Shown: positions 1 through 64,000 of the stretch, piece after piece | Layout of the letters: the number at the start of each line of letters is the position of its first letter | Position numbering within the stretch: the first letter of the stretch is position 1 | NCBI GenBank assembly: GCA_021325675.1 | Contig: JAJTCM010000003.1 | Location: forward strand, 186,001-250,000 | Length of the DNA stretch: 64,000 nt | Direction of reading: 5' to 3' | DNA from: Crocinitomicaceae bacterium | Lineage (GTDB): Bacteria > Bacteroidota > Bacteroidia > Flavobacteriales_D > Crocinitomicaceae | The notes under the pieces: generated by a model | Told to the model about the DNA's origin: nothing | What the model saw: only the letters and a program-made list of their open reading frames with translations | Database searches by the model: none | Translations under genes and position numbers: made by a program

Positions 1-172
1 CTTTGTGTGATTTTTGCTTCATGATCTCAGCGTGTGCTTTCTTAGCGGAAGCCGTAGCCAAATCTGCGTATCCTTGCGGGATAAGGAAGTTACGTCCGTA
101 ACCTGGTTTTACTGTAACCAACTCGTCCTTATATCCCAACTTATCTACGTTTTTCTTTAAGATAATTTCCAT
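1..172 (-). CDS. rplI: 50S ribosomal protein L9, N-terminal part (cut by window edge)
   Basis: The reverse strand from the ATG at 172 reads [19 protein letters not shown] and continues with the L9 N-terminal pattern [13 protein letters not shown], which in this family binds 23S rRNA. About 57 codons lie inside the window; the long helix and C-terminal domain are beyond base 1. It is the last visible gene of rpsF-rpsR-rplI, 30 bases after the rpsR stop. This order is conserved in many bacteria and supports co-transcription from the promoter before rpsF. Confidence 0.95.
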
Positions 173-202
173 TTTCTTTAATTTTAAATGTTTGACAAGT
201 CG

Positions 203-463
203 TTATTTCAACATATCCCCTACGTAAGGAAGGATAGATAAATGACGAGCTCTTTTAATTGCTTTGTTTACTTTTTTCTGGTATTTTGCAGAAGTACCTG
301 TGATACGTCTAGGCAAAATTTTACCTTGCTCATTAACCAATTTCAACAGGAAGTTAGGATCTTTGTAATCGATGAACTTGATCCCGCTTTTCTTGAAACG
401 GCAGTATTTTTGTTTTTTAATGTCGATGTTAATCGGGGTTAAATAACGAATATCGTTTGACAT
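203..463 (-). CDS. rpsR: 30S ribosomal protein S18
   Basis: An 86-residue basic protein. It has the S18 core: [20 protein letters not shown], the segment [19 protein letters not shown], and the end [14 protein letters not shown]. The family binds the central domain of 16S rRNA as a heterodimer with S6, whose gene lies 26 bases upstream in the same operon. The length is normal. The ATG at 463 gives the short N-terminus usual in Bacteroidota. No anomaly seen. Confidence 0.97.
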
Positions 464-489
464 GTCTTTAATTTTTAAGTGTTAAACAA

Positions 490-849
490 TTAAGCTTCAG
501 CGCTTACTACAGGTTTTGCCTCGCCCATTTTAGCTCTTCTTTTCTCTGCGTAGGTTACGTGGTCCGCATCCATTTTCACAGTTAAGAAACGCATTACGCG
601 CTCGTCACGCTTGAAAGCAATTTCGAGGTCATTAATAATGTTACCTGACCCTTCAAATTGCAACAGGTAGTAAAAACCAGTTGTTTTTTTCTGGATCGGG
701 TAAGCCAGTTTTTTCAATCCCCATGCTTCGCTGTGCTTAAGTGTCCCACCATTAGAGGTGATTTCACTTTCGAATTTTTGCACTGCTTCCTTTGCCTGGT
801 CATCAGACAAAACGGGAGTTAAGATGAAAACAGTTTCGTAAGAATTCAT
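490..849 (-). CDS. rpsF: 30S ribosomal protein S6
   Basis: A 119-residue protein. It starts MNSYETVFILTPVLSDDQ and contains WGLKKLAYPIQKKTTGFYYL, both diagnostic of S6. The C-terminus ends in a short Ala/Lys/Glu-rich tail (about residues 105-119), as in many S6 proteins. It partners S18 in the 30S platform. It is the first gene of the rpsF-rpsR-rplI operon; its start is about 30 bases downstream of the transcription start inferred from the promoter at 883-913. Confidence 0.97.
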   Translation of the reverse strand: MNSYETVFILTPVLSDDQAKEAVQKFESEITSNGGTLKHSEAWGLKKLAYPIQKKTTGFYYLLQFEGSGNIINDLEIAFKRDERVMRFLTVKMDADHVTYAEKRRAKMGEAKPVVSAEA

Positions 850-882
850 AAAATTTATAAATTAATTATTAAAATAAGGGTG

Positions 883-913
883 CAAAGATACAGTTTTATT
901 GGAGAAAATCAAA
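883..913 (-). promoter_or_regulatory. Bacteroidota-type promoter of the rpsF operon
   Basis: On the minus strand a TATCTTTG box (883-890) matches the Bacteroidota -7 consensus TAnnTTTG. A TTTG (910-913) lies 19 bases upstream, the usual position of the -33 element. Initiation a few bases past the box would give a leader of about 30 bases. That is probably too short for a structured S6:S18-binding leader. This is the best two-element promoter match in the window. Confidence 0.8.
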
Positions 914-979
914 TTATTACCAAAAAAAAATCCGGCGCCGCAACGGGTACCGGAAAACAGGATTGCATTTTTTCGTTTT

Positions 980-1327
980 TTATTCCGATTTCACAATCCG
1001 GCGTGTTTCCACGACGTTGCTGTTTTCTTTGATCACGTAAAAATAAACGCCTTTTTTGAGCTCGGACAAATCCAGCTGCGTGCTCTTGTCGTTTAACGGG
1101 ATATGAACCGTGCGGACAACTTCGCCTAAAAGCGTGCAAATCTCAATTTTATCGCAGCTTCCGTGATTAATTGTAATCTTTCCTTTAAACGGGTTCGGAA
1201 AAGCTTTTGGCTCGTCCCCGCTTTCAAGACAGGTATAGTCTTCACTTGCTGCAAAAACCAGGTCCTTCGCCGAAACAGAAGGGGCAAAAGCCAGGAGGAG
1301 GGCAAAGAGAGTAATGTATCTGCTCAT
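980..1327 (-). CDS. Small secreted protein made almost only of a T9SS type A sorting domain
   Basis: The 115 residues begin with a clear signal peptide (residues 1-20, ending SVSA). After about 20 linker residues a T9SS C-terminal domain follows: AFPNPFKGKITI near residue 42, then the typical ICTLLGEVVRTV, LDLSELKKGVYFYVI and a basic RRIVKSE end. Such domains direct export by the type IX system, after which they are normally cleaved off or lipid-anchored. There is almost no cargo before the domain, which is unusual. It may be a remnant of a larger protein or a genuine mini-cargo. It stands alone between the rpsF promoter and the sigma-factor gene. Confidence 0.75.
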   Translation of the reverse strand: MSRYITLFALLLAFAPSVSAKDLVFAASEDYTCLESGDEPKAFPNPFKGKITINHGSCDKIEICTLLGEVVRTVHIPLNDKSTQLDLSELKKGVYFYVIKENSNVVETRRIVKSE

Positions 1328-1526
1328 AGTGCGGGGTTATTTATAACAAATATACACCTTTTTTTGAAAAAAGCAAATTTCCGGGCAACTATTTGATTTT
1401 TCGCGGGTAATTAATGAAAGTTTACCGGTTATGCACGAAAATAAGCTCAACAGAAAAGTAGAAAGTTAACCCGGACCAGGTTTTCCGGCACTTATAATTG
1501 TATACATTTGATCCAGATTTAAAGGT

Positions 1527-2072
1527 GTGATTACCGAAGCAGTTTTACAGGATTTCCGTTCAGGAAAAAAAGAAGCTTACGACCTCGTTTATAAGTCGTA
1601 CGCTCCCGGTATGTTCGGAATCTGCCTGCGCTACACACGATGCAAAGATGATGCGCAGGACGTTTTGCAGGAAAGCTTCATCAAAGTATACATCAACCGG
1701 GAGAAGTTCCTGTCAGGCCAGTCAATCGGCGCCTGGATCAAAACCATCACCATTAACACGGCTTTAACATACATCAAACAAAATTACAGGCTGCAGCTGA
1801 CCGACAATGAGCTGAAACTGGATGAAATGCATTTTGACAGCGAGGAAACACCCGATTATGCGTCGATGCAGCAAAAACTGCTGGCAATCCTCAACCGTCT
1901 GCCGGATGGCTACCGCACTGTTTTCAACCTCTATACCGTTGACAACCTGACCCATAAAGAAATTGCAGAATACCTCGATATATCTGAAAATACATCGAAA
2001 ACCCAATTATTCAAAGCCAAAAAGATGATCCAGGCAATCATCGAACAAGAAAAAATCAGCTATGGAACATGA
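1527..2072 (+). CDS. ECF-type RNA polymerase sigma factor
   Basis: 181 residues. The sigma-70 region 2 is at about residues 20-85 (GICLRYTRCKDDAQDVLQES, then FIKVYINREKF). The region 4 helix-turn-helix is at about 115-175 (LPDGYRTVFNLYTVDNLTHK, then EIAEYLDISENTSKTQLFKA). The start is a GTG at 1527 preceded by AAAGG; no better in-frame ATG precedes region 2. The end overlaps the next gene by 11 bases, so the two are probably translationally coupled. By the usual logic of ECF pairs the downstream membrane protein would be the regulator; that is inference. No two-element promoter was recognised upstream, so autoregulation cannot be judged. Confidence 0.9.
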   Translation: MITEAVLQDFRSGKKEAYDLVYKSYAPGMFGICLRYTRCKDDAQDVLQESFIKVYINREKFLSGQSIGAWIKTITINTALTYIKQNYRLQLTDNELKLDEMHFDSEETPDYASMQQKLLAILNRLPDGYRTVFNLYTVDNLTHKEIAEYLDISENTSKTQLFKAKKMIQAIIEQEKISYGT

Positions 2073-3579
2073 AAACGACATAGACAACTTGTTTCAAAAA
2101 AGTTTTGAGAGCTTCGAAGTTCTTCCCCCGGATGAGCTTAAACAGAAGATTGACGAACAATTGAATTTCAAGGAAAAGAAGCGCCGTTTCTTCGGATTAC
2201 CTTCGGTACTGCCGTTGGCGGCCTGGCTTTTAGGGGGAATTTCTCTTATGGGAGGTGTCATCCTCGCTATTCTTTTGCTTTATACGCCGGGAAGCAAACA
2301 CCATGATAAGTTCCTTGATAAGAATGGAAAATTAGCTACGCTGCCTGCGGCGGTGAGAACAGAAAAGGGAAAACCGGATGAGAAGCAGAATGCAAGCGGG
2401 AAACAGAATGAGACCACCGCAGGCAGCACCGAAGGTAAACAGAGCGGGGAACAGAGTGGGAAACAGGATGAAAATGAGGAACTGAAATCAAATAAGAATA
2501 CGCAGTTAAGCTCTTCTAGCAGCAATTTCAATCAAAGCGAAACACAAGATTCTTCAAACAAAAAAAGCGCTGGTAAGCAGAGAAATCGCAAAAAGAAACA
2601 TAAATCGGGAAACCCGGAGAACACTTTGAGTCATAAGGAGAAGGAAAAGGAGAACGAGAAGGAGAAGGAACGTGAGAATGAGGGAGGAAAACAAAATGAG
2701 GAAAAGCAGCCGGAACAGGATCCGAACAAGCCTGACAAGGAAGATGCTGCTGCGAATACTGCCGATTCACTGACTGCTGCGAAAGAAGCTGCTGCACTCG
2801 CTAAAAAAGATGACAGCTCGGCAAATGACAGCCTGGCGGAAAATTACGTAAAACCGGAACGCAAAAAACCGGAGCCGATTCCCCTGTCGCCTTTCCTCGT
2901 CGGCGTTCAGTTCGGGCTTACGAAAGCGGTCAACAGCTCGGATGAAACCGTTTCTTTCGGAGAGCATAATCCTTTGTATATCAATTTTGACGCCAGCTAC
3001 AGGCGCCGGAAAATCGGTATTGCGAGCGGCTTCAACTACTTCAGTACCGGCGAAAGCGTTAGTTATACGTACACCCAGTCTGATTCTACCCTCGTAACAA
3101 CGTATGAATACATTACGGACGATACCATTCAATATATCTATGACACGAACCAAATGATCATCGACTCGATTTATCATACGATAATTGTGGATTCCACAGC
3201 CGTTGAGGGCTACCAGGTGAACACGAACAGCTTTACGGAAAGCAGCGTTTACCGCGTTTCCTATTTTTCCATTCCTTTTATGCTCTCTTACCAGCAGCGG
3301 CTTTTCTCCAAATTTTACCTGGATTTAATGGCGGGCGGGGTAATTTCTTATCAAAAGCTGAGGTTTACGGAAAACAATAATCCCGCGAATGACAACGTGA
3401 CCCTCAGCGAGCTGGGCTTCAGGCTCTGCGTAAAAACCAACCTGCGCTACCAGTTCAGTAAATTCGGGGTGAGTATCAACAGTAACTTCAATTACGACCT
3501 GAAACCGGTGCAATACCTGCAAACAAGCCGTAAACGGCAGGCCCTGGACTTCGGTGTGGGAATCTGGTATAATTTCTAG
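2062..3579 (+). CDS. Putative anti-sigma factor fused to an outer-membrane beta-barrel by a long charged linker
   Basis: 505 residues with four parts. Residues 1-47 are a charged cytoplasm-like segment. One strongly hydrophobic helix spans about 48-74, with no cleavable signal peptide. A low-complexity tract rich in Lys, Glu, Gln, Asn and Ser spans about 75-272. From about 275 to the end, alternating aromatic strands finish in GVGIWYNF, a C-terminal Phe typical of outer-membrane barrels (porin/OMP_b-brl_2-like). The gene overlaps the ECF sigma gene by 11 bases. I infer a protein anchored in the inner membrane, crossing the periplasm, with its barrel in the outer membrane, able to link surface state to the sigma factor. 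The N-terminus has no zinc-binding anti-sigma motif that I can see, so the anti-sigma role rests on context. Confidence 0.7.
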   Translation: MEHENDIDNLFQKSFESFEVLPPDELKQKIDEQLNFKEKKRRFFGLPSVLPLAAWLLGGISLMGGVILAILLLYTPGSKHHDKFLDKNGKLATLPAAVRTEKGKPDEKQNASGKQNETTAGSTEGKQSGEQSGKQDENEELKSNKNTQLSSSSSNFNQSETQDSSNKKSAGKQRNRKKKHKSGNPENTLSHKEKEKENEKEKERENEGGKQNEEKQPEQDPNKPDKEDAAANTADSLTAAKEAAALAKKDDSSANDSLAENYVKPERKKPEPIPLSPFLVGVQFGLTKAVNSSDETVSFGEHNPLYINFDASYRRRKIGIASGFNYFSTGESVSYTYTQSDSTLVTTYEYITDDTIQYIYDTNQMIIDSIYHTIIVDSTAVEGYQVNTNSFTESSVYRVSYFSIPFMLSYQQRLFSKFYLDLMAGGVISYQKLRFTENNNPANDNVTLSELGFRLCVKTNLRYQFSKFGVSINSNFNYDLKPVQYLQTSRKRQALDFGVGIWYNF

Positions 3580-3598
3580 ATTACAAATAACAACTTTT

Positions 3599-3739
3599 GG
3601 ATCGCAAAGGGAGCAAGCTTTCGCAAAGGACGCCAGGTTTTAAGTAAGAAAAGAGAAAGAAATTCAATAAAACTTAGCGTTGTTCGCCACCTGATATTCT
3701 TTGCAAACTCCGCGTGATACTTTGTGAACTTTGCGATCC
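3599..3739. repeat. Dispersed repeat with 11-bp inverted ends, copy 1
   Basis: The 141-bp element begins with GGATCGCAAAG (3599-3609) and ends with its exact reverse complement CTTTGCGATCC (3729-3739). Further CGCAAAG/CTTTGC words lie inside. The same 11-bp ends bound the element at 8917-9039. It fills most of the gap between two convergent genes. No open reading frame is evident in it. Confidence 0.65.
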
Positions 3740-3826
3740 AGAGCCTGATCTTTGAACCTGGTGTAATTTTTAAGATTATTGAGTAATGAATTAATTAGCA
3801 CATTAATCAATTAGCATATTAACCCA

Positions 3827-4261
3827 TTAATAAGCAGCTTTTTCCTTGGGGTAAGCATTGAACGTGCCTGACGCTACAGCAACCAGCTCGTTTTTCTGGT
3901 TAAAAACCTTAGCTTCGGAAAACAGCAGGCGTTTCCCCGCTTTTATGACTTCCGAATATGCGGTCACGACATCTTTTATCAGCACCGGGCGAATGTATTT
4001 GATGTTCATTTCAACCGTTGCTACAATCCTTTCTTCTTCCACAACGCATGAAAGCGCGGCGATCCCAAGCACACTGTCACACAAGGTTGCAACCAATCCG
4101 CCGTGAGCTGCAAAAGGTGTCGCGAGGTGTTTTTCTTCAATGGAAACGTTGTATTTCACCTTGCCTTTTTCTGTAATGATATAGGAAATACCCAGCAAAT
4201 CGCCAAATTTATTGGACGCGTTGTATTGCTGTATTAAAGGATGTGAGTTAAGAGGATGCAT
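3827..4261 (-). CDS. PaaI-family acyl-CoA thioesterase (hotdog fold)
   Basis: 144 residues, the normal size for a single hotdog domain. The motif AAHGGLVATLCDSVLG (about residues 51-66) matches the PaaI HGG signature and the central helix with its catalytic Asp. A strand pattern EMNIKYIRPV follows. The family hydrolyses aryl- or acyl-CoA thioesters in the cytoplasm; the substrate cannot be told from sequence. Its start overlaps the end of the upstream mscS-like gene by 14 bases, so it is probably the last cistron of the serC operon. The physiological link to serine synthesis is unclear. Confidence 0.85.
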   Translation of the reverse strand: MHPLNSHPLIQQYNASNKFGDLLGISYIITEKGKVKYNVSIEEKHLATPFAAHGGLVATLCDSVLGIAALSCVVEEERIVATVEMNIKYIRPVLIKDVVTAYSEVIKAGKRLLFSEAKVFNQKNELVAVASGTFNAYPKEKAAY

Positions 4262-5063
4262 TTTTCAGATGGGAATCGTTGATGTCTTTTTCCTGGAAGT
4301 GCAGGTACACATATTCATTCATGGCGTGAAGAATGGATTTATTATCAGAAGTTTTTGCCCAGACATTTACCGCAAGATCAATGTTTTCGTGCGTAATGGC
4401 TGCAATGCCGATAACAGGTTTAGGGTCTTTTAAAATGCGTTTTTCCTGCTTGATATAGGCTTCGATCACTTCTTTCGCATGGGCCAGGTTGGTGCCGTTA
4501 TTGAGCTTAAAAGCCACGTCAACCCGGCGTTTGTCCTCACGTGTAAAATTGATCACCATTCCATTCGCAACGGGGCCGTTTGGCAGGATAATCACTTTAT
4601 TATCAGCTGTATTGAGATACGTATTAAAAATCTGTATTTCTTTCACTACACCTTCTTCCCCCATGGCCTTGATCGTATCGCCTACCTTGAAAGGCTTAAA
4701 AGCGAGGATCATCACACCACCGGCAAAATTCGAAAGCGTGCCCGAAAAAGCCATACCGACAGCTAAACCTGCCGCTCCGAGGATCGCTACAAAAGAAGTC
4801 ATTTCGATCCCAAGCTGGTTAATCCCCGTAATGATCACCAAAACTTTGAGGGCAATGGACGTGAGGCTTGTCAGGAAGGAAATCAGTCCTGCGTCCGTTC
4901 TGCTGCGCGTCAGTACTTTTCGCACCGTGCGGGAAGCAAACTTTGCCAGCCAGAAACCAATAATAAAAATAGCGGCTGCAATCAATACATTGGTACCGAT
5001 CCTAATCAATAGCTGATTAATATCCTGGTAATTGTATCCGAATAATTTTTCGAGCTGTTTCAT
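4248..5063 (-). CDS. Small-conductance mechanosensitive channel (MscS family)
   Basis: 271 residues, close to E. coli MscS. There are hydrophobic helices at about 21-43 and 62-85. The pore-lining TM3 is rich in Gly and Ala (GAAGLAVGMAFSGTLSNFAG) and is followed by the beta-domain signature FKPFKVGDTIKAMGEEGVVK and VIILPNGPV. These channels open on hypo-osmotic shock and release solutes across the inner membrane. The gene sits in the serC-serA-methyltransferase run, 6 bases after the methyltransferase stop, and overlaps the thioesterase start by 14 bases. Confidence 0.92.
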   Translation of the reverse strand: MKQLEKLFGYNYQDINQLLIRIGTNVLIAAAIFIIGFWLAKFASRTVRKVLTRSRTDAGLISFLTSLTSIALKVLVIITGINQLGIEMTSFVAILGAAGLAVGMAFSGTLSNFAGGVMILAFKPFKVGDTIKAMGEEGVVKEIQIFNTYLNTADNKVIILPNGPVANGMVINFTREDKRRVDVAFKLNNGTNLAHAKEVIEAYIKQEKRILKDPKPVIGIAAITHENIDLAVNVWAKTSDNKSILHAMNEYVYLHFQEKDINDSHLKNASS

Positions 5064-5069
5064 GAAGTT

Positions 5070-5711
5070 TTATTTTTTCCGGGTAAGCATAATCCCGTCG
5101 CGGATTGGCAGGAGGATCGTTTCAGCCCTCGGATCGTTTTTCACAAATTCGTTGAATTCAAGTATGATTTTCGTTTCCTTATCGTTTGCCTTGACTTCCC
5201 GGATGACTTTCCCTGACCACAAAACATTGTCTGTCAGGATCAAACCGCCGGGTTTTACTTTATCAAAAACGAGGGTATAATAATTCAGGTAATTCTGCTT
5301 ATCGGCATCGATGAACACGATATCAAAGCTTTCCTCCAGTTCGGGAATGAGCTCCATCGCGTTGCCTATGCGGTAATCGATCCGGTCTTTGAAATCCGAT
5401 TTGCTGATATAGCGGCGAACCATAGGCTCAAGCTCTTCGTTCACATCGATGGTAATGAGCTTTCCGTTTTCCGTCAGGCCTTCCGCCAGGCAAAGCGCTG
5501 AATAACCGGTATATGTGCCAATTTCGAGAATCCGTTCCGGGCGCGCCATTTTAGAGATCATGCTCAGCAAACGCCCCTGGAAGTGGCCGCTCAGCATACG
5601 CGGCTGCAAAACCTTCAGGTGGGTCTCGCGGTTCAGTTCCTGCAGGATCGCCGGCTCATCGGAGCTATGTTTACAGACATAGTCGTCTAATTCAGCAGCA
5701 ATAAATTCCAT
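5070..5711 (-). CDS. SAM-dependent O-methyltransferase (class I, COMT-like family)
   Basis: 213 residues. The SAM-binding motif I is EIGTYTGYSALCLAEGL, the acidic motif LITIDVNEELEP follows, and the metal/catechol-type motif is FDIVFIDADKQNYLNYY, as in the metal-dependent methyltransferase-3 family. A typical bacterial member methylates catechol-like or other small hydroxyl groups; the substrate here is unknown. It lies 2 bases downstream of the serA stop, so it is surely co-transcribed with serC-serA. Confidence 0.88.
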   Translation of the reverse strand: MEFIAAELDDYVCKHSSDEPAILQELNRETHLKVLQPRMLSGHFQGRLLSMISKMARPERILEIGTYTGYSALCLAEGLTENGKLITIDVNEELEPMVRRYISKSDFKDRIDYRIGNAMELIPELEESFDIVFIDADKQNYLNYYTLVFDKVKPGGLILTDNVLWSGKVIREVKANDKETKIILEFNEFVKNDPRAETILLPIRDGIMLTRKK

Positions 5712-5713
5712 TC

Positions 5714-6685
5714 TTAGGCTTTAACGGACGAAAAAACACCGAATTCCTGGATAATCAGCTCAGCAAGCTCCAAACCAATGCGGTCCTGCGCTTCAAGCGT
5801 AGCGGCACCAATATGGGGCGTAGCGGCAATTTTCGGGTGGGAAAGCAAATCTTTTCTCGGGTTTGGCTCGTTCTCAAATACGTCAAGCGCAGCAAAAGCT
5901 ACCTGTCCGGAGTTGAGAGCGGCAATCAAAGCTGTTTCGTCTATCACACCACCGCGCGCAGCATTAACGATCCGCACGCCTTTTTTCATTTGGCTGAATT
6001 CTTTTTCACCTAAAACAGCGCTTCCGTCGGCTTGTTTCGGGATATGCAGGGAAATAAAATCGCATTGCGGCAGCACGTCATCCATGATTGTGGTCGTATG
6101 CAATGTTACCTTAACTTGCGTTCCATTGCCGATAATCACAGGGATTTCCACATCACGCTCTTTGTGGTCAAGCGCAACAACGTTCATTCCACAGCCTAAA
6201 GCATACGAAGCCAAAGATTGCCCGATCCGTCCAAAACCAACGATTCCGAGCGTTTTACCGCGCAGCTCGATGCCTTTGGCGTAATTTTTCTTGAGCGTAT
6301 TGAAATCGCCGCTTTCCATGTTTTTATAAGCATCATGCAGGAAACGGGAAACGGTGAACAGTTGTCCCATCACCAATTCAGCAACCGATTGTGAAGAGGA
6401 AGCCGGTGTATTAATGACTTTCAGGCCTTTTTCAAGTGCGTAAGCAACGTCAATGTTATCCATTCCAACGCCACCGCGGCCAATCAGCTTCAGTCCGGGG
6501 CAGGCATCAATCACCTCCTGGCGGACAGTCGTTGCGCTGCGCACCAATACAACTTCGTAATTGTGCTCGTTTACAGCTTTTGCAAGATCTTCCTGGGCTA
6601 CTTTTTCGGTCACCACCAGGTAACCTGCGTTCTCCAGGGCTTTTTTTCCTTCATCGGAAATTCCGTCGTTTGCTAATATTTTCAT
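5714..6685 (-). CDS. serA: D-3-phosphoglycerate dehydrogenase
   Basis: The enzyme oxidises 3-phosphoglycerate to 3-phosphohydroxypyruvate with NAD, the first step of serine synthesis. Visible motifs are the NAD-binding GFGRIG (about residues 150-155), the Arg loop NAARGGVIDET, DVFENEPNP, and the catalytic His in ATPHIGAATLEAQDRIG. At about 323 residues it is the short type without a C-terminal ACT domain, so serine feedback through ACT is not expected. The ATG at 6685 is preferred because an in-frame GTG at 6694 lies in the probable ribosome-binding stretch. It follows serC, which supplies the next step. Confidence 0.93.
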   Translation of the reverse strand: MKILANDGISDEGKKALENAGYLVVTEKVAQEDLAKAVNEHNYEVVLVRSATTVRQEVIDACPGLKLIGRGGVGMDNIDVAYALEKGLKVINTPASSSQSVAELVMGQLFTVSRFLHDAYKNMESGDFNTLKKNYAKGIELRGKTLGIVGFGRIGQSLASYALGCGMNVVALDHKERDVEIPVIIGNGTQVKVTLHTTTIMDDVLPQCDFISLHIPKQADGSAVLGEKEFSQMKKGVRIVNAARGGVIDETALIAALNSGQVAFAALDVFENEPNPRKDLLSHPKIAATPHIGAATLEAQDRIGLELAELIIQEFGVFSSVKA

Positions 6686-6756
6686 TTTTTTCACTTTTAA
6701 TCTTTGGTTGTTACTTTGTATAGGTGAAAGATCTTCGCCTTTGCAACAACTTTATT

Positions 6757-7830
6757 TTACCCGTTTACCCGTGTAAACTCTTTCATCACGTCCACTAAAA
6801 CCTGAACACTGGAGAGCGGTAAGGCATTGTACATTGATGCGCGGTAGCCACCAACGGAACGGTGTCCCGGTAAGCCAACAATTCCGGCGCCTTTCCAGGC
6901 TGCATCAAATTTGTCACCGAGTGATTCATCGTGCAGCTTGAAGCAAATGTTCATTTTAGAGCGATCTTCTGTGTTTACTGTCCCGAAAAACAGCGGATTG
7001 GAATCAATTTCATTGTATAGCAGCTCAGCTTTCGCATTGTTCTCCGCTTCTTTTGCTTTTACGCCGCCGTTAGCCAGCAAATTGCGCAGGTTAAGCATAG
7101 CTACGTATACCGAAAATACCGGTGGTGTGTTGAGCATGGATTCTTTTTCAACGTGCTGCTTCAGATCGAGGTAAGTCGGCATGAACGGTGAAGTTGATTT
7201 CCCGAGGATTTCATCTTTAACGATATAAAGCGTTGCACCGGCAGGCCCGAGGTTTTTCTGCGCCCCGGCGTAAATCAGGTCAAAGTCCGCGACATTGATT
7301 TCTTTGGAGAAAATATCGGAGGACATATCGCAAACGAGCGGCAGGTCCGTTTTCGGAAATTCATGGTACTGCGTTCCGTAAATCGTATTATTGGAAGTGA
7401 AATGCAGGTAATCCATACCGGAAGGGATCTCCAGGTTTTTCGGGATGTACGTAAAGCCTTTGTCTTCGGATGAAGCGATCACATTCACATCTATCCCGGC
7501 TTTTTTGGCTTCTTTGATCGCCCCGGAAGCCCATGTCCCTGTGTTGATGTAAGCCGCTTTTTTGTTTTCGCGCATCATGTTCAGGGCAACAATCGTAAAC
7601 CCGAGCGTTGCGCCGCCCTGCAGGTAAGCTACGGAGTAACCCGCCGGCACGTTGAGTGCTTTTTTCACCAGGTCGAGCGCTTCGTCCATGACGGCAACAT
7701 AGTCTTTGTGACGGTGAGAGACTTCGAGAATTGAGAGTCCGTTAAAATCCAATACGGCATCCGCCGCCTGTTTAAATACTTCCTGGGGTAAAATGCAAGG
7801 ACCCGCGCCAAAATTGTGTTTCATGTTCAA
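6757..7830 (-). CDS. serC: Phosphoserine aminotransferase
   Basis: 357 residues, the normal length. The N-terminus MKHNFGAGPCILPQEVF matches SerC. The PLP lysine lies in DLIYAGAQKNLGPAGATLYI, and GLPGHRSVGGYRASMYNALP is the conserved C-terminal phosphate-binding segment. The enzyme converts 3-phosphohydroxypyruvate plus glutamate to phosphoserine. An alternative ATG two codons into the gene (MNMKHNF) would remove only two residues. It heads a five-gene minus-strand operon with serA, a methyltransferase, mscS and a thioesterase. The 94 bases upstream hold two small hairpins but no box I would defend. Confidence 0.95.
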   Translation of the reverse strand: MNMKHNFGAGPCILPQEVFKQAADAVLDFNGLSILEVSHRHKDYVAVMDEALDLVKKALNVPAGYSVAYLQGGATLGFTIVALNMMRENKKAAYINTGTWASGAIKEAKKAGIDVNVIASSEDKGFTYIPKNLEIPSGMDYLHFTSNNTIYGTQYHEFPKTDLPLVCDMSSDIFSKEINVADFDLIYAGAQKNLGPAGATLYIVKDEILGKSTSPFMPTYLDLKQHVEKESMLNTPPVFSVYVAMLNLRNLLANGGVKAKEAENNAKAELLYNEIDSNPLFFGTVNTEDRSKMNICFKLHDESLGDKFDAAWKGAGIVGLPGHRSVGGYRASMYNALPLSSVQVLVDVMKEFTRVNG

Positions 7831-7892
7831 AATTTATTTATCTGATTTTGTATCAGCCCGATAAGCGGGATATGTTTAAAAAATATGTATAA

Positions 7893-7920
7893 AAAAAGCC
7901 CCGTGTTGTGCGGAGCTTTT
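7893..7920 (-). terminator. Intrinsic terminator after the THX gene
   Basis: On the minus strand AAAGCTCCG, a 7-base loop and CGGGGCTTT form a 9-bp stem with one G-U pair, followed by a run of T. It lies directly after the THX stop and upstream of serC, separating the two transcription units. Confidence 0.8.
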
Positions 7921-7924
7921 CGTA

Positions 7925-8164
7925 TTAATCTTCTTTTTTTGCCGGGGCTTTTTTAGCGGGAGCTTTCTTAGGAGCTGCTTCAGCTTTTGGCTTAGTTTCT
8001 TTTTTTGGTGCCGCTTTCTTCGGAGTTTCTGTTTTTTCAGCTGCAACTTTCGGTTTTTCCGTTTTGGCTACTACCGTTGAAGCCGGTTTTGACTTTTTGC
8101 GAGTGTTCCCGTAAGAACCCATCACTCTTTTGCCTTTTGCAGTTTTTTTATCTCCTTTACCCAT
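7925..8164 (-). CDS. 30S ribosomal protein THX with histone-H1-like C-terminal tail
   Basis: 79 residues. The first 26 (MGKGDKKTAKGKRVMGSYG, then NTRKKSK) match the bTHX/PSRP4 family, a small basic peptide that sits in the head of the 30S subunit. In Thermus this protein is only about 26 residues long. The remaining 50 residues are almost only Lys, Ala, Pro and Glu, with repeats such as KKAAPKKE and APAKKAPAKKED resembling a histone H1 tail. The tail may bind RNA or DNA non-specifically; that is inference. A promoter box lies at 8203-8210 and a terminator follows the gene, so it is monocistronic. Confidence 0.85.
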   Translation of the reverse strand: MGKGDKKTAKGKRVMGSYGNTRKKSKPASTVVAKTEKPKVAAEKTETPKKAAPKKETKPKAEAAPKKAPAKKAPAKKED

Positions 8165-8202
8165 AAAGTCTAAATATTAGTTAGTAGAAATCGTACACAT
8201 CA

Positions 8203-8232
8203 CAAAGATATAATACAATTTCGGGATGGCAA
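8203..8232 (-). promoter_or_regulatory. Promoter of the THX gene
   Basis: A minus-strand TATCTTTG box lies at 8203-8210, and TTG at 8230-8232 is 19 bases upstream, a partial -33 match. The predicted leader is about 38 bases. Confidence 0.6.
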
Positions 8233-8247
8233 TACAAAATTTAAGAT

Positions 8248-8913
8248 TTATTTGATTTTTTCGTAAAAGTGTTTTTCAAGCGCCTCTCCCCCATTCAGTA
8301 TTTTCTTACACCATTTGATTTTCAAGTCAATAACTTCTTCTTCCGAGAGTTTCCACTGTAAAGCGCTTTGCTCAAGGCGGGTCCTGATGGTGTTCAAAAC
8401 CAAAGCTACGGAAACCGAAATATTGAAGCTTTCCGTGAAGCCGTACATCGGGATTTTCACCAGCTCATCGGATAGCTCAGCCGCTTCAGGACTGATCCCG
8501 CGGCGTTCCGTACCGAAGACAAAAGCCATTGGCCGGGACAAATCGAGATCGTGCAGTGTTTTTTCAGCGTGCGGTGATGTGGCAACAATTTTATAGCCTT
8601 TTCCGCGGAGCTTCGACACGCAATCCTGTGTAACCTCACTTCCCAGGTTGTAATTGTACATATCGACCCAACGGCCTGCACCCAGGGCAATATCGCGCTG
8701 GACCTTATACTGGTTGTCTTTTTCAATGACGTGCAGCTCCTGGATCCCGAAACAGTCGCAGGAACGCAGCACAGCGCTCGCATTGTGCTCCTGGAAGACG
8801 TTTTCAAGCACGACGGTCAGGTGACGCGTACGCTGGGCGGCAATCCGGTCAAACATTTCCTGCTTGTTAGGCGTAATGATTTTGTAAAATTCTTCTAAAA
8901 CGGCTTTTTTCAT
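8248..8913 (-). CDS. trmH: TrmH-family (SpoU) 2'-O-methyltransferase, probably tRNA Gm18-type
   Basis: About 221 residues. SpoU motif 1 is VVLENVFQEHNASAVLRSCD, motif 2 is PMAFVFGTERRGISPEA, and motif 3 is GFTESFNISVSVALVL, forming the trefoil-knot SAM site. The C-terminal helix resembles TrmH. The family methylates the 2'-OH of a guanosine in the tRNA D-loop; the exact target is inferred. The start is ATG at 8913. The longer frame from a TTG at 8934 would run into the repeat at 8917-9039 and is rejected. The repeat therefore ends 3 bases upstream of the start codon and must contain the leader and perhaps the promoter. Confidence 0.85.
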   Translation of the reverse strand: MKKAVLEEFYKIITPNKQEMFDRIAAQRTRHLTVVLENVFQEHNASAVLRSCDCFGIQELHVIEKDNQYKVQRDIALGAGRWVDMYNYNLGSEVTQDCVSKLRGKGYKIVATSPHAEKTLHDLDLSRPMAFVFGTERRGISPEAAELSDELVKIPMYGFTESFNISVSVALVLNTIRTRLEQSALQWKLSEEEVIDLKIKWCKKILNGGEALEKHFYEKIK

Positions 8914-8916
8914 CTG

Positions 8917-9039
8917 GGATCGCAAAGGTAACAAAGTTAGCGCGAAATGTATAAAGGTTAGGGATATTTAAGGGTTCAAAAGCTAAGCGTTTCATCTTTT
9001 TCTTGCTCACTTTGCATAACTCAGCGGGCTTTGCGATCC
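8917..9039. repeat. Dispersed repeat with 11-bp inverted ends, copy 2
   Basis: The 123-bp element is bounded by GGATCGCAAAG (8917-8927) and CTTTGCGATCC (9029-9039), the same perfect inverted ends as copy 1 at 3599-3739. The inside shares words such as AACAAAG and CTTTGC but differs in length and mostly in sequence. It lies between the start of trmH and the terminator of the HU gene. Confidence 0.65.
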
Positions 9040-9052
9040 AAAAACTGATTCC

Positions 9053-9091
9053 CTAAAACAAAGAAAGGCATCCGTTGAACGGACACCTTTC
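9053..9091 (-). terminator. Intrinsic terminator of the HU gene
   Basis: On the minus strand GAAAGGTGTCCGT, a TCA loop and ACGGATGCCTTTC make a long stem with two weak pairs in the middle, followed by the T-rich CTTTGTTTT. It lies 24 bases after the HU stop. Confidence 0.8.
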
Positions 9092-9114
9092 AATACAATG
9101 CTTTAAAGCAGTGA

Positions 9115-9387
9115 TTAGTTAACTTTGTCAGTTAAATCAGCTCCAGCTTTGAAACGTACAACGTTTTTAGCTGCGATTTTGATTTCTTTCCCTGTTTGTG
9201 GGTTACGACCAGTTCTAGCTTCTCTTTTAGAAACGGAGAAAGATCCGAAACCTACTAAAGAAATTCTATCACCTGTTTTCAATGCTGAAGAAGTTGCATC
9301 TACAAATCCGTCAAGAGCTCTTTTAGCATCAGCTTTTGTTAAGCCAGATGCAGATGCGATAGCATCAATCAATTCTGCTTTGTTCAT
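9115..9387 (-). CDS. hup: HU-family DNA-binding protein
   Basis: 90 residues, the standard HU length. It begins MNKAELIDAIASASGLTKAD, contains the GDRISLVGFGSFSV core, and has the arm signature REARTGRNPQTGKEI with the conserved Asn-Pro at its tip. HU bends and compacts DNA and is usually abundant. A -7 box TATATTTG lies at 9426-9433 on the minus strand, and a strong terminator follows, so the gene is probably its own transcription unit. A heterologous IHF-type partner is not seen in this window. Confidence 0.95.
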   Translation of the reverse strand: MNKAELIDAIASASGLTKADAKRALDGFVDATSSALKTGDRISLVGFGSFSVSKREARTGRNPQTGKEIKIAAKNVVRFKAGADLTDKVN

Positions 9388-9720
9388 AGTTATTGGTTTT
9401 TAAATAATTAAAAATTTTATTGGGACAAATATATGCTAAAAACCAAGCCCATTGCGGTTTTCAGAAAAAAAAATGATAATTTGTTGATAAAACAGGCAAA
9501 ATGTTAATAACCAAAAAACAGCGATTCGTCGATACAAAACTGAAAATCAACACCTTACATAACACCACTTTAAGGAGTAAAAAAACAGCTTTTTTTTCAA
9601 AAAAAACCCGGATATAGGCTGTTTTAGTCCTTTCAAAGGGCGTTTTCAGGCATTAATCGGCAACTATTTTTCAAAAAAAACAACACCCTTATGGAGATAT
9701 ATGAGTAAATTTGTCGTGGA
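9388..9720. other. 333-bp divergent intergenic region between HU and the ZIP transporter
   Basis: AT-rich. It holds the HU promoter box (9426-9433) and the ZIP promoter box (9706-9713). An inverted repeat AAAACAGC (9582-9589) and GCTGTTTT (9618-9625) has 28 bases between its arms and may be an operator or hairpin. I see no credible coding frame. Confidence 0.6.
9706..9713 (+). promoter_or_regulatory. -7 box of the ZIP transporter gene
   Basis: TAAATTTG matches TAnnTTTG and ends only 7 bases before the ATG at 9721, so the mRNA would be leaderless or nearly so. No clear -33 element was found. Confidence 0.5.
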
Positions 9721-10545
9721 ATGAAAGAATTAGAATCCTTTTTTCAAGGCATTGACCCGGTTTGGGCAGCATTGATAGCAACAACCTTTACCTGGCTGGT
9801 TACTGCTGCGGGCGCATCCCTGGTTTTCTTTTTTAAAACACTGCACCGTGGCTTACTGGACGGTATGCTCGGGTTTACAGGCGGTGTGATGGTGGCTGCC
9901 AGCTTCTGGTCGCTGCTTAACCCCGCGATTGAAATGTCGGAGCACATGTATCCCGGCATGTCCTGGATGCCCGCTTCGGTTGGTTTCCTGCTCGGCGCGC
10001 TTTTCCTCTTCGCACTTGACAAAAAGCTTCCCCATTTGCACATCAACTTTCGTGAGGACGAATCCGAAGGGGTGAAAACACAGCTGCATAAAACTACCTT
10101 ACTTGTACTTGCGATCACCTTACACAATATTCCTGAAGGTCTGGCAGTAGGCGTTTTATTCGGCGCCGCATCGCTCGGACTGGAAGACGCGAGCTTCAGC
10201 TCAGCAATCGCCCTCGCTATCGGGATCGGGATCCAGAATTTCCCGGAAGGTTTCGCTGTTGCCATGCCTTTGCGCAGGGCCGGTGCAAGCCGCTGGAGAA
10301 GCTTTAATTACGGACAGCTTTCCGCTATCGTGGAACCTGTTGCCGGTGTACTCGGAGCGCTCACGGTAATCTACATTCAGCCAATCCTTCCTTTTGCACT
10401 CGCTTTTGCTGCCGGCGCCATGATTTATGTTGTTGTTGAGGAGGTAATCCCCGAAACGCAGCGTGATAAATATACTGACGTGGCCGTTCTCGGCTTTATC
10501 GGCGGTTTTCTCGTGATGATGATGCTCGACGTAGCTTTGGGATAG
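9721..10545 (+). CDS. ZIP-family divalent metal transporter (GufA/ZupT-like)
   Basis: 274 residues with about eight hydrophobic segments. The paired metal-site motifs are HNIPEG (residues 135-140) and QNFPEG (172-177), and EEVIPE (about 240-245) marks a late helix. A His-rich cytoplasmic loop (LPHLHINF, about 103-110) lies between helices 3 and 4, as in other ZIP proteins. The family imports zinc and related divalent ions across the inner membrane. The exact metal is not readable from sequence. No Shine-Dalgarno is seen before the ATG, which fits the leaderless-promoter geometry described for 9706-9713. The next gene is co-directional but 85 bases away. Confidence 0.9.
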   Translation: MKELESFFQGIDPVWAALIATTFTWLVTAAGASLVFFFKTLHRGLLDGMLGFTGGVMVAASFWSLLNPAIEMSEHMYPGMSWMPASVGFLLGALFLFALDKKLPHLHINFREDESEGVKTQLHKTTLLVLAITLHNIPEGLAVGVLFGAASLGLEDASFSSAIALAIGIGIQNFPEGFAVAMPLRRAGASRWRSFNYGQLSAIVEPVAGVLGALTVIYIQPILPFALAFAAGAMIYVVVEEVIPETQRDKYTDVAVLGFIGGFLVMMMLDVALG

Positions 10546-10630
10546 CTGTAAGTCATAACTCAATAACTTAAATTTGCTTTTCATGTAAACATTGTTTAGC
10601 TTTGTTTTTTTAATCAGACATAACACTAAC

Positions 10631-11614
10631 ATGGACAAATTAATTACTGCTTTTACACACAACATCGACGAAGCAATTGCTATTGCGAAAACATCACACA
10701 TTCACCCGGCAGACCGGGAAATCAGGAACATTGTAATCTGCGGCATGGGCGGGTCCGGGATCGGAGGAAAGCTCGTTTCACAATGGATAGCCGGGGAAAT
10801 TACCCTTCCGGTATCGCTTTGCCAGGATTATACACTTCCAAATTTTGTAGACAAACACACGCTGGTGATCGGCTCTTCCTATTCCGGAAATACGGAGGAA
10901 ACGCTGGCCGCTTTGGATATCGCCCATCAAAAAGGCGCTTTGATCAAATGCATTTCATCCGGCGGTACCCTGCAGCAATTCTGCAAGGACAATAAATATG
11001 ACGTTATTATTGTTCCCGGTGGAAACCAGCCACGGGCCGCGATTGCATATTCATTGGTCCAGCTGCTGCATATTTTCCGCTCTATGGGCATGATCTCCGG
11101 CAAATCGCTGGAAGAAATCAACCTCGGAAAAGAAGCTATCAACGCCAATCTTGAAGCTAATAAAGCCGAAGGGAAAAAAATTGCGGATTTCCTTTTTGGA
11201 AAAGTGGGCATTATTTACAGTGAAGCAAGCTACGAAGGAGTTGCTGTACGCGCACGTCAGCAGCTGAATGAAAACAGCAAGTTTTTAGGCTGGACACATG
11301 CCATTCCGGAAATGAACCACAACGAGCTTGTTGGCTGGGGCGGCGGAAGCGATAAATTTGCCGTGATTTTCATCCGCACGGAAGACATGAACCCGCGCAA
11401 CGCAGCCCGCATGGACCTCACTCATGAAATTATCTCCAAAAAAACGCCTCATATTTACGAGCTGAAGGCTAAGGGTGAATCTCTCATTGAGCGCTCGCTG
11501 CACCTCATCAACGTGATGGACTGGGCTTCGTATTACCTCGTTGACCTGAACAAAGTCGATGTATTCGACATCAAAGTGATCAATCATTTGAAAGATTCTT
11601 TAGCAAAAATCTAA
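10631..11614 (+). CDS. Bifunctional phosphoglucose/phosphomannose isomerase
   Basis: 327 residues. The SIS-domain phosphate site is IVICGMGGSGIGGKLVSQW (about residues 34-52), with SSYSGNTEETLAALD as the second sugar-phosphate segment. The C-terminal half has ENSKFLGWTHAIPEMNHNEL, which is typical of the bact-PGI_C domain and holds a catalytic Glu/His pair. The family interconverts glucose-6-P or mannose-6-P with fructose-6-P. The start is taken as ATG 10631; an in-frame TTG at 10592 would add 13 residues with no homology pattern. A strong terminator follows. Confidence 0.9.
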   Translation: MDKLITAFTHNIDEAIAIAKTSHIHPADREIRNIVICGMGGSGIGGKLVSQWIAGEITLPVSLCQDYTLPNFVDKHTLVIGSSYSGNTEETLAALDIAHQKGALIKCISSGGTLQQFCKDNKYDVIIVPGGNQPRAAIAYSLVQLLHIFRSMGMISGKSLEEINLGKEAINANLEANKAEGKKIADFLFGKVGIIYSEASYEGVAVRARQQLNENSKFLGWTHAIPEMNHNELVGWGGGSDKFAVIFIRTEDMNPRNAARMDLTHEIISKKTPHIYELKAKGESLIERSLHLINVMDWASYYLVDLNKVDVFDIKVINHLKDSLAKI

Positions 11615-11622
11615 AGTATAGC

Positions 11623-11649
11623 AAGGGTGGGTTTCGGTCCACCCTTTTT
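11623..11649 (+). terminator. Intrinsic terminator after the PGI/PMI gene
   Basis: AAGGGTGG, an 8-base loop and CCACCCTT form a perfect 8-bp stem ending in a T run. It lies 8 bases after the stop and 23 bases before the next start codon. Confidence 0.85.
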
Positions 11650-11671
11650 ATTTAACCACACACTGAAAACC

Positions 11672-12189
11672 ATGAATAAAACCTGGAAAGGAAAAAAAAC
11701 AGATTTCATTCTCGTAATGCTCTATTTCCTGATCTTTGCACTTGTTGCCCACACAGGCTCCTCCATTAAATCTGCCTTAAAACATCATGAAAATATTTGG
11801 GACGAGCTTTTTAGCTTTCCCCACTTTTTGTTGGTACTCTGTATTTTCATCGTGTTCCTTTCCCCCGTTTGGATTTATTTCAGGAAAATTCCGCGAAGTG
11901 TCAGCATTGATCCGGCTTCCAATAAATTTTCAATTGACAAGCGCAAAAAGAAATCTTTTAATCTCAACCTGGACGCTATTTCGTGTTTCCAGCGCACTTT
12001 CCAGTTTTCCTGGAAATTTATGCTGAGTTTGAAGGTTCACGCGGACAGTTGATTCAAAAACGGGTTTACACCTTTGTCGTTCCGAACCGTGGTTTATCCT
12101 GGAACAAAAAAACGATCGGCGAAATCGAAGAAGCACTGCGCGAAGCTAATGTCCCCATTAACCCGACTTTTAAAACAAAAGGCTTTTGA
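11672..12189 (+). pseudogene. Two-TM membrane protein with PH-like tail, interrupted by a -1 frameshift
   Basis: From ATG 11672 the frame encodes MNKTWKGKKTDFILVMLYFL, two hydrophobic helices (about residues 12-32 and 51-74) and a strand-rich basic segment. At about 12,005 the natural continuation moves to another frame, which runs on with EIYAEFEGSRGQLIQKRVYT and KTIGEIEEALREANVPINP to a stop at 12189. One more T in the TTTT run at 12005-12008 would join the two frames through FQFFLEIYAEF. As written, the first frame ends at 12052 after a short unrelated tail. It may be a real single-base deletion, programmed slippage or a sequence error. I do not recognise the family. Confidence 0.7.
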
Positions 12190-12217
12190 GAGTATATTTA
12201 TGATTGAATAATTTTTA

Positions 12218-12225
12218 TATTTTTG
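12218..12225 (+). promoter_or_regulatory. -7 box of the secreted peptidase gene
   Basis: TATTTTTG matches TAnnTTTG and ends 4 bases before the ATG at 12230. Transcription would then start at or next to the start codon. Confidence 0.45.
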
Positions 12226-12229
12226 GTCT

Positions 12230-13486
12230 ATGAGCAAGTGTTTCGTCCTGGCATTGATTTTACTGGTCCGATCAGCAGGATTATTTTCCCAGGAGAGCAC
12301 TCTTTACCAGCAGCTTGTGAAACTCCCGGAGCTGAACATATTGGTCAAAAACAATCCAAATTTCAGGGAATATTACGAAATCAGCATTTTACAACCGCTT
12401 AAGCACAATGGGCCGTCCCAAAAATTCAAACAGCGCTTTTTCCTTGGCGTGCAGGCCCCGGGAGCACCAACGGTTATGGTAACCGACGGCTACACAGCTG
12501 ACTACGCTTCTCAGCAAGAATATTCCAATGAGCTGGCGAAAGAGCTTCATGCCAATATTTTGGTTGTGGAGCACCGTTTTGCCGGAAAATCGCTTCCGGA
12601 CAGCTTGGACTGGAGCTCACTTACACTGAAACAAGCTGCCCATGATTATCACCGGATCAAACAGCTGCTGGATACTATTTTAACCGGAAACTGGATCACA
12701 ACCGGGATTAGCAAAGGCGGTCAGGCAGCTTTGGCTTATAAGCTTTATTTCCCTAACGACAGCAAAGCAACAGTGGTTTACGGAACAGCCGTAAAAAATA
12801 AAATGAGCGTGATTAGTGACAGCTTATTGAGAGACAAGGACCTTACCCCTTGCGGGCAAAATATCCGTGACATCCAAAGCTTTGCCTTCCGGCACAAGGA
12901 TCAATTTTTGCCCCCCTTCAAGCAGCTAAGCATAGTAGAAGGTTTAAATTACAGGTTCAACACTGAAACGGTATTCGATTATATCCTGCTGGAATTCCCC
13001 TTTTCATTCTGGCAAAACGGCCACGCTTGTTCTGAAATGCCCGATACGACCAACTCCGTTCCTGAATTACTGAATTATATCACACATGTTTCTTCCCCGG
13101 TCTTTTTAACTGTAGATTATAAAAAGAGGCTGGCCCCGTCATTTTACATGTTTTACCACGAATTAGGCTATTACGAATTTGGAACGGAACAATTCAAACA
13201 ATGGCTGAGGGACAGCACTTATTCCAACCACCGTTTTGCGCCTGCAATTCCTTTTCATTTTGACGATTCGTATCAAGTCAAGCTACATGAATTCCTAAAA
13301 AGCAATGCATCTTCAGAGATCTTTTTTATCTACGGAGAAAATGACCCCTGGGCATTTCAAAATGGTTTTACCGGAAATAATTTTATCATTCCTGCGGGAA
13401 GCCATAAAAGCCGGGTTTCAGATTTATCGCCAGAAAACCGGGCGTTATTCTATCAGCAGCTCAAAAGCCTGGCAGGAATAAAGTGA
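12230..13486 (+). CDS. Secreted serine peptidase of the S28/S37 type
   Basis: 418 residues with a signal peptide at 1-20 (hydrophobic core LALILLV). The nucleophile elbow is TTGISKGGQAAL with Ser161. The candidate acid is in IYGENDPWAF (about 372-381) and the His in PAGSHKSRVSD. The region VVEHRFAGKSLPDS (about 112-125) resembles the oxyanion segment EHRYYGxS of S28/S37 tripeptidyl peptidases. These cut short peptides from the N-terminus of proline-containing substrates. The signal peptide places it outside the cytoplasm; it has no T9SS domain, so it is probably periplasmic. Confidence 0.8.
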   Translation: MSKCFVLALILLVRSAGLFSQESTLYQQLVKLPELNILVKNNPNFREYYEISILQPLKHNGPSQKFKQRFFLGVQAPGAPTVMVTDGYTADYASQQEYSNELAKELHANILVVEHRFAGKSLPDSLDWSSLTLKQAAHDYHRIKQLLDTILTGNWITTGISKGGQAALAYKLYFPNDSKATVVYGTAVKNKMSVISDSLLRDKDLTPCGQNIRDIQSFAFRHKDQFLPPFKQLSIVEGLNYRFNTETVFDYILLEFPFSFWQNGHACSEMPDTTNSVPELLNYITHVSSPVFLTVDYKKRLAPSFYMFYHELGYYEFGTEQFKQWLRDSTYSNHRFAPAIPFHFDDSYQVKLHEFLKSNASSEIFFIYGENDPWAFQNGFTGNNFIIPAGSHKSRVSDLSPENRALFYQQLKSLAGIK

Positions 13487-13542
13487 AATAAATGAAAGGT
13501 CTGTATATAATTAAAAACCAGCTTGTTACCTGGATCTGACAT

Positions 13543-13629
13543 TCACTTCTTCTTTTTATAGAATACAACTACTACAACCGGCACGATTGCGCATACTCCT
13601 ACGACTATCATTAAGGTAATATTATCCAT
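13543..13629 (-). CDS. 28-residue single-span membrane peptide
   Basis: From the ATG at 13629 the minus strand encodes 28 residues. MDNITL is followed by a hydrophobic helix (MIVVGVCAIVPVVVVVFY) and a positive KKKK end, then TGA. The N-out or N-in topology is not certain, but the Lys tail favours a cytoplasmic C-terminus. It lies alone between a + strand peptidase and the minus-strand biotin carboxylase, 52 bases after the carboxylase start. No known family is recognised. A chance frame with this exact TM-plus-lysine pattern is possible but unlikely. Confidence 0.5.
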   Translation of the reverse strand: MDNITLMIVVGVCAIVPVVVVVFYKKKK

Positions 13630-13681
13630 ATACATTCGAATTATTCAAATATACGATAATTTCCAATAAGATCATAGCTGA

Positions 13682-15166
13682 TTAGCTGCGCATCAGCTTC
13701 CAGGCTCCGTGTACCGGGCGGGAAGTAAACTCCTTACGCTTGTTGATCTCAATCTGGTTCCAGATCTGGTCAACCGAAGCTAAAAGAGCGTCTTTTTCTT
13801 CTTCCATCGCCGTTCTGATCACCTGCGGGTCGCTGAAGTATTGTTTCACGAAATTCGTATCGAAATCGCCGGAAACAAAAGCTTCGTGCTTCAAAACATA
13901 TTTCCCGAAATCAAGCGTTGTTTTCAACCCGGAAATCTGGTATTCATCAATCGCTTTGATTGTATTGGCAATTGCCGCGGCACGATCTTCGCCCCAAACA
14001 ACCAGCTTAGCGATCATCGGGTCATAATAGATCGGAATATCCATACCTTCCTCAAAAGCGTCGTCTACGCGCACGTGTTCGCCCTGCGGAATACGGTAGC
14101 GCTTCAGGTTACCGATGTCTGGTGTAAACCCGTTGAGCGCGTCTTCCGCATACACCCGGATTTCGATCGCATGGCCGTTGATGGAAAGTTCGTCCTGCAA
14201 TTTCGGCAAACGCTCACCGCGGGCAACGCGTACCTGCCATTCAACGAGGTCAAGACCGGTGATTTCTTCCGTTACCGGGTGCTCCACCTGCAAACGCGTA
14301 TTCATTTCCAGGAAATAGAATTTTAAATCGGCATCGATCAGGAATTCAACAGTTCCGGCGCCTACATAGTCGCACGCTTTACAAACCGCAACGGCAGCTT
14401 CACCCATTTGTTTCCTGATCTCAGGCGTCAAAACGGCACTTGGCGCTTCTTCCACCACTTTTTGGTGGCGGCGCTGCACAGAACATTCTCGTTCGAAAAG
14501 GTAAACGTAATTGCCTTGTGTATCGGCGAAAACCTGGATTTCAATGTGGCGCGGCTTGGTTACGAATTTTTCAATAAAAACGGCATCGTCACCAAATGAA
14601 GAACGTGCCTCGCTTTGGGCCATTTTCATTTGTTCAGGCAATTCTTCTATGTTTTGCACCAGGCGCATTCCTTTTCCACCTCCTCCGGCAGAAGCTTTGA
14701 TCAACACGGGAAAACCGACCATTTTGGCAATTTCCTGTGCTTCGCCGACGTCTGAGATAGCGCGGTCAATTCCCGGTACGAGCGGAACATCATAGCTTTT
14801 TACGGCCTGCTTGGCGGATAATTTGTCACCCATCAATTCCATTGCTTCAGGAGAAGGGCCGATGAACGTGATGCCGGCTTCTTTTACTTTACGGGCAAAA
14901 GCTGCGTTTTCGGAAAGGAAGCCGTAGCCCGGGTGGATTCCGTCAACTCCCAGCTCTTTACAATACCTCAAAATCTCATCCTGCCTGAGGTAACTTTCGG
15001 AAGACGGGGATTTTCCAAGATAAACCGCTTCATCTGCTTCGATCACGTGCGGCGCGTCTTTATCGGCATCCGAATAAACAGCTACCGTCTGAATTCCCAT
15101 TTTCTTCATTGTTCGGATAACCCGGCGGGCAATCTCACCTCTGTTGGCGATCAGGACTTTTTTCAT
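13682..15166 (-). CDS. accC: Biotin carboxylase subunit of an acetyl-/acyl-CoA carboxylase
   Basis: 494 residues. The N-terminus KKVLIANRGEIARRVIRTMK, the glycine-rich ATP loop KASAGGGGKGMRLV, the signature ECSVQRRHQKVVEEAPS and EMNTRLQVEHPVTEEITGLD are all those of biotin carboxylases. It carboxylates a biotin carrier protein using ATP and bicarbonate. It is about 45 residues longer than E. coli AccC, with an extra C-terminal tail, and no accB or carboxyltransferase gene is adjacent. It may therefore belong to a propionyl- or other acyl-CoA carboxylase rather than the fatty-acid enzyme. A promoter box lies at 15182-15189. Confidence 0.85.
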   Translation of the reverse strand: MKKVLIANRGEIARRVIRTMKKMGIQTVAVYSDADKDAPHVIEADEAVYLGKSPSSESYLRQDEILRYCKELGVDGIHPGYGFLSENAAFARKVKEAGITFIGPSPEAMELMGDKLSAKQAVKSYDVPLVPGIDRAISDVGEAQEIAKMVGFPVLIKASAGGGGKGMRLVQNIEELPEQMKMAQSEARSSFGDDAVFIEKFVTKPRHIEIQVFADTQGNYVYLFERECSVQRRHQKVVEEAPSAVLTPEIRKQMGEAAVAVCKACDYVGAGTVEFLIDADLKFYFLEMNTRLQVEHPVTEEITGLDLVEWQVRVARGERLPKLQDELSINGHAIEIRVYAEDALNGFTPDIGNLKRYRIPQGEHVRVDDAFEEGMDIPIYYDPMIAKLVVWGEDRAAAIANTIKAIDEYQISGLKTTLDFGKYVLKHEAFVSGDFDTNFVKQYFSDPQVIRTAMEEEKDALLASVDQIWNQIEINKRKEFTSRPVHGAWKLMRS

Positions 15167-15181
15167 TCAATCTATTTTTTG

Positions 15182-15189
15182 CAAATGTA
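15182..15189 (-). promoter_or_regulatory. -7 box of the biotin carboxylase gene
   Basis: TACATTTG on the minus strand matches TAnnTTTG, 15 bases before the ATG at 15166. Confidence 0.5.
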
Positions 15190-15291
15190 TCAATATTCTT
15201 TACGAAATGTTCTAAAAATTACTGATGTTTTTTTCAACCACATAGGCACATAAGAGCATTTAAGATGCGAGCTGCTGAAAGAACACATAAG

Positions 15292-15310
15292 TTTCCAACA
15301 TTGTTGGAAA
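15292..15310. repeat. Perfect 19-bp palindrome
   Basis: TTTCCAACA, a central T and TGTTGGAAA form a perfect dyad between the tamB stop and the accC start. It has no T run on either side, so it does not look like an intrinsic terminator. It follows a segment (about 15235-15270) with the words CACATAAGAGCATTTAAG, also seen in part at 22341-22360. Confidence 0.5.
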
Positions 15311-15339
15311 TTCTATCAACTATTTTTCTTAAAGTATCT

Positions 15340-18300
15340 TTATTCCTCTTCCGGCTTTTTCACCTCCTGTGCATTCAGCGGCGGAACTTTTGTTTGCTTC
15401 CGTTTCTTCTTGATCGGGAACTTCTTCTTTTTCCGGAAGATGTCCAGGAAATACTGTACGATCTTGAAATCATTAAAGGTGTTGAATTCTTCCTGGTAGT
15501 TCAAACCGGCGCCCTGCGTGAACGGCCCGAGGTTTTTCTCCTGGATCACCGTATTATCATTGGATTCGTTGAAAATGCTGACGCGGAAATTGCCGTCTTC
15601 ACTGATCAGGTATTCCACGTTTACGTCACCCACGAACGAGTTGGTCGAACGGTCTTCATTGGAAGAATTCTCTACCCCGAGGTTCGTTTTCACGACAATC
15701 CTGTTACCGATTTCTTTTTCGAAGCCGATTTTCGCTCCTTTCGTCGTTTCTCCTTTATTGATATCGACGTTGAATTTTACATCGTTGGAAAGCGTGTTCA
15801 AAGCGTCCTCGAGCTGTGTACTTGCCAGGCTGAGCAAGCTTCCTGCACCGCCGCTAACTCCTCCCTGGATCGGCTGGAATTTCTTCACGAGCAGCAACGA
15901 GAAGAATTGCTTATTGAGCTCGTCCTTATCGGATTTAATACGGTTCAGCGCTGCATTATCACTCTCCGTAGCATTTGGAACTACGATATCAAAGGTAATC
16001 AATGGCTCAGCCAGTGTTTGAGTCAGAAGCAGGTAACATTCCACTTCCTTCGGTACAGCGGAGTTCGTTTGCTCGATGTTCGGCATGATTTCCGCGAGGC
16101 TGGTTACCACCGTCGTATACGTTTCGAGGTCAAGGCGCGCATTGATCGGATCACCCGTCCAGGTAATCGTTCCTCCTTTTTTGATGATAAAGGTTTCTTT
16201 CACCGGCGGATAAACGAAATTGTAGTAGCTTCCATCGCCAACCGTGTACACACCCGTCATTTCCACATCACCGAAAGTTCCTACGCCGATCGAAATATCC
16301 CCGTAACCGCGGGCCACAATTTCATCACCCAGGCTTTCATCGAAAATAACTTTCATTTCAGCGTCGGTCGTCACGTCGAAGTTGAGGTCCATGTTGATGC
16401 CCGAGAAGTCGATTTTTCCGGCAGCCGGGTCTTTTTCAAGATCGCTTTTAAACTTAATGAATTTATTTTCCTCGATCTCTCCTACGCCGTACATCGGGAA
16501 GTTGATCACCGTTCCGCGGCGGGTACGCATGTCTACGTCGATCTGTAGATTATCCGCATAACCAAAAATATTCGCTGTACCGGTCGCATACGCTTTTCCG
16601 TAATAAATATCGCCTTCCTTGTATTTCGTATCCATCACCAGGAAGCGCTCCAGGCGTTCGTTCACACCTCTTTTCATCGCGTAGGCATCATCTTCGAGGT
16701 TGAAGAACAAATCCATGTTCCAGTTGGTGAACTGATCGTGGAAAACCGTACCGACAAGCGATCCTGTGTTTCCTTCTTCATCCATCACCGGCATATTATC
16801 GATGTAGAAACCGTCCTTATCTGCTTTTACCTCGCCGCTAAATCCGAAATTCACACCAAACATTTCCACTTTAGCATTTCCGCCCACGAGGTTGATCTCT
16901 CCCTCCACTATCGGAACATCCGGCGTACCGTGAACTTTCAGCTTACCGTCGATCAGGCCGCGGATCCCTGAAACGACTTTCGGATCCATGAAAACGTTAG
17001 CAAACTGGATGTCCGTATTATCAAACACGAGGTTGAAGTCGAGGTTTTCAGCCGTGCGGTCGATGAAATATTTCCCGTCGAAATTGAAGGTTTTGTTTTT
17101 CTTATAAAACAGCTCACCGCTCAGGTCAAGGCTTTCGGATTTTTTGCCCCAGGTACTTGTCAGGTTAATGTCACCGATTTCCTGGTTGTTGATGTGCAGG
17201 TCGCGTACGGTTGCGTTACCGTTTAAATTAACATTACCAAATGGATCCGATACCGTGGCTACAGCATTCAGCTCGCCTTTAATCCCAACCGGAAGACTGA
17301 ATAAGGTTGCGAAATCCTCCAGCTCCAGGTCGTGGATATCCAGTTTCAGGAAATCGCAGTTTTTATCCGAGATACAGCCGTCAATGGTGACATATTGCTG
17401 GTTTCGTTCCATTTTGAAATTCTGGATCTGGATATCTTTCGGCGCCAGTAATATCTGTGAATTATCGACAATATTCCATTTGTGGTTCCGGATTACAAAA
17501 TACGAAGGGTTGAGGTTGAAGAAATAACTGTCAATATCATTCACGACAGTTTTCCAGGAGAAGAAAGTTTCATTTTCCGTTCCCGGGTTCCATTTCAATT
17601 CGCTGTTGATCTCATCCTTCGTTCCCCTTGCCGTAAAAGTAGCCTGTGAAACAGCCATCGAATCACTCAGGGCAAAACGGTCGGCAGAATATTGGGCAAT
17701 CAATGCATTGTCATTTACCTGCTGGTGCACTTTGAGGTTCGTAACCACGAAATTGTCGTAAGAAATCCGGGACGAGCTTACATTCATAACGAAATCCTGC
17801 TCGTGGCTGTCGAAGCTTCCGTCAATAACCGAACCGCGGGCAATTTTAAGTCCCGGCACAAAAACCGTCAGGAATTCATCAGCATTCAGGATTTCAACCT
17901 GGTAAGTGAACTTACTTTTAGCATGTTTTCCATTGATCGGTTTATACGTGAAAATCGCCGGCAAGATACTGCTGAACTGGTTGTTGATATCTGCCGCTAT
18001 CGTGCCGTAATCTACTTTTCCGCGCACATAAGCGTTTCCGATGGCGCTCGTCATAGAAAGCACATCCATTTGCGGGCTGCGGTCCATTTTGATGAGCATC
18101 GACGGAATATCAAAAGATTTCGGACCTTCGCTGTAAGTCAGTCCGTTCATATCGATCGTACCGGAATAGTTGTTGAGGTTCGTGCCCGAAATATCCACCC
18201 TGAAGGAGGAAGCAAGCTGTGTGCTGTCCTTACTCACGAGATGCAGCTTGTCAAGCATCGCCTTGTCAATATCCACGCTGAATTTGAAATGCTGCTTCGT

Positions 18301-19890
18301 ATTCAGATCGAGCATCCCATCGTAGGTCAACGCCAGGTTATTGTCGTTAATTTTGATTTTCCCATCAAATACATTGTCCTTAAATGAGCCGTCTTCCAAA
18401 GCAATGTTATGATAAGGATAGCCCATAAAATCAAAGCGCTTCACATCGCCCTTCATGTAATTGAAATCGATTTTGCCGCCCGCAAAGATCTCGCCTTCGA
18501 GGAAAAACTGCCCTGAGACACTGCCGATATCTTTGTAGTCAACGAATTTACCGAGCAGGAAGGAATCAACTTTTACGTCAAATTTACTTTCGGGAACCTT
18601 GCGGAAAGTGAAGGAATTGTTTTTCTTGTTTTCGGCGAAGATCAAGCCTTTGTCCATCGTTACAGAACCGAGGTCCGTGCGGATCGATTTTGAGCGGACG
18701 ATGAATTTCGCATACGGGCCTTTCATTCTAAAGTCCGTGATCTTTACCTTGTTCAGCTTTTTGATGGAAGCATCAAGCGCGAGGTATTTATCCGGGCTGG
18801 ATTTCGGCAGGCGGATTTTTTCAATGTCATTTACATCAATCAGTGCGTATTTGATGTATTCGTCGAAATACGACTGCTCCAAGTTAGCAAAATCCGGCAG
18901 GTTGAACGTACCCTCCAGGCGGGTATTCTTCCCAATCCGCACTTCCAGGTCGGCAATCTGTAAATCTTTGATCCGCTTTGTGAGCTTGCCCTCGATGAGC
19001 ACTTTGTCTTTCATGCCTTCCATGGCCGTTGCAAACATCGAAACATCGTAGAGGGAAACGAGACTTTTCCTGATATCAATGTCAAATTCAACCTTATCGG
19101 TAAATTCCGAAAACTGGGGAAGCGAGTCCACTTTCAGGTTGAGGTGTGCCACATTCAGCTTAGTTTTCGGGGTTACGACCCGCAGGTATTTCATCCGCAG
19201 GCCTTTTTTTCCAAACGCCACGCGGGACGAAAAGTTTTTGATGCTGAAACCTGATTTCTCAGCAAAGGACAAATGCCTGATATAAGTTGCGATGCCCCCG
19301 TTTTTACCGATTTTGACATTCGAAGTCGTCAGGTACATATTTTTCAGGTGCAGGTGATCGTAATCCAGGCCAAAAGGCGAATATTCCTTGCGGCGGTCAT
19401 CATAGCGGAAATCAATCTGCTTCAGCATGATCCGGTCCATATTGATTTCGTAGGGCTCTGATTCCGGTTTAGGATCCGGTGACGAAAAATAATCCGCCAG
19501 GAACTGGTAGTTAAACTCGCCGTTCTTTTTGGAGCGGTAAAGCTTGATCTTCCCTTGTTCTATCCTGATATCGTTGATATTTATGATTTTTTTATCCAGG
19601 TTCACAGCACCGATGGTGACGTAAACCGAGGTAATATCCGCAAGGGTGTCTTGTTCGAGGTCTTCAATGAAAATTCCGTCGAGGACAATTTTATCAAAGG
19701 AAATGATGTCTACTTTCCTGACATCTATTTTGGCCTTCATCTCATCGGAAAGGTAAGCCGTAACTTTTTTCGCCAGGAAAGTTTGGAAAGCACTGGTACG
19801 AATGGCAAATAAAACAAATATCAAAAGTATCAGCAACCACTCTAAAATGATGCCTATCGACCTTCCAAGTATTTTCAGTAATTTTGACAT
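15340..19890 (-). CDS. tamB: TamB-family translocation and assembly module protein
   Basis: About 1,516 residues. An N-terminal hydrophobic anchor (IGIILEWLLILLIFVLFAI) is followed by a very long beta-rich region of short repeated strands. The C-terminal DUF490/TamB domain includes VECYLLLTQTLAEPLITFDI. The last 50 residues are basic and Lys/Pro-rich. TamB-like proteins span the periplasm and are linked to outer-membrane protein insertion and phospholipid transport. The start is set at ATG 19890 because the longer frame runs back through tsaD on the other strand. Its start lies only 22 bases from the divergent tsaD start. Confidence 0.9.
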   Translation of the reverse strand: MSKLLKILGRSIGIILEWLLILLIFVLFAIRTSAFQTFLAKKVTAYLSDEMKAKIDVRKVDIISFDKIVLDGIFIEDLEQDTLADITSVYVTIGAVNLDKKIININDIRIEQGKIKLYRSKKNGEFNYQFLADYFSSPDPKPESEPYEINMDRIMLKQIDFRYDDRRKEYSPFGLDYDHLHLKNMYLTTSNVKIGKNGGIATYIRHLSFAEKSGFSIKNFSSRVAFGKKGLRMKYLRVVTPKTKLNVAHLNLKVDSLPQFSEFTDKVEFDIDIRKSLVSLYDVSMFATAMEGMKDKVLIEGKLTKRIKDLQIADLEVRIGKNTRLEGTFNLPDFANLEQSYFDEYIKYALIDVNDIEKIRLPKSSPDKYLALDASIKKLNKVKITDFRMKGPYAKFIVRSKSIRTDLGSVTMDKGLIFAENKKNNSFTFRKVPESKFDVKVDSFLLGKFVDYKDIGSVSGQFFLEGEIFAGGKIDFNYMKGDVKRFDFMGYPYHNIALEDGSFKDNVFDGKIKINDNNLALTYDGMLDLNTKQHFKFSVDIDKAMLDKLHLVSKDSTQLASSFRVDISGTNLNNYSGTIDMNGLTYSEGPKSFDIPSMLIKMDRSPQMDVLSMTSAIGNAYVRGKVDYGTIAADINNQFSSILPAIFTYKPINGKHAKSKFTYQVEILNADEFLTVFVPGLKIARGSVIDGSFDSHEQDFVMNVSSSRISYDNFVVTNLKVHQQVNDNALIAQYSADRFALSDSMAVSQATFTARGTKDEINSELKWNPGTENETFFSWKTVVNDIDSYFFNLNPSYFVIRNHKWNIVDNSQILLAPKDIQIQNFKMERNQQYVTIDGCISDKNCDFLKLDIHDLELEDFATLFSLPVGIKGELNAVATVSDPFGNVNLNGNATVRDLHINNQEIGDINLTSTWGKKSESLDLSGELFYKKNKTFNFDGKYFIDRTAENLDFNLVFDNTDIQFANVFMDPKVVSGIRGLIDGKLKVHGTPDVPIVEGEINLVGGNAKVEMFGVNFGFSGEVKADKDGFYIDNMPVMDEEGNTGSLVGTVFHDQFTNWNMDLFFNLEDDAYAMKRGVNERLERFLVMDTKYKEGDIYYGKAYATGTANIFGYADNLQIDVDMRTRRGTVINFPMYGVGEIEENKFIKFKSDLEKDPAAGKIDFSGINMDLNFDVTTDAEMKVIFDESLGDEIVARGYGDISIGVGTFGDVEMTGVYTVGDGSYYNFVYPPVKETFIIKKGGTITWTGDPINARLDLETYTTVVTSLAEIMPNIEQTNSAVPKEVECYLLLTQTLAEPLITFDIVVPNATESDNAALNRIKSDKDELNKQFFSLLLVKKFQPIQGGVSGGAGSLLSLASTQLEDALNTLSNDVKFNVDINKGETTKGAKIGFEKEIGNRIVVKTNLGVENSSNEDRSTNSFVGDVNVEYLISEDGNFRVSIFNESNDNTVIQEKNLGPFTQGAGLNYQEEFNTFNDFKIVQYFLDIFRKKKKFPIKKKRKQTKVPPLNAQEVKKPEEE

Positions 19891-19912
19891 TCGTTTACAA
19901 AAATAGCATAAA

Positions 19913-20932
19913 GTGTTCAACAAACAAACTATAATATTAGGAATCGAATCATCCTGTGACGACACCTCTGCAGCTATACTCAAAAATAACGCCGTTTTGT
20001 CTAATGTTATTGCGGGCCAGAAAGTACACGAAAGCTTTGGCGGCGTTGTTCCGGAGCTGGCTTCGCGTGCACACCAGCAAAATATTGTCCCGGTTGTGCA
20101 TGAAGCTTTAAAACAGGCAGGGATTACACTCCGGGAACTGGATGCGATTGCTTTTACCGCCGGACCGGGCTTACTCGGCTCTCTTTTGGTTGGCACTTCT
20201 TTTGCGAAAGGACTTGCTTTAGGACTGCAAATCCCGTTGATTGACGTAAACCACATGCATGGCCACATTTTAGCTCATTTTATTGACGAAGGAAAGCCGA
20301 TACCTGCGTTTCCCTTCATTTGCCTTACGGTTTCGGGCGGACATACGCAGCTTGTGCTTGTGAAAGATTTTCTCGATATGGAAATCATCGGCTCAACGAT
20401 TGACGATGCTGCGGGCGAAGCTTTTGACAAAACAGCGAAAATCTTGGGGCTTCCTTATCCCGGTGGCCCATTGATCGATAAATACGCGCAGGAAGGTGAC
20501 CCGCACAAATTCCAGTTTGCAAAACCACAGATCCCCGAGTTAAATTTCAGCTTCAGCGGCCTCAAAACCTCAATTCTGTATTTCATCCAGAAAGCTGTTA
20601 AGGAGAACCCTGATTTTATCGCACAAGAATTGCCAAACATCTGCGCTTCGGTGCAACAAGCCATCCTGGATATCTTGTTCCACAAGCTCGAAAAAGCGGC
20701 GCGGGAAAATAATATTACCGAAATCGCAATTGCAGGTGGAGTTTCGGCCAATTCGGGCTTACGCAAACGCTTGCAGGAAACAGGCGAAAAACTGGGCTGG
20801 AAAACCTACATCCCAAAGTTTGAATATTGCACAGACAACGCTGCGATGATTGGAATTACGGGTTATTACATGTACCAAAAACAATTATTCGCAGAGCAAA
20901 GCGTGAGTGCAAAGGCGAGGATGAATTTTTGA
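19913..20932 (+). CDS. tsaD: tRNA N6-adenosine threonylcarbamoyltransferase
   Basis: 339 residues. IILGIESSCDDTSAAILKN at the start and the metal-binding HMHGH (residues 114-118) in DVNHMHGHILAHF are TsaD signatures; the later GGVSANSGLRKRL and CTDNAAMIGITGYY complete the ASKHA fold. The enzyme transfers the threonylcarbamoyl group to A37 of ANN-decoding tRNAs, together with TsaB and TsaE, which are not in this window. The start is a GTG at 19913. Divergent from tamB with a 22-bp gap, so its promoter must lie inside the tamB 5' end or the gap. Confidence 0.95.
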   Translation: MFNKQTIILGIESSCDDTSAAILKNNAVLSNVIAGQKVHESFGGVVPELASRAHQQNIVPVVHEALKQAGITLRELDAIAFTAGPGLLGSLLVGTSFAKGLALGLQIPLIDVNHMHGHILAHFIDEGKPIPAFPFICLTVSGGHTQLVLVKDFLDMEIIGSTIDDAAGEAFDKTAKILGLPYPGGPLIDKYAQEGDPHKFQFAKPQIPELNFSFSGLKTSILYFIQKAVKENPDFIAQELPNICASVQQAILDILFHKLEKAARENNITEIAIAGGVSANSGLRKRLQETGEKLGWKTYIPKFEYCTDNAAMIGITGYYMYQKQLFAEQSVSAKARMNF

Positions 20933-20952
20933 ATGAAAATGGAGAATTAAGA

Positions 20953-22281
20953 ATGGAAAATGAATTGTTTCCGGCTGATTTTGAAAAACGCGTCAAAAAC
21001 GATGCTTTTTTAGGGGAGGAATTGCTCAGGGCCTTAAACACTGCCGCGCCGGTGAGTATTCGTTTGAATCCGCTGAAGAATTTTGAACTGGACTCCGGTT
21101 TTCAAGCTATTTCATGGTGTGAAAATGCTTTTTACCTGAAAGAGCGACCAATTTTCACACTCGACCCTTTGTTTCATGCCGGCGCATATTATTCGCAGGA
21201 AGCCGGTTCCATGATGCTGGAAAAAGTATTAAAGCAGCTGGAGTTGCCCGAAAATCCCGTTATTCTTGATTTATGTGCTGCTCCGGGCGGTAAATCGACT
21301 TTAATTGCTTCTTTTTTAGATCAACATGGTTTATTGGTAAGTAATGAAGTCATCCAGGCGCGGGCTAAGATACTGAAGGAAAATCTGGCGAAATGGGGCT
21401 ATGGAAATACGGTTGTCAGCAACAGCGACCCGAAGGATTTTCAGCGTTTACCTAATTTTTTTGATTGTATTGTAATCGACGCGCCCTGTTCCGGCGAAGG
21501 CATGTTCCGCAAAGATCCCGCAGCCCGCGGTGAGTGGAGCGAAGCGAACGTGGATTTATGCGCCGGACGCCAAAAACGCATTGTAATGGATGTGTGGGAA
21601 AGCCTGCGTCCGGGCGGCTTTTTGATTTATTCCACCTGCACTTTCAACACGCAGGAAAATGAAGAAAACGTGCGCTGGTTTACCGAACAGCTCGACTGCG
21701 AAATTGTTCCCCTTGATTTTTCACCTTTCAAAAACGACCGCGAAGAAACGGGCGCTTATGCCCTGCCGAACCTCGTTGACACGGAAGGTTTTTATATTGC
21801 CGTTCTGCAAAAATCACCGGATAGTTTCCGCCCGGCGAAGTTCAAAGCCGGCAACCAGCTCAAAACCGTCAGGGACATTTCCTTCCTGGAGAATTATACA
21901 GACACACGAGACAAAACAATCCTCGAATGGAATAACATTCTTTTTTCTGTTCCGCAGCGGTTTACAGCCGAAATCCGCGAAATTCACCAGCAGCTGCGCA
22001 TCCAAAAACTCGGAACAGAGCTTGGAACGGCGATCCGCGGTGAGCTGCAGCCCGACCAGGCGCTTGCTTTATCAGTAGACTGCCGTTATCCCCAGCGGAT
22101 TGAGCTTAGCAAAGACCAGGCGCTCCACTACCTGAAAGGCGAAACATTTGACCTGGAAGGCGAACGCGGCTACCAGCTTGTTACGTATCAAAATGTTCCC
22201 CTGGGCTGGATCAAGCATCTTGGAAACCGGTTCAATAACCTGTACCCGAAGGAATGGCGCATCCGGATGCGGATTGAGTGA
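20953..22281 (+). CDS. RsmF-like rRNA cytosine-C5 methyltransferase (NOL1/NOP2/sun family)
   Basis: About 442 residues. SAM motif I is DLCAAPGGKST (residues 106-116), the catalytic Cys motif IV is DAPCSGEGMF (Cys179), and motif VI is YSTCTF (Cys229). The C-terminal domain from about 340 (QRIELSKDQALHYLKGETF ... GWIKHLGNRFNNLYPKEW) is the PUA-like end seen in RsmF/YebU, so methylation of 16S rRNA C1407 is the likely role. The start is chosen at ATG 20953. An upstream frame continues into the tsaD end without homology. It starts 20 bases after the tsaD stop, so the two are probably co-transcribed. Confidence 0.88.
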   Translation: MENELFPADFEKRVKNDAFLGEELLRALNTAAPVSIRLNPLKNFELDSGFQAISWCENAFYLKERPIFTLDPLFHAGAYYSQEAGSMMLEKVLKQLELPENPVILDLCAAPGGKSTLIASFLDQHGLLVSNEVIQARAKILKENLAKWGYGNTVVSNSDPKDFQRLPNFFDCIVIDAPCSGEGMFRKDPAARGEWSEANVDLCAGRQKRIVMDVWESLRPGGFLIYSTCTFNTQENEENVRWFTEQLDCEIVPLDFSPFKNDREETGAYALPNLVDTEGFYIAVLQKSPDSFRPAKFKAGNQLKTVRDISFLENYTDTRDKTILEWNNILFSVPQRFTAEIREIHQQLRIQKLGTELGTAIRGELQPDQALALSVDCRYPQRIELSKDQALHYLKGETFDLEGERGYQLVTYQNVPLGWIKHLGNRFNNLYPKEWRIRMRIE

Positions 22282-22287
22282 TTTATG

Positions 22288-22437
22288 GGAACGCAGAGTC
22301 TTCAAAGTATCCGTAAAGAACGCAAAAAATTTTAACGTTATTTAAGAGACATAAGAGCATATGTGAAAAATTCTTTGCCCTTCGCCTAACTAAACTTCGC
22401 GCTCTCTGCGGGAACTTTGCGTCTCTTCGCGTTACAA
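22288..22437. repeat. Degenerate relative of the CGCAAAG/CTTTGCG dispersed repeats
   Basis: It starts GGAACGCAGAG (22288-22298) and holds the reverse complement CTCTGCG at 22404-22410, followed by CTTTGCGTCTCTTCGCG. The middle carries GAGACATAAGAGCAT, a word shared with 15249-15260. It fills the gap between the methyltransferase and fumC, and its right end reaches the fumC promoter box. Confidence 0.45.
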
Positions 22438-22444
22438 ATTTTTG

Positions 22445-22452
22445 TATCTTTG
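22445..22452 (+). promoter_or_regulatory. -7 box of fumC
   Basis: TATCTTTG matches the consensus exactly, 15 bases before the ATG at 22468. A TTTG at 22416-22419 is 25 bases upstream, longer than the usual 19-21 spacing. Confidence 0.55.
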
Positions 22453-22467
22453 AACAAAGGACTGAAT

Positions 22468-23853
22468 ATGAATTTCCGCATAGAAAAAGATACCATGGGC
22501 GAGGTCAAAGTACCTGCCGATAAATACTGGGGAGCCCAGACCGAACGCTCACGCAACAATTTCAAAATCGGGCCGGAAGCGAGCATGCCGCAAGAAATTA
22601 TCACCGCTTTTGCCTACCTGAAAAAAGCCGCTGCCTACGCGAATTGTGACCTGGGGGTTTTAAACGCTGAAAAACGGGACCTAATCTCCAAAGTATGCGA
22701 CGAAATCCTGGCAGGAAAGCTCAAAGACGAATTTCCGCTCGTGATCTGGCAAACCGGTTCGGGCACACAATCCAATATGAACGTCAATGAAGTGATCGCT
22801 TACCGTGCTCATGTGCTGAAGGGCGGACAGCTCAGCGACGAACCGAAAATCCTGCACCCGAACGACGATGTCAATAAATCCCAATCTTCCAACGATACTT
22901 TCCCCACGGCGATGCACATTGCGGCTTACAAGCTTGTGCATGAAAAAACCCTGCCCGGGGTTACTAAGCTGCGGGACGTTTTGCTCCAAAAATCCGAAGA
23001 ATTCAAAGAGATCGTTAAAACCGGCCGCACGCATTTCATGGACGCAACTCCGCTCACCCTCGGACAGGAATTTTCTGGTTATGCTCAGCAACTAACCAAC
23101 GGGATCCGGGCCATCAACTATGCGCTTGAAATGGTGAGCGAGCTGGCTTTGGGCGGAACGGCAGTCGGAACGGGATTAAATACGCCAAAAGGTTACGATG
23201 TCCTCGTTGCACAAAAAATAGCGGAATTCACCGGCCTGCCATTCGTGACAGCGCCCAACAAATTTGAAGCTTTAGCAGCCCACGACGCCATGGTTGAATT
23301 ATCCGGTGCATTGAAGCGTGTTGCTGTGTCGCTGATGAAAATCGCTAATGACATCCGCATGCTTTCTTCCGGCCCGCGCTCCGGGATCGGCGAAATCCTG
23401 ATTCCCGACAACGAACCGGGATCGTCCATCATGCCCGGCAAAGTGAACCCAACCCAGGTGGAAGCTCTCACGATGGTTTGCGCGCAAATAATTGGAAATG
23501 ACGTAACTGTTTCTATCGGCGGCTCGAACGGACATTTTGAGCTGAATGTGTTCAAACCGCTCATCGCGGCGAACGTTTTGCAATCTGCCAATTTACTGGG
23601 AGATGCCTGCGTTTCATTTACAGAACATTGCGCCACAGGAATTGAACCCAATCACGCTACGATCCAAAAACACCTGGAAAATTCGCTCATGCTCGTCACA
23701 GCGCTCAATACGCATATCGGTTATGAAAAAGCAGCCAAAATTGCCAAAGCAGCACATCAAAACGGTACAACACTCAAAGAAGAGGCGGTAAAGCTGGGTT
23801 TTGTCAGCCCGGAAGATTTTGATGCATGGGTCGATCCAGGGAAGATGGTGTGA
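22468..23853 (+). CDS. fumC: Fumarate hydratase class II
   Basis: 461 residues, normal for iron-independent class II fumarase. It begins [20 protein letters not shown], has [16 protein letters not shown] and the family signature [13 protein letters not shown]. It hydrates fumarate to L-malate in the TCA cycle as a homotetramer. The start is ATG 22468; the frame upstream continues to 22417 but those residues lie in the repeat and promoter. Monocistronic, with a 200-bp gap to carB. Confidence 0.96.
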
Positions 23854-23985
23854 AATGAATGTTGAATGTGAATCTCCTCAGTGGCGAAAAGTGAGAATTA
23901 AACTTTTTTAAATCATTTCAGCATAAAAAGCAAGCTTGTTAAAAACTATTTACAAACTCTGCTACTAAATCAATTTTTTTATATC

Positions 23986-23993
23986 TAAATTTG
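23986..23993 (+). promoter_or_regulatory. -7 box of carB
   Basis: TAAATTTG matches TAnnTTTG. The leader to the ATG at 24054 is about 55 bases. No good -33 element was found. Confidence 0.5.
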
Positions 23994-24053
23994 CGCTCAA
24001 TTTGTAGTTAAGGTAAGTACAAAGGATAATTATAAATTGATCTTCAAGCGCAA

Positions 24054-26870
24054 ATGCCAAAAAACAACTCCATTCAATCAGTATTAATTATCGGAAGCGG
24101 CCCTATTGTTATCGGTCAGGCCTGCGAATTCGATTATTCAGGATCCCAGGCAGCCCGTTCTTTACGGGAAGAAGGCATCGAGGTAACGCTCATCAACTCC
24201 AACCCGGCAACGATCATGACGGACAAAGTAGTGGCTGATAATGTCTATCTCGAACCACTTGAACCTGAAAGTATTGTCAAAATCCTTCAGCAGCACAAAA
24301 TTGATGCAGTTCTCCCGACAATGGGCGGACAAACGGCCTTGAACCTCGCTATTAAATGCGACGACATGGGGATTTGGGAGGAATATGGCGTTGAAATTAT
24401 TGGGGTTGATATCGCTGCAATTGAAATTACTGAAAACCGCGAAGCTTTCCGCAACCTGATGGAAGAAATCGGGATTCCGATGGCGCCACAGCAAACGGCC
24501 AAATCTTTCCTCGAAGGAAAAGAAATTGCACAGAAATTCGGTTTTCCTTTATGTATCCGGGCTTCGTATACACTTGGTGGCGCTGGTGCATCAGTTGTGT
24601 TTGACCCGAAAGAATTTGACGATTTACTGGAGCGTGGCTTGCAGCTTTCGCCGATCCACGAAGTCATGATCGACAAAGCGCTGATGGGCTGGAAAGAATT
24701 TGAGCTGGAGCTTTTGCGTGACGCCAATGACAATGTGGTGATCATTTGCTCGATTGAAAACTTCGACCCGATGGGAATCCACACCGGGGATTCGATCACT
24801 GTTGCGCCGGCGATGACGCTTTCTGATACAACTTACCAGAGAATGCGTGACATGGCGATCAAAATGATGCGTTCTATCGGTAATTTTGCCGGCGGATGCA
24901 ACGTCCAGTTTGCCGTTTCTCCCGACAACCAGGAAGAAATCATTGCCATTGAGATCAACCCGCGTGTTTCCCGCTCTTCCGCCCTGGCTTCCAAAGCGAC
25001 CGGTTACCCGATTGCAAAAATCGCCGCTAAACTGGCTATCGGCTACCATTTGGATGAGCTGAACAACCAGATTACTAAAACAACTTCAGCGCTTTTCGAG
25101 CCTACACTGGATTATGTCATCGTGAAAATCCCGCGCTGGAACTTCAATAAATTCCCGGGAACCGACCGTCGTCTTGGCTTACAGATGAAATCAGTAGGCG
25201 AAGTGATGGGAATCGGACGTTCTTTCCAGGAAGCCCTGCAAAAAGCCTGTCAATCGCTGGAAATCAACCGGAACGGACTCGGCGCTGACGGACGTGAGCT
25301 CACCAACCAGGCTGAAATCCTGCATAGCTTGGAATTTGCCAGCTGGAACCGCTTGTTCCACATTTATGATGCAATTAAACTTGGGATTCCGTTTAAAACC
25401 ATTGTTGAAAAAACAAAAATTGATATCTGGTTCCTCAAGCAAATCGAGGACCTCATCAAGCTGGAGCGCAAAATTGAGCGTTACCACCTGGACAATATCC
25501 CGAAAGAGCTTTTATTTGAAGCCAAACAAAAAGGCTACGCCGACCGCCAGGTTGCACATTTGCTGCGCTGCCTTGAGTCTGAAGTTTATAAAAAACGTCA
25601 CGAATTCAATATCAGGCGTGTTTACAAGCTCGTTGATACCTGCGCCGCAGAATTTGAAGCAAAAACACCTTATTATTACTCCACTTTCGAGGAAGAAAAC
25701 GAAAGCATTGTTTCCGACCGCAAAAAAGTGGTGGTCCTCGGCTCCGGCCCAAACCGGATCGGCCAGGGGATTGAATTCGATTACAGCTGTGTACACGGCG
25801 TGCTCGCGGCCAAGGAATGTGGCTACGAAACGATTATGATCAACTGTAACCCGGAAACTGTTTCCACCGATTTCGACACGGCAGACAAGCTCTATTTTGA
25901 GCCGGTATTCTGGGAACATATTTATGATATCATCCTGCACGAAAACCCGGTTGGTGTGATCGTTCAGCTTGGCGGGCAAACCGCTTTGAAACTGGCTGAA
26001 AAACTGAACCGCTACGGGATCAGGATCATGGGAACCAGCTTCGATGCGCTTGACCTGGCTGAAGACCGCGGGCGCTTTTCCAAATTGCTGGAAGCCAACA
26101 ACATTCCTTTCCCGCAATACGGTGTGGTGCAGGATGCCGAGCAGGCATTGGAATTATCCGACGATTTGGGCTTCCCGCTGCTGGTCCGTCCTTCCTATGT
26201 TTTAGGCGGACAAAAAATGAAAATCGTGATCAACAAGGAAGAATTGGAACACCACGTTGTAGACATCATCGGTGAAATGGGAAGCAACCAGATTTTGCTG
26301 GATCACTTCCTCGGCGGGGCAATCGAAGCTGAAGCTGACGCCATCTGTGACGGTGAAGACGTGTATATCATCGGTGTTATGCAGCACATTGAGCCTGCCG
26401 GGATCCACTCCGGGGATTCTTACGCCTTGCTCCCGCCATACAATTTAGGCGATTTCGTGATGACCCAGATCGAGGACATTACCAAAAAAGTAGCCCTTGA
26501 GCTCCGTACGGTAGGTTTGATCAACATCCAATTCGCCATTAAAGATGATAAAGTATACGTAATTGAAGCTAACCCACGTGCTTCACGAACGGTTCCTTTC
26601 ATCGCGAAAGCTTATGACGAGCCTTATGTGAATTATGCGACCAAAATCATGCTGGGCGAAGCAAAAGTGAAAGATTTTACTTTCAACCCGCGCAAAGAAG
26701 GCTACGCGATCAAAATCCCGGTTTTTTCTTACGAGAAATTCCCGGACGTTAAAAAAGAATTAGGCCCTGAAATGAAATCCACCGGTGAAGGTATCCGTTT
26801 TATCAAAAACCTGAAAGACCCGTTTTTCACCAAAATCTATTCAGAGCGGAATATGCATTTATCCAAATAA
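24054..26870 (+). CDS. carB: Carbamoyl-phosphate synthase large subunit, short form lacking the allosteric domain
   Basis: 938 residues. Two homologous ATP-grasp halves are clear: SVLIIGSGPIVIGQACEFDY begins the first, and VVVLGSGPNRIGQGIEFDYS (about residue 560) begins the second. Both carry glycine-rich ATP segments and EINPR or EANPR motifs. The protein ends 135 residues before the usual length of about 1,073 and has no MGS-like C-terminal domain, which binds UMP and ornithine in E. coli. The stop is followed at once by a good terminator, so this is a natural end. Shorter CarB proteins are, as I recall, common in Bacteroidota. No carA is nearby. Confidence 0.93.
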   Translation: MPKNNSIQSVLIIGSGPIVIGQACEFDYSGSQAARSLREEGIEVTLINSNPATIMTDKVVADNVYLEPLEPESIVKILQQHKIDAVLPTMGGQTALNLAIKCDDMGIWEEYGVEIIGVDIAAIEITENREAFRNLMEEIGIPMAPQQTAKSFLEGKEIAQKFGFPLCIRASYTLGGAGASVVFDPKEFDDLLERGLQLSPIHEVMIDKALMGWKEFELELLRDANDNVVIICSIENFDPMGIHTGDSITVAPAMTLSDTTYQRMRDMAIKMMRSIGNFAGGCNVQFAVSPDNQEEIIAIEINPRVSRSSALASKATGYPIAKIAAKLAIGYHLDELNNQITKTTSALFEPTLDYVIVKIPRWNFNKFPGTDRRLGLQMKSVGEVMGIGRSFQEALQKACQSLEINRNGLGADGRELTNQAEILHSLEFASWNRLFHIYDAIKLGIPFKTIVEKTKIDIWFLKQIEDLIKLERKIERYHLDNIPKELLFEAKQKGYADRQVAHLLRCLESEVYKKRHEFNIRRVYKLVDTCAAEFEAKTPYYYSTFEEENESIVSDRKKVVVLGSGPNRIGQGIEFDYSCVHGVLAAKECGYETIMINCNPETVSTDFDTADKLYFEPVFWEHIYDIILHENPVGVIVQLGGQTALKLAEKLNRYGIRIMGTSFDALDLAEDRGRFSKLLEANNIPFPQYGVVQDAEQALELSDDLGFPLLVRPSYVLGGQKMKIVINKEELEHHVVDIIGEMGSNQILLDHFLGGAIEAEADAICDGEDVYIIGVMQHIEPAGIHSGDSYALLPPYNLGDFVMTQIEDITKKVALELRTVGLINIQFAIKDDKVYVIEANPRASRTVPFIAKAYDEPYVNYATKIMLGEAKVKDFTFNPRKEGYAIKIPVFSYEKFPDVKKELGPEMKSTGEGIRFIKNLKDPFFTKIYSERNMHLSK

Positions 26871-26878
26871 ATCCCGGA

Positions 26879-26914
26879 GAGGTGGCAATTATTCCTTATC
26901 TTTGCCACCTCTTT
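26879..26914 (+). terminator. carB terminator, with the next gene's -7 box inside the hairpin
   Basis: GAGGTGGCAA (26879-26888) and TTGCCACCTC (26902-26911) form a perfect 10-bp stem followed by TTTC. The loop and right arm contain TATCTTTG (26897-26904), an exact -7 promoter box 25 bases before the ATG at 26930. Confidence 0.7.
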
Positions 26915-26929
26915 CAAATTTGACGCTTT

Positions 26930-27181
26930 ATGTCTGTTGTTCTTAGTGTAACCGGTTTATTCAAAACGATCCTCTACATTATCGGGGCGCTTGTTTTGCT
27001 GCGTTTTATCGGCCAGATCATGATCGCCAAAAGAAACATAAACGAGCAGAATGCCATGAAGGAACAGCAAAGCCGCATGGATAAAGAACGTCGTTTTGTA
27101 GAACAAAATAAAGGGAAAATCTCCATTTCCAGGAACAAAAGCCATTCCGCCGTTGACGTAGACTACGAGGAAGTGAAATAA
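26930..27181 (+). CDS. DUF4834-family small membrane protein
   Basis: 83 residues. One N-terminal hydrophobic helix (about residues 9-31, TILYIIGALVLLRFIGQIMI) is followed by a charged, probably helical segment rich in Gln, Lys and Arg, and an acidic end SAVDVDYEEVK. This pattern, with the final VDYEEVK, is typical of the Bacteroidota DUF4834 family. Function unknown. It has its own promoter box inside the carB terminator. Confidence 0.75.
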   Translation: MSVVLSVTGLFKTILYIIGALVLLRFIGQIMIAKRNINEQNAMKEQQSRMDKERRFVEQNKGKISISRNKSHSAVDVDYEEVK

Positions 27182-27244
27182 AACTGTGAAATTTGCAATT
27201 TTTTTCGCTTTTCCTTACCGGATTAATTCCGTAACTTTATGTTT

Positions 27245-27604
27245 ATGAAACCAACATTAGTCATCGGAGCAACGGAAAACCCGTCCCGTTACGCCTATAT
27301 TGCGGCAGAACGCCTGATGCAGCACCAGCATCCGGTTATTCTTTTCGGAAAGGAAGGCGGCAACATTAATGGCCGGCCTATCGAAACTGTCTGGAACCCT
27401 AACTGGGAGGTCGACACCATCACTTTATATGTAAACCCAAGAAACCAGGAATCACTTCTGGATAAAATCGTAGCCCTTAAACCTGAACGTGTCATTTTCA
27501 ACCCGGGAACAGAAAACCCTGTTTTGATCGAAATGCTTAATGAAAATGGAATCGAAGCAGAAATTGCCTGCACACTGGTTTTGCTGTCGTTGAATGAATA
27601 TTGA
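27245..27604 (+). CDS. CoA-binding domain protein (Rossmann fold)
   Basis: 119 residues from the ATG at 27245 (an ATG two codons earlier at 27239 is also possible). TLVIGATENPSRYAYIAAE and the later NPRNQESLLDKIVAL and RVIFNPGTENPVLIEMLNEN match the small CoA_binding_2 family, related to the first domain of succinyl-CoA ligase. The role in the cell is unknown; it could bind a nucleotide cofactor. It lies 57 bases after the DUF4834 gene. Confidence 0.8.
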   Translation: MKPTLVIGATENPSRYAYIAAERLMQHQHPVILFGKEGGNINGRPIETVWNPNWEVDTITLYVNPRNQESLLDKIVALKPERVIFNPGTENPVLIEMLNENGIEAEIACTLVLLSLNEY

Positions 27605-27727
27605 TTCATAATAACTTCGTCCTGCGGCGGTGCGCAAAAATTTACAACGTAGTTAAATCCACAGGAGATTTTATTTTTTTGAAACCATTTTTTATGTGTT
27701 CCCGTATATAGCCAAAAACACACAAAG

Positions 27728-27922
27728 ATGATCTACAATTTTCAAAGTCAGCAAATCGCCAACCCGATTGAACAAGCACAGTTAAAATTAAAGATGCACC
27801 AGGAAAAAGGGACTTCGAGCCAATTATCCATTTTTGAAGTTGCCAGCCTGATGGATACCATTGTTTTCAAACAAGCGATTAACAATTCCTCCAACGGAAC
27901 TTTCCAGATCTGTTTCAATTAA
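27728..27922 (+). CDS. Hypothetical protein, 64 residues
   Basis: MIYNFQSQQIANPIEQAQLK begins a short, soluble, Gln/Asn-rich sequence that ends NGTFQICFN. It has no signal peptide and no motif I recognise. An ATG, a complete stop and a plausible amino-acid composition support it, but nothing else does. It is convergent with mnmA, which ends 13 bases downstream. Confidence 0.45.
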   Translation: MIYNFQSQQIANPIEQAQLKLKMHQEKGTSSQLSIFEVASLMDTIVFKQAINNSSNGTFQICFN

Positions 27923-27935
27923 ATTCAAGTAATTT

Positions 27936-29114
27936 TCAGGCAATGACGCCGGAGCCAACGAGCTCTTCCCCGTCATACCAGGCAGCAAACTGTCCGGGAG
28001 TGATCCCGCGCTGCAAAGTAGAAAACAGCATATACAAACCGTCTTCCTTGAGCAAAAGCTGCGCTTCGCGTAAGCTTTGGCGGTAACGGATCCGCACGAG
28101 ATAAGTCCGGGTTTCCCCCACTTTCATTTCGTGTGCCGGGTTAATGTAATGAATATCTTTGGCAGCAATAAACAACGCCCATTTGTTAAGCCCGGGGTGT
28201 TCATCCGTTTGTCCCGTAAAAATCAGGTTCTGTTCCACATCGGTTTGGATCACAAACGAAGGCTCGGGACGTCCCCCGATATGCAGGCCTTTGCGCTGGC
28301 CAATAGTGTAAAAATGCGCGCCCTGGTGCTCTGCAACTTCCAGTCCGTCTGATTCTTCAAAAGAAAAAGGCTCTACCAGAGATTCGATGTTCTCAAAAAC
28401 CGGCTGCAGCTCGTGGTAAGCCTGCAATTGCGGATGATTAACAGGAACTTCGATGACCTTGCCTTTTTTCGTTTTCAATTGCTGCTGCAAAAAAGTCGGT
28501 AAGCTTATTTTTCCTACAAAGCATAAGCCCTGTGAATCTTTTTTCTTAGCTGTGACCAAACCAATTTTCTCAGCGATTTCACGCACTTCGGATTTGAGGT
28601 AATCCCCAATCGGGAAAAGCGCTTTGGACAGCTGCTCCTGGCTTACCTGGCACAAAAAATAGGATTGGTCTTTGGAAGGATCTTTTCCCGACAGTAAACC
28701 GAACGTCCCGTCAGCGTGCTCCACACGGCGACAATAATGACCGGTTGCCACATAATCCGCACCGAGCTCAAGCGCAGCTTTCAGGAAAACATCAAATTTG
28801 ATTTCGCGGTTGCACAAAACGTCCGGGTTTGGCGTCCGGCCGGCTTCGTATTCGGCAAACATGTAATCAACGATCCGGTTTTTATATTCTTCGCTGAGAT
28901 CAATCACCTGGAAAGGAATTCCGAGCTGATCCGCTACCAGCAAAGCGTCGTTCGAATCATCAATCCACGGGCAATCGTTGCTGAGCGTAACGCTTTCATC
29001 GTGCCAGTTGCGCATGAACATGCCGATCACTTCATAGCCTTGCTCCTGGAGCAGGTATGCAGCGACAGAAGAGTCCACACCACCGGAAAGCCCGACAACA
29101 ACGCGTTTTTTCAT
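27936..29114 (-). CDS. mnmA: tRNA-specific 2-thiouridylase
   Basis: 392 residues. The PP-loop GLSGGVDSS (residues 8-16) binds ATP. The two catalytic cysteines are Cys101 in [12 protein letters not shown] and Cys198 in SQGLCFVGK. The enzyme thiolates U34 of tRNAs for Lys, Glu and Gln. The C-terminal beta domain ([13 protein letters not shown] ... [20 protein letters not shown]) is complete. The start is ATG 29114. The -7 box at 29119-29126 lies so near that the mRNA is probably leaderless. Confidence 0.95.
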
Positions 29115-29118
29115 GCTG

Positions 29119-29126
29119 CAAAATTA
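29119..29126 (-). promoter_or_regulatory. -7 box of mnmA
   Basis: TAATTTTG on the minus strand matches TAnnTTTG and ends 4 bases before the start codon. Confidence 0.45.
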
Positions 29127-29162
29127 CGAAATATCGCAGGAAAGAAAAAACTTCCCGGGTAA

Positions 29163-29507
29163 TTATTTTTTCTTGCTTTTCAGGATGCCTTTTTCGCCGA
29201 ACTCAAGGCCGTAATTAATGAAGCGTTCCAAAGCCGGATCAGTTTCAAAAGCTTCCTGGTCGATAAAGAGAAATCCGCGCATTGTTTTGCCCGTAAATTG
29301 CATGGAATGCACGTGGTTTTCTTCAAGAAGCCCATCGTAATGCTCATCCATCACACGGAGCATCATTTGCTCTTTGGTAACGCCCGCACACATTTTATCA
29401 TTTACCATGAAGGCGATGCCGCCAAACATCTTTTTTTCTGCAAAATCAACCTGGAACTCAGCCAGCCTGCGGGCTATCCTGAGCGCCAGGGTTTCGTTAT
29501 ATGCCAT
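29163..29507 (-). CDS. TfoX N-terminal domain protein
   Basis: 114 residues. The sequence EKKMFGGIAFMVNDKMCAGV (about residues 24-43) is the core of the TfoX/Sxy N-terminal domain, and the FGGIAFM motif is characteristic. E. coli Sxy has a second, C-terminal domain that is absent here, so only a stand-alone domain remains. Such proteins occur widely in bacteria without natural competence, so a competence role should not be assumed. The gap to the VOC gene upstream is one base, so the two are co-transcribed. Confidence 0.85.
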   Translation of the reverse strand: MAYNETLALRIARRLAEFQVDFAEKKMFGGIAFMVNDKMCAGVTKEQMMLRVMDEHYDGLLEENHVHSMQFTGKTMRGFLFIDQEAFETDPALERFINYGLEFGEKGILKSKKK

Positions 29508-29508
29508 C

Positions 29509-29904
29509 TTAGTTATTCGAATGCAATCCGATCACATTTCCTTCAGAATCTTCGAGAAAAGCCATGTAACCGTTTTCACCACCGATATTTGTTTTCGGTA
29601 AAATGGTTTTCGCCCCAAGGTGGTTAATCCTGTCAAGCACTAATTGTAAATCCGGGTTGGCATTGAGGTAAACAATCGAACCTTCTTTGCTCGGTTTGTG
29701 CATGTTGCTTTTCACGAGTGCACCTCCCACTTTTCCATCCTCGCCCATTGGAGGGAACATCGCCATTTCCATGCCTTCCATATCCATTTTGTGCATGTGC
29801 ATGTCAAAGGCTGATTCATAAAACTGCTGTGCACGGTTTAGGTCTGTTACCGCGATCTCAAACCAATTTAACGCATTGGTATCTGCGCCCATTTTTGCTC
29901 CCAT
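29509..29904 (-). CDS. VOC-family (glyoxalase/bleomycin-resistance fold) protein
   Basis: 131 residues (127 if ATG 29892 is used). NWFEIAVTDLNRAQQFYESA opens the first beta-alpha-beta unit, and GGENGYMAFLEDSEGNVIGL closes the second with a metal-ligand-type Glu. The middle is Met-rich (MHMHKMDMEGMEMAMF), which is odd. Function unknown; the fold covers lyases, dioxygenases and resistance proteins. It precedes and is probably co-transcribed with the TfoX-like gene. Confidence 0.8.
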   Translation of the reverse strand: MGAKMGADTNALNWFEIAVTDLNRAQQFYESAFDMHMHKMDMEGMEMAMFPPMGEDGKVGGALVKSNMHKPSKEGSIVYLNANPDLQLVLDRINHLGAKTILPKTNIGGENGYMAFLEDSEGNVIGLHSNN

Positions 29905-29930
29905 ATTTTTGAATTTAAGTTTGAACGAAT

Positions 29931-30890
29931 TTAATAAAAAATCTTTACGGTTTTCTGCTTTTCATTAAAACTTAACATGAGGAAAGACAGCTGCGGCGCC
30001 TGGCGTTTGGAAAGTGTAATTGCTTTGTCGGCCGATGTACCTTCAAGCAATACTTTTCCTTCCGGGCTGATGAGCTGGTACTTAAAACCGGCAGATGAGC
30101 TGATCTTTATTGCTTCACTGGTTTCGGAAATCATAAAAGGCAGTTTTTCTTCCATAACTCCCAGCTCATTTGAATGGATAGCCCCTATTCCATCAAGGTC
30201 AAAACCACCGGATTCAAAGGATGAAGGCCAGGGATCGTTGATGATATTTCCCTGCGAATCATAGCTTCCATATTGCGGGTTAATGCTCCCGATCACATCG
30301 ATGATTTTCACATGCGTGATCCGGTCCAGGTCTATCCCCGATCCGGTAAGTTCTTCGAGGTCAAAAGGTGTGCCGTAGCCCTGGCGGTATTTTCCGGCGA
30401 GGTTGTGTACATAGCCGCAATCCCAGAATTCGTAGTTTCCCATTTGTGCTGTTACGGGTAATTCTGAAATGGCCGGAAAACGCACATAATTGATTCCATC
30501 CGAGCTTACTTCCACGAAAGCCAGCTCCAGGTAGTTGTCTACGAAACCATTTTCGAAAACGGCAAAATCGTGCCCTTCCCCATTTGATATCGGGTACGGA
30601 AAGGTTAAAACGGCAACCCCGCTGTCGCCCAGGGAAACAACATCGAAAGGGTTTCCTTCCGCTTCGTACATTCCGTTACCCGGTGAGCCGTAACTGGCGT
30701 ATCCCAGGCTTTTATCGGAAATATCCAGGTAACCGCGCTGCAAATCAATTCCCCAGGCCCAAAACGCGATTGCCGGGCTGTCTTTGTGAATCGCTGTTGT
30801 CCCGGGATTTCCCGGTGCGGGTGCAAAACTTTGTGCTCCCAGCTGAAAGGCGAATAAACTGCTTAAACCAATTATAAAAATTTCTCTCAT
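29931..30890 (-). CDS. Secreted surface protein of the cobalamin locus, with degenerate T9SS-like C-terminus
   Basis: About 319 residues with a signal peptide (hydrophobic core about residues 4-19, ending GAQS). The central region has GEGHDFAVFENGFVDNYLEL and AFVEVSSDGINYVRFPA, a beta-sandwich pattern seen in PEP-CTERM- and T9SS-type exported proteins. The last 70 residues resemble a weak sorting domain ending KTVKIFY. The start is set at ATG 30890; the TTG at 30902 in frame overlaps the ORF6N stop. I recall similar proteins beside BtuB/BtuG genes in other Bacteroidota, so a part in B12 capture is plausible but not shown. It follows the ORF6N gene by 8 bases. Confidence 0.7.
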   Translation of the reverse strand: MREIFIIGLSSLFAFQLGAQSFAPAPGNPGTTAIHKDSPAIAFWAWGIDLQRGYLDISDKSLGYASYGSPGNGMYEAEGNPFDVVSLGDSGVAVLTFPYPISNGEGHDFAVFENGFVDNYLELAFVEVSSDGINYVRFPAISELPVTAQMGNYEFWDCGYVHNLAGKYRQGYGTPFDLEELTGSGIDLDRITHVKIIDVIGSINPQYGSYDSQGNIINDPWPSSFESGGFDLDGIGAIHSNELGVMEEKLPFMISETSEAIKISSSAGFKYQLISPEGKVLLEGTSADKAITLSKRQAPQLSFLMLSFNEKQKTVKIFY

Positions 30891-30898
30891 CTTTTCTA

Positions 30899-31384
30899 TC
30901 AATAACCGATCTGCTTGCGATCGTTTTGTTTTTCAATTGTTTTATCCTTTTTCAATAAATCATTAATCACCTCATATACATCGGAATAATTCCCTTCCAA
31001 TTCGGTGATCCGTTTGGCTAATTCGTCATAATTGAGCGCGTATTTACGCATCATTACAAACGTGCGCATAATATGGATGTTTACTTCTACCGCATTATCG
31101 CTGTTTAACACGCTGGAAAGCATTAAAATCCCATGTTCCGTGAAAGCAAAAGTACCGTAACGGTTTCCTCCCCAACTTGAGGTCGCAAATTGCGTCCTCA
31201 AGATTTCTACCTCATTTTTAGTGAGTTCCATCATGAAATCAGGAGGAAAACGTCTCAGGTTTCTTTTAACGGCTTCTTTCAAACGCTTGGTTTCAATGCC
31301 GTACAACCCGGCCAGGTCGCTGTCTAGCATTACGTTTTGTCCGCGGACAACGTAAATTTTTGTCTGTAGATGTTGAATTTCCAT
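30899..31384 (-). CDS. ORF6N-domain DNA-binding protein
   Basis: 161 residues. The first 90 (KIYVVRGQNVMLDSDLAGLY, GIETKRLKEAVKRNLRRFP, DFMMELTKNEVEILRTQFAT) match the ORF6N domain found in phage antirepressors and in many Bacteroidota chromosomal proteins. TFAFTEHGILMLSSVLNSD follows. The C-terminal part is a charged helix. The protein probably binds DNA; its target is unknown. It is inserted between the BtuG-like gene and the surface-protein gene, in the same direction, 60 bases after the former and 8 bases before the latter. Confidence 0.88.
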   Translation of the reverse strand: MEIQHLQTKIYVVRGQNVMLDSDLAGLYGIETKRLKEAVKRNLRRFPPDFMMELTKNEVEILRTQFATSSWGGNRYGTFAFTEHGILMLSSVLNSDNAVEVNIHIMRTFVMMRKYALNYDELAKRITELEGNYSDVYEVINDLLKKDKTIEKQNDRKQIGY

Positions 31385-31444
31385 CAGTAAGTCAGGTTTG
31401 GTTTCTTACCTGAAATTAAATAAAAAATCTGACACAGGAACATC

Positions 31445-32500
31445 TTATTCAAAAAAAAGTAAAGCGCAGGGATTCAAACCAACCGTAAATTCGCGCAGCT
31501 TATTTCCACTCGCATTATACTCCAAAATTTCGCCTGAAACCGTGTATCCGTGGGCATCAAACAAATAAATGCGATCGTTTTTGCTTTCGTAATGAATGCT
31601 GTATAATGTTTCGATATTGCTTACATCAAACAGGTTTGGATTTGACCAGGTATTTGCTGCAACATCAAATAAACCGAGGCGGATTGTACCGTTATCATCG
31701 TATGCAATCAGCAGGTTTGAATTCATTTTTTCAAGGATCACCGGCTGAAAAGAATAGCTGTCTATTATTTGGTAAGTCAGCGGGTTGATTTTTTTCATCA
31801 CAGCCGGAACACTGCCGTAATTGCCGCGAACCTGCACGAAAAGCGATCCATTGACAACCTTGAGCTGTCCGGGATTTTTGCCGACTGTAATCCTTGTTTC
31901 TTCACTCAAAGCAATCGGATCAATCACCGATAAGGTCGAATCCATGAGCGGGGCATTCAAGCCACCGGAATTAGACACGAAAATCCGCGTATCGGAAGCA
32001 ATAAGCTGATCGGGGTTCAAACCAACAGGAATACGCTTTTCAATGGTGAGCAGCGCGGTATCGATCACGTCAACGTAACCATCAAAGCAGGAAACAAAGG
32101 CTTTTGAGCCGAAAAATGCAATGGAACGCGGCTGCTTGCTCTGGCTGCCATTTACAAAACTGATCTGCTTGATGGGATTACCGGTTACGGCGTCTAAAAC
32201 TTCAAGCGTGCCGGAAACATTGACTACGATGTAGATTTTATTCCCGTAACGCTTCATGTCGTTGCCTGTATCACCTAGTTTTCGGCCGGTTTTTGTTTCA
32301 AAAAAAGAATTACTGACACTTAAATCAGGGTTTGAAACCCAGCTGATGCCGGAATTATTCATTTGGAACAGGCCTTCATTCAAAATGAGAAAGCCGTTTT
32401 CCAGTTTATCTACCGGGATTTCCGGATCGCCAGGCTTGGCCTTTTTACAAGAAAAAAGAAGCACAGCGACAAGTAAAATGGTGTATTTAATGAAGTGCAT
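31445..32500 (-). CDS. BtuG-like surface lipoprotein (YncE/DUF5074 beta-propeller)
   Basis: 351 residues. A lipoprotein signal ends LLFSC (Cys18), so the mature protein is lipid-anchored. The rest is a run of beta-propeller blades with repeats such as KQISFVNGSQSKQPRSIAFF, NPDQLIASDTRIFVSNSGG and GKNPGQLKVVNGSLFVQVRG. In gut Bacteroides, BtuG is a propeller lipoprotein that caps BtuB and binds cobalamin with high affinity. Position directly after a BtuB-like receptor and behind a cobalamin riboswitch supports the same role. The start overlaps the end of the receptor gene by 14 bases, which suggests coupled translation. Confidence 0.8.
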   Translation of the reverse strand: MHFIKYTILLVAVLLFSCKKAKPGDPEIPVDKLENGFLILNEGLFQMNNSGISWVSNPDLSVSNSFFETKTGRKLGDTGNDMKRYGNKIYIVVNVSGTLEVLDAVTGNPIKQISFVNGSQSKQPRSIAFFGSKAFVSCFDGYVDVIDTALLTIEKRIPVGLNPDQLIASDTRIFVSNSGGLNAPLMDSTLSVIDPIALSEETRITVGKNPGQLKVVNGSLFVQVRGNYGSVPAVMKKINPLTYQIIDSYSFQPVILEKMNSNLLIAYDDNGTIRLGLFDVAANTWSNPNLFDVSNIETLYSIHYESKNDRIYLFDAHGYTVSGEILEYNASGNKLREFTVGLNPCALLFFE

Positions 32501-34433
32501 AACTTAAAGAGATTAAATAATTTCTGCCGGGCATGACGTAATTGCGAATGTATTCATACACGGTTCCGGTCAAGTTTTTAACAGTAAATGAGAGCCTGAA
32601 GCTGTGATCCTTCCAATTTTTACGGGTATACAGCGAAGCATCCAGCGTATAAAACCCGGGAACTTCATTCCAGGCAACATTTTCATTCAGCGCATAACGC
32701 AGGGAAGTGTAATTTCCAGAAACATAGAAGCCTGATCCTTTGTAATCACAGCTGAAAGCAGCATTCAGCAAATGAACCGGCATATATGCAACCTGATTTT
32801 TGAATGTACCTGAATTGCGCTCAGAATAATCCAACACGCGCTGAAAAGTATAATTCCCCGAAGTTTTGAAGGTAAAATCGCCCAGCTTCCGTTCATGCTC
32901 CGCCAGGAAGTCCAGGCCGTAAATCCATACTTTTCCAACATTCTGAATGGACCAGACGAACAGGTTCTTTGTTGGGATAGCGACAATTTTATTTTCTATG
33001 TAATTTCCAAAAATATTATATGAGATTTTAAAATTATTCTTATGAATATTAAAATTAATATCTGAACCGAAATTGCTTTGATTTGCGATTTCCGGCTTCA
33101 GGCTAAGATTGCCAACCTGGCTGTAATACAATTCATTGAAAGCAGGCATACGCATTGTCCGCTTGAGATTAAAGCGGATCAGCTGCAGAATTGGCAGCGG
33201 CTTCTTACTGTAAAGGGAAAACGACGGGTTATAGCTCCATTTTTCTGTAATTTGCTGCTGATTTTTATCTGAATTATACACATGCTGTACACCTGAAGCT
33301 AATTCAATCAGCCAGAAAGAACGGTGAATGCTCAGCTCAACAATAGCTTTGCTGTGATATCGGTAAACCTGGTCTTCAAAGGAATTGGACTTCAAATAAG
33401 CGAATTGCTCTTCCACACCATAAACCAGGCTTTTGTTTTTCCAGGAATGCCTGAGAATGACACCGCCCAGGACACTTGTGTTATAGTACAAACTATTGAG
33501 ATAGCCCTGTGAATTCAGGTAAGACGAGTCTACGTAACTGAGCTCATCGTAGCGGCTGCCGAGATAAGCGCGGGCGAAGTGCTTTTTCAGGCGGAAACGA
33601 TAATCCAGATTGACCGCTGCATTTGAATTCGTTAAACGCTGCGCACTGACGGGATTATACAAAATCACAGCGCCAGGCAAACCTTTATCTGAAGAATTAT
33701 AGCCAATATTGAATTTTAAACGGGAATCATTCTTAAATACTTTTCCAAAGCTGAGCCCGGCAAATGCTTCCTGCAAATCATTGTTGAAGCGTTTACCGCT
33801 TACCGTTTCGTTGAAATTCTGCACTGTAAAAGGAAAGTCACCGTTTGCCCGGCGGTAACGCCCGAATAAGGAAACGTAGGACCGCTTCCTGTTCCATTTG
33901 GCGCTTAAATAATTATCCAGCTGACCGTATGAACCGTATTTGGACGTAAAACGCAGCTGCAGCGTATCTTCGGAAAACTGGTTTTCAAAGGTCTCAATCC
34001 ACAGGTTCGAAGCGTTAAAATAGGCCGAAACAGGCTGAAGCTTTTGCTCGCCGATTGAATAGGAAAATTTGACTTCCGTACTGTTTTCTACCTGCACATT
34101 TCCCAAATCGATCTGCCCCGTTTGCACATTCTGCATTAAAAATCCATCGAGGATAATACCCGTATGTGTGCCGTTGATCCCCCGGGCGGAAATTGTTTTG
34201 AGGCCACCCAAACCGCCGTAGTTTTTCAGGGTAATGCCGGGGAAAGATTTCAATAAATCCCCCAAGTCTTCGGGCTGGCGCCTGAGAATTTCTTCCCGGT
34301 CCATTTTACAGGCTGTTTTTGGCAATACCCGCAACAGGTCCATAACATTCACCTCTTCCAGGTTTTGTTCTTTTACCTGGGAAAGCGCTGCCACCGGGAC
34401 AAAACAAATCAATATGACAAGAATCCTGAACAT
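32487..34433 (-). CDS. btuB: TonB-dependent receptor, BtuB-like
   Basis: About 648 residues. A signal peptide (residues 1-19, ending AALS) precedes a plug domain with GDLLKSFPGITLKNYGGLGG and KTISARGINGTHTGIILDGF. The rest is a 22-strand-type barrel ending in ISLSYALH. It lacks a CarboxypepD_reg domain and is short for a SusC-like receptor, as are BtuB proteins. It should import cobalamin with TonB/ExbBD energy, none of which is in the window. The ATG at 34433 directly follows the T6 of a terminator hairpin (34434-34460). A longer frame from GTG 34454 would pass through that hairpin and is rejected. Confidence 0.82.
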   Translation of the reverse strand: MFRILVILICFVPVAALSQVKEQNLEEVNVMDLLRVLPKTACKMDREEILRRQPEDLGDLLKSFPGITLKNYGGLGGLKTISARGINGTHTGIILDGFLMQNVQTGQIDLGNVQVENSTEVKFSYSIGEQKLQPVSAYFNASNLWIETFENQFSEDTLQLRFTSKYGSYGQLDNYLSAKWNRKRSYVSLFGRYRRANGDFPFTVQNFNETVSGKRFNNDLQEAFAGLSFGKVFKNDSRLKFNIGYNSSDKGLPGAVILYNPVSAQRLTNSNAAVNLDYRFRLKKHFARAYLGSRYDELSYVDSSYLNSQGYLNSLYYNTSVLGGVILRHSWKNKSLVYGVEEQFAYLKSNSFEDQVYRYHSKAIVELSIHRSFWLIELASGVQHVYNSDKNQQQITEKWSYNPSFSLYSKKPLPILQLIRFNLKRTMRMPAFNELYYSQVGNLSLKPEIANQSNFGSDINFNIHKNNFKISYNIFGNYIENKIVAIPTKNLFVWSIQNVGKVWIYGLDFLAEHERKLGDFTFKTSGNYTFQRVLDYSERNSGTFKNQVAYMPVHLLNAAFSCDYKGSGFYVSGNYTSLRYALNENVAWNEVPGFYTLDASLYTRKNWKDHSFRLSFTVKNLTGTVYEYIRNYVMPGRNYLISLSYALH

Positions 34434-34460
34434 AAAAAAGCCCCCGAAAATCACGAGGGC
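34434..34460 (-). terminator. Hairpin with T6 immediately before the TonB-receptor start codon
   Basis: On the minus strand GCCCTCG, a 7-base loop and CGGGGGC form a 7-bp stem with one G-U pair, followed by TTTTTT whose last T touches the ATG at 34433. It begins 6 bases after the DUF4465 stop. It looks like a partial terminator that lowers receptor expression relative to the upstream gene. It would also hide the ribosome-binding region. Confidence 0.75.
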
Positions 34461-34466
34461 ATTCTA

Positions 34467-35456
34467 TTATTGTTTCACAATCTTATGGATAGTCACTTCT
34501 TCGTTATGGTTTACCCGTACGAAGTAAATTCCGGGATTAAACCCTGAAAAATCGAGTGTACTTTGCTGCTTGTGAGCCGTTTTAAGAAGCTCTTTTCCTT
34601 CCACGTCCAGTAACGTGATTTCTCCTTCCGGGCCAACAATCTTTAAAATATCGCTTACCGGGTTCGGATAGATGGAAACACCGCCTGCAGCAATTTCTTC
34701 CACATTCAGAACATTTGTAAAATGCAGGTCATCCAACGCGAAATAGGTCGGGGTATTGATGTAGCCGAAAGACATATCCGAAGATTCAAAGCGGAAAGTA
34801 AGACCGGATACAAAACCGAAGGACGACAAATCTACGTTCACCCAATTGTTTACGATATAATCCTGGCTATTGTCAGCAAAACGGTAATCTGCAAGATAAA
34901 ACTCAACGGAGTCCGTATGCGCCATCGCGCCATCCAGCGCAATGATCCACACTCTTAAAAAGTCTTCCCCGTTTGTTCCGTCAGGCGTTCCCTGGGCATC
35001 GTTCGGTGAACCGAAAACCTTGCTGAAAGCGTTGCCATTCAACATCGTCAGCGCGGCATACGTTGTGTTGGTAATTTTGATGGAATCCATTTGCGCCGGG
35101 CCCTGTAAAGTAATCACGCCTTCCGGGTAAAAAACGCCGTAGACAGCACTCCCGTTGGCGCCGCTTCCTGCGTAAGCCGAATACTGGTTTTCAAAACCGG
35201 CTGTTACTACGTCGGTCATATTGGAATACGAAAAGCCGTTCCAGTAATCGCCCCACTGGGAAGTTGTGAAGGTGTTGGAAAAAGTAGCAGCATTCAGTCC
35301 GCCATTGCTGAGAGTAAAATCACCTCCCAGGTCCGCGCCATTGTAAAAAGTATCAATCTGCGGCAGCACCAGGCTTTCGAAATCGATGTTGAATTGTTGC
35401 CCGAAGGACAGCGCCGTTGTTCCGGCAAAAACAAAAGAAAATAATAATTTCTTCAT
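34467..35456 (-). CDS. DUF4465-family secreted protein with T9SS type A sorting domain
   Basis: 329 residues. The signal peptide is MKKLLFSFVFAGTTALSFG. The body has the DUF4465 pattern: YNGADLGGDFTLSNGGLNAA, WGDYWNGFSYSNMTDVVTAG, FENQYSAYAGSGANGSAVYG and a late YFALDDLHFTNVLN. The C-terminus (VSIYPNPVSDILKIVGPEGE ... FVRVNHNEEVTIHKIVKQ) is a T9SS sorting domain, so the protein is exported to the cell surface. It is the first gene after the cobalamin riboswitch. DUF4465 proteins, as I recall, often lie near such riboswitches; a role in cobalamin binding is inference. Confidence 0.85.
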   Translation of the reverse strand: MKKLLFSFVFAGTTALSFGQQFNIDFESLVLPQIDTFYNGADLGGDFTLSNGGLNAATFSNTFTTSQWGDYWNGFSYSNMTDVVTAGFENQYSAYAGSGANGSAVYGVFYPEGVITLQGPAQMDSIKITNTTYAALTMLNGNAFSKVFGSPNDAQGTPDGTNGEDFLRVWIIALDGAMAHTDSVEFYLADYRFADNSQDYIVNNWVNVDLSSFGFVSGLTFRFESSDMSFGYINTPTYFALDDLHFTNVLNVEEIAAGGVSIYPNPVSDILKIVGPEGEITLLDVEGKELLKTAHKQQSTLDFSGFNPGIYFVRVNHNEEVTIHKIVKQ

Positions 35457-35577
35457 ACGTAAAAATTTAAAAAATTAATAAACGCTGAAAAAAACAGATA
35501 AGAGAAATAACTCAGATGCCGTGCACAGCATCCGGACTAAATCCGACTTTGATCTGAAGTCTTCATTAAAATTGCAG

Positions 35578-35749
35578 ATTTTTAGCAGGTATTCTGACTT
35601 GTCCCAACTTGGTTTCGCCTTCCCGCCCCGATGTGTTGAGGCAGTGACATTGTGAAACCAATTTCACAGGACTTACAGCTGCAGATACAGTTCCTGATTT
35701 TCACAGGATTCCCTTTTAACTACCAGCGTTTGACTGATTACTAAAAACC
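35578..35749 (-). promoter_or_regulatory. Cobalamin riboswitch
   Basis: On the minus strand the element carries GGGAATCCTGTGAAAATCAG and GAACTGTATCTGCAGCTGTA, the B12-box core of the family. The 3' conserved GTCAGAATACCTGC (35585-35598) follows. A P1 stem can form between 35741-35747 and 35579-35585 (TTTTTAG with CTAAAAA). It lies 122 bases upstream of the DUF4465 gene. When adenosylcobalamin binds, expression of the downstream uptake genes should fall. A candidate but weak expression-platform hairpin lies around 35512-35530. Confidence 0.9.
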
Positions 35750-35753
35750 GGCA

Positions 35754-35761
35754 CAAAGATA
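35754..35761 (-). promoter_or_regulatory. -7 box of the riboswitch transcript
   Basis: TATCTTTG on the minus strand lies just upstream of the aptamer 5' end, as expected. Confidence 0.6.
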
Positions 35762-35916
35762 TTGTTTTTCCTGTCGCGGCAAGCATGAAAGCTTTTATTT
35801 TTTTCAAATTATTGATCCTAAGCGGCTTTACAAGCTTAAAACCCACTGCAGCTACTTGTCTGTGACCAGGAATAACATAAGTCTTTTCCTTTGGAATGCT
35901 TTTTGAATGAAATGTT

Positions 35917-35924
35917 TATCTTTG
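35917..35924 (+). promoter_or_regulatory. -7 box of the gene at 35942
   Basis: TATCTTTG matches the consensus exactly and ends 17 bases before the ATG. Confidence 0.55.
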
Positions 35925-35941
35925 AACAAAATTAATATTTC

Positions 35942-37543
35942 ATGAAGAAATTATACTTTACTTTCCTTACGCTTTTAACTGCTGTTTGCGCCGGTGCACA
36001 AACTCTCCAAACTTACAAGGGAGTTTTCGAAAGCGGAACGGCAACTTATCAATATTTTGAAAACGAACAATCCGACCGGATTTACGACGGAACCTTTAAT
36101 TATGCAGGGAACCCGTATACAATTACCGGGAAATTCAGCAAAAACCAGCGCATCGGCAAATGGAAAATTGCAGCGGTAAACAAAGTATATAAAAACGAAA
36201 AAAGCAAAGTGCAGCTGAATACAACTGTTGCCGGACAATATAAAAACGGTTCGATGGACAGCACCTGGACGTATTCCAATGCAATCAAGACCTTCAATCC
36301 GAAAACTAAAAAATTTGCTGCGAAACCGGAAAAAACAATTTCCGTAGCGAATTTCGCGGACAACCATTTTGTTGGAAAAATTACTTATGAAAAAGGGGTT
36401 ACAGCCAAAACAACAGTGAGCGGGCAATTCAACTCCGCCGGTTTTCCTGATGGATTGTGGACGATCAAATCTGCCAAAGAAGTCGAAGAGCTGCGTTACA
36501 AAGACGGCGTTCTTCTTTCGCGCATTGTGAAAGACCCCGCAACCGGTGATAAAAAAGTAAACGAAGACTTCAATGTGTTTGTTAGTGATTTCGCCAAAAA
36601 TTACGATGCGGTCAACATGTTTGCAACGATCAACGGTAAAATGTATTTTGCTGACACGGTTGATTTCCAGAATATGGCTACGCAGGTGTGGCAGAACGAC
36701 GTGATCGTACTTGACGGTTTCGGAAACCTTATCAATCCTTTGTACGCCTACAAAAGAAGCCAGATGGCACCGCTTGCGCGCTATGTAAAGTTCATCGAAT
36801 GCGACGGCAACACGGATTGTTTTTCCAATTACATGAAAAAGAAAAAGGCTGAAGAAGAGCGCATCAACAAGGAAAAAGCTGCTGAAGCTGAGCGTTTGCG
36901 TACGGAAGCTTTGGCAAAAGAAGAGCTGGAGCGCATCGAGCGTGAAAAAGAGCTGGAGCGCCAGCGCCTGGAACAACTGGCAAATGCCGAGCGGATCGGG
37001 GACGAATTTTTCAACCAGAGAAAATTCAAAAGTGCCTTGAACCAATACACGGAAGTCAGCAAAATGGGCCATAACGATAAACTGGCAACCAAAATCATGC
37101 AGACCGAACGTGAAATCATTAAAATCGATTCCCTGCACAGTCTCAAAAAGGCAAATTTCGAAAGCCTGAACGCCCGTGTTGCAAGTACGTTTGAAAGCGC
37201 TTACGCCCTCGAACCGGCTGTTAAGGCCAAGAAAAAAGTGTACGGCGTTAACTACAAAGCTGCGATCGATTACCTGAAAACGAATTTTATGCCGCAGTTT
37301 GAAACTCTGAAGGCCAGCATGACTGAGCAAAACAACACCGTCCTTGAATCCTGGACGAATGACGACCAGCGGATGGTGGACGAGATCAACATCCTCAAAA
37401 AGCAGCTCGATGAAGTAAGCAGGTTTTATGACGCTGTCAATGACGCCGTAACGAATAACAACAAGGCAAAATTACGCGTGCTGAATTCTTCCCTGAACCC
37501 GAAGAACATCATCTACGACATGATCAATTATAAGGCGATCTAA
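35942..37543 (+). CDS. Secreted protein with YwqK/MORN-like repeats and a long coiled coil
   Basis: 533 residues. Signal peptide at 1-19 (ending CAGAQ). Residues about 25-200 hold several short repeats of the type GKFSKNQRIGKWKI, GQYKNGSMDSTWTY and GQFNSAGFPDGLWTI, similar to YwqK/MORN repeats. Residues about 295-345 are a charged coiled coil (KKKKAEEERINKEKAAEAER and beyond). A helical segment follows, with RIGDEFFNQRKFKSALNQYT resembling a TPR. The C-terminus has no sorting domain. Function unknown. The leading signal peptide makes it periplasmic or outer-membrane-associated. A terminator follows. Confidence 0.75.
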   Translation: MKKLYFTFLTLLTAVCAGAQTLQTYKGVFESGTATYQYFENEQSDRIYDGTFNYAGNPYTITGKFSKNQRIGKWKIAAVNKVYKNEKSKVQLNTTVAGQYKNGSMDSTWTYSNAIKTFNPKTKKFAAKPEKTISVANFADNHFVGKITYEKGVTAKTTVSGQFNSAGFPDGLWTIKSAKEVEELRYKDGVLLSRIVKDPATGDKKVNEDFNVFVSDFAKNYDAVNMFATINGKMYFADTVDFQNMATQVWQNDVIVLDGFGNLINPLYAYKRSQMAPLARYVKFIECDGNTDCFSNYMKKKKAEEERINKEKAAEAERLRTEALAKEELERIEREKELERQRLEQLANAERIGDEFFNQRKFKSALNQYTEVSKMGHNDKLATKIMQTEREIIKIDSLHSLKKANFESLNARVASTFESAYALEPAVKAKKKVYGVNYKAAIDYLKTNFMPQFETLKASMTEQNNTVLESWTNDDQRMVDEINILKKQLDEVSRFYDAVNDAVTNNNKAKLRVLNSSLNPKNIIYDMINYKAI

Positions 37544-37573
37544 AACCGGATTTGCCGCTTTTTAACTATATTT

Positions 37574-37604
37574 ACCCGTTTCTTGCAAGAGAAGCGGGTT
37601 TTTT
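37574..37604 (+). terminator. Intrinsic terminator before the DAHP synthase gene
   Basis: ACCCGTTTCT, a 6-base loop and AGAAGCGGGT form a 10-bp stem with one G-U pair, followed by TTTTT. It begins 31 bases after the upstream stop and ends 10 bases before the ATG at 37614. Confidence 0.8.
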
Positions 37605-37613
37605 ATTTCAAGT

Positions 37614-38693
37614 ATGAATTTATCAGATCAAATCAAACGAACAAAACGGCCTTATCTCATTTCCGGGCCTTGCAGCGCTGAAACGGAAGAACAGGTTCAC
37701 CGGGTTTGCGCAGACATTGCGCAGCTGACGGACACCTCCCTGCTCCGGGCAGGAATCTGGAAACCGCGCACCCGTCCTGATTCGTTTGAAGGCATTGGAG
37801 AAAAAGGCCTGCAATGGTATGTTGAAGCCGGAAAAAAAGCCGGTTTGCCGACCAGTACGGAAGTTGCTAATTCCAAACACGTGGAGCTAGCCCTCAAAGC
37901 AGGAATAGATGTGCTGTGGGTGGGTGCCCGGACAACAGTAAACCCTTTTGCAGTGCAGGAAATCGTGGATGCATTGAGAGGAACCCAAACTCCTGTGATG
38001 ATCAAAAACCCGGTCAATCCGGACCTGAGCTTATGGCTCGGCGCTTTTGAGCGTTTTCAGAAAGCCGGGCTCACGGATTTGACGGCCATTCACCGGGGCT
38101 TCTCAATTTACAAGCATCCGAAATACCGTAACGTTCCCAGCTGGGAAATCCCCATTTCATTCAAGCAGAATTTACCTGAAATCCCGATGATCTGCGATCC
38201 AAGCCATATCACGGGGAAACGCGATTTACTGGCCGAAGTTTCACAGAAAGCGATGGACCTCAACTTCGACGGGCTTATCATTGAAACACACCCAACACCG
38301 GACCAGGCATGGTCGGACGCAGAACAGCAAATTACCCCGGAGCGGCTGAAAGAGCTGATGTCGAACCTCGTTTTACGGGAAAAGATCATTACCGGCTCGC
38401 TGACAGAAGAGCTGGATGATTTCAGGCAGAAAATCGCCGTTCTGGACGACCGGATTTTCGAAATTCTTTCCGCACGGATGAAGCTGAGCGAGGAAGTCGG
38501 GATTTTTAAGCAGAAAAACAACATTACGATTCTCCAGGAAGAACACTGGAAAACAGTGATCGAATCGCGCCTGGCAAAAGCCGATGAATACTTCCTGACG
38601 CAAATTTTCGTCAAAAACCTGATGGACAACATTCACCAGGAATCCATCCGCCACCAGGTAAAAGTCATGAACCCGGATTTGAAAAAACCATGA
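37614..38693 (+). CDS. Bifunctional DAHP synthase / chorismate mutase (type II)
   Basis: 359 residues. The N-terminal 260 form a KDPG-aldolase-like DAHP synthase: RPYLISGPCSAETEEQVHRV, LLRAGIWKPRTRPDSFEGIG, VWVGARTTVNPFAVQEI and MICDPSHITGKRDLLAEVSQ. The C-terminal about 90 residues (LDDFRQKIAVLDDRIFEILS, AEVGIFKQKNN-like and FVKNLMDNIHQES) match AroQ-type chorismate mutase. The protein thus joins the first shikimate step to a branch step towards Phe and Tyr. The fusion may allow feedback by prephenate; that is family knowledge. The stop overlaps aroA by 4 bases. Confidence 0.92.
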   Translation: MNLSDQIKRTKRPYLISGPCSAETEEQVHRVCADIAQLTDTSLLRAGIWKPRTRPDSFEGIGEKGLQWYVEAGKKAGLPTSTEVANSKHVELALKAGIDVLWVGARTTVNPFAVQEIVDALRGTQTPVMIKNPVNPDLSLWLGAFERFQKAGLTDLTAIHRGFSIYKHPKYRNVPSWEIPISFKQNLPEIPMICDPSHITGKRDLLAEVSQKAMDLNFDGLIIETHPTPDQAWSDAEQQITPERLKELMSNLVLREKIITGSLTEELDDFRQKIAVLDDRIFEILSARMKLSEEVGIFKQKNNITILQEEHWKTVIESRLAKADEYFLTQIFVKNLMDNIHQESIRHQVKVMNPDLKKP

Positions 38694-39937
38694 TCCGCAC
38701 GGTACAAAAAAGCAAAATCAGCGGAGCTGTCCGTGTTCCCTCCTCCAAAAGCGATACGCAGCGGGCCTTGCTCCTGGCAGCTTTAACGCAAGGAAAAAGT
38801 ATCCTTCAAAATCCCGGGAAAAGCGGCGATGAGCTAGCTATGATGCAGGCCGTTCAGCAGCTTGGGGCAAAAATAACGCAGCTGAACGAACGGGAAATCC
38901 AAATTGAGGGCATTACCCAAATTCCGGAGATCAACCAAATTTCGATGGAGGAAAGCGGTCTCGGCTTCAGGCTCATGGCTTCCGTACTGGCTTTATTTGA
39001 CAAAAAAACCACCTTGCTGGCCAGCGGTTCTTTGTTGCAGCGGCCGATGGGCTTCTTTGAAGAAATTTTGCCCCGGCTGGGCGCTCAGGTGAATTCAAAT
39101 AACGGCTTTCCTCCCCTGGAAATACGCGGCCCTATCCACGGGAATGAAATCACGGTTGACGGCAGCCTGAGCTCTCAGTTTTTATCCGGGCTCCTGATCG
39201 CTTTGCCTTTTGCAGAAGGAGATTCCCTCATTCATGTCCGGGAACTGAAAAGCATTCCTTACATTGACATGACGCTGCGGACACTTGAGAAATTCGGGAT
39301 TAAAATCGAACATACAGATTACGGGAAATTCACTATAAAAGGCGGACAGCAGTCACGGGCTTGTCATTACGCAATTGAAGGCGACTGGAGCTCTGCGTCT
39401 TACTGGCTGACAGCTGCTGCGCTCGGAATGGACATTACTGTTCAAAACCTGGATATGGAAAGCTTGCAGGCCGATCGCATGATCACCGAAGTTTTCCGGC
39501 AGGCAAACTGCACTATTTTGAACGATGTTAATGGAATCCGGGTGAATGGAACACAACGCCGCGCATTTGAAGCTGATTTAACCCATGCTCCCGATCTTTT
39601 CCCTGCCCTGGCGGCCTTTGCTTCACTTACTCCCGGAAAAAGCATTTTATACGGCACTGAGCGGCTTTTACACAAAGAAAGTAACCGCGCAGCTTCGATC
39701 CTGGAAGAATTCAGTAAACTGGGATGCAAAATTCAGCTCCGGGAAAATACGATGCATATTGAAGGTATTTCACATATCAATGGCTGCGGCGTTGACTCGC
39801 ACCACGATCACCGGATCGCGATGTCACTTGCCGTTTTGGGCTTGTTTTCAGAAAATCCCGTTACAATTCACAACGCCGAAAGCGTAGCAAAAAGCTATCC
39901 TTCTTTCTGGGAAGATTTATCTTTGCTGGAAGGCTGA
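38690..39937 (+). CDS. aroA: 3-phosphoshikimate 1-carboxyvinyltransferase (EPSP synthase)
   Basis: 415 residues, slightly shorter than E. coli AroA. It has VRVPSSKSDTQRALLLAALT (substrate-binding start), ESGLGFRLMASVLALF, QFLSGLLIALPFAEGDSLIH, GDWSSASYWLTAAALGMDI and the final HDHRIAMSLAVLGLF with the conserved His-Asp-His-Arg. It transfers enolpyruvyl from PEP to shikimate-3-phosphate. Translationally coupled to the DAHP synthase-chorismate mutase gene (4-base overlap). Its last 43 bases overlap the convergent DUF1456 gene. Confidence 0.94.
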   Translation: MIRTVQKSKISGAVRVPSSKSDTQRALLLAALTQGKSILQNPGKSGDELAMMQAVQQLGAKITQLNEREIQIEGITQIPEINQISMEESGLGFRLMASVLALFDKKTTLLASGSLLQRPMGFFEEILPRLGAQVNSNNGFPPLEIRGPIHGNEITVDGSLSSQFLSGLLIALPFAEGDSLIHVRELKSIPYIDMTLRTLEKFGIKIEHTDYGKFTIKGGQQSRACHYAIEGDWSSASYWLTAAALGMDITVQNLDMESLQADRMITEVFRQANCTILNDVNGIRVNGTQRRAFEADLTHAPDLFPALAAFASLTPGKSILYGTERLLHKESNRAASILEEFSKLGCKIQLRENTMHIEGISHINGCGVDSHHDHRIAMSLAVLGLFSENPVTIHNAESVAKSYPSFWEDLSLLEG

Positions 39938-40167
39938 TCTTTTTTCGGAGCCTGCGGGCCGCGCATGTGAATAATCAAACCATTCAAAAAATTACGTAAA
40001 AACTGGTCCCCGCAATTTTTGTATTTCGGGTGGTCTTCGCTCCGAAACAAAGCGCCTAATTCGCTTTCTGACACTTTAAAATCCACAAGCTTCATGATCT
40101 CAATAATTTCATCGTTCCGGAGGTGCAGGGCTACCCGCAGTTTTTTCAAAATATCGTTGTTCGTCAT
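39895..40167 (-). CDS. DUF1456-family protein, single-repeat form
   Basis: 90 residues. MTNNDILKKLRVALHLRNDE and KYKNCGDQFLRNFLNGLIIH match the DUF1456 (YehS) repeat. E. coli YehS has two such units and about 150 residues; here only one is present, followed by a Lys/Ser/Pro-rich tail. Function unknown. Its end overlaps aroA by 43 bases on the other strand, and the next minus-strand terminator lies upstream of its start. Confidence 0.75.
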   Translation of the reverse strand: MTNNDILKKLRVALHLRNDEIIEIMKLVDFKVSESELGALFRSEDHPKYKNCGDQFLRNFLNGLIIHMRGPQAPKKDQPSSKDKSSQKEG

Positions 40168-40193
40168 GGCTTGTTTTTTGACAAATATAACAA

Positions 40194-40225
40194 CAAAAAA
40201 GGCCGCTATCGAAATAACGGCCTTT
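40194..40225 (-). terminator. Strong intrinsic terminator of the giant repeat gene
   Basis: On the minus strand AAAGGCCGTTAT, a TTCG tetraloop and ATAGCGGCCTTT form a 12-bp stem with one weak pair, followed by a T run. It lies 20 bases after the stop at 40245 and precedes the DUF1456 gene. Confidence 0.9.
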
Positions 40226-40244
40226 CATTTTATTTAGTTTCAAT

Positions 40245-43200
40245 TTACTTTACTAACTGAACCTTGCTGATTTTCTCGAAACCATCACCTTTGATGATTA
40301 CCGTGTATAAACCGTCAGCAAAGTCGTACATGCTCACCGGAGCTGCAAGATCTGACGCGTTCAAAAGCAGCACCAATCTGCCCAGCTCATCGCGCAGCTC
40401 AACACTTTGGATCAAATGCATTGATTCGCCCTGGATATTCAGCTGACCGTTTGAAGGGTTCGGGAAGAGCGTAAATTCAATGATCTGCTCCTCTTCTACC
40501 CCAACGCAATCGAGTACATTAATAATACCGCTTGTTGAGCCTGAACAGCCATTGATATCGGTTAAGGTATAAACAACATTATTCGCACCTAAGAGGGACT
40601 GGCCCGGGTTGAAGGTCGTTGTCTCGATACCGTTCACGGTGTAGTTTCCTCCGGAAGGAATTCCGTTTGTAAGAACAAACATTCCTGAAGTGTTACATAC
40701 ATCATTGAACGGTGCAAGCGTAACAACAGGATTTGCATGCTCAACTACGTTCACTACCGCCGAAGTTGCAGTACATCCGTTCACTGTAACAGAAACCGTG
40801 ATATTCTCCGTATTATCTACGTTGATTGTCTGGGCAGTCTCGCCGGTTGACCATTGGAAGTTTGATGTTGCCGATGTTGTCAGGTTTACTGATCCTCCTT
40901 CACAGAAAGTGAAAGAAGTTTGTGATGTAATCAACGGAACATTCGGAGTTTGGTTCACCGTTACCACGAATGGCGCAGATGTAGCAGTACAGCCTAATTG
41001 ATCAACAGTTACACTGAAACTACCGGAGTTTGTAACTGTAATATCCTGTGTAGTCGCTCCCGTAGTCCAGGTGTTTCCTGCCGTTGCAGAAGAGCTCAGT
41101 GTTAACGTTGTGCCTGAACAAAGCGTTGCAGGTCCGTCAGCTGTAATCACCGGTGTTGCCGGGATCGGGTTAACAGTTACGTCAACAGCTGCCGATGCGT
41201 TTTCAATACATCCTCCAAAATTAACGAAGAGATCGTACGTTCCGCTGGTTGTTACTGTGATTGACTGCGTCGTTGCACCATTTGACCAGTGGTTGTTCGT
41301 AGCTGAAGACGAAGTCAGTACCACGTTACCTCCTGCACAGAAAGTTGTAGCACCGTCCGCAGTAATAGTTGGTACCGGCGGAGGCGTTGTATTCACGTTT
41401 ACGATCACGTCAGCTGAAACAGCAGAACAGAAAGCATTGGAAACAGTTACATTATACGTACCGCTTGTTGAAACAGTAATGGCCTGAACCGTTTCACCGC
41501 CTGACCATAAGTTATCCGTTAGTGAAGAAGAAGTCAGGACAACATTGTCACCGATACAGATATCAGTTGGGCCGCTGGCAGTAATTGTCGGCGTTGCAGG
41601 AACAGGATTAACCGTTACCACTTCATCAACTGAAACGGAAGCACAACCTGCCTGCTCAACAGTCACACCGTAGTTACCGGAAGCTGTTACAGTAATTGAC
41701 TGCGTTGTTTCACCTGTAGACCAGATATTGTCTGTCGGAGAGGACGAAGTCAATACAACGGAACCGCCGTCACAGAAAGTTGTTACGCCACCCGCGGTAA
41801 TTGTTGGAACTGCAGGCATTGGGTTTACTGTTACTATCTCGTCCAGGGACGTTTCCGAACATGATCCTTCGGTTACCGTTACCGTGTAAGTTCCGCTGGT
41901 TGTTACTGTAATAGACTGGGTTGTTTCGCCGGTAGACCAAACAATGTTGGAAGCAGCAGACGAAGTCAGTATTACGTCGTCACCATCACAGAAAGTTGTT
42001 ACCCCGTCAGCCGTAATTGTTGGAACTGCCGGAGGCAATACCGGGTTAAGGGTTACGGAAAGCGTATTGGATGCACATCCGTCGTTGAAAGTAATATCAT
42101 ACGTACCGGCAGCCAGGCTTGTCAATGTGAAAGGTAAAGTCACACCAACTTCTGTTCCTGTTGCGGTACCTGTGTAAGATACATCACCTGTTGCTGTTCC
42201 GATCACTTCAATCGTACCGTCGGACACACCGCATAAAGTAGGATCTGTTGTTACACCGGCCGTAATTGTTTCAACCGGGTTCACTGTTACTATTTCATCA
42301 AGTGAAACAGCTGAACAGATTCCCATAGCAACAGTTACATTGTATGTTCCGCTTGTTGTTACCGTAATAGACTGCGTAGTTTCGCCGGTAGACCAAACGT
42401 TATCTGTTGCAGAAGATGAAGTCAGGATAACCGAGCCACCGTCGCAGAAAGTTGTAGCGCCGCCCGCCGTAATTGTCGGCACAGCAGGCTGAGGAAGAAC
42501 TTCTACATTCTCAACCGCTGCCGCTGAAGTACAACCGCCTGCGTTCAGAACGAGTGTTACGACGCTGGTTGTTGAAACGGTAATGCTTTGTGTTGTTTCA
42601 CCGGTCGACCAAACGTTGTCAACTGCTGAGGACGAAGTCAGGATGACAGAACCGCCATCGCAGAAAGTTGTTCCGCCGCCAGGAATGATTGTCGGTGCAG
42701 CAGGTGCTCCCGGATCACTCAGGCTGACGCTTACTGAATTAGAAGTACAGCCATTGCTGTCGAATGTAAAGTTATATGTTCCGGCAGTCAATCCGCTGAA
42801 AGCATAAGGAAGTGTAATTCCAAGGTTTGACCCGGCCATTGTTCCCGTCCAGTTCAGGTTACCTGTTCCGACACCTGAAATTTCAAGTGCACCGTCAGTA
42901 CCGCCGCAGGTTGAAGGATTCACAACATTGATCGCTGAAATCGTTACCAGAGGAGTTACCGTTACAATCTCGCTTGTTGTAGCAGAGCTGCACCCGGCTG
43001 TTGAAGCGTAAACGGAGTAAGTTCCGGAAGTTGTCACGGTAATAGACTGGGTTGTTTCACCCGTGGACCATACATTATCAACAGCGGAGGAAGAAGTCAA
43101 TGTTAACGATTCGCCGTCACAAATTGTTAACGGGCCGCTGGCAGTAATTGTTGGCGTTGCAGGAGCCCCCGGATCGATGAGCATCACATTTACGCTATTG

Positions 43201-46200
43201 GAATTACATCCGTCGTTGAAGACGAAATCATAAGTTCCGGCACCAAGACCAGTTACAATGAACGGCAAAGTAACACCGGCTTCCATTCCTGAAGCTGTTC
43301 CTGTATACGTCAGGTCTCCCGTTCCGGTTCCTGTAATCTGAATTGTTCCGTCCGTAGCACCGCAGCTTGATGGGTCGCTAAGGAAACCTTGTGCAATCGC
43401 AGCACCGGAGTTAACCGTTACCACCTCATCCAGGGAAGTCGCGGTACATCCGGCCATGTCAACGGTTACATTATAGTTTCCGCCCGCCATCACGGTGATG
43501 CTTTGAGTTGTTTCACCCGTTGACCAGGTGTTGTTTACTGCTGAAGAAGATGTCAGTACAACTGATCCGCCTACGCAGAAAGTAGTCGTGCCGCCCGCCA
43601 TGATCGTTGGAATTGCAGGTACAGGGTTTACTGTTACCACTTCATCCAAAGAAGCCGGTGAGTTACAGCCCGCCGTTGAAACGAATACGGAGTAAGTTCC
43701 GGAAGTTGAAACCGTAATGCTCTGTGTAGTTTCACCTGTTGACCAGATGTTATCCACTGCAGAAGAAGAAGTCAGCACAACAGAACCGCCGTCACAGAAA
43801 GTAGTCGGGCCACCGGCAGTAATTGTCGGCGTGGCAGGCGCTCCCGGATCGGAAAGCGTTATTGTTAATGTATTTGAAAGACATCCGTCATCAAAAGTAA
43901 AATCATACGTTCCTGCCCCAAGGCCTGTTAAAGTATAAGGCAAAGTAATTCCTGCATCAGTTCCGGTAATCGTTCCGGTATAATTCAGGTCACCTGTACC
44001 AACTCCGATGATTTCGATGCTTCCATCCAATGCTGAGCATACGGAAGGATCGATCGTCGTTCCCTGGGCGATTACTGCTCCAGGAGTTACGGTTACCACC
44101 TCATCCAGGGAAGTTGCCGTACATCCGGCCACATCAACTGTCACGTTGTAATTTCCGCCGGTAGTTACGGTAATGGACTGTGTCGTTTCGCCTGTTGACC
44201 AAACGTTATCTGTTGCAGAAGAAGATGTCAGCATAACTGATCCGCCGTTGCAGAAAGTAGTTGTTCCGCCCGCAGTAATTGTTGGCGTAGCAGGAACAGG
44301 ATTCACAGTTACTACTTCATCCGGAGAAGTTGGTGATGTACATCCCGCCGTTGAAACGAATACGGAATAGGTACCGCTTGTTGACACCGTGATACTTTGA
44401 GTTGTTTCACCAGTCGACCAAACATTATCTGATGCTGAAGAAGAAGTGAGCACAACAGAGCCACCGTCACAGAAAGTAGTCGGGCCACCAGCTGTAATTG
44501 TTGGCATTGCAGGCGCTCCCGGATCGGAAAGCGTCACGGAAACTGTATTGGAGTTACATCCGTCGTTGAACGTAAAATCGTAAGTTCCTGCGCCCAGGCC
44601 CGTCAATGTATAAGGTAACGTAATACCAACATCTGTTCCTGTCAGCGTACCGATGTAAGAAAGGTCACCTGTTCCGGCCCCTGTAATTTCAATGCTTCCA
44701 TCGGCAGCGAGACAAGCAGAAGGATCCACTGTTATTCCCTGTGCGATAGCCTGACCGAAGTTCACCGTTACTACTTCATCCATGGAAGTATTTGAACATG
44801 TTCCGTTCGTTACGCTCACATTGTAATTGCCTGAAGCAGTTACAGTAATAGATTGTGTTGTTTCGCCTGTTGACCAAACGTTATCTGTTGCAGAAGAAGA
44901 TGTCAGCATAACTGAACCGCCATTGCAGAATGTTGTTGCCCCTCCTGCTGTGATTGTCGGCAGGGCAGGCATCATATCAACTGTTACGACTTCACTTGCA
45001 CTTGCTGAATTACATCCGGCAGTAGAAACGAATACGGAATAAGTTCCGCCAGCAGTTACAGTAATGCTTTGTGTTGTTTCGCCTGTAGACCATACATTGT
45101 CAACGGCAGAGGAAGATGTCAGCATAACTGATGCTCCGTTGCAGAAAGTTGTAGGTCCGCCCGGTGTAATGGTTGGAGCTGCCGGTGCACCCGGATCAGA
45201 AACAGATACTGTTACTGTATTGGAGTTACATCCGTCATTAAAGGTAAAATCATAGCTTCCGGCACCCAGTCCCATCAATGTATAAGGTAAAGTTACCCCA
45301 ACATCTGTTCCCGTGGCTGTGCCTGTATAAGAAAGGTCACCTGTTCCGGCGCCGGTAATTTCAATGCTTCCGTCCATCGCCCCGCAAGAAGATGGATTTG
45401 TTGCTGCACCTTGTGCAATTACAGCGCCCATGTTTACAGTCACCATTTCGTTAGCCGAAGTTGCTGAACATGCGCCAAGGGAAACCGTTACGTTGTAATT
45501 TCCTCCTGCTGTAACAGTAATTGACTGTGTCGTTTCGCCTGTTGACCAAACGTTATCTGTTGCAGAAGAAGATGTCAGCATAACTGAACCGCCGTTGCAG
45601 AATGTTGTGGCTCCACCCGCTGTGATTGTCGGCATAGCCGGAACAGGGTCAACGGTTACAACTTCGCTCACCGTACCTGAAGTACAACCAGCCGTTGAAA
45701 CATGCACAGAATAAGTTCCGCCTGTAGTTACAGTAATTGATTGTGTAGTTTCGCCTGTAGACCAAACATTGTCAACTGCAGAAGATGAAGTCAGCATAAC
45801 TGAGCCGCCGTCACAGAAGGTAGTTGGCCCGCCTGCTGTAATTACCGGATCAGCCGGAGCTCCCGGATCAGAAATAGATACTGTTACCGTGTTGGAGTTA
45901 CATCCGTCATTAAAGGTAAAATCATAGCTTCCGGCGCCCAGTCCCGTCAATGTATAAGGTAAAGTTACCCCAACATCTGTTCCCGTGGCTGTGCCGGTAT
46001 AAGAAAGGTCACCGGTTCCGGCGCCGGTAATTTCAATGCTTCCGTCCATCGCACCACAGGCAGATGGATTTGTTGCAGTTCCCTGAGCAATTGCAGCTCC
46101 CATGTTTACAGTCACCATTTCGTTAGCCGAAGTTGCTGAACATGCGCCAAGGGAAACCGTTACGTTGTAATTTCCTCCTGCCGTCACAGTAATTGACTGT

Positions 46201-48878
46201 GTCGTTTCACCAGTTGACCAGGTATTGTTTACCGCGGAAGACGAGGTCAGCATAACTGAACCGCCGTTGCAGAAAGTGGTTGCTCCACCCGCTGTGATTG
46301 TCGGCATAGCCGGAACAGGATCAACGGTTACAGCTTCACCCAGGGAAACCGGCGAATCACAACCTGCTGTTGAAACATGCACAGAATAAGTTCCGCCTGT
46401 AGTTACAGTAATTGATTGGGTAGTTTCGCCTGTAGACCAAACATTGTCAACTGCAGAAGAAGAAGTCAGTGTAACCGAACCACCGTCACAGAAAGTTGTA
46501 GCCCCGCCCGCAGTAATAGTTGGCATAGCCGGTGTTGCAGGATCATTCAGGGTTACGTTGATTGTGTTAGAAGTACATCCATCATCAAAAGTAAAATTGT
46601 ATGTTCCGGCAGCAAGTCCCATCAATGTGTAAGGTAAAGTAACCCCAACATCTGTTCCTGTTGCTGTTCCTGTGTAAGAAAGATCACCTGTTCCTGAACC
46701 GGTAATTTCAATGCTTCCGTCAGTACCCAGGCAAGTAGTAGGGTGGCTCAAAGCTCCGGCAGCAATTGTTGGAGACGCAACAGTCAGCAGAGCTGAAGCC
46801 GAGTTATCCGTACCGCAGGAATTGGTCACTTCACAGTAATACAGGTTACCGTTCATCGCAGCGCCGGCACCCGTGATCGTTAATGTGCTTGTTGTTGCAC
46901 CGGAGTAAACAACGCCGTCAGTAATGGGCGTAAAACCGCTTCCGCTGTCTTCCATCCACTGGTAGTTCAATGTGGCATCACCCGTTGCTGTCACCGTGAA
47001 TGTTGTATTGTCGCCATTGCAAATTGAGCTGGCCATGGGATCAGCTGTAACATCCGCAGGAACACAGGCGCTTTGGATCAAAACACCATAATCTTCCACA
47101 TCGGCAATAAACATGTTTGCGCCACAGGTTCTTTCAGCCGCCGTAATGGAAGTTGTTTCACCAATAATACGCATTCTGAGCAGCGTATTCTGAACAGCTG
47201 TTGCCGGGATGAGAACGTTTCCGCTAATTGTGTTGGTTGAGCTTGCCGGAGTAGAGCCTGTCAAAACCTGCTCACCTGCATCTGCAAAATCCCCGTCATT
47301 ATTGTAATCGATATATGCTTCGAAAACTTCAGCGCCTGATCCGCCGGCACGAACTGAAACGGAAAGGCTGTATGTCTGGCCTTCCTCAACAATCGTGTTC
47401 TGGTCGCAGGAGTAATTTGTGTATTCTACGTTCGTCAGTGTTGAAGTTGAATTATTAATCGTATTGAATGTTACGTTATTGATCGTCTGAGCGAAATTTC
47501 CTTCGTTCGTCGAGTTTGGTGTACATGCAGCTGTAGGTGCAGCGCTCACTACGAGGTAATCGCTCTTTGTGAGCACATCTGTTCCTGCACCGCTTGTAAC
47601 CGTCAGTGTAATGTCATAGGTTCCGGCATCGTTGAATGTGATGCGCGGGTTTTGATCTGTAGAGTTATACGTTGTTGTTCCGTTAGTAAATGTCCAGTTA
47701 AACGTAATTCCTGTCCAGGCAGATGAAGGCAGGTAGGAATTCGGAACGCAGGAAGACAAATCATAAAACTGTACGGTCTGTCCTGTTCCGCATAAAATTG
47801 AGCTAGCAGCACTAAAATCTACACCCGGTGCTGAAACAGGAACCAAAGCGTTATTTCCGTTCGTCATCAGGAAGGAAGCCCGGGTACCGGTTACTGCCGC
47901 CTGCATACGTGTTTTTTGGTTGGCTGTAAACTCATTCTGGCAGGCATCGTTGGAGTAATCCATATAATTGTGGATGAACAAATTGCTCGATGAACCGCCA
48001 TCGCAGCCATTTGCCGCAACAACGCAGTCACTGCTGCTCTGAACATGCGGAGGCGTATCTGCACAGCAATCACCTACATCAGAGCCGCAGCCGTTTCCTA
48101 CCGGGCAGGTACCATTATCAAGGTCACCTTCGAATGTATGGAATAAGTTCAGGGAATGGCCGATTTCGTGCACGCCTGTTGAGCTGTATGGATCTTCAAA
48201 ATTATTGGCGAGGATTACCGCACCGTCACTGGCAGTACCGTGGCTGCTGGCAAAAAAAGCATAGCCCTGGATCCCGGAGCCACCACCATTATTATCGATT
48301 TCTGACACAAGCCAGATGTTGTAGTATTTGTTTTTGTCCCAGGAGATCAAAGCCTTGAGGGCAGCATCCGTAATACCGGCCGTGCTGCGTCTAACGCCTG
48401 AAGCCATATAAGTTGCGTTCCCGGTCATATCAAAACGGTTGATCCCGTTTGTACAGTTCCCTAAAGGATCGCGGACTGCAAGCACATATTCCACTTCCGT
48501 ATCAACACCATTGCCATCTCCGGGAGAACCGGCTTCCTTGCGCATCATTTCGTTCAATCCGCGGATTGCATCTTTGATTTGCTGGTCAGTGATATCGGTC
48601 AGCGATGTTCCCGTAGTCATTACGTGAACTACAACCGGGATCTGGTAAATTGTACCCGCTTTCGGCTGATAACCACCATTCCTTAACAAATTATTGAACT
48701 GTTCTGTTTTAAGCTTATACGCAGGATCAGAATTTTCAAGTTCTTTGTGGATACTGTTGAATCCACATTTTGGGACGCGGTCCCGGAGAGTAGTCTGAGA
48801 GTTAATTTCCTCCACTTGTGACCGAAGAACACCGGTAAGAAAAGTTAATCCAAAAGTTAGTAATAGAATTTTTTTCAT
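40245..48878 (-). CDS. Giant secreted M43 metalloprotease with Ig-like and SprB-like repeat array
   Basis: About 2,877 residues from ATG 48878. In order: signal peptide (1-20); M43 catalytic domain with HEIGHSLNLFHTFEGD (zinc ligands at 237, 241 and 247) and the downstream DCCADTPPH turn; PKD domain (about 360-465); GEVED domain (about 470-615, EAYIDYNNDGDFADAGEQVL); one Ig-like domain; a repeat array (about 700-2710); and a T9SS type A sorting domain at the end (FTLFPNPSNGQLNIQGESMH ... KISKVQLVK). Two kinds of unit alternate in the array, each with a conserved Cys pair. M43 enzymes cut extracellular proteins, and the array probably works as a surface stalk or adhesin. The gene resembles the neighbour at 49090-53166. 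The longer frame from GTG 48923 adds a non-signal extension and is rejected. Confidence 0.9.
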   Translation of the reverse strand: MKKILLLTFGLTFLTGVLRSQVEEINSQTTLRDRVPKCGFNSIHKELENSDPAYKLKTEQFNNLLRNGGYQPKAGTIYQIPVVVHVMTTGTSLTDITDQQIKDAIRGLNEMMRKEAGSPGDGNGVDTEVEYVLAVRDPLGNCTNGINRFDMTGNATYMASGVRRSTAGITDAALKALISWDKNKYYNIWLVSEIDNNGGGSGIQGYAFFASSHGTASDGAVILANNFEDPYSSTGVHEIGHSLNLFHTFEGDLDNGTCPVGNGCGSDVGDCCADTPPHVQSSSDCVVAANGCDGGSSSNLFIHNYMDYSNDACQNEFTANQKTRMQAAVTGTRASFLMTNGNNALVPVSAPGVDFSAASSILCGTGQTVQFYDLSSCVPNSYLPSSAWTGITFNWTFTNGTTTYNSTDQNPRITFNDAGTYDITLTVTSGAGTDVLTKSDYLVVSAAPTAACTPNSTNEGNFAQTINNVTFNTINNSTSTLTNVEYTNYSCDQNTIVEEGQTYSLSVSVRAGGSGAEVFEAYIDYNNDGDFADAGEQVLTGSTPASSTNTISGNVLIPATAVQNTLLRMRIIGETTSITAAERTCGANMFIADVEDYGVLIQSACVPADVTADPMASSICNGDNTTFTVTATGDATLNYQWMEDSGSGFTPITDGVVYSGATTSTLTITGAGAAMNGNLYYCEVTNSCGTDNSASALLTVASPTIAAGALSHPTTCLGTDGSIEITGSGTGDLSYTGTATGTDVGVTLPYTLMGLAAGTYNFTFDDGCTSNTINVTLNDPATPAMPTITAGGATTFCDGGSVTLTSSSAVDNVWSTGETTQSITVTTGGTYSVHVSTAGCDSPVSLGEAVTVDPVPAMPTITAGGATTFCNGGSVMLTSSSAVNNTWSTGETTQSITVTAGGNYNVTVSLGACSATSANEMVTVNMGAAIAQGTATNPSACGAMDGSIEITGAGTGDLSYTGTATGTDVGVTLPYTLTGLGAGSYDFTFNDGCNSNTVTVSISDPGAPADPVITAGGPTTFCDGGSVMLTSSSAVDNVWSTGETTQSITVTTGGTYSVHVSTAGCTSGTVSEVVTVDPVPAMPTITAGGATTFCNGGSVMLTSSSATDNVWSTGETTQSITVTAGGNYNVTVSLGACSATSANEMVTVNMGAVIAQGAATNPSSCGAMDGSIEITGAGTGDLSYTGTATGTDVGVTLPYTLMGLGAGSYDFTFNDGCNSNTVTVSVSDPGAPAAPTITPGGPTTFCNGASVMLTSSSAVDNVWSTGETTQSITVTAGGTYSVFVSTAGCNSASASEVVTVDMMPALPTITAGGATTFCNGGSVMLTSSSATDNVWSTGETTQSITVTASGNYNVSVTNGTCSNTSMDEVVTVNFGQAIAQGITVDPSACLAADGSIEITGAGTGDLSYIGTLTGTDVGITLPYTLTGLGAGTYDFTFNDGCNSNTVSVTLSDPGAPAMPTITAGGPTTFCDGGSVVLTSSSASDNVWSTGETTQSITVSTSGTYSVFVSTAGCTSPTSPDEVVTVNPVPATPTITAGGTTTFCNGGSVMLTSSSATDNVWSTGETTQSITVTTGGNYNVTVDVAGCTATSLDEVVTVTPGAVIAQGTTIDPSVCSALDGSIEIIGVGTGDLNYTGTITGTDAGITLPYTLTGLGAGTYDFTFDDGCLSNTLTITLSDPGAPATPTITAGGPTTFCDGGSVVLTSSSAVDNIWSTGETTQSITVSTSGTYSVFVSTAGCNSPASLDEVVTVNPVPAIPTIMAGGTTTFCVGGSVVLTSSSAVNNTWSTGETTQSITVMAGGNYNVTVDMAGCTATSLDEVVTVNSGAAIAQGFLSDPSSCGATDGTIQITGTGTGDLTYTGTASGMEAGVTLPFIVTGLGAGTYDFVFNDGCNSNSVNVMLIDPGAPATPTITASGPLTICDGESLTLTSSSAVDNVWSTGETTQSITVTTSGTYSVYASTAGCSSATTSEIVTVTPLVTISAINVVNPSTCGGTDGALEISGVGTGNLNWTGTMAGSNLGITLPYAFSGLTAGTYNFTFDSNGCTSNSVSVSLSDPGAPAAPTIIPGGGTTFCDGGSVILTSSSAVDNVWSTGETTQSITVSTTSVVTLVLNAGGCTSAAAVENVEVLPQPAVPTITAGGATTFCDGGSVILTSSSATDNVWSTGETTQSITVTTSGTYNVTVAMGICSAVSLDEIVTVNPVETITAGVTTDPTLCGVSDGTIEVIGTATGDVSYTGTATGTEVGVTLPFTLTSLAAGTYDITFNDGCASNTLSVTLNPVLPPAVPTITADGVTTFCDGDDVILTSSAASNIVWSTGETTQSITVTTSGTYTVTVTEGSCSETSLDEIVTVNPMPAVPTITAGGVTTFCDGGSVVLTSSSPTDNIWSTGETTQSITVTASGNYGVTVEQAGCASVSVDEVVTVNPVPATPTITASGPTDICIGDNVVLTSSSLTDNLWSGGETVQAITVSTSGTYNVTVSNAFCSAVSADVIVNVNTTPPPVPTITADGATTFCAGGNVVLTSSSATNNHWSNGATTQSITVTTSGTYDLFVNFGGCIENASAAVDVTVNPIPATPVITADGPATLCSGTTLTLSSSATAGNTWTTGATTQDITVTNSGSFSVTVDQLGCTATSAPFVVTVNQTPNVPLITSQTSFTFCEGGSVNLTTSATSNFQWSTGETAQTINVDNTENITVSVTVNGCTATSAVVNVVEHANPVVTLAPFNDVCNTSGMFVLTNGIPSGGNYTVNGIETTTFNPGQSLLGANNVVYTLTDINGCSGSTSGIINVLDCVGVEEEQIIEFTLFPNPSNGQLNIQGESMHLIQSVELRDELGRLVLLLNASDLAAPVSMYDFADGLYTVIIKGDGFEKISKVQLVK
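40740..46780 (-). repeat. Higher-order protein-coding repeat array (about 19 Ig-like and 8 SprB-like units)
   Basis: Ig-like units of about 71 residues share TTFCDGGSVxLTSS and WSTGETTQSITV. SprB-like units of about 80 residues share CGAMDGSIEITGAGTGDLSY and GLGAGSYDFTFNDGC. From about 42.7 to 46.8 kb they form a supermodule of one SprB-like plus two Ig-like units, period near 675 bp, with one exception carrying a single Ig unit. The last six Ig-like units have no SprB-like spacers and are more diverged. DNA identity between neighbouring supermodules (for instance 45.2 and 45.9 kb) is high over dozens of bases, which suggests recent duplication or gene conversion. Confidence 0.85.
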
Positions 48879-49036
48879 CTGCTTGAGTTTAAATCGACCA
48901 TGAAGATAAAAAAACAGAGTCACATATTCCCGTTTTTTTTGTTATTTTTTTCAATACCTGCGTTTTATCGAATATTTAAAGCAATTTATCCTGACATTTT
49001 AAGTATTTCAGCTATGGCTTAAAAATCAAACGGCAC

Positions 49037-49066
49037 AAAAAAAGGGCAGCGTTTGAGCTGCCCTTC
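49037..49066 (-). terminator. Intrinsic terminator of the second M43 gene
   Basis: On the minus strand GGGCAGC, a 5-base loop and GCTGCCC form a perfect 7-bp stem, followed by a run of T. It lies 24 bases past the stop of the gene ending at 49090. Confidence 0.88.
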
Positions 49067-49089
49067 TGGTTTTATTAGAATCCTTAAGC

Positions 49090-52000
49090 TTATTTCAGAA
49101 TATGGATTTTTACTTTTTCGCTAAAGTTGTCACCTGCAAGCACGAGGGTATAAACGCCATTTGAATAAGCGTTCAGCTCAACCGGCTTTCCAGCTTCAGG
49201 ATTCGTAACGATCAGAACTTCTCTTCCTGTTGCATCATACAGAACAACTGATTTCACCTGTGCAATCTTATCGCCTGAAATCACAACAGATGAGCTGGCT
49301 GGGTTCGGATAAACGAGGAACATGCTCATTGCGCTTTCAGCGATACCGGAACAATCGTTTACTGTGATTGTCTGCGTTGCTGAAGCAGAGCAGCTGTTGT
49401 TGTCCGTAAAAGTATAGTCAATTGTGAACGTTCCTGAGCCCGCATCAGCTGGATCGAAATCCGTGGCTGTAGTTCCATCAACAGTATAAGTACCTCCGGC
49501 CGGCGAACCACCTGTTAAAGTGAAGGCAGCGCCCGTGTTGCAAATATCGTTGAACGCTGACAATGTTACTGCAGGGACCGGATTCTCCGTTACAGTTGTC
49601 GCTGCTGATGTTGCCGTACAGTTCCCTGAACCGATTGATACCGTATAAACACCGGATTGGTCCACTGTAATGGATTGCGTAGTCTCACCCGTAGACCATG
49701 TATTTCCTGCTGTTTCGGAAGAAGTCAGGGTAACCGAACCGCCTTCACAGAAAGTTACAGGTCCGCCTGCGCTAACCGTTGGAGTAGCCGGTGCAGAAGT
49801 GTTCACTGTGATTGTAATATCAGATGAAGTTGCTGAACAAGAACCGTTTGATACTGTTACATTGTAGTCACCGCCTGTAGCAACAGTGATCGTTTGCGTA
49901 GTTTCGCCCGTCGACCAGGTATTCCCTGTAGAAGAAGAAGATACCAGGTCAATTGTTTCACCGATACAAATTGTAGTGAAGGCAGACGGGGTGATCGTTG
50001 GTGTTGCCGGTAAAGAGTTCACCGTTACTATTTCGGAAGCAGCTGCAGAAGAACATCCTGACTCAACAACCGTTAATATAATAGTATTGCCTGAGCTCAC
50101 TGTAATTGACTGGGTTGTCTCACCCGTTGACCAAACATTATTCGTCAAAGAAGAAGACATCAATGTTACCGAACCACCGTCACAGAAAGTAGTTGGACCA
50201 ACAGGAGTGATTGTAGGCGCGGACGGAACCGGGTTCACCGTGACTACCGTTGAAGCGGAAGTTGATGAACAACCGGACTGTGTTACGGTTACAAAATAAG
50301 AACCAGCCGTTGAAACACTGATTGACTGGGTAGTTTCACCTGTTGACCATGTATTATTTGCTGATGATGAAGAAGTAAGTGTCACCGCGTCACCCTGGCA
50401 AATTGTTGTTGAACCGCCGGCTGTAATAGTTGGTGTTGCAGGAGCTCCCGGTTCGGTCAAAGTTGCCGAAACCGTATTGGAAGTACAGGCATTCGTGAGC
50501 GTGAAGCTATAAGTGCCTGCACCCAAGCCTGAAACTGTTGCCGGCAAGGTTACGCCACTCATCATTCCTGATGCCGTTCCTGTCCAGGATAAATCACCTG
50601 TTCCTGAACCGCCAACCTGGATAGAGCCATCGGTTGCGGAGCAAGCTGTCGGGTTGGATTGAGAAGCTATGTTTACAGACGGGGTAGGATTAACGGTAAC
50701 GTTTGTTGTTAATGACGATCCTGAAGTACACCCGTTAACCGTCGCAGTAACCGTAACAGCGACCGTATTTATTACCGTGATGGATTGCGTTACAGCTCCC
50801 GTTGACCAGGTATTTCCTGTTGCAGAAGATGAAGTCAGCACAACGTCTCCGCCGGAGCAGAATGTTGTAGCGCCATCCGCAGTGATTGTTGGCGTCGCAG
50901 GAATTGCATTAACTGTCAGTGTAGCCTGGCCTGAGTTAGCAAATCCGCAACCATTCGTTACAACCGCACGGTACTTGTATCCATTCAAACCGGTAGTAAC
51001 ACCTGTCAGGTTTAATGTATTTGTTGTCGCGCCGGAGTAAATCCCGCCGTCGTTAATGTTTACGAAGCCTCCTCCGGCATCTTCCTGCCAGCGGTAAGTT
51101 CCGCCATTTGTATTTGCAGCCGTGAAGCTTGCATTGGCGCCCGAACATCTTGTTACGTTTGTCGGGTTGGTTGTAATTACCGGTGTAGCACAGTTGTCCG
51201 CTACATTGATTTTATCGATATACAAATTGTTACCGTAATTACTGAATGTCTCGAACTTGAATTTCACAACATCGCCTGCGTAAGCAGAAAGGTCAATTGT
51301 TTCCTGTCTCCAGTGACCAACAGCTGTCGGGGCCCATGGATTGCTGTTTTGTCCTGCCGTTGCGAGGGCAGCAGCTGATTTGTCGTAAATCACTGTATAG
51401 TTTACACCGCAATCTGTGGAAATATAAACTTTAAGCCCTTCGTAATTCGGAGTTATATTGTAATAAGCATGGGAAACCTGGAAAGTCAGCTGCGGCGAAC
51501 CGGCAGAAGACATGTCTATTGACGGTGAAGTCATTTCATCGTAGCGGTTACCTGTCGAAGACTGGTAAGCATACCCGTTAATGGCCATGGCGTTACCGGC
51601 AGTTCCTGAGCTCTGGACAGCCACCGCTCTTTTTTCGAGCTGTTTTGTACCGTCAACATCCCAGCCGGTTCCGTCAGTCCCGTCATTGGAAAGGTTAGAC
51701 CAGCCTGCAGGAGGAAAAGCACCTTCAAAATCCTGAACGAAGGGCAGTGAAGAAGATGTTGTGATCGTAAATGATACGCTTGAAGCATCATTTGCAGCAT
51801 ATTGGTCCGCTCCACCGTTCGGCAGGGAAGTCGATGCAAAGAATGTGTGCGCACCCACTGCTGCTGTTACCGGGTCCAATGTTACGATTTCGGAAGCGCC
51901 TGTCAAAAGCGATCCCGTCCAGTTGTAAACCTGGCTTGTACCGCCGTCAACATTGTAAGTGATTGTTACGCTTGTCAGTGTGTTTGTTCCGAAGTTGCGC

Positions 52001-53166
52001 AAAGTAACCTGCGGTGAAAAAGTTGTCTGACAATAAGAAGATACCGGGGCAACGATGGACGTAATACTTGCATCACGCGGGTTGTTTACCGGGTTGCAGC
52101 CATCTGAGCTCGTTAAGCTGGCACGCAGTCCTCCACCTGTTAACGTGGCATTCATACGTGTTGTCTGGTTGGCTGTAAATTCAGTCTGGCAGTCATCGGA
52201 TGAGTAATCCATGAAATTGTGCTGGTAATCACCTGCTGTTGTTCCAGCCTGGCAAGCGTTGGCAGTAGCGTCGCTGACACATCCGCTGTTGGAGTTCCTG
52301 TGTGGAGGTGTATCTGCACAGCAGTCACCCAAATCACTTCCGCAAAGATTTCCTGTAGGGCACTGGGCACCGCCGTCATCCCCTTCAAAGGTGTGGTACA
52401 GGTTCAGCGCGTGGCCCATTTCGTGCACCGCGGTTACGTTCATGTTGGTATAGCTTTTCAGGTTATACCCCAAAACACCTGTCGGATCGTACCCAAAGGC
52501 ATTGTAGAGCATAACTGCACCGTCAACTGCTGGTCCGGCACCCGGGAAATAAGCATATCCCTGTGTTCCTGAACCACCGCCGTTATTATCAATTTCAGTA
52601 ACGATCCAAAAGTTGTAGTATCTTGTATTGTCCCATTTACTCAGGTTTTTAACAGCCTGCTCGTTGGAAGAAATAATTCCTTGTGTAGAATAGTTGGTTA
52701 CGCCTGTCCCGCTTACACGTACGATCCCGGTGCTCGGGTTACCGTTCGGGTCGCGCTGCGCCAGGCAAAATTCGATTTCCGTATCAACACCTGTATAAGG
52801 CGCCATGTTCCGGTAAGCGTCATTCATATTGTCAATCGCACTCTGGATTTGCGCATCGCTGATGTTTGCGCCTGTTCCTACAGACTGACCGGTATGGATT
52901 ACGTGTACAACAATCGGAATGGTTTTCACTGCTTTTTCAACAAGTGGGTTGCGCATAAAATTGTCAATATGCGCCTCTTCCTGCTGTCTTTTCGCAGCAT
53001 AATCCGCATCTGTCTGCAACAAATTACGGTGACGGGAATTAAACCCGCATTCCTCATGATTTTCCGTATTAATCAACAGAGGAATTTTAGGTTGCTGCGC
53101 CTGAACGAACGCAAAAAACCCCATAACAAAAACCAAACAGATCTTGAAAGGTAACAATGATTTCAT
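49090..53166 (-). CDS. Secreted M43 metalloprotease with CARDB, jelly-roll and Ig-like repeats
   Basis: 1,358 residues. Signal peptide 1-23 (ending VQAQ); M43 catalytic domain with HEMGHALNLYHTFEGD (zinc ligands 248, 252 and 258); CARDB-like domain (about 370-470, RDASITSIVAPVSSYCQTTF); jelly-roll/choice-of-anchor-J-like domain (VQDFEGAFPPAGWSNLSNDG, about 478-660); an Ig-like domain; five Ig-like repeats with one SprB-like unit; then a T9SS type A domain (FLVYPNPASSSVVISGDKIA ... KVKIHILK). The catalytic region is clearly paralogous to that of the giant neighbour, with shared TEIDNNGGGSG and GCGSDxGDCCADTPPH-type segments. A role as an extracellular protease that stays at the cell surface is inferred. 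A TATCTTGG sequence lies upstream, near the -7 consensus. Confidence 0.9.
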   Translation of the reverse strand: MKSLLPFKICLVFVMGFFAFVQAQQPKIPLLINTENHEECGFNSRHRNLLQTDADYAAKRQQEEAHIDNFMRNPLVEKAVKTIPIVVHVIHTGQSVGTGANISDAQIQSAIDNMNDAYRNMAPYTGVDTEIEFCLAQRDPNGNPSTGIVRVSGTGVTNYSTQGIISSNEQAVKNLSKWDNTRYYNFWIVTEIDNNGGGSGTQGYAYFPGAGPAVDGAVMLYNAFGYDPTGVLGYNLKSYTNMNVTAVHEMGHALNLYHTFEGDDGGAQCPTGNLCGSDLGDCCADTPPHRNSNSGCVSDATANACQAGTTAGDYQHNFMDYSSDDCQTEFTANQTTRMNATLTGGGLRASLTSSDGCNPVNNPRDASITSIVAPVSSYCQTTFSPQVTLRNFGTNTLTSVTITYNVDGGTSQVYNWTGSLLTGASEIVTLDPVTAAVGAHTFFASTSLPNGGADQYAANDASSVSFTITTSSSLPFVQDFEGAFPPAGWSNLSNDGTDGTGWDVDGTKQLEKRAVAVQSSGTAGNAMAINGYAYQSSTGNRYDEMTSPSIDMSSAGSPQLTFQVSHAYYNITPNYEGLKVYISTDCGVNYTVIYDKSAAALATAGQNSNPWAPTAVGHWRQETIDLSAYAGDVVKFKFETFSNYGNNLYIDKINVADNCATPVITTNPTNVTRCSGANASFTAANTNGGTYRWQEDAGGGFVNINDGGIYSGATTNTLNLTGVTTGLNGYKYRAVVTNGCGFANSGQATLTVNAIPATPTITADGATTFCSGGDVVLTSSSATGNTWSTGAVTQSITVINTVAVTVTATVNGCTSGSSLTTNVTVNPTPSVNIASQSNPTACSATDGSIQVGGSGTGDLSWTGTASGMMSGVTLPATVSGLGAGTYSFTLTNACTSNTVSATLTEPGAPATPTITAGGSTTICQGDAVTLTSSSSANNTWSTGETTQSISVSTAGSYFVTVTQSGCSSTSASTVVTVNPVPSAPTITPVGPTTFCDGGSVTLMSSSLTNNVWSTGETTQSITVSSGNTIILTVVESGCSSAAASEIVTVNSLPATPTITPSAFTTICIGETIDLVSSSSTGNTWSTGETTQTITVATGGDYNVTVSNGSCSATSSDITITVNTSAPATPTVSAGGPVTFCEGGSVTLTSSETAGNTWSTGETTQSITVDQSGVYTVSIGSGNCTATSAATTVTENPVPAVTLSAFNDICNTGAAFTLTGGSPAGGTYTVDGTTATDFDPADAGSGTFTIDYTFTDNNSCSASATQTITVNDCSGIAESAMSMFLVYPNPASSSVVISGDKIAQVKSVVLYDATGREVLIVTNPEAGKPVELNAYSNGVYTLVLAGDNFSEKVKIHILK
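49570..50930 (-). repeat. Ig-like repeat array of the smaller M43 protein
   Basis: Five Ig-like units of about 71-73 residues, each with STGETTQSI or a close variant, and one SprB-like unit (about 50440-50680, CSATDGSIQVGGSGTGDLSW). They are more diverged from each other than the units of the giant gene. The same unit types occur in both, so the arrays share a common origin. Confidence 0.8.
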
Positions 53167-53255
53167 AAATATAATTTAGCGATTTAAGTGGCCAAGATAC
53201 AAAAAAATCAACATTATTTCTTAAATTAGCGAAAAATATCAATGGCGTTCCCGGC

Positions 53256-54656
53256 ATGAAACACTTTACGCTTTTAGTTTTCCTTTTTACCGGTTATTTT
53301 CTTTTCTCCCAAAAATCAATTTGCGGTGATTGGGTCGGCCATCTTGAAACCCAGGGAAGCCGGCTGAAAATTGTTTTTCATATCACCTCCCAAAAAAATG
53401 TGCTTTCCGGAACGATGGACAGCCCCGACCAGGGCGCTTACGGGCTCAATATGAACTCCGTCACTTTCACGGATCCTTCCGTCCTGTTTGACTTAAGCGT
53501 TTTCGGTATCAAATACCAGGGATCGCTTGTTCAGCAAGACAGTATCAGCGGGGAGTTTTTCCAGGGAGAATTTACGACAACGCTTAACCTGAAAAAAAGC
53601 GCTACGTCTATTGCTTCCAGGCCAAACCGGCCGCAGGAGCCAAAAACCCCTTTTCCATACGGCGTTAAAGAAGTGAAATTCACGAATGAAACTGCCGGAA
53701 TCACGCTGGCCGGAACGCTTACCATGCCCAAAGGAAAAGGACCTTTCCCGGCTGTTATCCTGATCACCGGATCAGGCGCGCAAAACCGGGACGAAGAAAT
53801 CCTGAATCACAAGCCTTTTCTTGTACTTTCAGACTACCTGACGCGCAATGGCGTGGCTGTGCTTCGCTACGATGACCGGGGCGTTGGCCAGTCGGGGGGG
53901 AAATTTGACGGGGCCACAACTTCCGATTTTGCTTACGACGCACAGGCCGCCTACAACTTTTTGAGTAAAACTAAAAAAATCAATAAACAAAGGATCGGTA
54001 TTATCGGTCACAGCGAAGGCGCTATGGTTGCCAATATGGTTGCCGCAGCGGATTCCACTGTTAAATTCATCGTGCTCCTCGCCGGCCCGGGAATCCCGAT
54101 AGATCAGCTTATGCTGAAACAAACGGAGGTTACCTCGCGCTTTGCGGGGATCAGTGAGGAAGAAATTGCCATCAGTCTTGAGCTGAACCGTAAATTTTAC
54201 GATATCCTGCTTAACGAACAGGACGATGACCGTGCCAGGGAACAAATCGAACAAATTGTACGGGAACACCAAAATTCCATGCCTGTGGAGATTTCCAAAC
54301 AAATTTCTGATGAGCTCCCGCAGCTTACACGAACAATGCTCTCGCCATGGTTCAGGTATTTTATCAACTTCAACCCGGAACACTTTCTGAGACAGATCAA
54401 CTGCCCGGTATTAGCCATAAACGGAAGCAAGGACTGCCAGGTTTCTGCGATCGAAAACCTTGACGGAATCCGTAAATCGGTGAAGGAAACCAACAATAAA
54501 AACGTGTATACGTATATCATGCCGGACCTCAATCACCTGATGCAGCATTGTGAAACAGGATCGGTGAACGAATATATTAAAATTGAGGAGACTTTTTCGG
54601 AAGAAGTGATGAAAATCATGACTGACTGGATCAAAAATTTTGAAATTATCCGCTAA
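53256..54656 (+). CDS. Secreted alpha/beta hydrolase (S33-like serine hydrolase)
   Basis: 466 residues with a signal peptide (1-19, ending LFSQ). An N-terminal beta-sheet domain (about 25-115, GDWVGHLETQGSRLKIVFHI) is followed by the hydrolase fold: VILITGSGAQNRDE, VLRYDDRGVGQSGG, the nucleophile elbow IGHSEGAMV (Ser253), the acid in AINGSKDCQV and the His in MPDLNHLMQ. All three catalytic positions are present. Substrate unknown; similar proteins are annotated as esterases or aminopeptidases. It is the first gene of a plus-strand run with two paralogues, 6 bases after its stop. Confidence 0.88.
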   Translation: MKHFTLLVFLFTGYFLFSQKSICGDWVGHLETQGSRLKIVFHITSQKNVLSGTMDSPDQGAYGLNMNSVTFTDPSVLFDLSVFGIKYQGSLVQQDSISGEFFQGEFTTTLNLKKSATSIASRPNRPQEPKTPFPYGVKEVKFTNETAGITLAGTLTMPKGKGPFPAVILITGSGAQNRDEEILNHKPFLVLSDYLTRNGVAVLRYDDRGVGQSGGKFDGATTSDFAYDAQAAYNFLSKTKKINKQRIGIIGHSEGAMVANMVAAADSTVKFIVLLAGPGIPIDQLMLKQTEVTSRFAGISEEEIAISLELNRKFYDILLNEQDDDRAREQIEQIVREHQNSMPVEISKQISDELPQLTRTMLSPWFRYFINFNPEHFLRQINCPVLAINGSKDCQVSAIENLDGIRKSVKETNNKNVYTYIMPDLNHLMQHCETGSVNEYIKIEETFSEEVMKIMTDWIKNFEIIR

Positions 54657-54662
54657 ACTACT

Positions 54663-55529
54663 ATGAGACATTTGCTTTCCGGACTTTGCCTGGCTTTTGC
54701 TTTTTATGCCTTTCCACAGAGTAAGGGAATCATTCTTATGACAGGCGCTACGTTTGAGGAACTGGGACTTTCCTTCTCCGATATCCGCTTTGAGATTGAC
54801 GGACAAAACTGGATCAGCAACAAGCTTCCAATGGGAAAAAATGTGAAAATCACCGTGTTTGAGCCTAAAGGCTTTTTCATTGAAAACGGCTATTGCCAGC
54901 CGGGTATTTCCATTCTCGTTAAACGGCTTAACGGTGATACACTTGGTTATTCTCCCAATATTTTCAACCCTTACGAGCAAATGGAAGCCTCCCGCCTGTC
55001 ACAGCTTGTATTGAATTTCGGGCTGAAAGACCGGGTTTCCGCCGGCGAAAGCTGCCTGCTCGAAGCCGTGTTTTTTGATGCCCGGGGAACGAACAAAATC
55101 ATCCTGGACTTACATTTCACCTTAACTGAAAGCCAGGACCAGTTGCAAACCGCATCGACTTATTCCTTTGCTGAATCAGGCTGCCAGGCAATTACGACCC
55201 TTCCCATCGATAAAATCCATTCAAAAGATACCCTGATCGGGCAGGAAAATTATCGCGAAGTGCTGCTGGAAGGTGTTTTACTTTCAAAAAAAGAAGCAGA
55301 AAGCCTCAGCAACAGCTTTACATTTTACAAAACGGATTTCCGGAAAGGAACAACACTTCCGGTTGACCCTCTAAAAGCAATCAGCGTACTTTATCATCCC
55401 GAAAGCAAACTGTGTAATATCCGTATACTCGTACCTAAAAATTTAAGCACCGAAGCTTTTTATTACTGGCGCTTAAGACTGGAAAACGAAGACAAAAAAC
55501 AAGTTATTGACCTTTTAAATTCTTTGTAA
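54663..55529 (+). CDS. Secreted protein of unknown function, tandem paralogue A
   Basis: 288 residues with a signal peptide (1-17, ending AFPQ). Beta-rich. The shared core has IDGQNWISNKLPMGKNVKIT, EPKGFFIENGYCQPGISILV and RLNGDTLGYSPNIF. No motif points to an activity and no membrane helix is seen after the signal. It follows the hydrolase gene by 6 bases, and its stop overlaps the next paralogue by one base, so all three are co-transcribed. The predicted location is the periplasm or outer membrane. I recognise no family. Confidence 0.75.
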   Translation: MRHLLSGLCLAFAFYAFPQSKGIILMTGATFEELGLSFSDIRFEIDGQNWISNKLPMGKNVKITVFEPKGFFIENGYCQPGISILVKRLNGDTLGYSPNIFNPYEQMEASRLSQLVLNFGLKDRVSAGESCLLEAVFFDARGTNKIILDLHFTLTESQDQLQTASTYSFAESGCQAITTLPIDKIHSKDTLIGQENYREVLLEGVLLSKKEAESLSNSFTFYKTDFRKGTTLPVDPLKAISVLYHPESKLCNIRILVPKNLSTEAFYYWRLRLENEDKKQVIDLLNSL

Positions 55530-56392
55530 TGAAATATCATTTTTTACTTCTGTCCTTTTCAATCACCACTTATTTCACTGCACAAACTAAAATGCTCCAG
55601 CCATGGACCGGCGCTGTTTATGAAAAATCCGGCATCAGCTGTGAAGAAGTGGAAATGGAGATTGAAGGCCAGAACTGGATCAGCAACGTCCTCCCCATCG
55701 GCAAAGAGTTGGAAGTCAAAATCAAGGAACCGAAAGGCTTTGTGGTTGAAAACGGTGTTTGCTTTCCGGGAGTTTCTATTCTTGTTACCAAGCTGAACGG
55801 CGATACACTTGGTTATGCGCCCAATATTTTCCCGCAGGAAGATGGTTTGGATGTGAGCACGCTGCGCAACCTAAGCTTTTCTTTTGCCCTCGCAGAAAAA
55901 GTAAATGCAGGTGACCAATGCCGCCTCGATGCCCGTTTTTTCGACACGAAAAGCAGCAATTACCTGCGTTTGAAAATGGACCTGGTCCTGGAAGCTGAAG
56001 ACGTAAAACCGGTTTCCGACATGAGCTACAGCTTCAGCTCAAGCCGCGGCTACAAGGTCAATTCAACTGTAAACCTGGACGATGTCGGTGTGAAAGACAC
56101 GCTTGTAAAACAGAAAAGCTATACGCTTGTCCGTTTGAGCGGGATTGCCATTTCCTGGGACGATCTGAACAGCCTGGAAGAAACAATGTTGCTTTATGAC
56201 CCTAATTTTTACCCGTTGGATTCCCGTAAAATCCTGGCAGACGTATCCATCAGCAAAAAAGAAAACCCGGCAACAAAAAAATACGACCTGGAGCTTTTTG
56301 TGCCGAAAAATAACGATATTGGCGCTGCTTACTGGACTTACAGGCTGGAAAACAAGTCCGGGCAAGTAATAGAAATCTTTAATCCGTTTTAA
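55529..56392 (+). CDS. Secreted protein of unknown function, tandem paralogue B
   Basis: 287 residues with a signal peptide (ending YFTAQ, residue about 18). It shares with paralogue A the core IEGQNWISNVLPIGKELEVK, EPKGFVVENGVCFPGVSILV and KLNGDTLGYAPNIF, and a C-terminal end near WTYRLENKSGQVIEIFNPF that matches WRLRLENEDKKQVIDLLNSL. The pair probably arose by duplication, and each now has its own signal peptide. It starts at the overlap ATGA. The next gene (SRPBCC) starts 1 base after the stop. Confidence 0.75.
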   Translation: MKYHFLLLSFSITTYFTAQTKMLQPWTGAVYEKSGISCEEVEMEIEGQNWISNVLPIGKELEVKIKEPKGFVVENGVCFPGVSILVTKLNGDTLGYAPNIFPQEDGLDVSTLRNLSFSFALAEKVNAGDQCRLDARFFDTKSSNYLRLKMDLVLEAEDVKPVSDMSYSFSSSRGYKVNSTVNLDDVGVKDTLVKQKSYTLVRLSGIAISWDDLNSLEETMLLYDPNFYPLDSRKILADVSISKKENPATKKYDLELFVPKNNDIGAAYWTYRLENKSGQVIEIFNPF

Positions 56393-56393
56393 T

Positions 56394-56829
56394 ATGAAAT
56401 ACAGCTGTGAAATTAAGATCAACAAGCCGATTGACGAAGTGATCGCTAAATTCGACAACATTGAGAACATGAAAACACTGGATGGAAGGCCTGCAAAGCT
56501 TCGAGCATTTGTCCGGCACGCCCGGTGAAGTGGGTTCCAAAGCCAGAATGCAGTTCCAGATGGGAAAACGCAATATCGAAATGATCGAAACCGTTACGGT
56601 GCGTAATCTCCCCCACGAATTTTCCGGAACGTATGATGCGAAAGGAGTGCACAATATCGTTAAAAACTATTTCAAGGCCATTGATGATAAGACGACACTA
56701 TATACCACTGACCAGGAATTCCAGTTCAAAGGCTTCATGAAGCTGATCGGCGCTTTGATGCCAGGCGCTTTCAAAAAGCAATCCATGAAATACCTGCATG
56801 ATTTCAAGAATTTCGCAGAGAAAAACTAA
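56394..56829 (+). pseudogene. SRPBCC-family protein, broken by a one-base frameshift
   Basis: From ATG 56394 the frame reads MKYSCEIKINKPIDEVIAKF, DNIENMKT and then leaves the family pattern, ending after about 45 codons. The natural continuation WMEGLQSFEHLSGTPGEVGS is in another frame from about 56478 and runs to a stop at 56829 (ending KYLHDFKNFAEKN). Dropping one base in AAAACACTGG (56471-56480) joins the two. SRPBCC proteins are cytoplasmic lipid- or ligand-binding folds. The frameshift may be real or a sequence error. Confidence 0.7.
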
Positions 56830-56911
56830 GGGAAAATTTACAAAAGAAAACAGCATACATATAAAAAAGGCGCCGGAACTTTGATTTACTTTTGAGTTCC
56901 GAGCCTTATGT

Positions 56912-57934
56912 ATGAAACACCTTTTCCGGACCAGTACAAACAACATTTTCTCCAGGATTAAATTTCCGGCGGTCTTATTTCTGCTTTTTCCTTTTATATC
57001 CATCAGTCAGCAGGACAGCGTTGTGCAGGCTTTCCGGGATAAAGCGATCCCGTATATTGATCTTGGCGGCAACACAACGCCGTTCACTTTTATGTTTAAC
57101 GACAGCCTGGGAGAACGTACCCGGCTGGAATACCGGAATAATGTGCGCGCTATTTTCGGTGTTGGGTTTGCCTATAAATGGTTTTCGCTTCGGGTAGCGG
57201 CCAACCTCCCTACACACCTGGAACCGGTGACTACTTCGGGCAAAACGACCTACCGCGATATTGTGCTGGAATTTAAAATCAGGCGCTTGTTTTTCGATGC
57301 CGGCGTGCACAATTACAAAGGATTTTTCATTAAAAACGCCTACAATTGGGACACCACTTTAAACAACTCCACTCCTAACCTCATCCTGCCGCGGATCAAC
57401 ACCCTGAGCCTTTCGCTCAATAACTGGTGGTTCAGCAATCCCAACATCGACATGTCGGCCCTAAAGGGAAAACGCGCCATGTACCTGGAAAAACAGACTT
57501 CATTCTTTTTAAAGTCGATGGTGAACTTCCAGGGCGTATCCAATGATGGCGGCCCGCTCATCCCTGAAGTGAAACAGAATACCGGCTTTCCGATTACTGC
57601 CGCCACAACGCTTTCCTCTCTTGACCTGGGCGTGCTTCCCGGACTTTTATACGTGAACCGTTTTATGAAACACTGGCAGTATTCGGCGATGGTCAGCGCA
57701 GGACCGGTGTTCCAGTCGCAGTTTTTTTTCACGGACGGACTGCGTAAAAACACTCCCGGTCTGGCCGGACGTTATGATCTACGCGTGTACGTCGGCTACA
57801 ACGTCCCGAAATGGTTCCTGATCTTTACTTCCGAATTCGAAAATAAATCCATAAGCTTTAAGGAGCTGAATTACAGGCAAACGATTTATATTGTTAAGCT
57901 TGTTACCGGGATACGGTTTGGGGTAGATAAATGA
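56912..57934 (+). CDS. DUF4421-family protein
   Basis: 340 residues with a likely signal peptide whose core is FPAVLFLLFPFISISQ (about residues 18-33). The later part has alternating beta strands with aromatic residues, such as FFLKSMVNFQG and YSAMVSAGPVFQSQFFF, and ends YIVKLVTGIRFGVDK, as expected for an outer-membrane or periplasmic beta-barrel-like protein. The family is common in Bacteroidota and its role is unknown. It is the last gene of the plus-strand run, 82 bases after the SRPBCC gene. A TACTTTTG sequence at 56887-56894 may be its -7 box. Confidence 0.75.
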   Translation: MKHLFRTSTNNIFSRIKFPAVLFLLFPFISISQQDSVVQAFRDKAIPYIDLGGNTTPFTFMFNDSLGERTRLEYRNNVRAIFGVGFAYKWFSLRVAANLPTHLEPVTTSGKTTYRDIVLEFKIRRLFFDAGVHNYKGFFIKNAYNWDTTLNNSTPNLILPRINTLSLSLNNWWFSNPNIDMSALKGKRAMYLEKQTSFFLKSMVNFQGVSNDGGPLIPEVKQNTGFPITAATTLSSLDLGVLPGLLYVNRFMKHWQYSAMVSAGPVFQSQFFFTDGLRKNTPGLAGRYDLRVYVGYNVPKWFLIFTSEFENKSISFKELNYRQTIYIVKLVTGIRFGVDK

Positions 57935-57962
57935 TGAATACTCAATTCGTCATTCATCATTT
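57929..57962. repeat. Perfect 11-bp inverted repeat containing both convergent stop codons
   Basis: AAATGATGAAT (57929-57939) and ATTCATCATTT (57952-57962) pair perfectly, with a 12-base loop. The TGA stop of the DUF4421 gene (57932-57934) is in the left arm. The stop of the ABC-F gene on the other strand (57957-57959) is in the right arm. It may work as a weak bidirectional terminator. Confidence 0.6.
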
Positions 57963-59591
57963 CCTTTCAATTTCCCGCAGGTTTTCCATCTTCTTCAAAC
58001 GCAGGAAACCGGCAATATCTTCAAAGTGCTCCTTCACGCGTTTGTGACCGAATTCAAATACTTTGGTTGCCAGTCCGTCCAAAAAGTCACGGTCGTGGGA
58101 AACGAGGATCAACGTTCCGTCAAAATCCTTGAGCGCATCTTTGATGATGTCCTTCGTTTTCATGTCGAGGTGGTTCGTCGGCTCATCGAGGATCAGTAAA
58201 TTAACCGGCTGAAGCAGCAATTTAATCATCGCGAGGCGTGTTTTTTCACCTCCGGAAAGCACTTTTACTTTTTTGGTAATATCGTCACCGCTGAACATGA
58301 AAGCACCGAGCAAATCCTTGATCTTGGTTCGAACATCACCCTCGGCTACCATATCGATTGTATCAAAAATCGTCAGGTTTTCGTCCAGCATCGAAGCCTG
58401 GTTCTGGGCAAAATAACCGATCTGAACATTGTGGCCCAGCTCAATGCTGCCCTCTGTTTCGATTTCACCCATAATCGCCTTGATCATCGTGGACTTTCCT
58501 TCTCCGTTCCGGCCAACAAAAGCTACTTTTTGCCCGCGCTCAATCGTTAAGGAAGCGTTTTTGAAAACTTGATGGTCACCGTAACTTTTGCTGACTTCCG
58601 TTACAATCACGGGGTAGGAACCGGAACGTGGCGCCGGCGGAAATTTCAGCCTTAAAGCGGAAGTATCCAGCTCGTCAACTTCAACGAGCACTAATTTTTC
58701 AAGCATTTTCACGCGGGACTGCACCTGGTGCGTTTTTGAGTATGTTCCTTTGAAACGCTCGATAAACTCCTGGTTTTCGGCAATCATTTTCTGCTGCTCG
58801 TCAAAATGCTTCTGCTGCTGTGCACGGCGGTCTTTACGCAGTTCCAGGTAGTGGGAATATTTCGCTTTGTAATCATAAATACGTCCCATTGTCACCTCGA
58901 TCGTGCGGTTGGTAATGTTATCCACGAAAGCGCGGTCATGCGAAATCACGACAACGGCTTTGGCCTGGTTGATCAAAAATTCTTCCAGCCATTGGATCGA
59001 TTCGATATCCATGTGGTTTGTCGGCTCATCCAGCAGGATCAGATCCGGTTTTTGGAGCAGGATTTTTCCTAATTCGATGCGCATTCTCCAGCCACCGCTA
59101 AACTCGGAAGTGGGGCGTGTAAAATCTTCCCTTTCAAAGCCCAGTCCAAGCAGCACTTTCTCCACATCTGCCTCGAAATTCGTTTCTTCGATCGAATAGT
59201 ATTTTTCGCTCAGCTCGGAAACGCGCTCAATGATTTTGTAATAATCATCCGAATCATAATCCGTTCGTACGGTCAGCTCATGGTTCAGCTGTTCGATCTC
59301 TTCCTTCATGGCGAAAAGCCCAGCAAAAGCTTTGGATGCTTCTTCAAAAACCGTGTTTTCGTCTTTGGTAAGCAAATGCTGCGGAAGGTAAGCAATGACG
59401 AAGTCTTTCGGCGCAGAGATACTTCCACGCGTCGGCTTGTTGACACCCGCCAAAATCTTCAGCAGGGTTGATTTTCCCGCACCGTTTTTACCCATCAGGG
59501 CTATTTTGTCCGTTTCATTAATTGAAAACGAAACGTCACTGAACAAGGTAGAGCCGTTAAACTCAACCGCCAAAGCATCAATTGAAATCAT
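57957..59591 (-). CDS. ABC-F family ATP-binding protein
   Basis: 544 residues with two ABC domains and no membrane segment. The first Walker A is GKNGAGKST (about 34-42), with signature EFSGGWRMRIELGKILL. The second Walker A is VGRNGEGKST, with signature VLSGGEKTRLAMIKLL; Walker B in both is followed by DEPTNH. A basic linker helix (LRKDRRAQQQKHFDEQQKMI) separates the domains. ABC-F proteins act on the ribosome as translation factors or antibiotic-resistance proteins; which applies here is not clear. The ATG at 59591 is 10 bases after the TerB terminator hairpin. Confidence 0.92.
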   Translation of the reverse strand: MISIDALAVEFNGSTLFSDVSFSINETDKIALMGKNGAGKSTLLKILAGVNKPTRGSISAPKDFVIAYLPQHLLTKDENTVFEEASKAFAGLFAMKEEIEQLNHELTVRTDYDSDDYYKIIERVSELSEKYYSIEETNFEADVEKVLLGLGFEREDFTRPTSEFSGGWRMRIELGKILLQKPDLILLDEPTNHMDIESIQWLEEFLINQAKAVVVISHDRAFVDNITNRTIEVTMGRIYDYKAKYSHYLELRKDRRAQQQKHFDEQQKMIAENQEFIERFKGTYSKTHQVQSRVKMLEKLVLVEVDELDTSALRLKFPPAPRSGSYPVIVTEVSKSYGDHQVFKNASLTIERGQKVAFVGRNGEGKSTMIKAIMGEIETEGSIELGHNVQIGYFAQNQASMLDENLTIFDTIDMVAEGDVRTKIKDLLGAFMFSGDDITKKVKVLSGGEKTRLAMIKLLLQPVNLLILDEPTNHLDMKTKDIIKDALKDFDGTLILVSHDRDFLDGLATKVFEFGHKRVKEHFEDIAGFLRLKKMENLREIERK

Positions 59592-59601
59592 AATCCGGTA
59601 T

Positions 59602-59632
59602 AAAAAAATCCATCCGCCGGTGACGAATGGAT
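59602..59632 (-). terminator. Intrinsic terminator between the TerB and ABC-F genes
   Basis: On the minus strand ATCCATTCG, a 7-base loop and CGGATGGAT form a 9-bp stem with one G-U pair, followed by seven T. It lies 24 bases after the TerB stop and 10 bases before the ABC-F start. Confidence 0.85.
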
Positions 59633-59656
59633 CTGTATGCTAAAATTTGAATTTTC

Positions 59657-60079
59657 TTAAAGTAAGCCTGATAAAATCTGGTCTCTTTTAACACCTGATT
59701 TTACTTTTTCAACAATCACTTTGAATTTTTCGGAGATTGTATCCTGAGAAAAACCGAGGGAAACGCCCAGTTGTTTGATGAGCTTTTCTTCTTCAGCAGT
59801 CATCACGCCATCAATCAGCGCCATTTCTGTCAGCTGGATGAAACGCTCGTAACGCTCTTCACGGGAATACGGCGGGATCACAGGGTATTGCTCCGGGTGG
59901 TCGATGATTTCCGACACCTGCTCTTCTGTGAGCGACAGCCTGTTGGCAATTGTCTGCAATAATTTTTTCTCCGAATCCATCACTTTTCCATCAAAGCGTG
60001 CAATGAGGATGAGGTTGCGGAAATGCCCTTTCTGGCTTGTTTGTTCGCCTGTTTCAAATAATTGTGCTAACGTTCCCAT
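59657..60079 (-). CDS. TerB-like protein
   Basis: 140 residues, all helical in character. KGHFRNLILIARFDGKVMDS and MALIDGVMTAEEEKLIKQLG are the two halves of the TerB fold, each with an acidic loop that may bind metal. Tellurite resistance is not implied by the fold alone; no other ter genes are nearby. A TAATTTTG box at 60103-60110 on the minus strand lies 23 bases before the start. A terminator follows the gene. Confidence 0.8.
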   Translation of the reverse strand: MGTLAQLFETGEQTSQKGHFRNLILIARFDGKVMDSEKKLLQTIANRLSLTEEQVSEIIDHPEQYPVIPPYSREERYERFIQLTEMALIDGVMTAEEEKLIKQLGVSLGFSQDTISEKFKVIVEKVKSGVKRDQILSGLL

Positions 60080-60187
60080 GCTTGATCTCTAAAATTTTTC
60101 GACAAAATTACACATTTTGAATTAAAAATGGAGAATGGAAAATGTAGAATGGAAAATAATTCTTCATCTCAATTCCCAATTCTGGAA

Positions 60188-60760
60188 TTAATCTACGTGT
60201 GTTTCGATGTAATCGATCATGGAATGGATGACCTTGATGTGGATTTCCTGGGCACGGTCCGCGTATTGTGAATGTGGGGCGCGGATTTCAACATCACACA
60301 AACCCGCCATTTTTCCGCCGTCTTTTCCCGTTAATCCGACCACTTTTACGCCCCGTGATTTTGCTGTTTCGATGGCACGCAAAATATTGCCGGAATTGCC
60401 GGAAGTAGAGATCGCCAGGAGCACGTCGCCTTCTTTGGCAAAAGCCTCCAGGAAGCGGGAAAACACAAACTCGTAGCCGTAGTCATTGGAAACGCAGGAA
60501 AGGTAGCTGGCATCAGAGATTGCGACTGCCGGGAGCGCTTTCCGGTCATCGCGGTAACGACCGGTCAATTCCTCTGCAAAATGCATTGCATCGCACATAG
60601 ATCCACCATTTCCGCAGCTAAAAACCTTACCTCCTGAATTAATAGCATTTACCATGATATCAGCGGCCTGCACGATCTTTTCGAAGGAAGCTTGTGTGTT
60701 AAATTTTTGCAAAATTTCGAGAGATTCGGAAAAATGGTCTGCTATTTGTTTTGTGCTCAT
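60188..60760 (-). CDS. gmhA: Phosphoheptose isomerase (sedoheptulose-7-phosphate isomerase)
   Basis: 190 residues, normal length. [20 protein letters not shown] (SIS phosphate loop and substrate site), [40 protein letters not shown] and the C-terminal [20 protein letters not shown] with its zinc-ligand residues are all GmhA signatures. It makes D-glycero-D-manno-heptose-7-phosphate, the first step of the ADP-heptose pathway for lipopolysaccharide. No other hld genes are in the window. A TAATTTTG box lies at 60777-60784 upstream. Confidence 0.92.
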
Positions 60761-60827
60761 CAGAAATGATTTTCTCCAAAATTAAATTATTTTAGTGAAT
60801 GGCGAATCATAATTTAAACAAACTTAG

Positions 60828-60835
60828 TATATTTG
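60828..60835 (+). promoter_or_regulatory. -7 box of the gene at 60867
   Basis: TATATTTG matches TAnnTTTG and lies 31 bases before the ATG. No clear -33 element. Confidence 0.45.
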
Positions 60836-60866
60836 AAACCGAGGAAACTCATTAAACCATCAAAAA

Positions 60867-61292
60867 ATGAAAAAATATTTATTCTTAACTCTATCATTCT
60901 TAGCGGTTTTAGGAAGTCAGGCCCAGGAAGAGGACTGCTTTAAAAAGCTCGAGGATGCTTTCACAAAAAGAGGCGCTTACACCATTGCTGATGATATGCA
61001 CCGGAACGTAATTATCAGTTTTTTTGATGCAAATGGTTCCTCTTGTGTTGCGGGTAAAGCAAGAGTTGAAAACGGCCTGATCGTTTCGATTTTCTTGCAA
61101 TATAAGGATGATACTTATGAACTGCTCGACAAAAAATTCTATAACGCTAAAAAAACTGCCCCGGCAATTACCAATGGAATCTCTGAAATGGTCTTTACCG
61201 CTGACGGTGAGAAGTTTCGCGTTGTTTTCATTGACAAATTGAAACCAAAAGCAAAATCATATAAAAATGCAAATCTGCCTGATGATTTGTAA
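60867..61292 (+). CDS. Small secreted protein of unknown function
   Basis: 141 residues. Signal peptide MKKYLFLTLSFLAVLGSQAQ (1-20). The mature part is short, with two cysteines (about 25 and 55) that could pair, and beta-rich segments (VIISFFDANGSSCVAGKARV, IVSIFLQYKDDTYELLDKKF). No family recognised. It is transcribed alone: divergent from gmhA and followed by a terminator. Confidence 0.7.
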   Translation: MKKYLFLTLSFLAVLGSQAQEEDCFKKLEDAFTKRGAYTIADDMHRNVIISFFDANGSSCVAGKARVENGLIVSIFLQYKDDTYELLDKKFYNAKKTAPAITNGISEMVFTADGEKFRVVFIDKLKPKAKSYKNANLPDDL

Positions 61293-61306
61293 AAACAACA
61301 ATTTTC

Positions 61307-61338
61307 AAAAAAGCGTGCCTGACCGGTGCGCTTTTTTT
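61307..61338 (+). terminator. Intrinsic terminator between the small secreted protein and pabA
   Basis: AAAAAAGCGTGCC, a 5-base loop and GGTGCGCTTTTTT make a long stem with two G-U pairs and a T run on the plus strand, and also an A/T-rich mirror on the minus strand. It may end both convergent genes. Confidence 0.75.
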
Positions 61339-61350
61339 TATTCTAAGATT

Positions 61351-61911
61351 TCAGGCTTCCAGGAAATTCAGAATGATTTGCTTGCCGTTTTCTGTCAAGA
61401 TGGATTCCGGGTGGAACTGAACACCGAATAAAGGCAAGTCTTTATGCTCAATCGCCATCAGCACTCCTGATTCACTTCTCGCAAGCCCCAGCCACGGGCT
61501 TTCCGGCTGTAAATTCACTGCCCAGCTGTGGTAAAGCCCCACCTGCATTTCGGAAGGAAGGTTTAAAAAGAGCTTACCCGGATCGCTTACGGTCATTTTC
61601 TCCGAAACCCCATGTTTAACGTGGTTCAGGTTGATCAGCTCAGCCCCCGTAAATTCCGCCAGGGCCTGCATACCCAAACAAACCCCCAGGATTGGCTTTT
61701 TGTCGTAATAATCGCTGATCAACGACATCAACCCACCTGATTCACGCGGCAGGCCGGGACCGGGGGACAATACGATCTTATCAAAGCTGCCGGCGTCCGC
61801 CTTCTCCAGTTCATTATTCCTGAAAACGCTTACTTCACAGTCGAAAGCTTCCAGGTAATGGACCAGGTTAAAGGTAAAGGAGTCAAAATTATCAACAACT
61901 AAAATCTTCAC
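61351..61911 (-). CDS. pabA: Glutamine amidotransferase component of anthranilate/aminodeoxychorismate synthase
   Basis: 186 residues. MKILVVDNFDSFTFNLVHYL at the start, the oxyanion SPGPGLPRESG, the catalytic Cys in ILGVCLGMQALAEF and the His/Glu pair in FGVQFHPESILTENG are all class I amidotransferase features of TrpG/PabA. It gives ammonia from glutamine to the chorismate-using partner. That partner is not adjacent, so PabA and TrpG cannot be told apart from context; the symbol is the better guess. Confidence 0.85.
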   Translation of the reverse strand: MKILVVDNFDSFTFNLVHYLEAFDCEVSVFRNNELEKADAGSFDKIVLSPGPGLPRESGGLMSLISDYYDKKPILGVCLGMQALAEFTGAELINLNHVKHGVSEKMTVSDPGKLFLNLPSEMQVGLYHSWAVNLQPESPWLGLARSESGVLMAIEHKDLPLFGVQFHPESILTENGKQIILNFLEA

Positions 61912-61961
61912 GTGTTTTTTGCGTTAAAATTACTAAACTTGCAACAGCAAAGCGGAAAATC

Positions 61962-62339
61962 ATGAAGAAAATTATTCAGATCCCGGGCGCTCCGGCACCT
62001 ATCGGACCTTACAGCCAGGCCATTCTACAAAACGGGACGCTCTACGTCAGCGGACAGATCCACCTGGATCCGAAAACCGGCGAGCTGGTGGGCGATACCA
62101 TTGAAGCATGCTGCAAGCAGGTCCTTGAAAATATCGGCGCTCTCCTGCGTGAAGCCGGAATGGGCTATGAAAACGTTGTGAAATGTTCGATTTTCCTACA
62201 GGATTTTAACGATTTCGCCCGCATGAACGCTGTTTACAGCGAGTATTTCCAACACGAGCCGCCTGCCCGGGAAACTGTTGAGGTGAGCCGCCTGCCGAAA
62301 GATGCGATGATTGAGATTTCGTGTGTGGCTGCGCTGTAA
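61962..62339 (+). CDS. ridA: RidA-family enamine/imine deaminase
   Basis: 125 residues. IIQIPGAPAPIGPYSQAILQ, YVSGQIHLDPKTGELVGDTI and the final RETVEVSRLPKDAMIEISCV with the catalytic Arg match the YjgF/RidA family. It hydrolyses reactive enamine/imine intermediates that come from PLP-dependent threonine dehydratase and related enzymes. It has 50 bases to pabA, divergent. No operon partner is seen downstream within 120 bases. Confidence 0.94.
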   Translation: MKKIIQIPGAPAPIGPYSQAILQNGTLYVSGQIHLDPKTGELVGDTIEACCKQVLENIGALLREAGMGYENVVKCSIFLQDFNDFARMNAVYSEYFQHEPPARETVEVSRLPKDAMIEISCVAAL

Positions 62340-62462
62340 GATGGAGAATAAAAATAAAGATTGTTAGATTTCCGGATTATTTAGATATGACATTCCAAAT
62401 CTAATTATCTAAAGTCTAAATATCTCACTCAATTAACACATTAAATAATCAGCACATTACCC

Positions 62463-64000
62463 AAAATATCGGTTATCATCGTCAACTACAATGTTGAGTA
62501 TTTCCTGGAGCAGTGCCTGAATTCCTGTATCAGGGCTTTGCGCAATGTTCCCGGGGAGATTTTCGTGGTGGACAACAACTCCATCGACGGCTCGAACGAC
62601 ATGGTGAAAGCGAAATTCCCCACGGTAAAGCTGATCGAAAATAAAAAGAATCTCGGTTTTTCCACGGCTAACAACCAGGCGATCAAGCTGTCGCAGGGCA
62701 AATACGTTTTACTGCTCAACCCGGACACGGTTGTGGAGGAAGATACGTTTGAGAAAGTAGTGGATTTCATGGATGCCCACCCTGATGCCGGAGGATTAGG
62801 CGTGCGGATGCTGGACGGAAAAGGACGTTTCCTGCCGGAATCCAAACGCGGGCTCCCTACCCCGCTGGTTGCTTTCTATAAGATTTTCGGCTTGTCGGCG
62901 CTTTTTCCCAAGTCGAAGCTTTTTGGTAAATACCACCTGGGTTTTCTTTCCGAATTTAAAACGCACGAAGTGGAAGTCCTGAGCGGCGCTTTCATGCTGC
63001 TCCGTAAAGAAACACTGGATAAAACCGGTTTACTGGACGAGCAGTTTTTTATGTACGGGGAAGACATTGACCTTTCGTACCGGATTACGCTCGGCGGCTA
63101 CAAAAACTATTATTTCCCGGAAACCCGGATCATCCATTACAAAGGGGAAAGTACCAAAAAAAGCTCTGTAAACTACGTTTTCGTATTCTACCGCGCGATG
63201 GTAATCTTTGCACAAAAACATTTCAGCAAAAACAACGCCCAGCTTTTTTCATTCCTGATAAACATCGCGATTTATTTTCGCGCGGGAATCGCCATCCTGG
63301 CCCGTTTCATCAAAAAAGCAACGCTTCCGGTAGTTGATCTCGGATTTATTCTCGGCGGCTTATTTCTCCTGACGCGTTACTGGCACCAAAGCAACATCGA
63401 GTTCCCGCAGGAAATCATCCGTTACGCGATCCCGTCCTACGCCCTGATCTGGCTGCTGTTCAATTTTTATTGCGGAAGCTACGATTTCCCGCAAAAGATC
63501 AAGCGCTTTTTCTTCGGCACCTTCCTCGGAACGCTGTTTATCCTGGTCAATTATGCGCTTTTGCCTAAAGATTACCAGTTTTCACGGCTATACACCCTGA
63601 TCGGCACATGCTGGGTCATCACATACTACCTGATTTCACGGATTTACCTGCATTTTACAGTGGGCAAAAAATTCAGGCTGGACGCTAAAACCAATGCGAA
63701 TTTCATTATTGTTGGTTCTTACGAGGAATCAGAGCGCGTTTCCACCATGCTGCGCCAGATCAACCCGCGGATCGAAAGCATTTACCTGGTTTCTTCTACA
63801 GATGAAAAAAACGACAAGCAAATCGGGATATCATCTCAGCTCGATCAATTGACGCACAACCTGCAGGTCGATGAAATAATTTTTTGCGCCAAGGATGTCA
63901 GCGCCCAGGAAATTATCCGCTGGATGAGTGATTTAGGCCACAAAAACCTGGATTTTAAAATCGCTCAGCCCGACAGTTTGTACCTCATCGGGAGCAACTC
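62463..64000 (+). CDS. Family 2 glycosyltransferase with C-terminal membrane and nucleotide-binding-like domains (incomplete, no canonical start)
   Basis: The open frame reads KISVIIVNYNVEYFLEQCLN, the normal start of a GT2 enzyme, then VVDNNSIDGSNDMVKAKFP, LLNPDTVVEEDTFEKV (DxD-like site) and GAFMLLRKETLDKTGLLDEQ. From about residue 240 it continues with several hydrophobic helices and, from about 62463+1215, with FIIVGSYEESERVSTMLRQI, a Rossmann-like segment resembling the second domain of polyprenyl-phosphate sugar transferases. The frame is open to the window edge. No ATG, GTG or TTG lies between the in-frame stop at 62442 and the GT2 start: the codon where ATG is expected is CCC (62460-62462). 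The 5' end is therefore uncertain. The protein probably acts in cell-envelope polysaccharide synthesis. Confidence 0.8.

Follow-up and report, generated by a model that had tools for sequence, protein, structure and literature searches.

An ECF sigma factor and its predicted envelope-spanning anti-sigma partner in a Crocinitomicaceae genome

Can a single protein chain link the outer membrane to an ECF sigma factor in the cytoplasm? The question is raised by two overlapping genes in the window, the 64,000-nucleotide stretch of Crocinitomicaceae DNA that was analysed (all positions are those of the window unless another locus is named). A sequence-only reading had proposed that the second gene encodes a chain with a cytoplasmic-like N-terminus, one membrane helix, a long linker and a C-terminal barrel, through which the sigma factor encoded by the first might be controlled. 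In the FecI-FecR-FecA system an ECF sigma factor is also under outer-membrane control, through two distinct proteins: an anti-sigma in the inner membrane and a TonB-dependent receptor.

The sigma gene and its 505-residue partner

The first gene (1527..2072, + strand, GTG start) encodes an ECF sigma factor of 181 amino acids, with Pfam matches to Sigma70_r2 (E 4.5e-14) and Sigma70_r4_2 (E 2.5e-16) and an N-terminus that is alignable with those of six relatives. In NCBIfam, the superfamily model TIGR02937 was the only one of the 25 matches listed that was not below its cut-off. The second gene (2062..3579, + strand, ATG at 2062 and stop at 3579) encodes a predicted Dma-type envelope-spanning anti-sigma protein of 505 amino acids and overlaps the sigma gene by 11 bases (2062-2072), exactly where the sequence-only reading had placed the pair. 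A small secreted-looking protein is encoded divergently from this operon (980-1327, minus strand); it carries a T9SS sorting tail (Por_Secre_tail, E 5.8e-13).

Residues 1-47 of the partner (2062..2202, + strand) form a short cytoplasmic, putative anti-sigma domain of two predicted helices, which is the best-conserved part of the chain and whose profile is common to other classes of partner. Every 19-mer in residues 1-45 has a hydropathy of -0.45 or below; the N-terminus therefore lacks a signal-peptide core, in keeping with the earlier claim that a cleavable signal peptide is absent. The hydropathy maximum of the chain (2.35 in a 19-residue window) lies near residue 55, within a predicted inner-membrane helix at residues 50-73 (2209..2280, + strand) that is indicated by both hydropathy and AlphaFold2 (AF2); this is the single hydrophobic helix behind a cytoplasmic-like N-terminus that had been described. 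It is flanked by five Lys or Arg residues in the preceding 15 positions and three in the following 15, and a conserved motif lies ahead of it in the charged N-terminus. The linker that follows (residues 74-270; 2281..2871, + strand) is disordered, charged and predicted to be periplasmic. As had been reported, it is long and of low complexity: about 197 residues, rich in Lys, Glu and Ser, with residues 76-270 comprising 17% K, 13% E, 11% S and 10% N and with 14 of these 195 positions occupied by F, I, L, V, W, Y, M or C.

The AF2 model of the chain, built from a 26-row alignment (the window protein and 25 relatives), has a pLDDT of 63.4 and a pTM of 0.43 overall. Helices are placed at residues 6-16 and 24-34, both at moderate confidence, and at 50-73; over the N-terminal domain and membrane helix the pLDDT by block is 44-77, i.e. 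low to moderate confidence, and it falls below 50 at residues 37-50, 75-86 and 89-262. The C-terminal part is modelled with more confidence. Residues 271-505 (2872..3576, + strand) are predicted to fold as an 8-stranded outer-membrane beta-barrel that ends in WYNF, with strands spanning residues 278 to 504 and a mean pLDDT of at least 80 in 20 of the 24 ten-residue blocks from residue 271 onward. The matches listed by Foldseek for this model are outer-membrane barrels, the best being the protease Pla (E 4.4e-8), with OmpA at 1.8e-7 and 4.5e-7 and NspA at 5.8e-6. VIA-align of about residues 271-505 gave NspA at Z 17.0 (rmsd 2.6, 151 aligned), OmpW at 16.6 and OmpA entries at 15.8-18.5, these lying within the top 12 rows. 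Structure prediction and both comparisons therefore agree with the proposed barrel ending in Phe, here covering the last 235 residues or so.

Pfam and NCBIfam returned only low-complexity matches to the 505-residue chain, all below cut-off, and Pfam gave no barrel family at E values up to 1, so the barrel call rests on the AF2 model and the relatives. A FecR/TonB-receptor relay was considered and rejected, as neither family was found in the chain by Pfam at E up to 1. The earlier statement that the topology differs from that relay is in line with this result: both systems have an ECF sigma factor apparently controlled from the outer membrane, but at the window a single chain would take the place of two proteins.

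Although barrels of the OmpA/NspA/OmpW type share the 8-stranded fold of residues 271-505, they are without a tethered anti-sigma, and by comparison with them the window protein has a very long hairpin between strands 3 and 4 (residues 332-398; 3055..3255, + strand). AF2 places these strands at residues 318-360 and 366-413, lengths of 43 and 48 residues respectively, and by the usual barrel rule we take the hairpin to be extracellular. Its tip, near residues 361-369, has a recurrent D-[ST]...[IV]-D-[ST] pattern; in alignment A3, D361 is found in 17 of 24 rows and D368 in 17 of the 20 rows that have a residue there.

Recurrence of the pair among relatives

The 505-residue chain diverges fast. 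With the window's own genome set aside, a search with the anti-sigma chain found a match at E 0.001 in eight of 58 related genomes, six near full length and two limited to part of the barrel. At E 1e-20 a profile of the sigma factor gave hits in 289 of 299 genomes from the order (own genome included), many of them probably to other ECF factors. Relatives of the locus were gathered through the sigma factor. The named-genome set comprised the best 80 of 215 relatives by sigma alignment, with labels that include Fluviicola, Lishizhenia, Crocinitomix, Taishania, Saprospiraceae, Cytophagaceae and uncultured Bacteroidales, among others. Four loci in which the contig ends before the partner were dropped (L058, L060, L091 and L098), and contig ends truncate some of the 76 that remain. 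By the rule applied, a same-strand ORF lies directly 3' of the sigma gene in all 76 usable loci; it overlaps the sigma gene in 52, and in 72 it either overlaps or starts within 12 bases. The pairing with a sigma gene thus recurs in homologous loci, one of the tests put forward when the locus was first described.

For comparison of the partners themselves, 123 proteins were collected from the named loci, 40 further loci, six other loci of the window's genome and the window, and removal of four duplicates left 119 distinct partners. The 40 further loci were high-scoring sigma matches, from which a handful close to contig ends and one containing a stop were omitted; the partner set as a whole was picked by sigma similarity and is not a random sample. 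Further sigma matches in the window's genome (L149-L159), some with partners that are FecR-like by eye, lie outside the 119, and L002, which has a stop in frame, was excluded from protein alignments. Classification of the 119 gave 63 barrel-type C-termini, 28 T9SS sorting domains and 28 others; as the last group includes cut chains and short-tailed barrel look-alikes (e.g. L046 and L051), 63 is a low count. By a hydropathy threshold, 105 of the 119 have a hydrophobic helix at residues 30-70, showing that the helix too is kept in homologues. Both a helix in this position and a barrel-type end were present in 57 of the 79 partners of at least 330 amino acids without a T9SS domain, compared with nine of the 252 control ORFs above the same length limit in these loci (shadow ORFs included); the pairing of helix and barrel exceeds chance.

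Conservation along the chain is uneven. The mean share of the top residue in the 26-row A3 alignment is 0.60 for N-terminal residues 6-34, 0.35-0.45 for the barrel strands, 0.37 for the hairpin tip, 0.33 for the membrane helix, 0.26 for the linker and 0.24 for the hairpin shaft. Linker lengths were assigned by a simple rule and are rough, with values of 5-8 residues in some barrel-type rows that we read as failures of the rule, so no minimum length is drawn from them.

Several individual loci merit mention. Within the window's genome, three additional proteins encoded next to sigma genes (L145, L146 and L147), each with a membrane helix, are possible paralogues of the window protein; their C-termini are barrel-like in L145 and L146 and uncertain in L147. 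The anti-sigma gene beside the nearest sigma relative (L002/L045, from a draft MAG) contains an internal stop codon, reflecting either a broken gene or an assembly error. Some genome labels look wrong: the sigma factors of L045 and L053, from MAGs labelled Chitinophaga pinensis and Chryseobacterium gleum, group with those of the Fluviicola or window type, as does that of L068 (CP034120.1, labelled Glaciecola amylolytica).

A trans-envelope reading and its alternatives

Proteins with this layout have been studied in gut Bacteroidales. Dma1 and Dma2 of Bacteroides thetaiotaomicron, for 'dual membrane-spanning anti-sigma', adjoin ECF sigma genes, the Dma kind is stated to be confined to Bacteroidota, and loss of Dma2 leads to extra vesiculation that depends on its sigma factor Das2 (PMC13088901). 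Four features of the kind have counterparts at the window: a single transmembrane helix behind a cytoplasmic N-terminus, a long intrinsically disordered tether and a C-terminal outer-membrane beta-barrel are each predicted for the 505-residue chain, and an ECF sigma gene lies alongside with its 11-base overlap, an arrangement that recurs in relatives. For the domain that would bind and inhibit the sigma factor, the window protein offers a conserved N-terminus with two predicted helices. The likeness drawn here is one of layout and gene order; the Dma proteins come from Bacteroides and the window protein from another Bacteroidota family. The Dma systems belong to the ECF21 sigma group and have vesicles and PULs as outputs.

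A second system, EcfO-Reo of Phocaeicola vulgatus and Bacteroides fragilis, likewise has the anti-sigma downstream of the sigma gene (PMC9308784, PMC13114119). Reo is said there to reach from the cytoplasm to the outer surface and to have a C-terminal barrel, a layout like that of the window protein; the pair has a regulon of nigD genes and an effect on O-antigen, and the likeness drawn here is again one of layout. According to PMC9308784, mutants in the EcfO partner switch on the EcfO regulon, exposure to the toxin BcpT raises the ecfO sigma gene 33-fold, and bacteroidetocin A binds and inhibits BamA; ecfO-reo are given as the most upregulated genes with bacteroidetocin A in PMC13114119.

Since, in these accounts of same-layout proteins, loss of the anti-sigma activates the sigma factor and envelope-acting toxins induce the pair, we favour a trans-envelope anti-sigma reading of the window. 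By architecture and gene order the pair is very probably a sigma/anti-sigma module of the Dma/Reo kind, here from Crocinitomicaceae, and the signalling role first suggested by the gene overlap gains backing, by analogy, from the genetics of the Bacteroides and Phocaeicola proteins (PMC13088901, PMC9308784, PMC13114119). The same topology having already been published for Dma and Reo, the window protein is the less novel; what it brings is a sensor design studied experimentally in gut Bacteroidales to a family of Flavobacteriales, with its conserved parts now given (N-terminal motif, tether, barrel, hairpin tip and promoter).

Location and signalling of the window protein are matters of prediction or analogy, and the following scheme is worded accordingly. 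The N-terminal helical domain would hold the sigma factor at the inner membrane, where the predicted helix would anchor the chain with its N-terminus inside; the disordered linker of about 197 residues would cross the periplasm, and the barrel, delivered by Sec and BAM, would sit in the outer membrane. With the barrel properly assembled the chain would be stable and the sigma factor off. The signal read is most likely outer-membrane integrity or barrel assembly: should either fail, the barrel would change in its state or assembly, and the chain would then be cut, or the N-terminal domain would release the sigma factor, which would transcribe its own operon together with a regulon. The long surface hairpin may in addition respond to an outside cue.

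The region upstream of the operon is consistent with its transcription by the sigma factor that it encodes. An ECF-type promoter-like site (1378..1418, + strand), defined by the 16-row alignment A8 and a pattern in relatives, lies directly ahead of the sigma gene and consists of GGCAAC (1384-1389), a 17-base T-rich spacer and GTAATT (1407-1412), with 115 bases from the promoter end to the sigma start. Of the 77 named loci having at least 300 nt upstream, 20 contain GGCAAC-N15-19-GTA in the 500 nt that precede the sigma gene, against a background of 0.0099 per 500 nt, i.e. less than one expected; the other 57 are without the pattern. Conservation of this site suggests autoregulation, and the sigma factor probably drives its own operon. 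Across the genome a strict promoter scan found the operon's own site only, which was also the only strong match to the promoter model and is itself a row of that model; a loose pattern gave six matches genome-wide versus eight in the backward control. With no strong second match, the regulon may equal the operon alone, or the model may be too narrow. The next match to the model is weak (L209; G000:C1:363014-363046, minus strand; E 0.18); the gene that starts 42 bases after it encodes a secreted-looking protein and is only a candidate regulon member. In nine of 12 relatives examined (L048, L049, L052, L055-L059 and L061) a small ORF, by eye lipoprotein-like and rich in Gly/Asn/Asp-Ser-Thr, lies just upstream of the sigma gene, and in six of them the promoter pattern is upstream of this ORF.

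The trans-envelope topology is also compatible with a variant in which the folded barrel acts as a surface sensor, binding an outside ligand or a surface lipoprotein through the hairpin and passing the signal down the tether by a pull or by exposure of a cut site. The length of strands 3 and 4 and the better conservation of the hairpin tip than of its shaft would suit this variant, as would the lipoprotein-like ORF beside the sigma gene in relatives; however, the tip is missing in five of the 26 A3 rows (L066-L069 and L071) and shortened in others, no lipoprotein-like ORF lies between promoter and sigma gene in the window, and a disordered tether should transmit force badly unless nearly taut. 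We regard it as possible but doubtful. Less probable still is that the chain is cut after export, leaving an ordinary membrane anti-sigma and a separate porin-like barrel with no molecule bridging the two. Long disordered linkers are easily cut and the whole chain is here a prediction, but the helix and the barrel-type end occur on one chain in 57 of the 79 long partners that lack a T9SS domain, which makes this an unlikely account. That the partner is simply an outer-membrane protein whose N-terminus is unusual, beside the sigma gene by chance, is most improbable: small barrels are common in Bacteroidota (PF13568 has five matches across this genome, the window gene not being one), but the charged, conserved, motif-bearing N-terminus ahead of helix 50-73 has no signal-peptide core and the sigma pairing recurs across the named loci.

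Partners that end in a T9SS sorting domain

In 28 of the 119 partners an anti-sigma-like N-terminus, helix and linker are followed by a type-B T9SS sorting domain in place of the barrel, the class being assigned by a home-made profile with eight seeds. Two are sigma partners from the window's own genome, L143:2980-3834 (G000 C9) and L144:2531-3817 (G000 C5), the latter with a weak type-B end, and eight are from named loci by the same profile (L079, L082, L087, L096, L100, L113, L122 and L123). The Pfam family CHU_C matched L143 at 3.7e-11, L096 at 3.2e-15, L079 at 2.8e-15, L082 at 9.7e-17, L100 at 7.2e-18, L113 at 4.9e-8, L122 at 3.3e-15 and L123 at 8.4e-8, and L144 at 0.0013, below cut-off. 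All 20 members of alignment A9 that were scanned reached E 0.001 for CHU_C, and 12 of these also have a PKD domain; L079, L122 and L123 reached it as well, L144 fell short of it, and L087, L188, L193 and L198 were outside the Pfam scan. With the NCBIfam T9SS type-B model, L082, L100, L122 and L096 pass the cut-off, L143 and L113 stay below it and L144 gives no match.

These proteins have a short hydrophilic start and a helix near residue 50, which falls at 30-70 in 27 of the 28; in the exception, L123, the start was probably set too far downstream. When the N-terminal profiles of this class and the barrel class were aligned by hhalign, the score was 52.5 (E 5.8e-12), the best of 30 column shuffles reaching 15.3. 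Alignment of the barrel class with a third set, mostly from Saprospiraceae, scored 39.6 (best of 30 shuffles 15.3). The profile pair A4-A6 scores 46.4, the shuffle controls covering the first two pairs. For L082, AF2 placed two short helices and a helix at 43-64, all at pLDDT below 50, then disorder to about residue 190 and strands at 194-268 and 300-362 with values mostly of 67-93.

Among the papers listed by full-text literature searches, none was on a T9SS-ended anti-sigma class, and we consider this class more novel, and potentially more important, than the window protein itself. One idea, which we put forward as a tentative proposal, is that Bacteroidota join one anti-sigma domain, inner-membrane helix and periplasmic tether to swappable ends, that each of these serves as client signal for a single outer-membrane export route (a barrel for BAM, a type-B domain for the T9SS), and that the sigma factor reports whether that route can still take a client. 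If this were true of the T9SS-ended relatives, several outer-membrane export machines would be watched by a single modular anti-sigma design. In a quick sigma tree of 118 rows, which has several long branches, five changes are required to account for the T9SS label; the well-supported branches force only one, so repeated swapping of ends is possible but not demonstrated. SprA is encoded in the window's genome (E 2.6e-153), so the machine for T9SS ends exists there.
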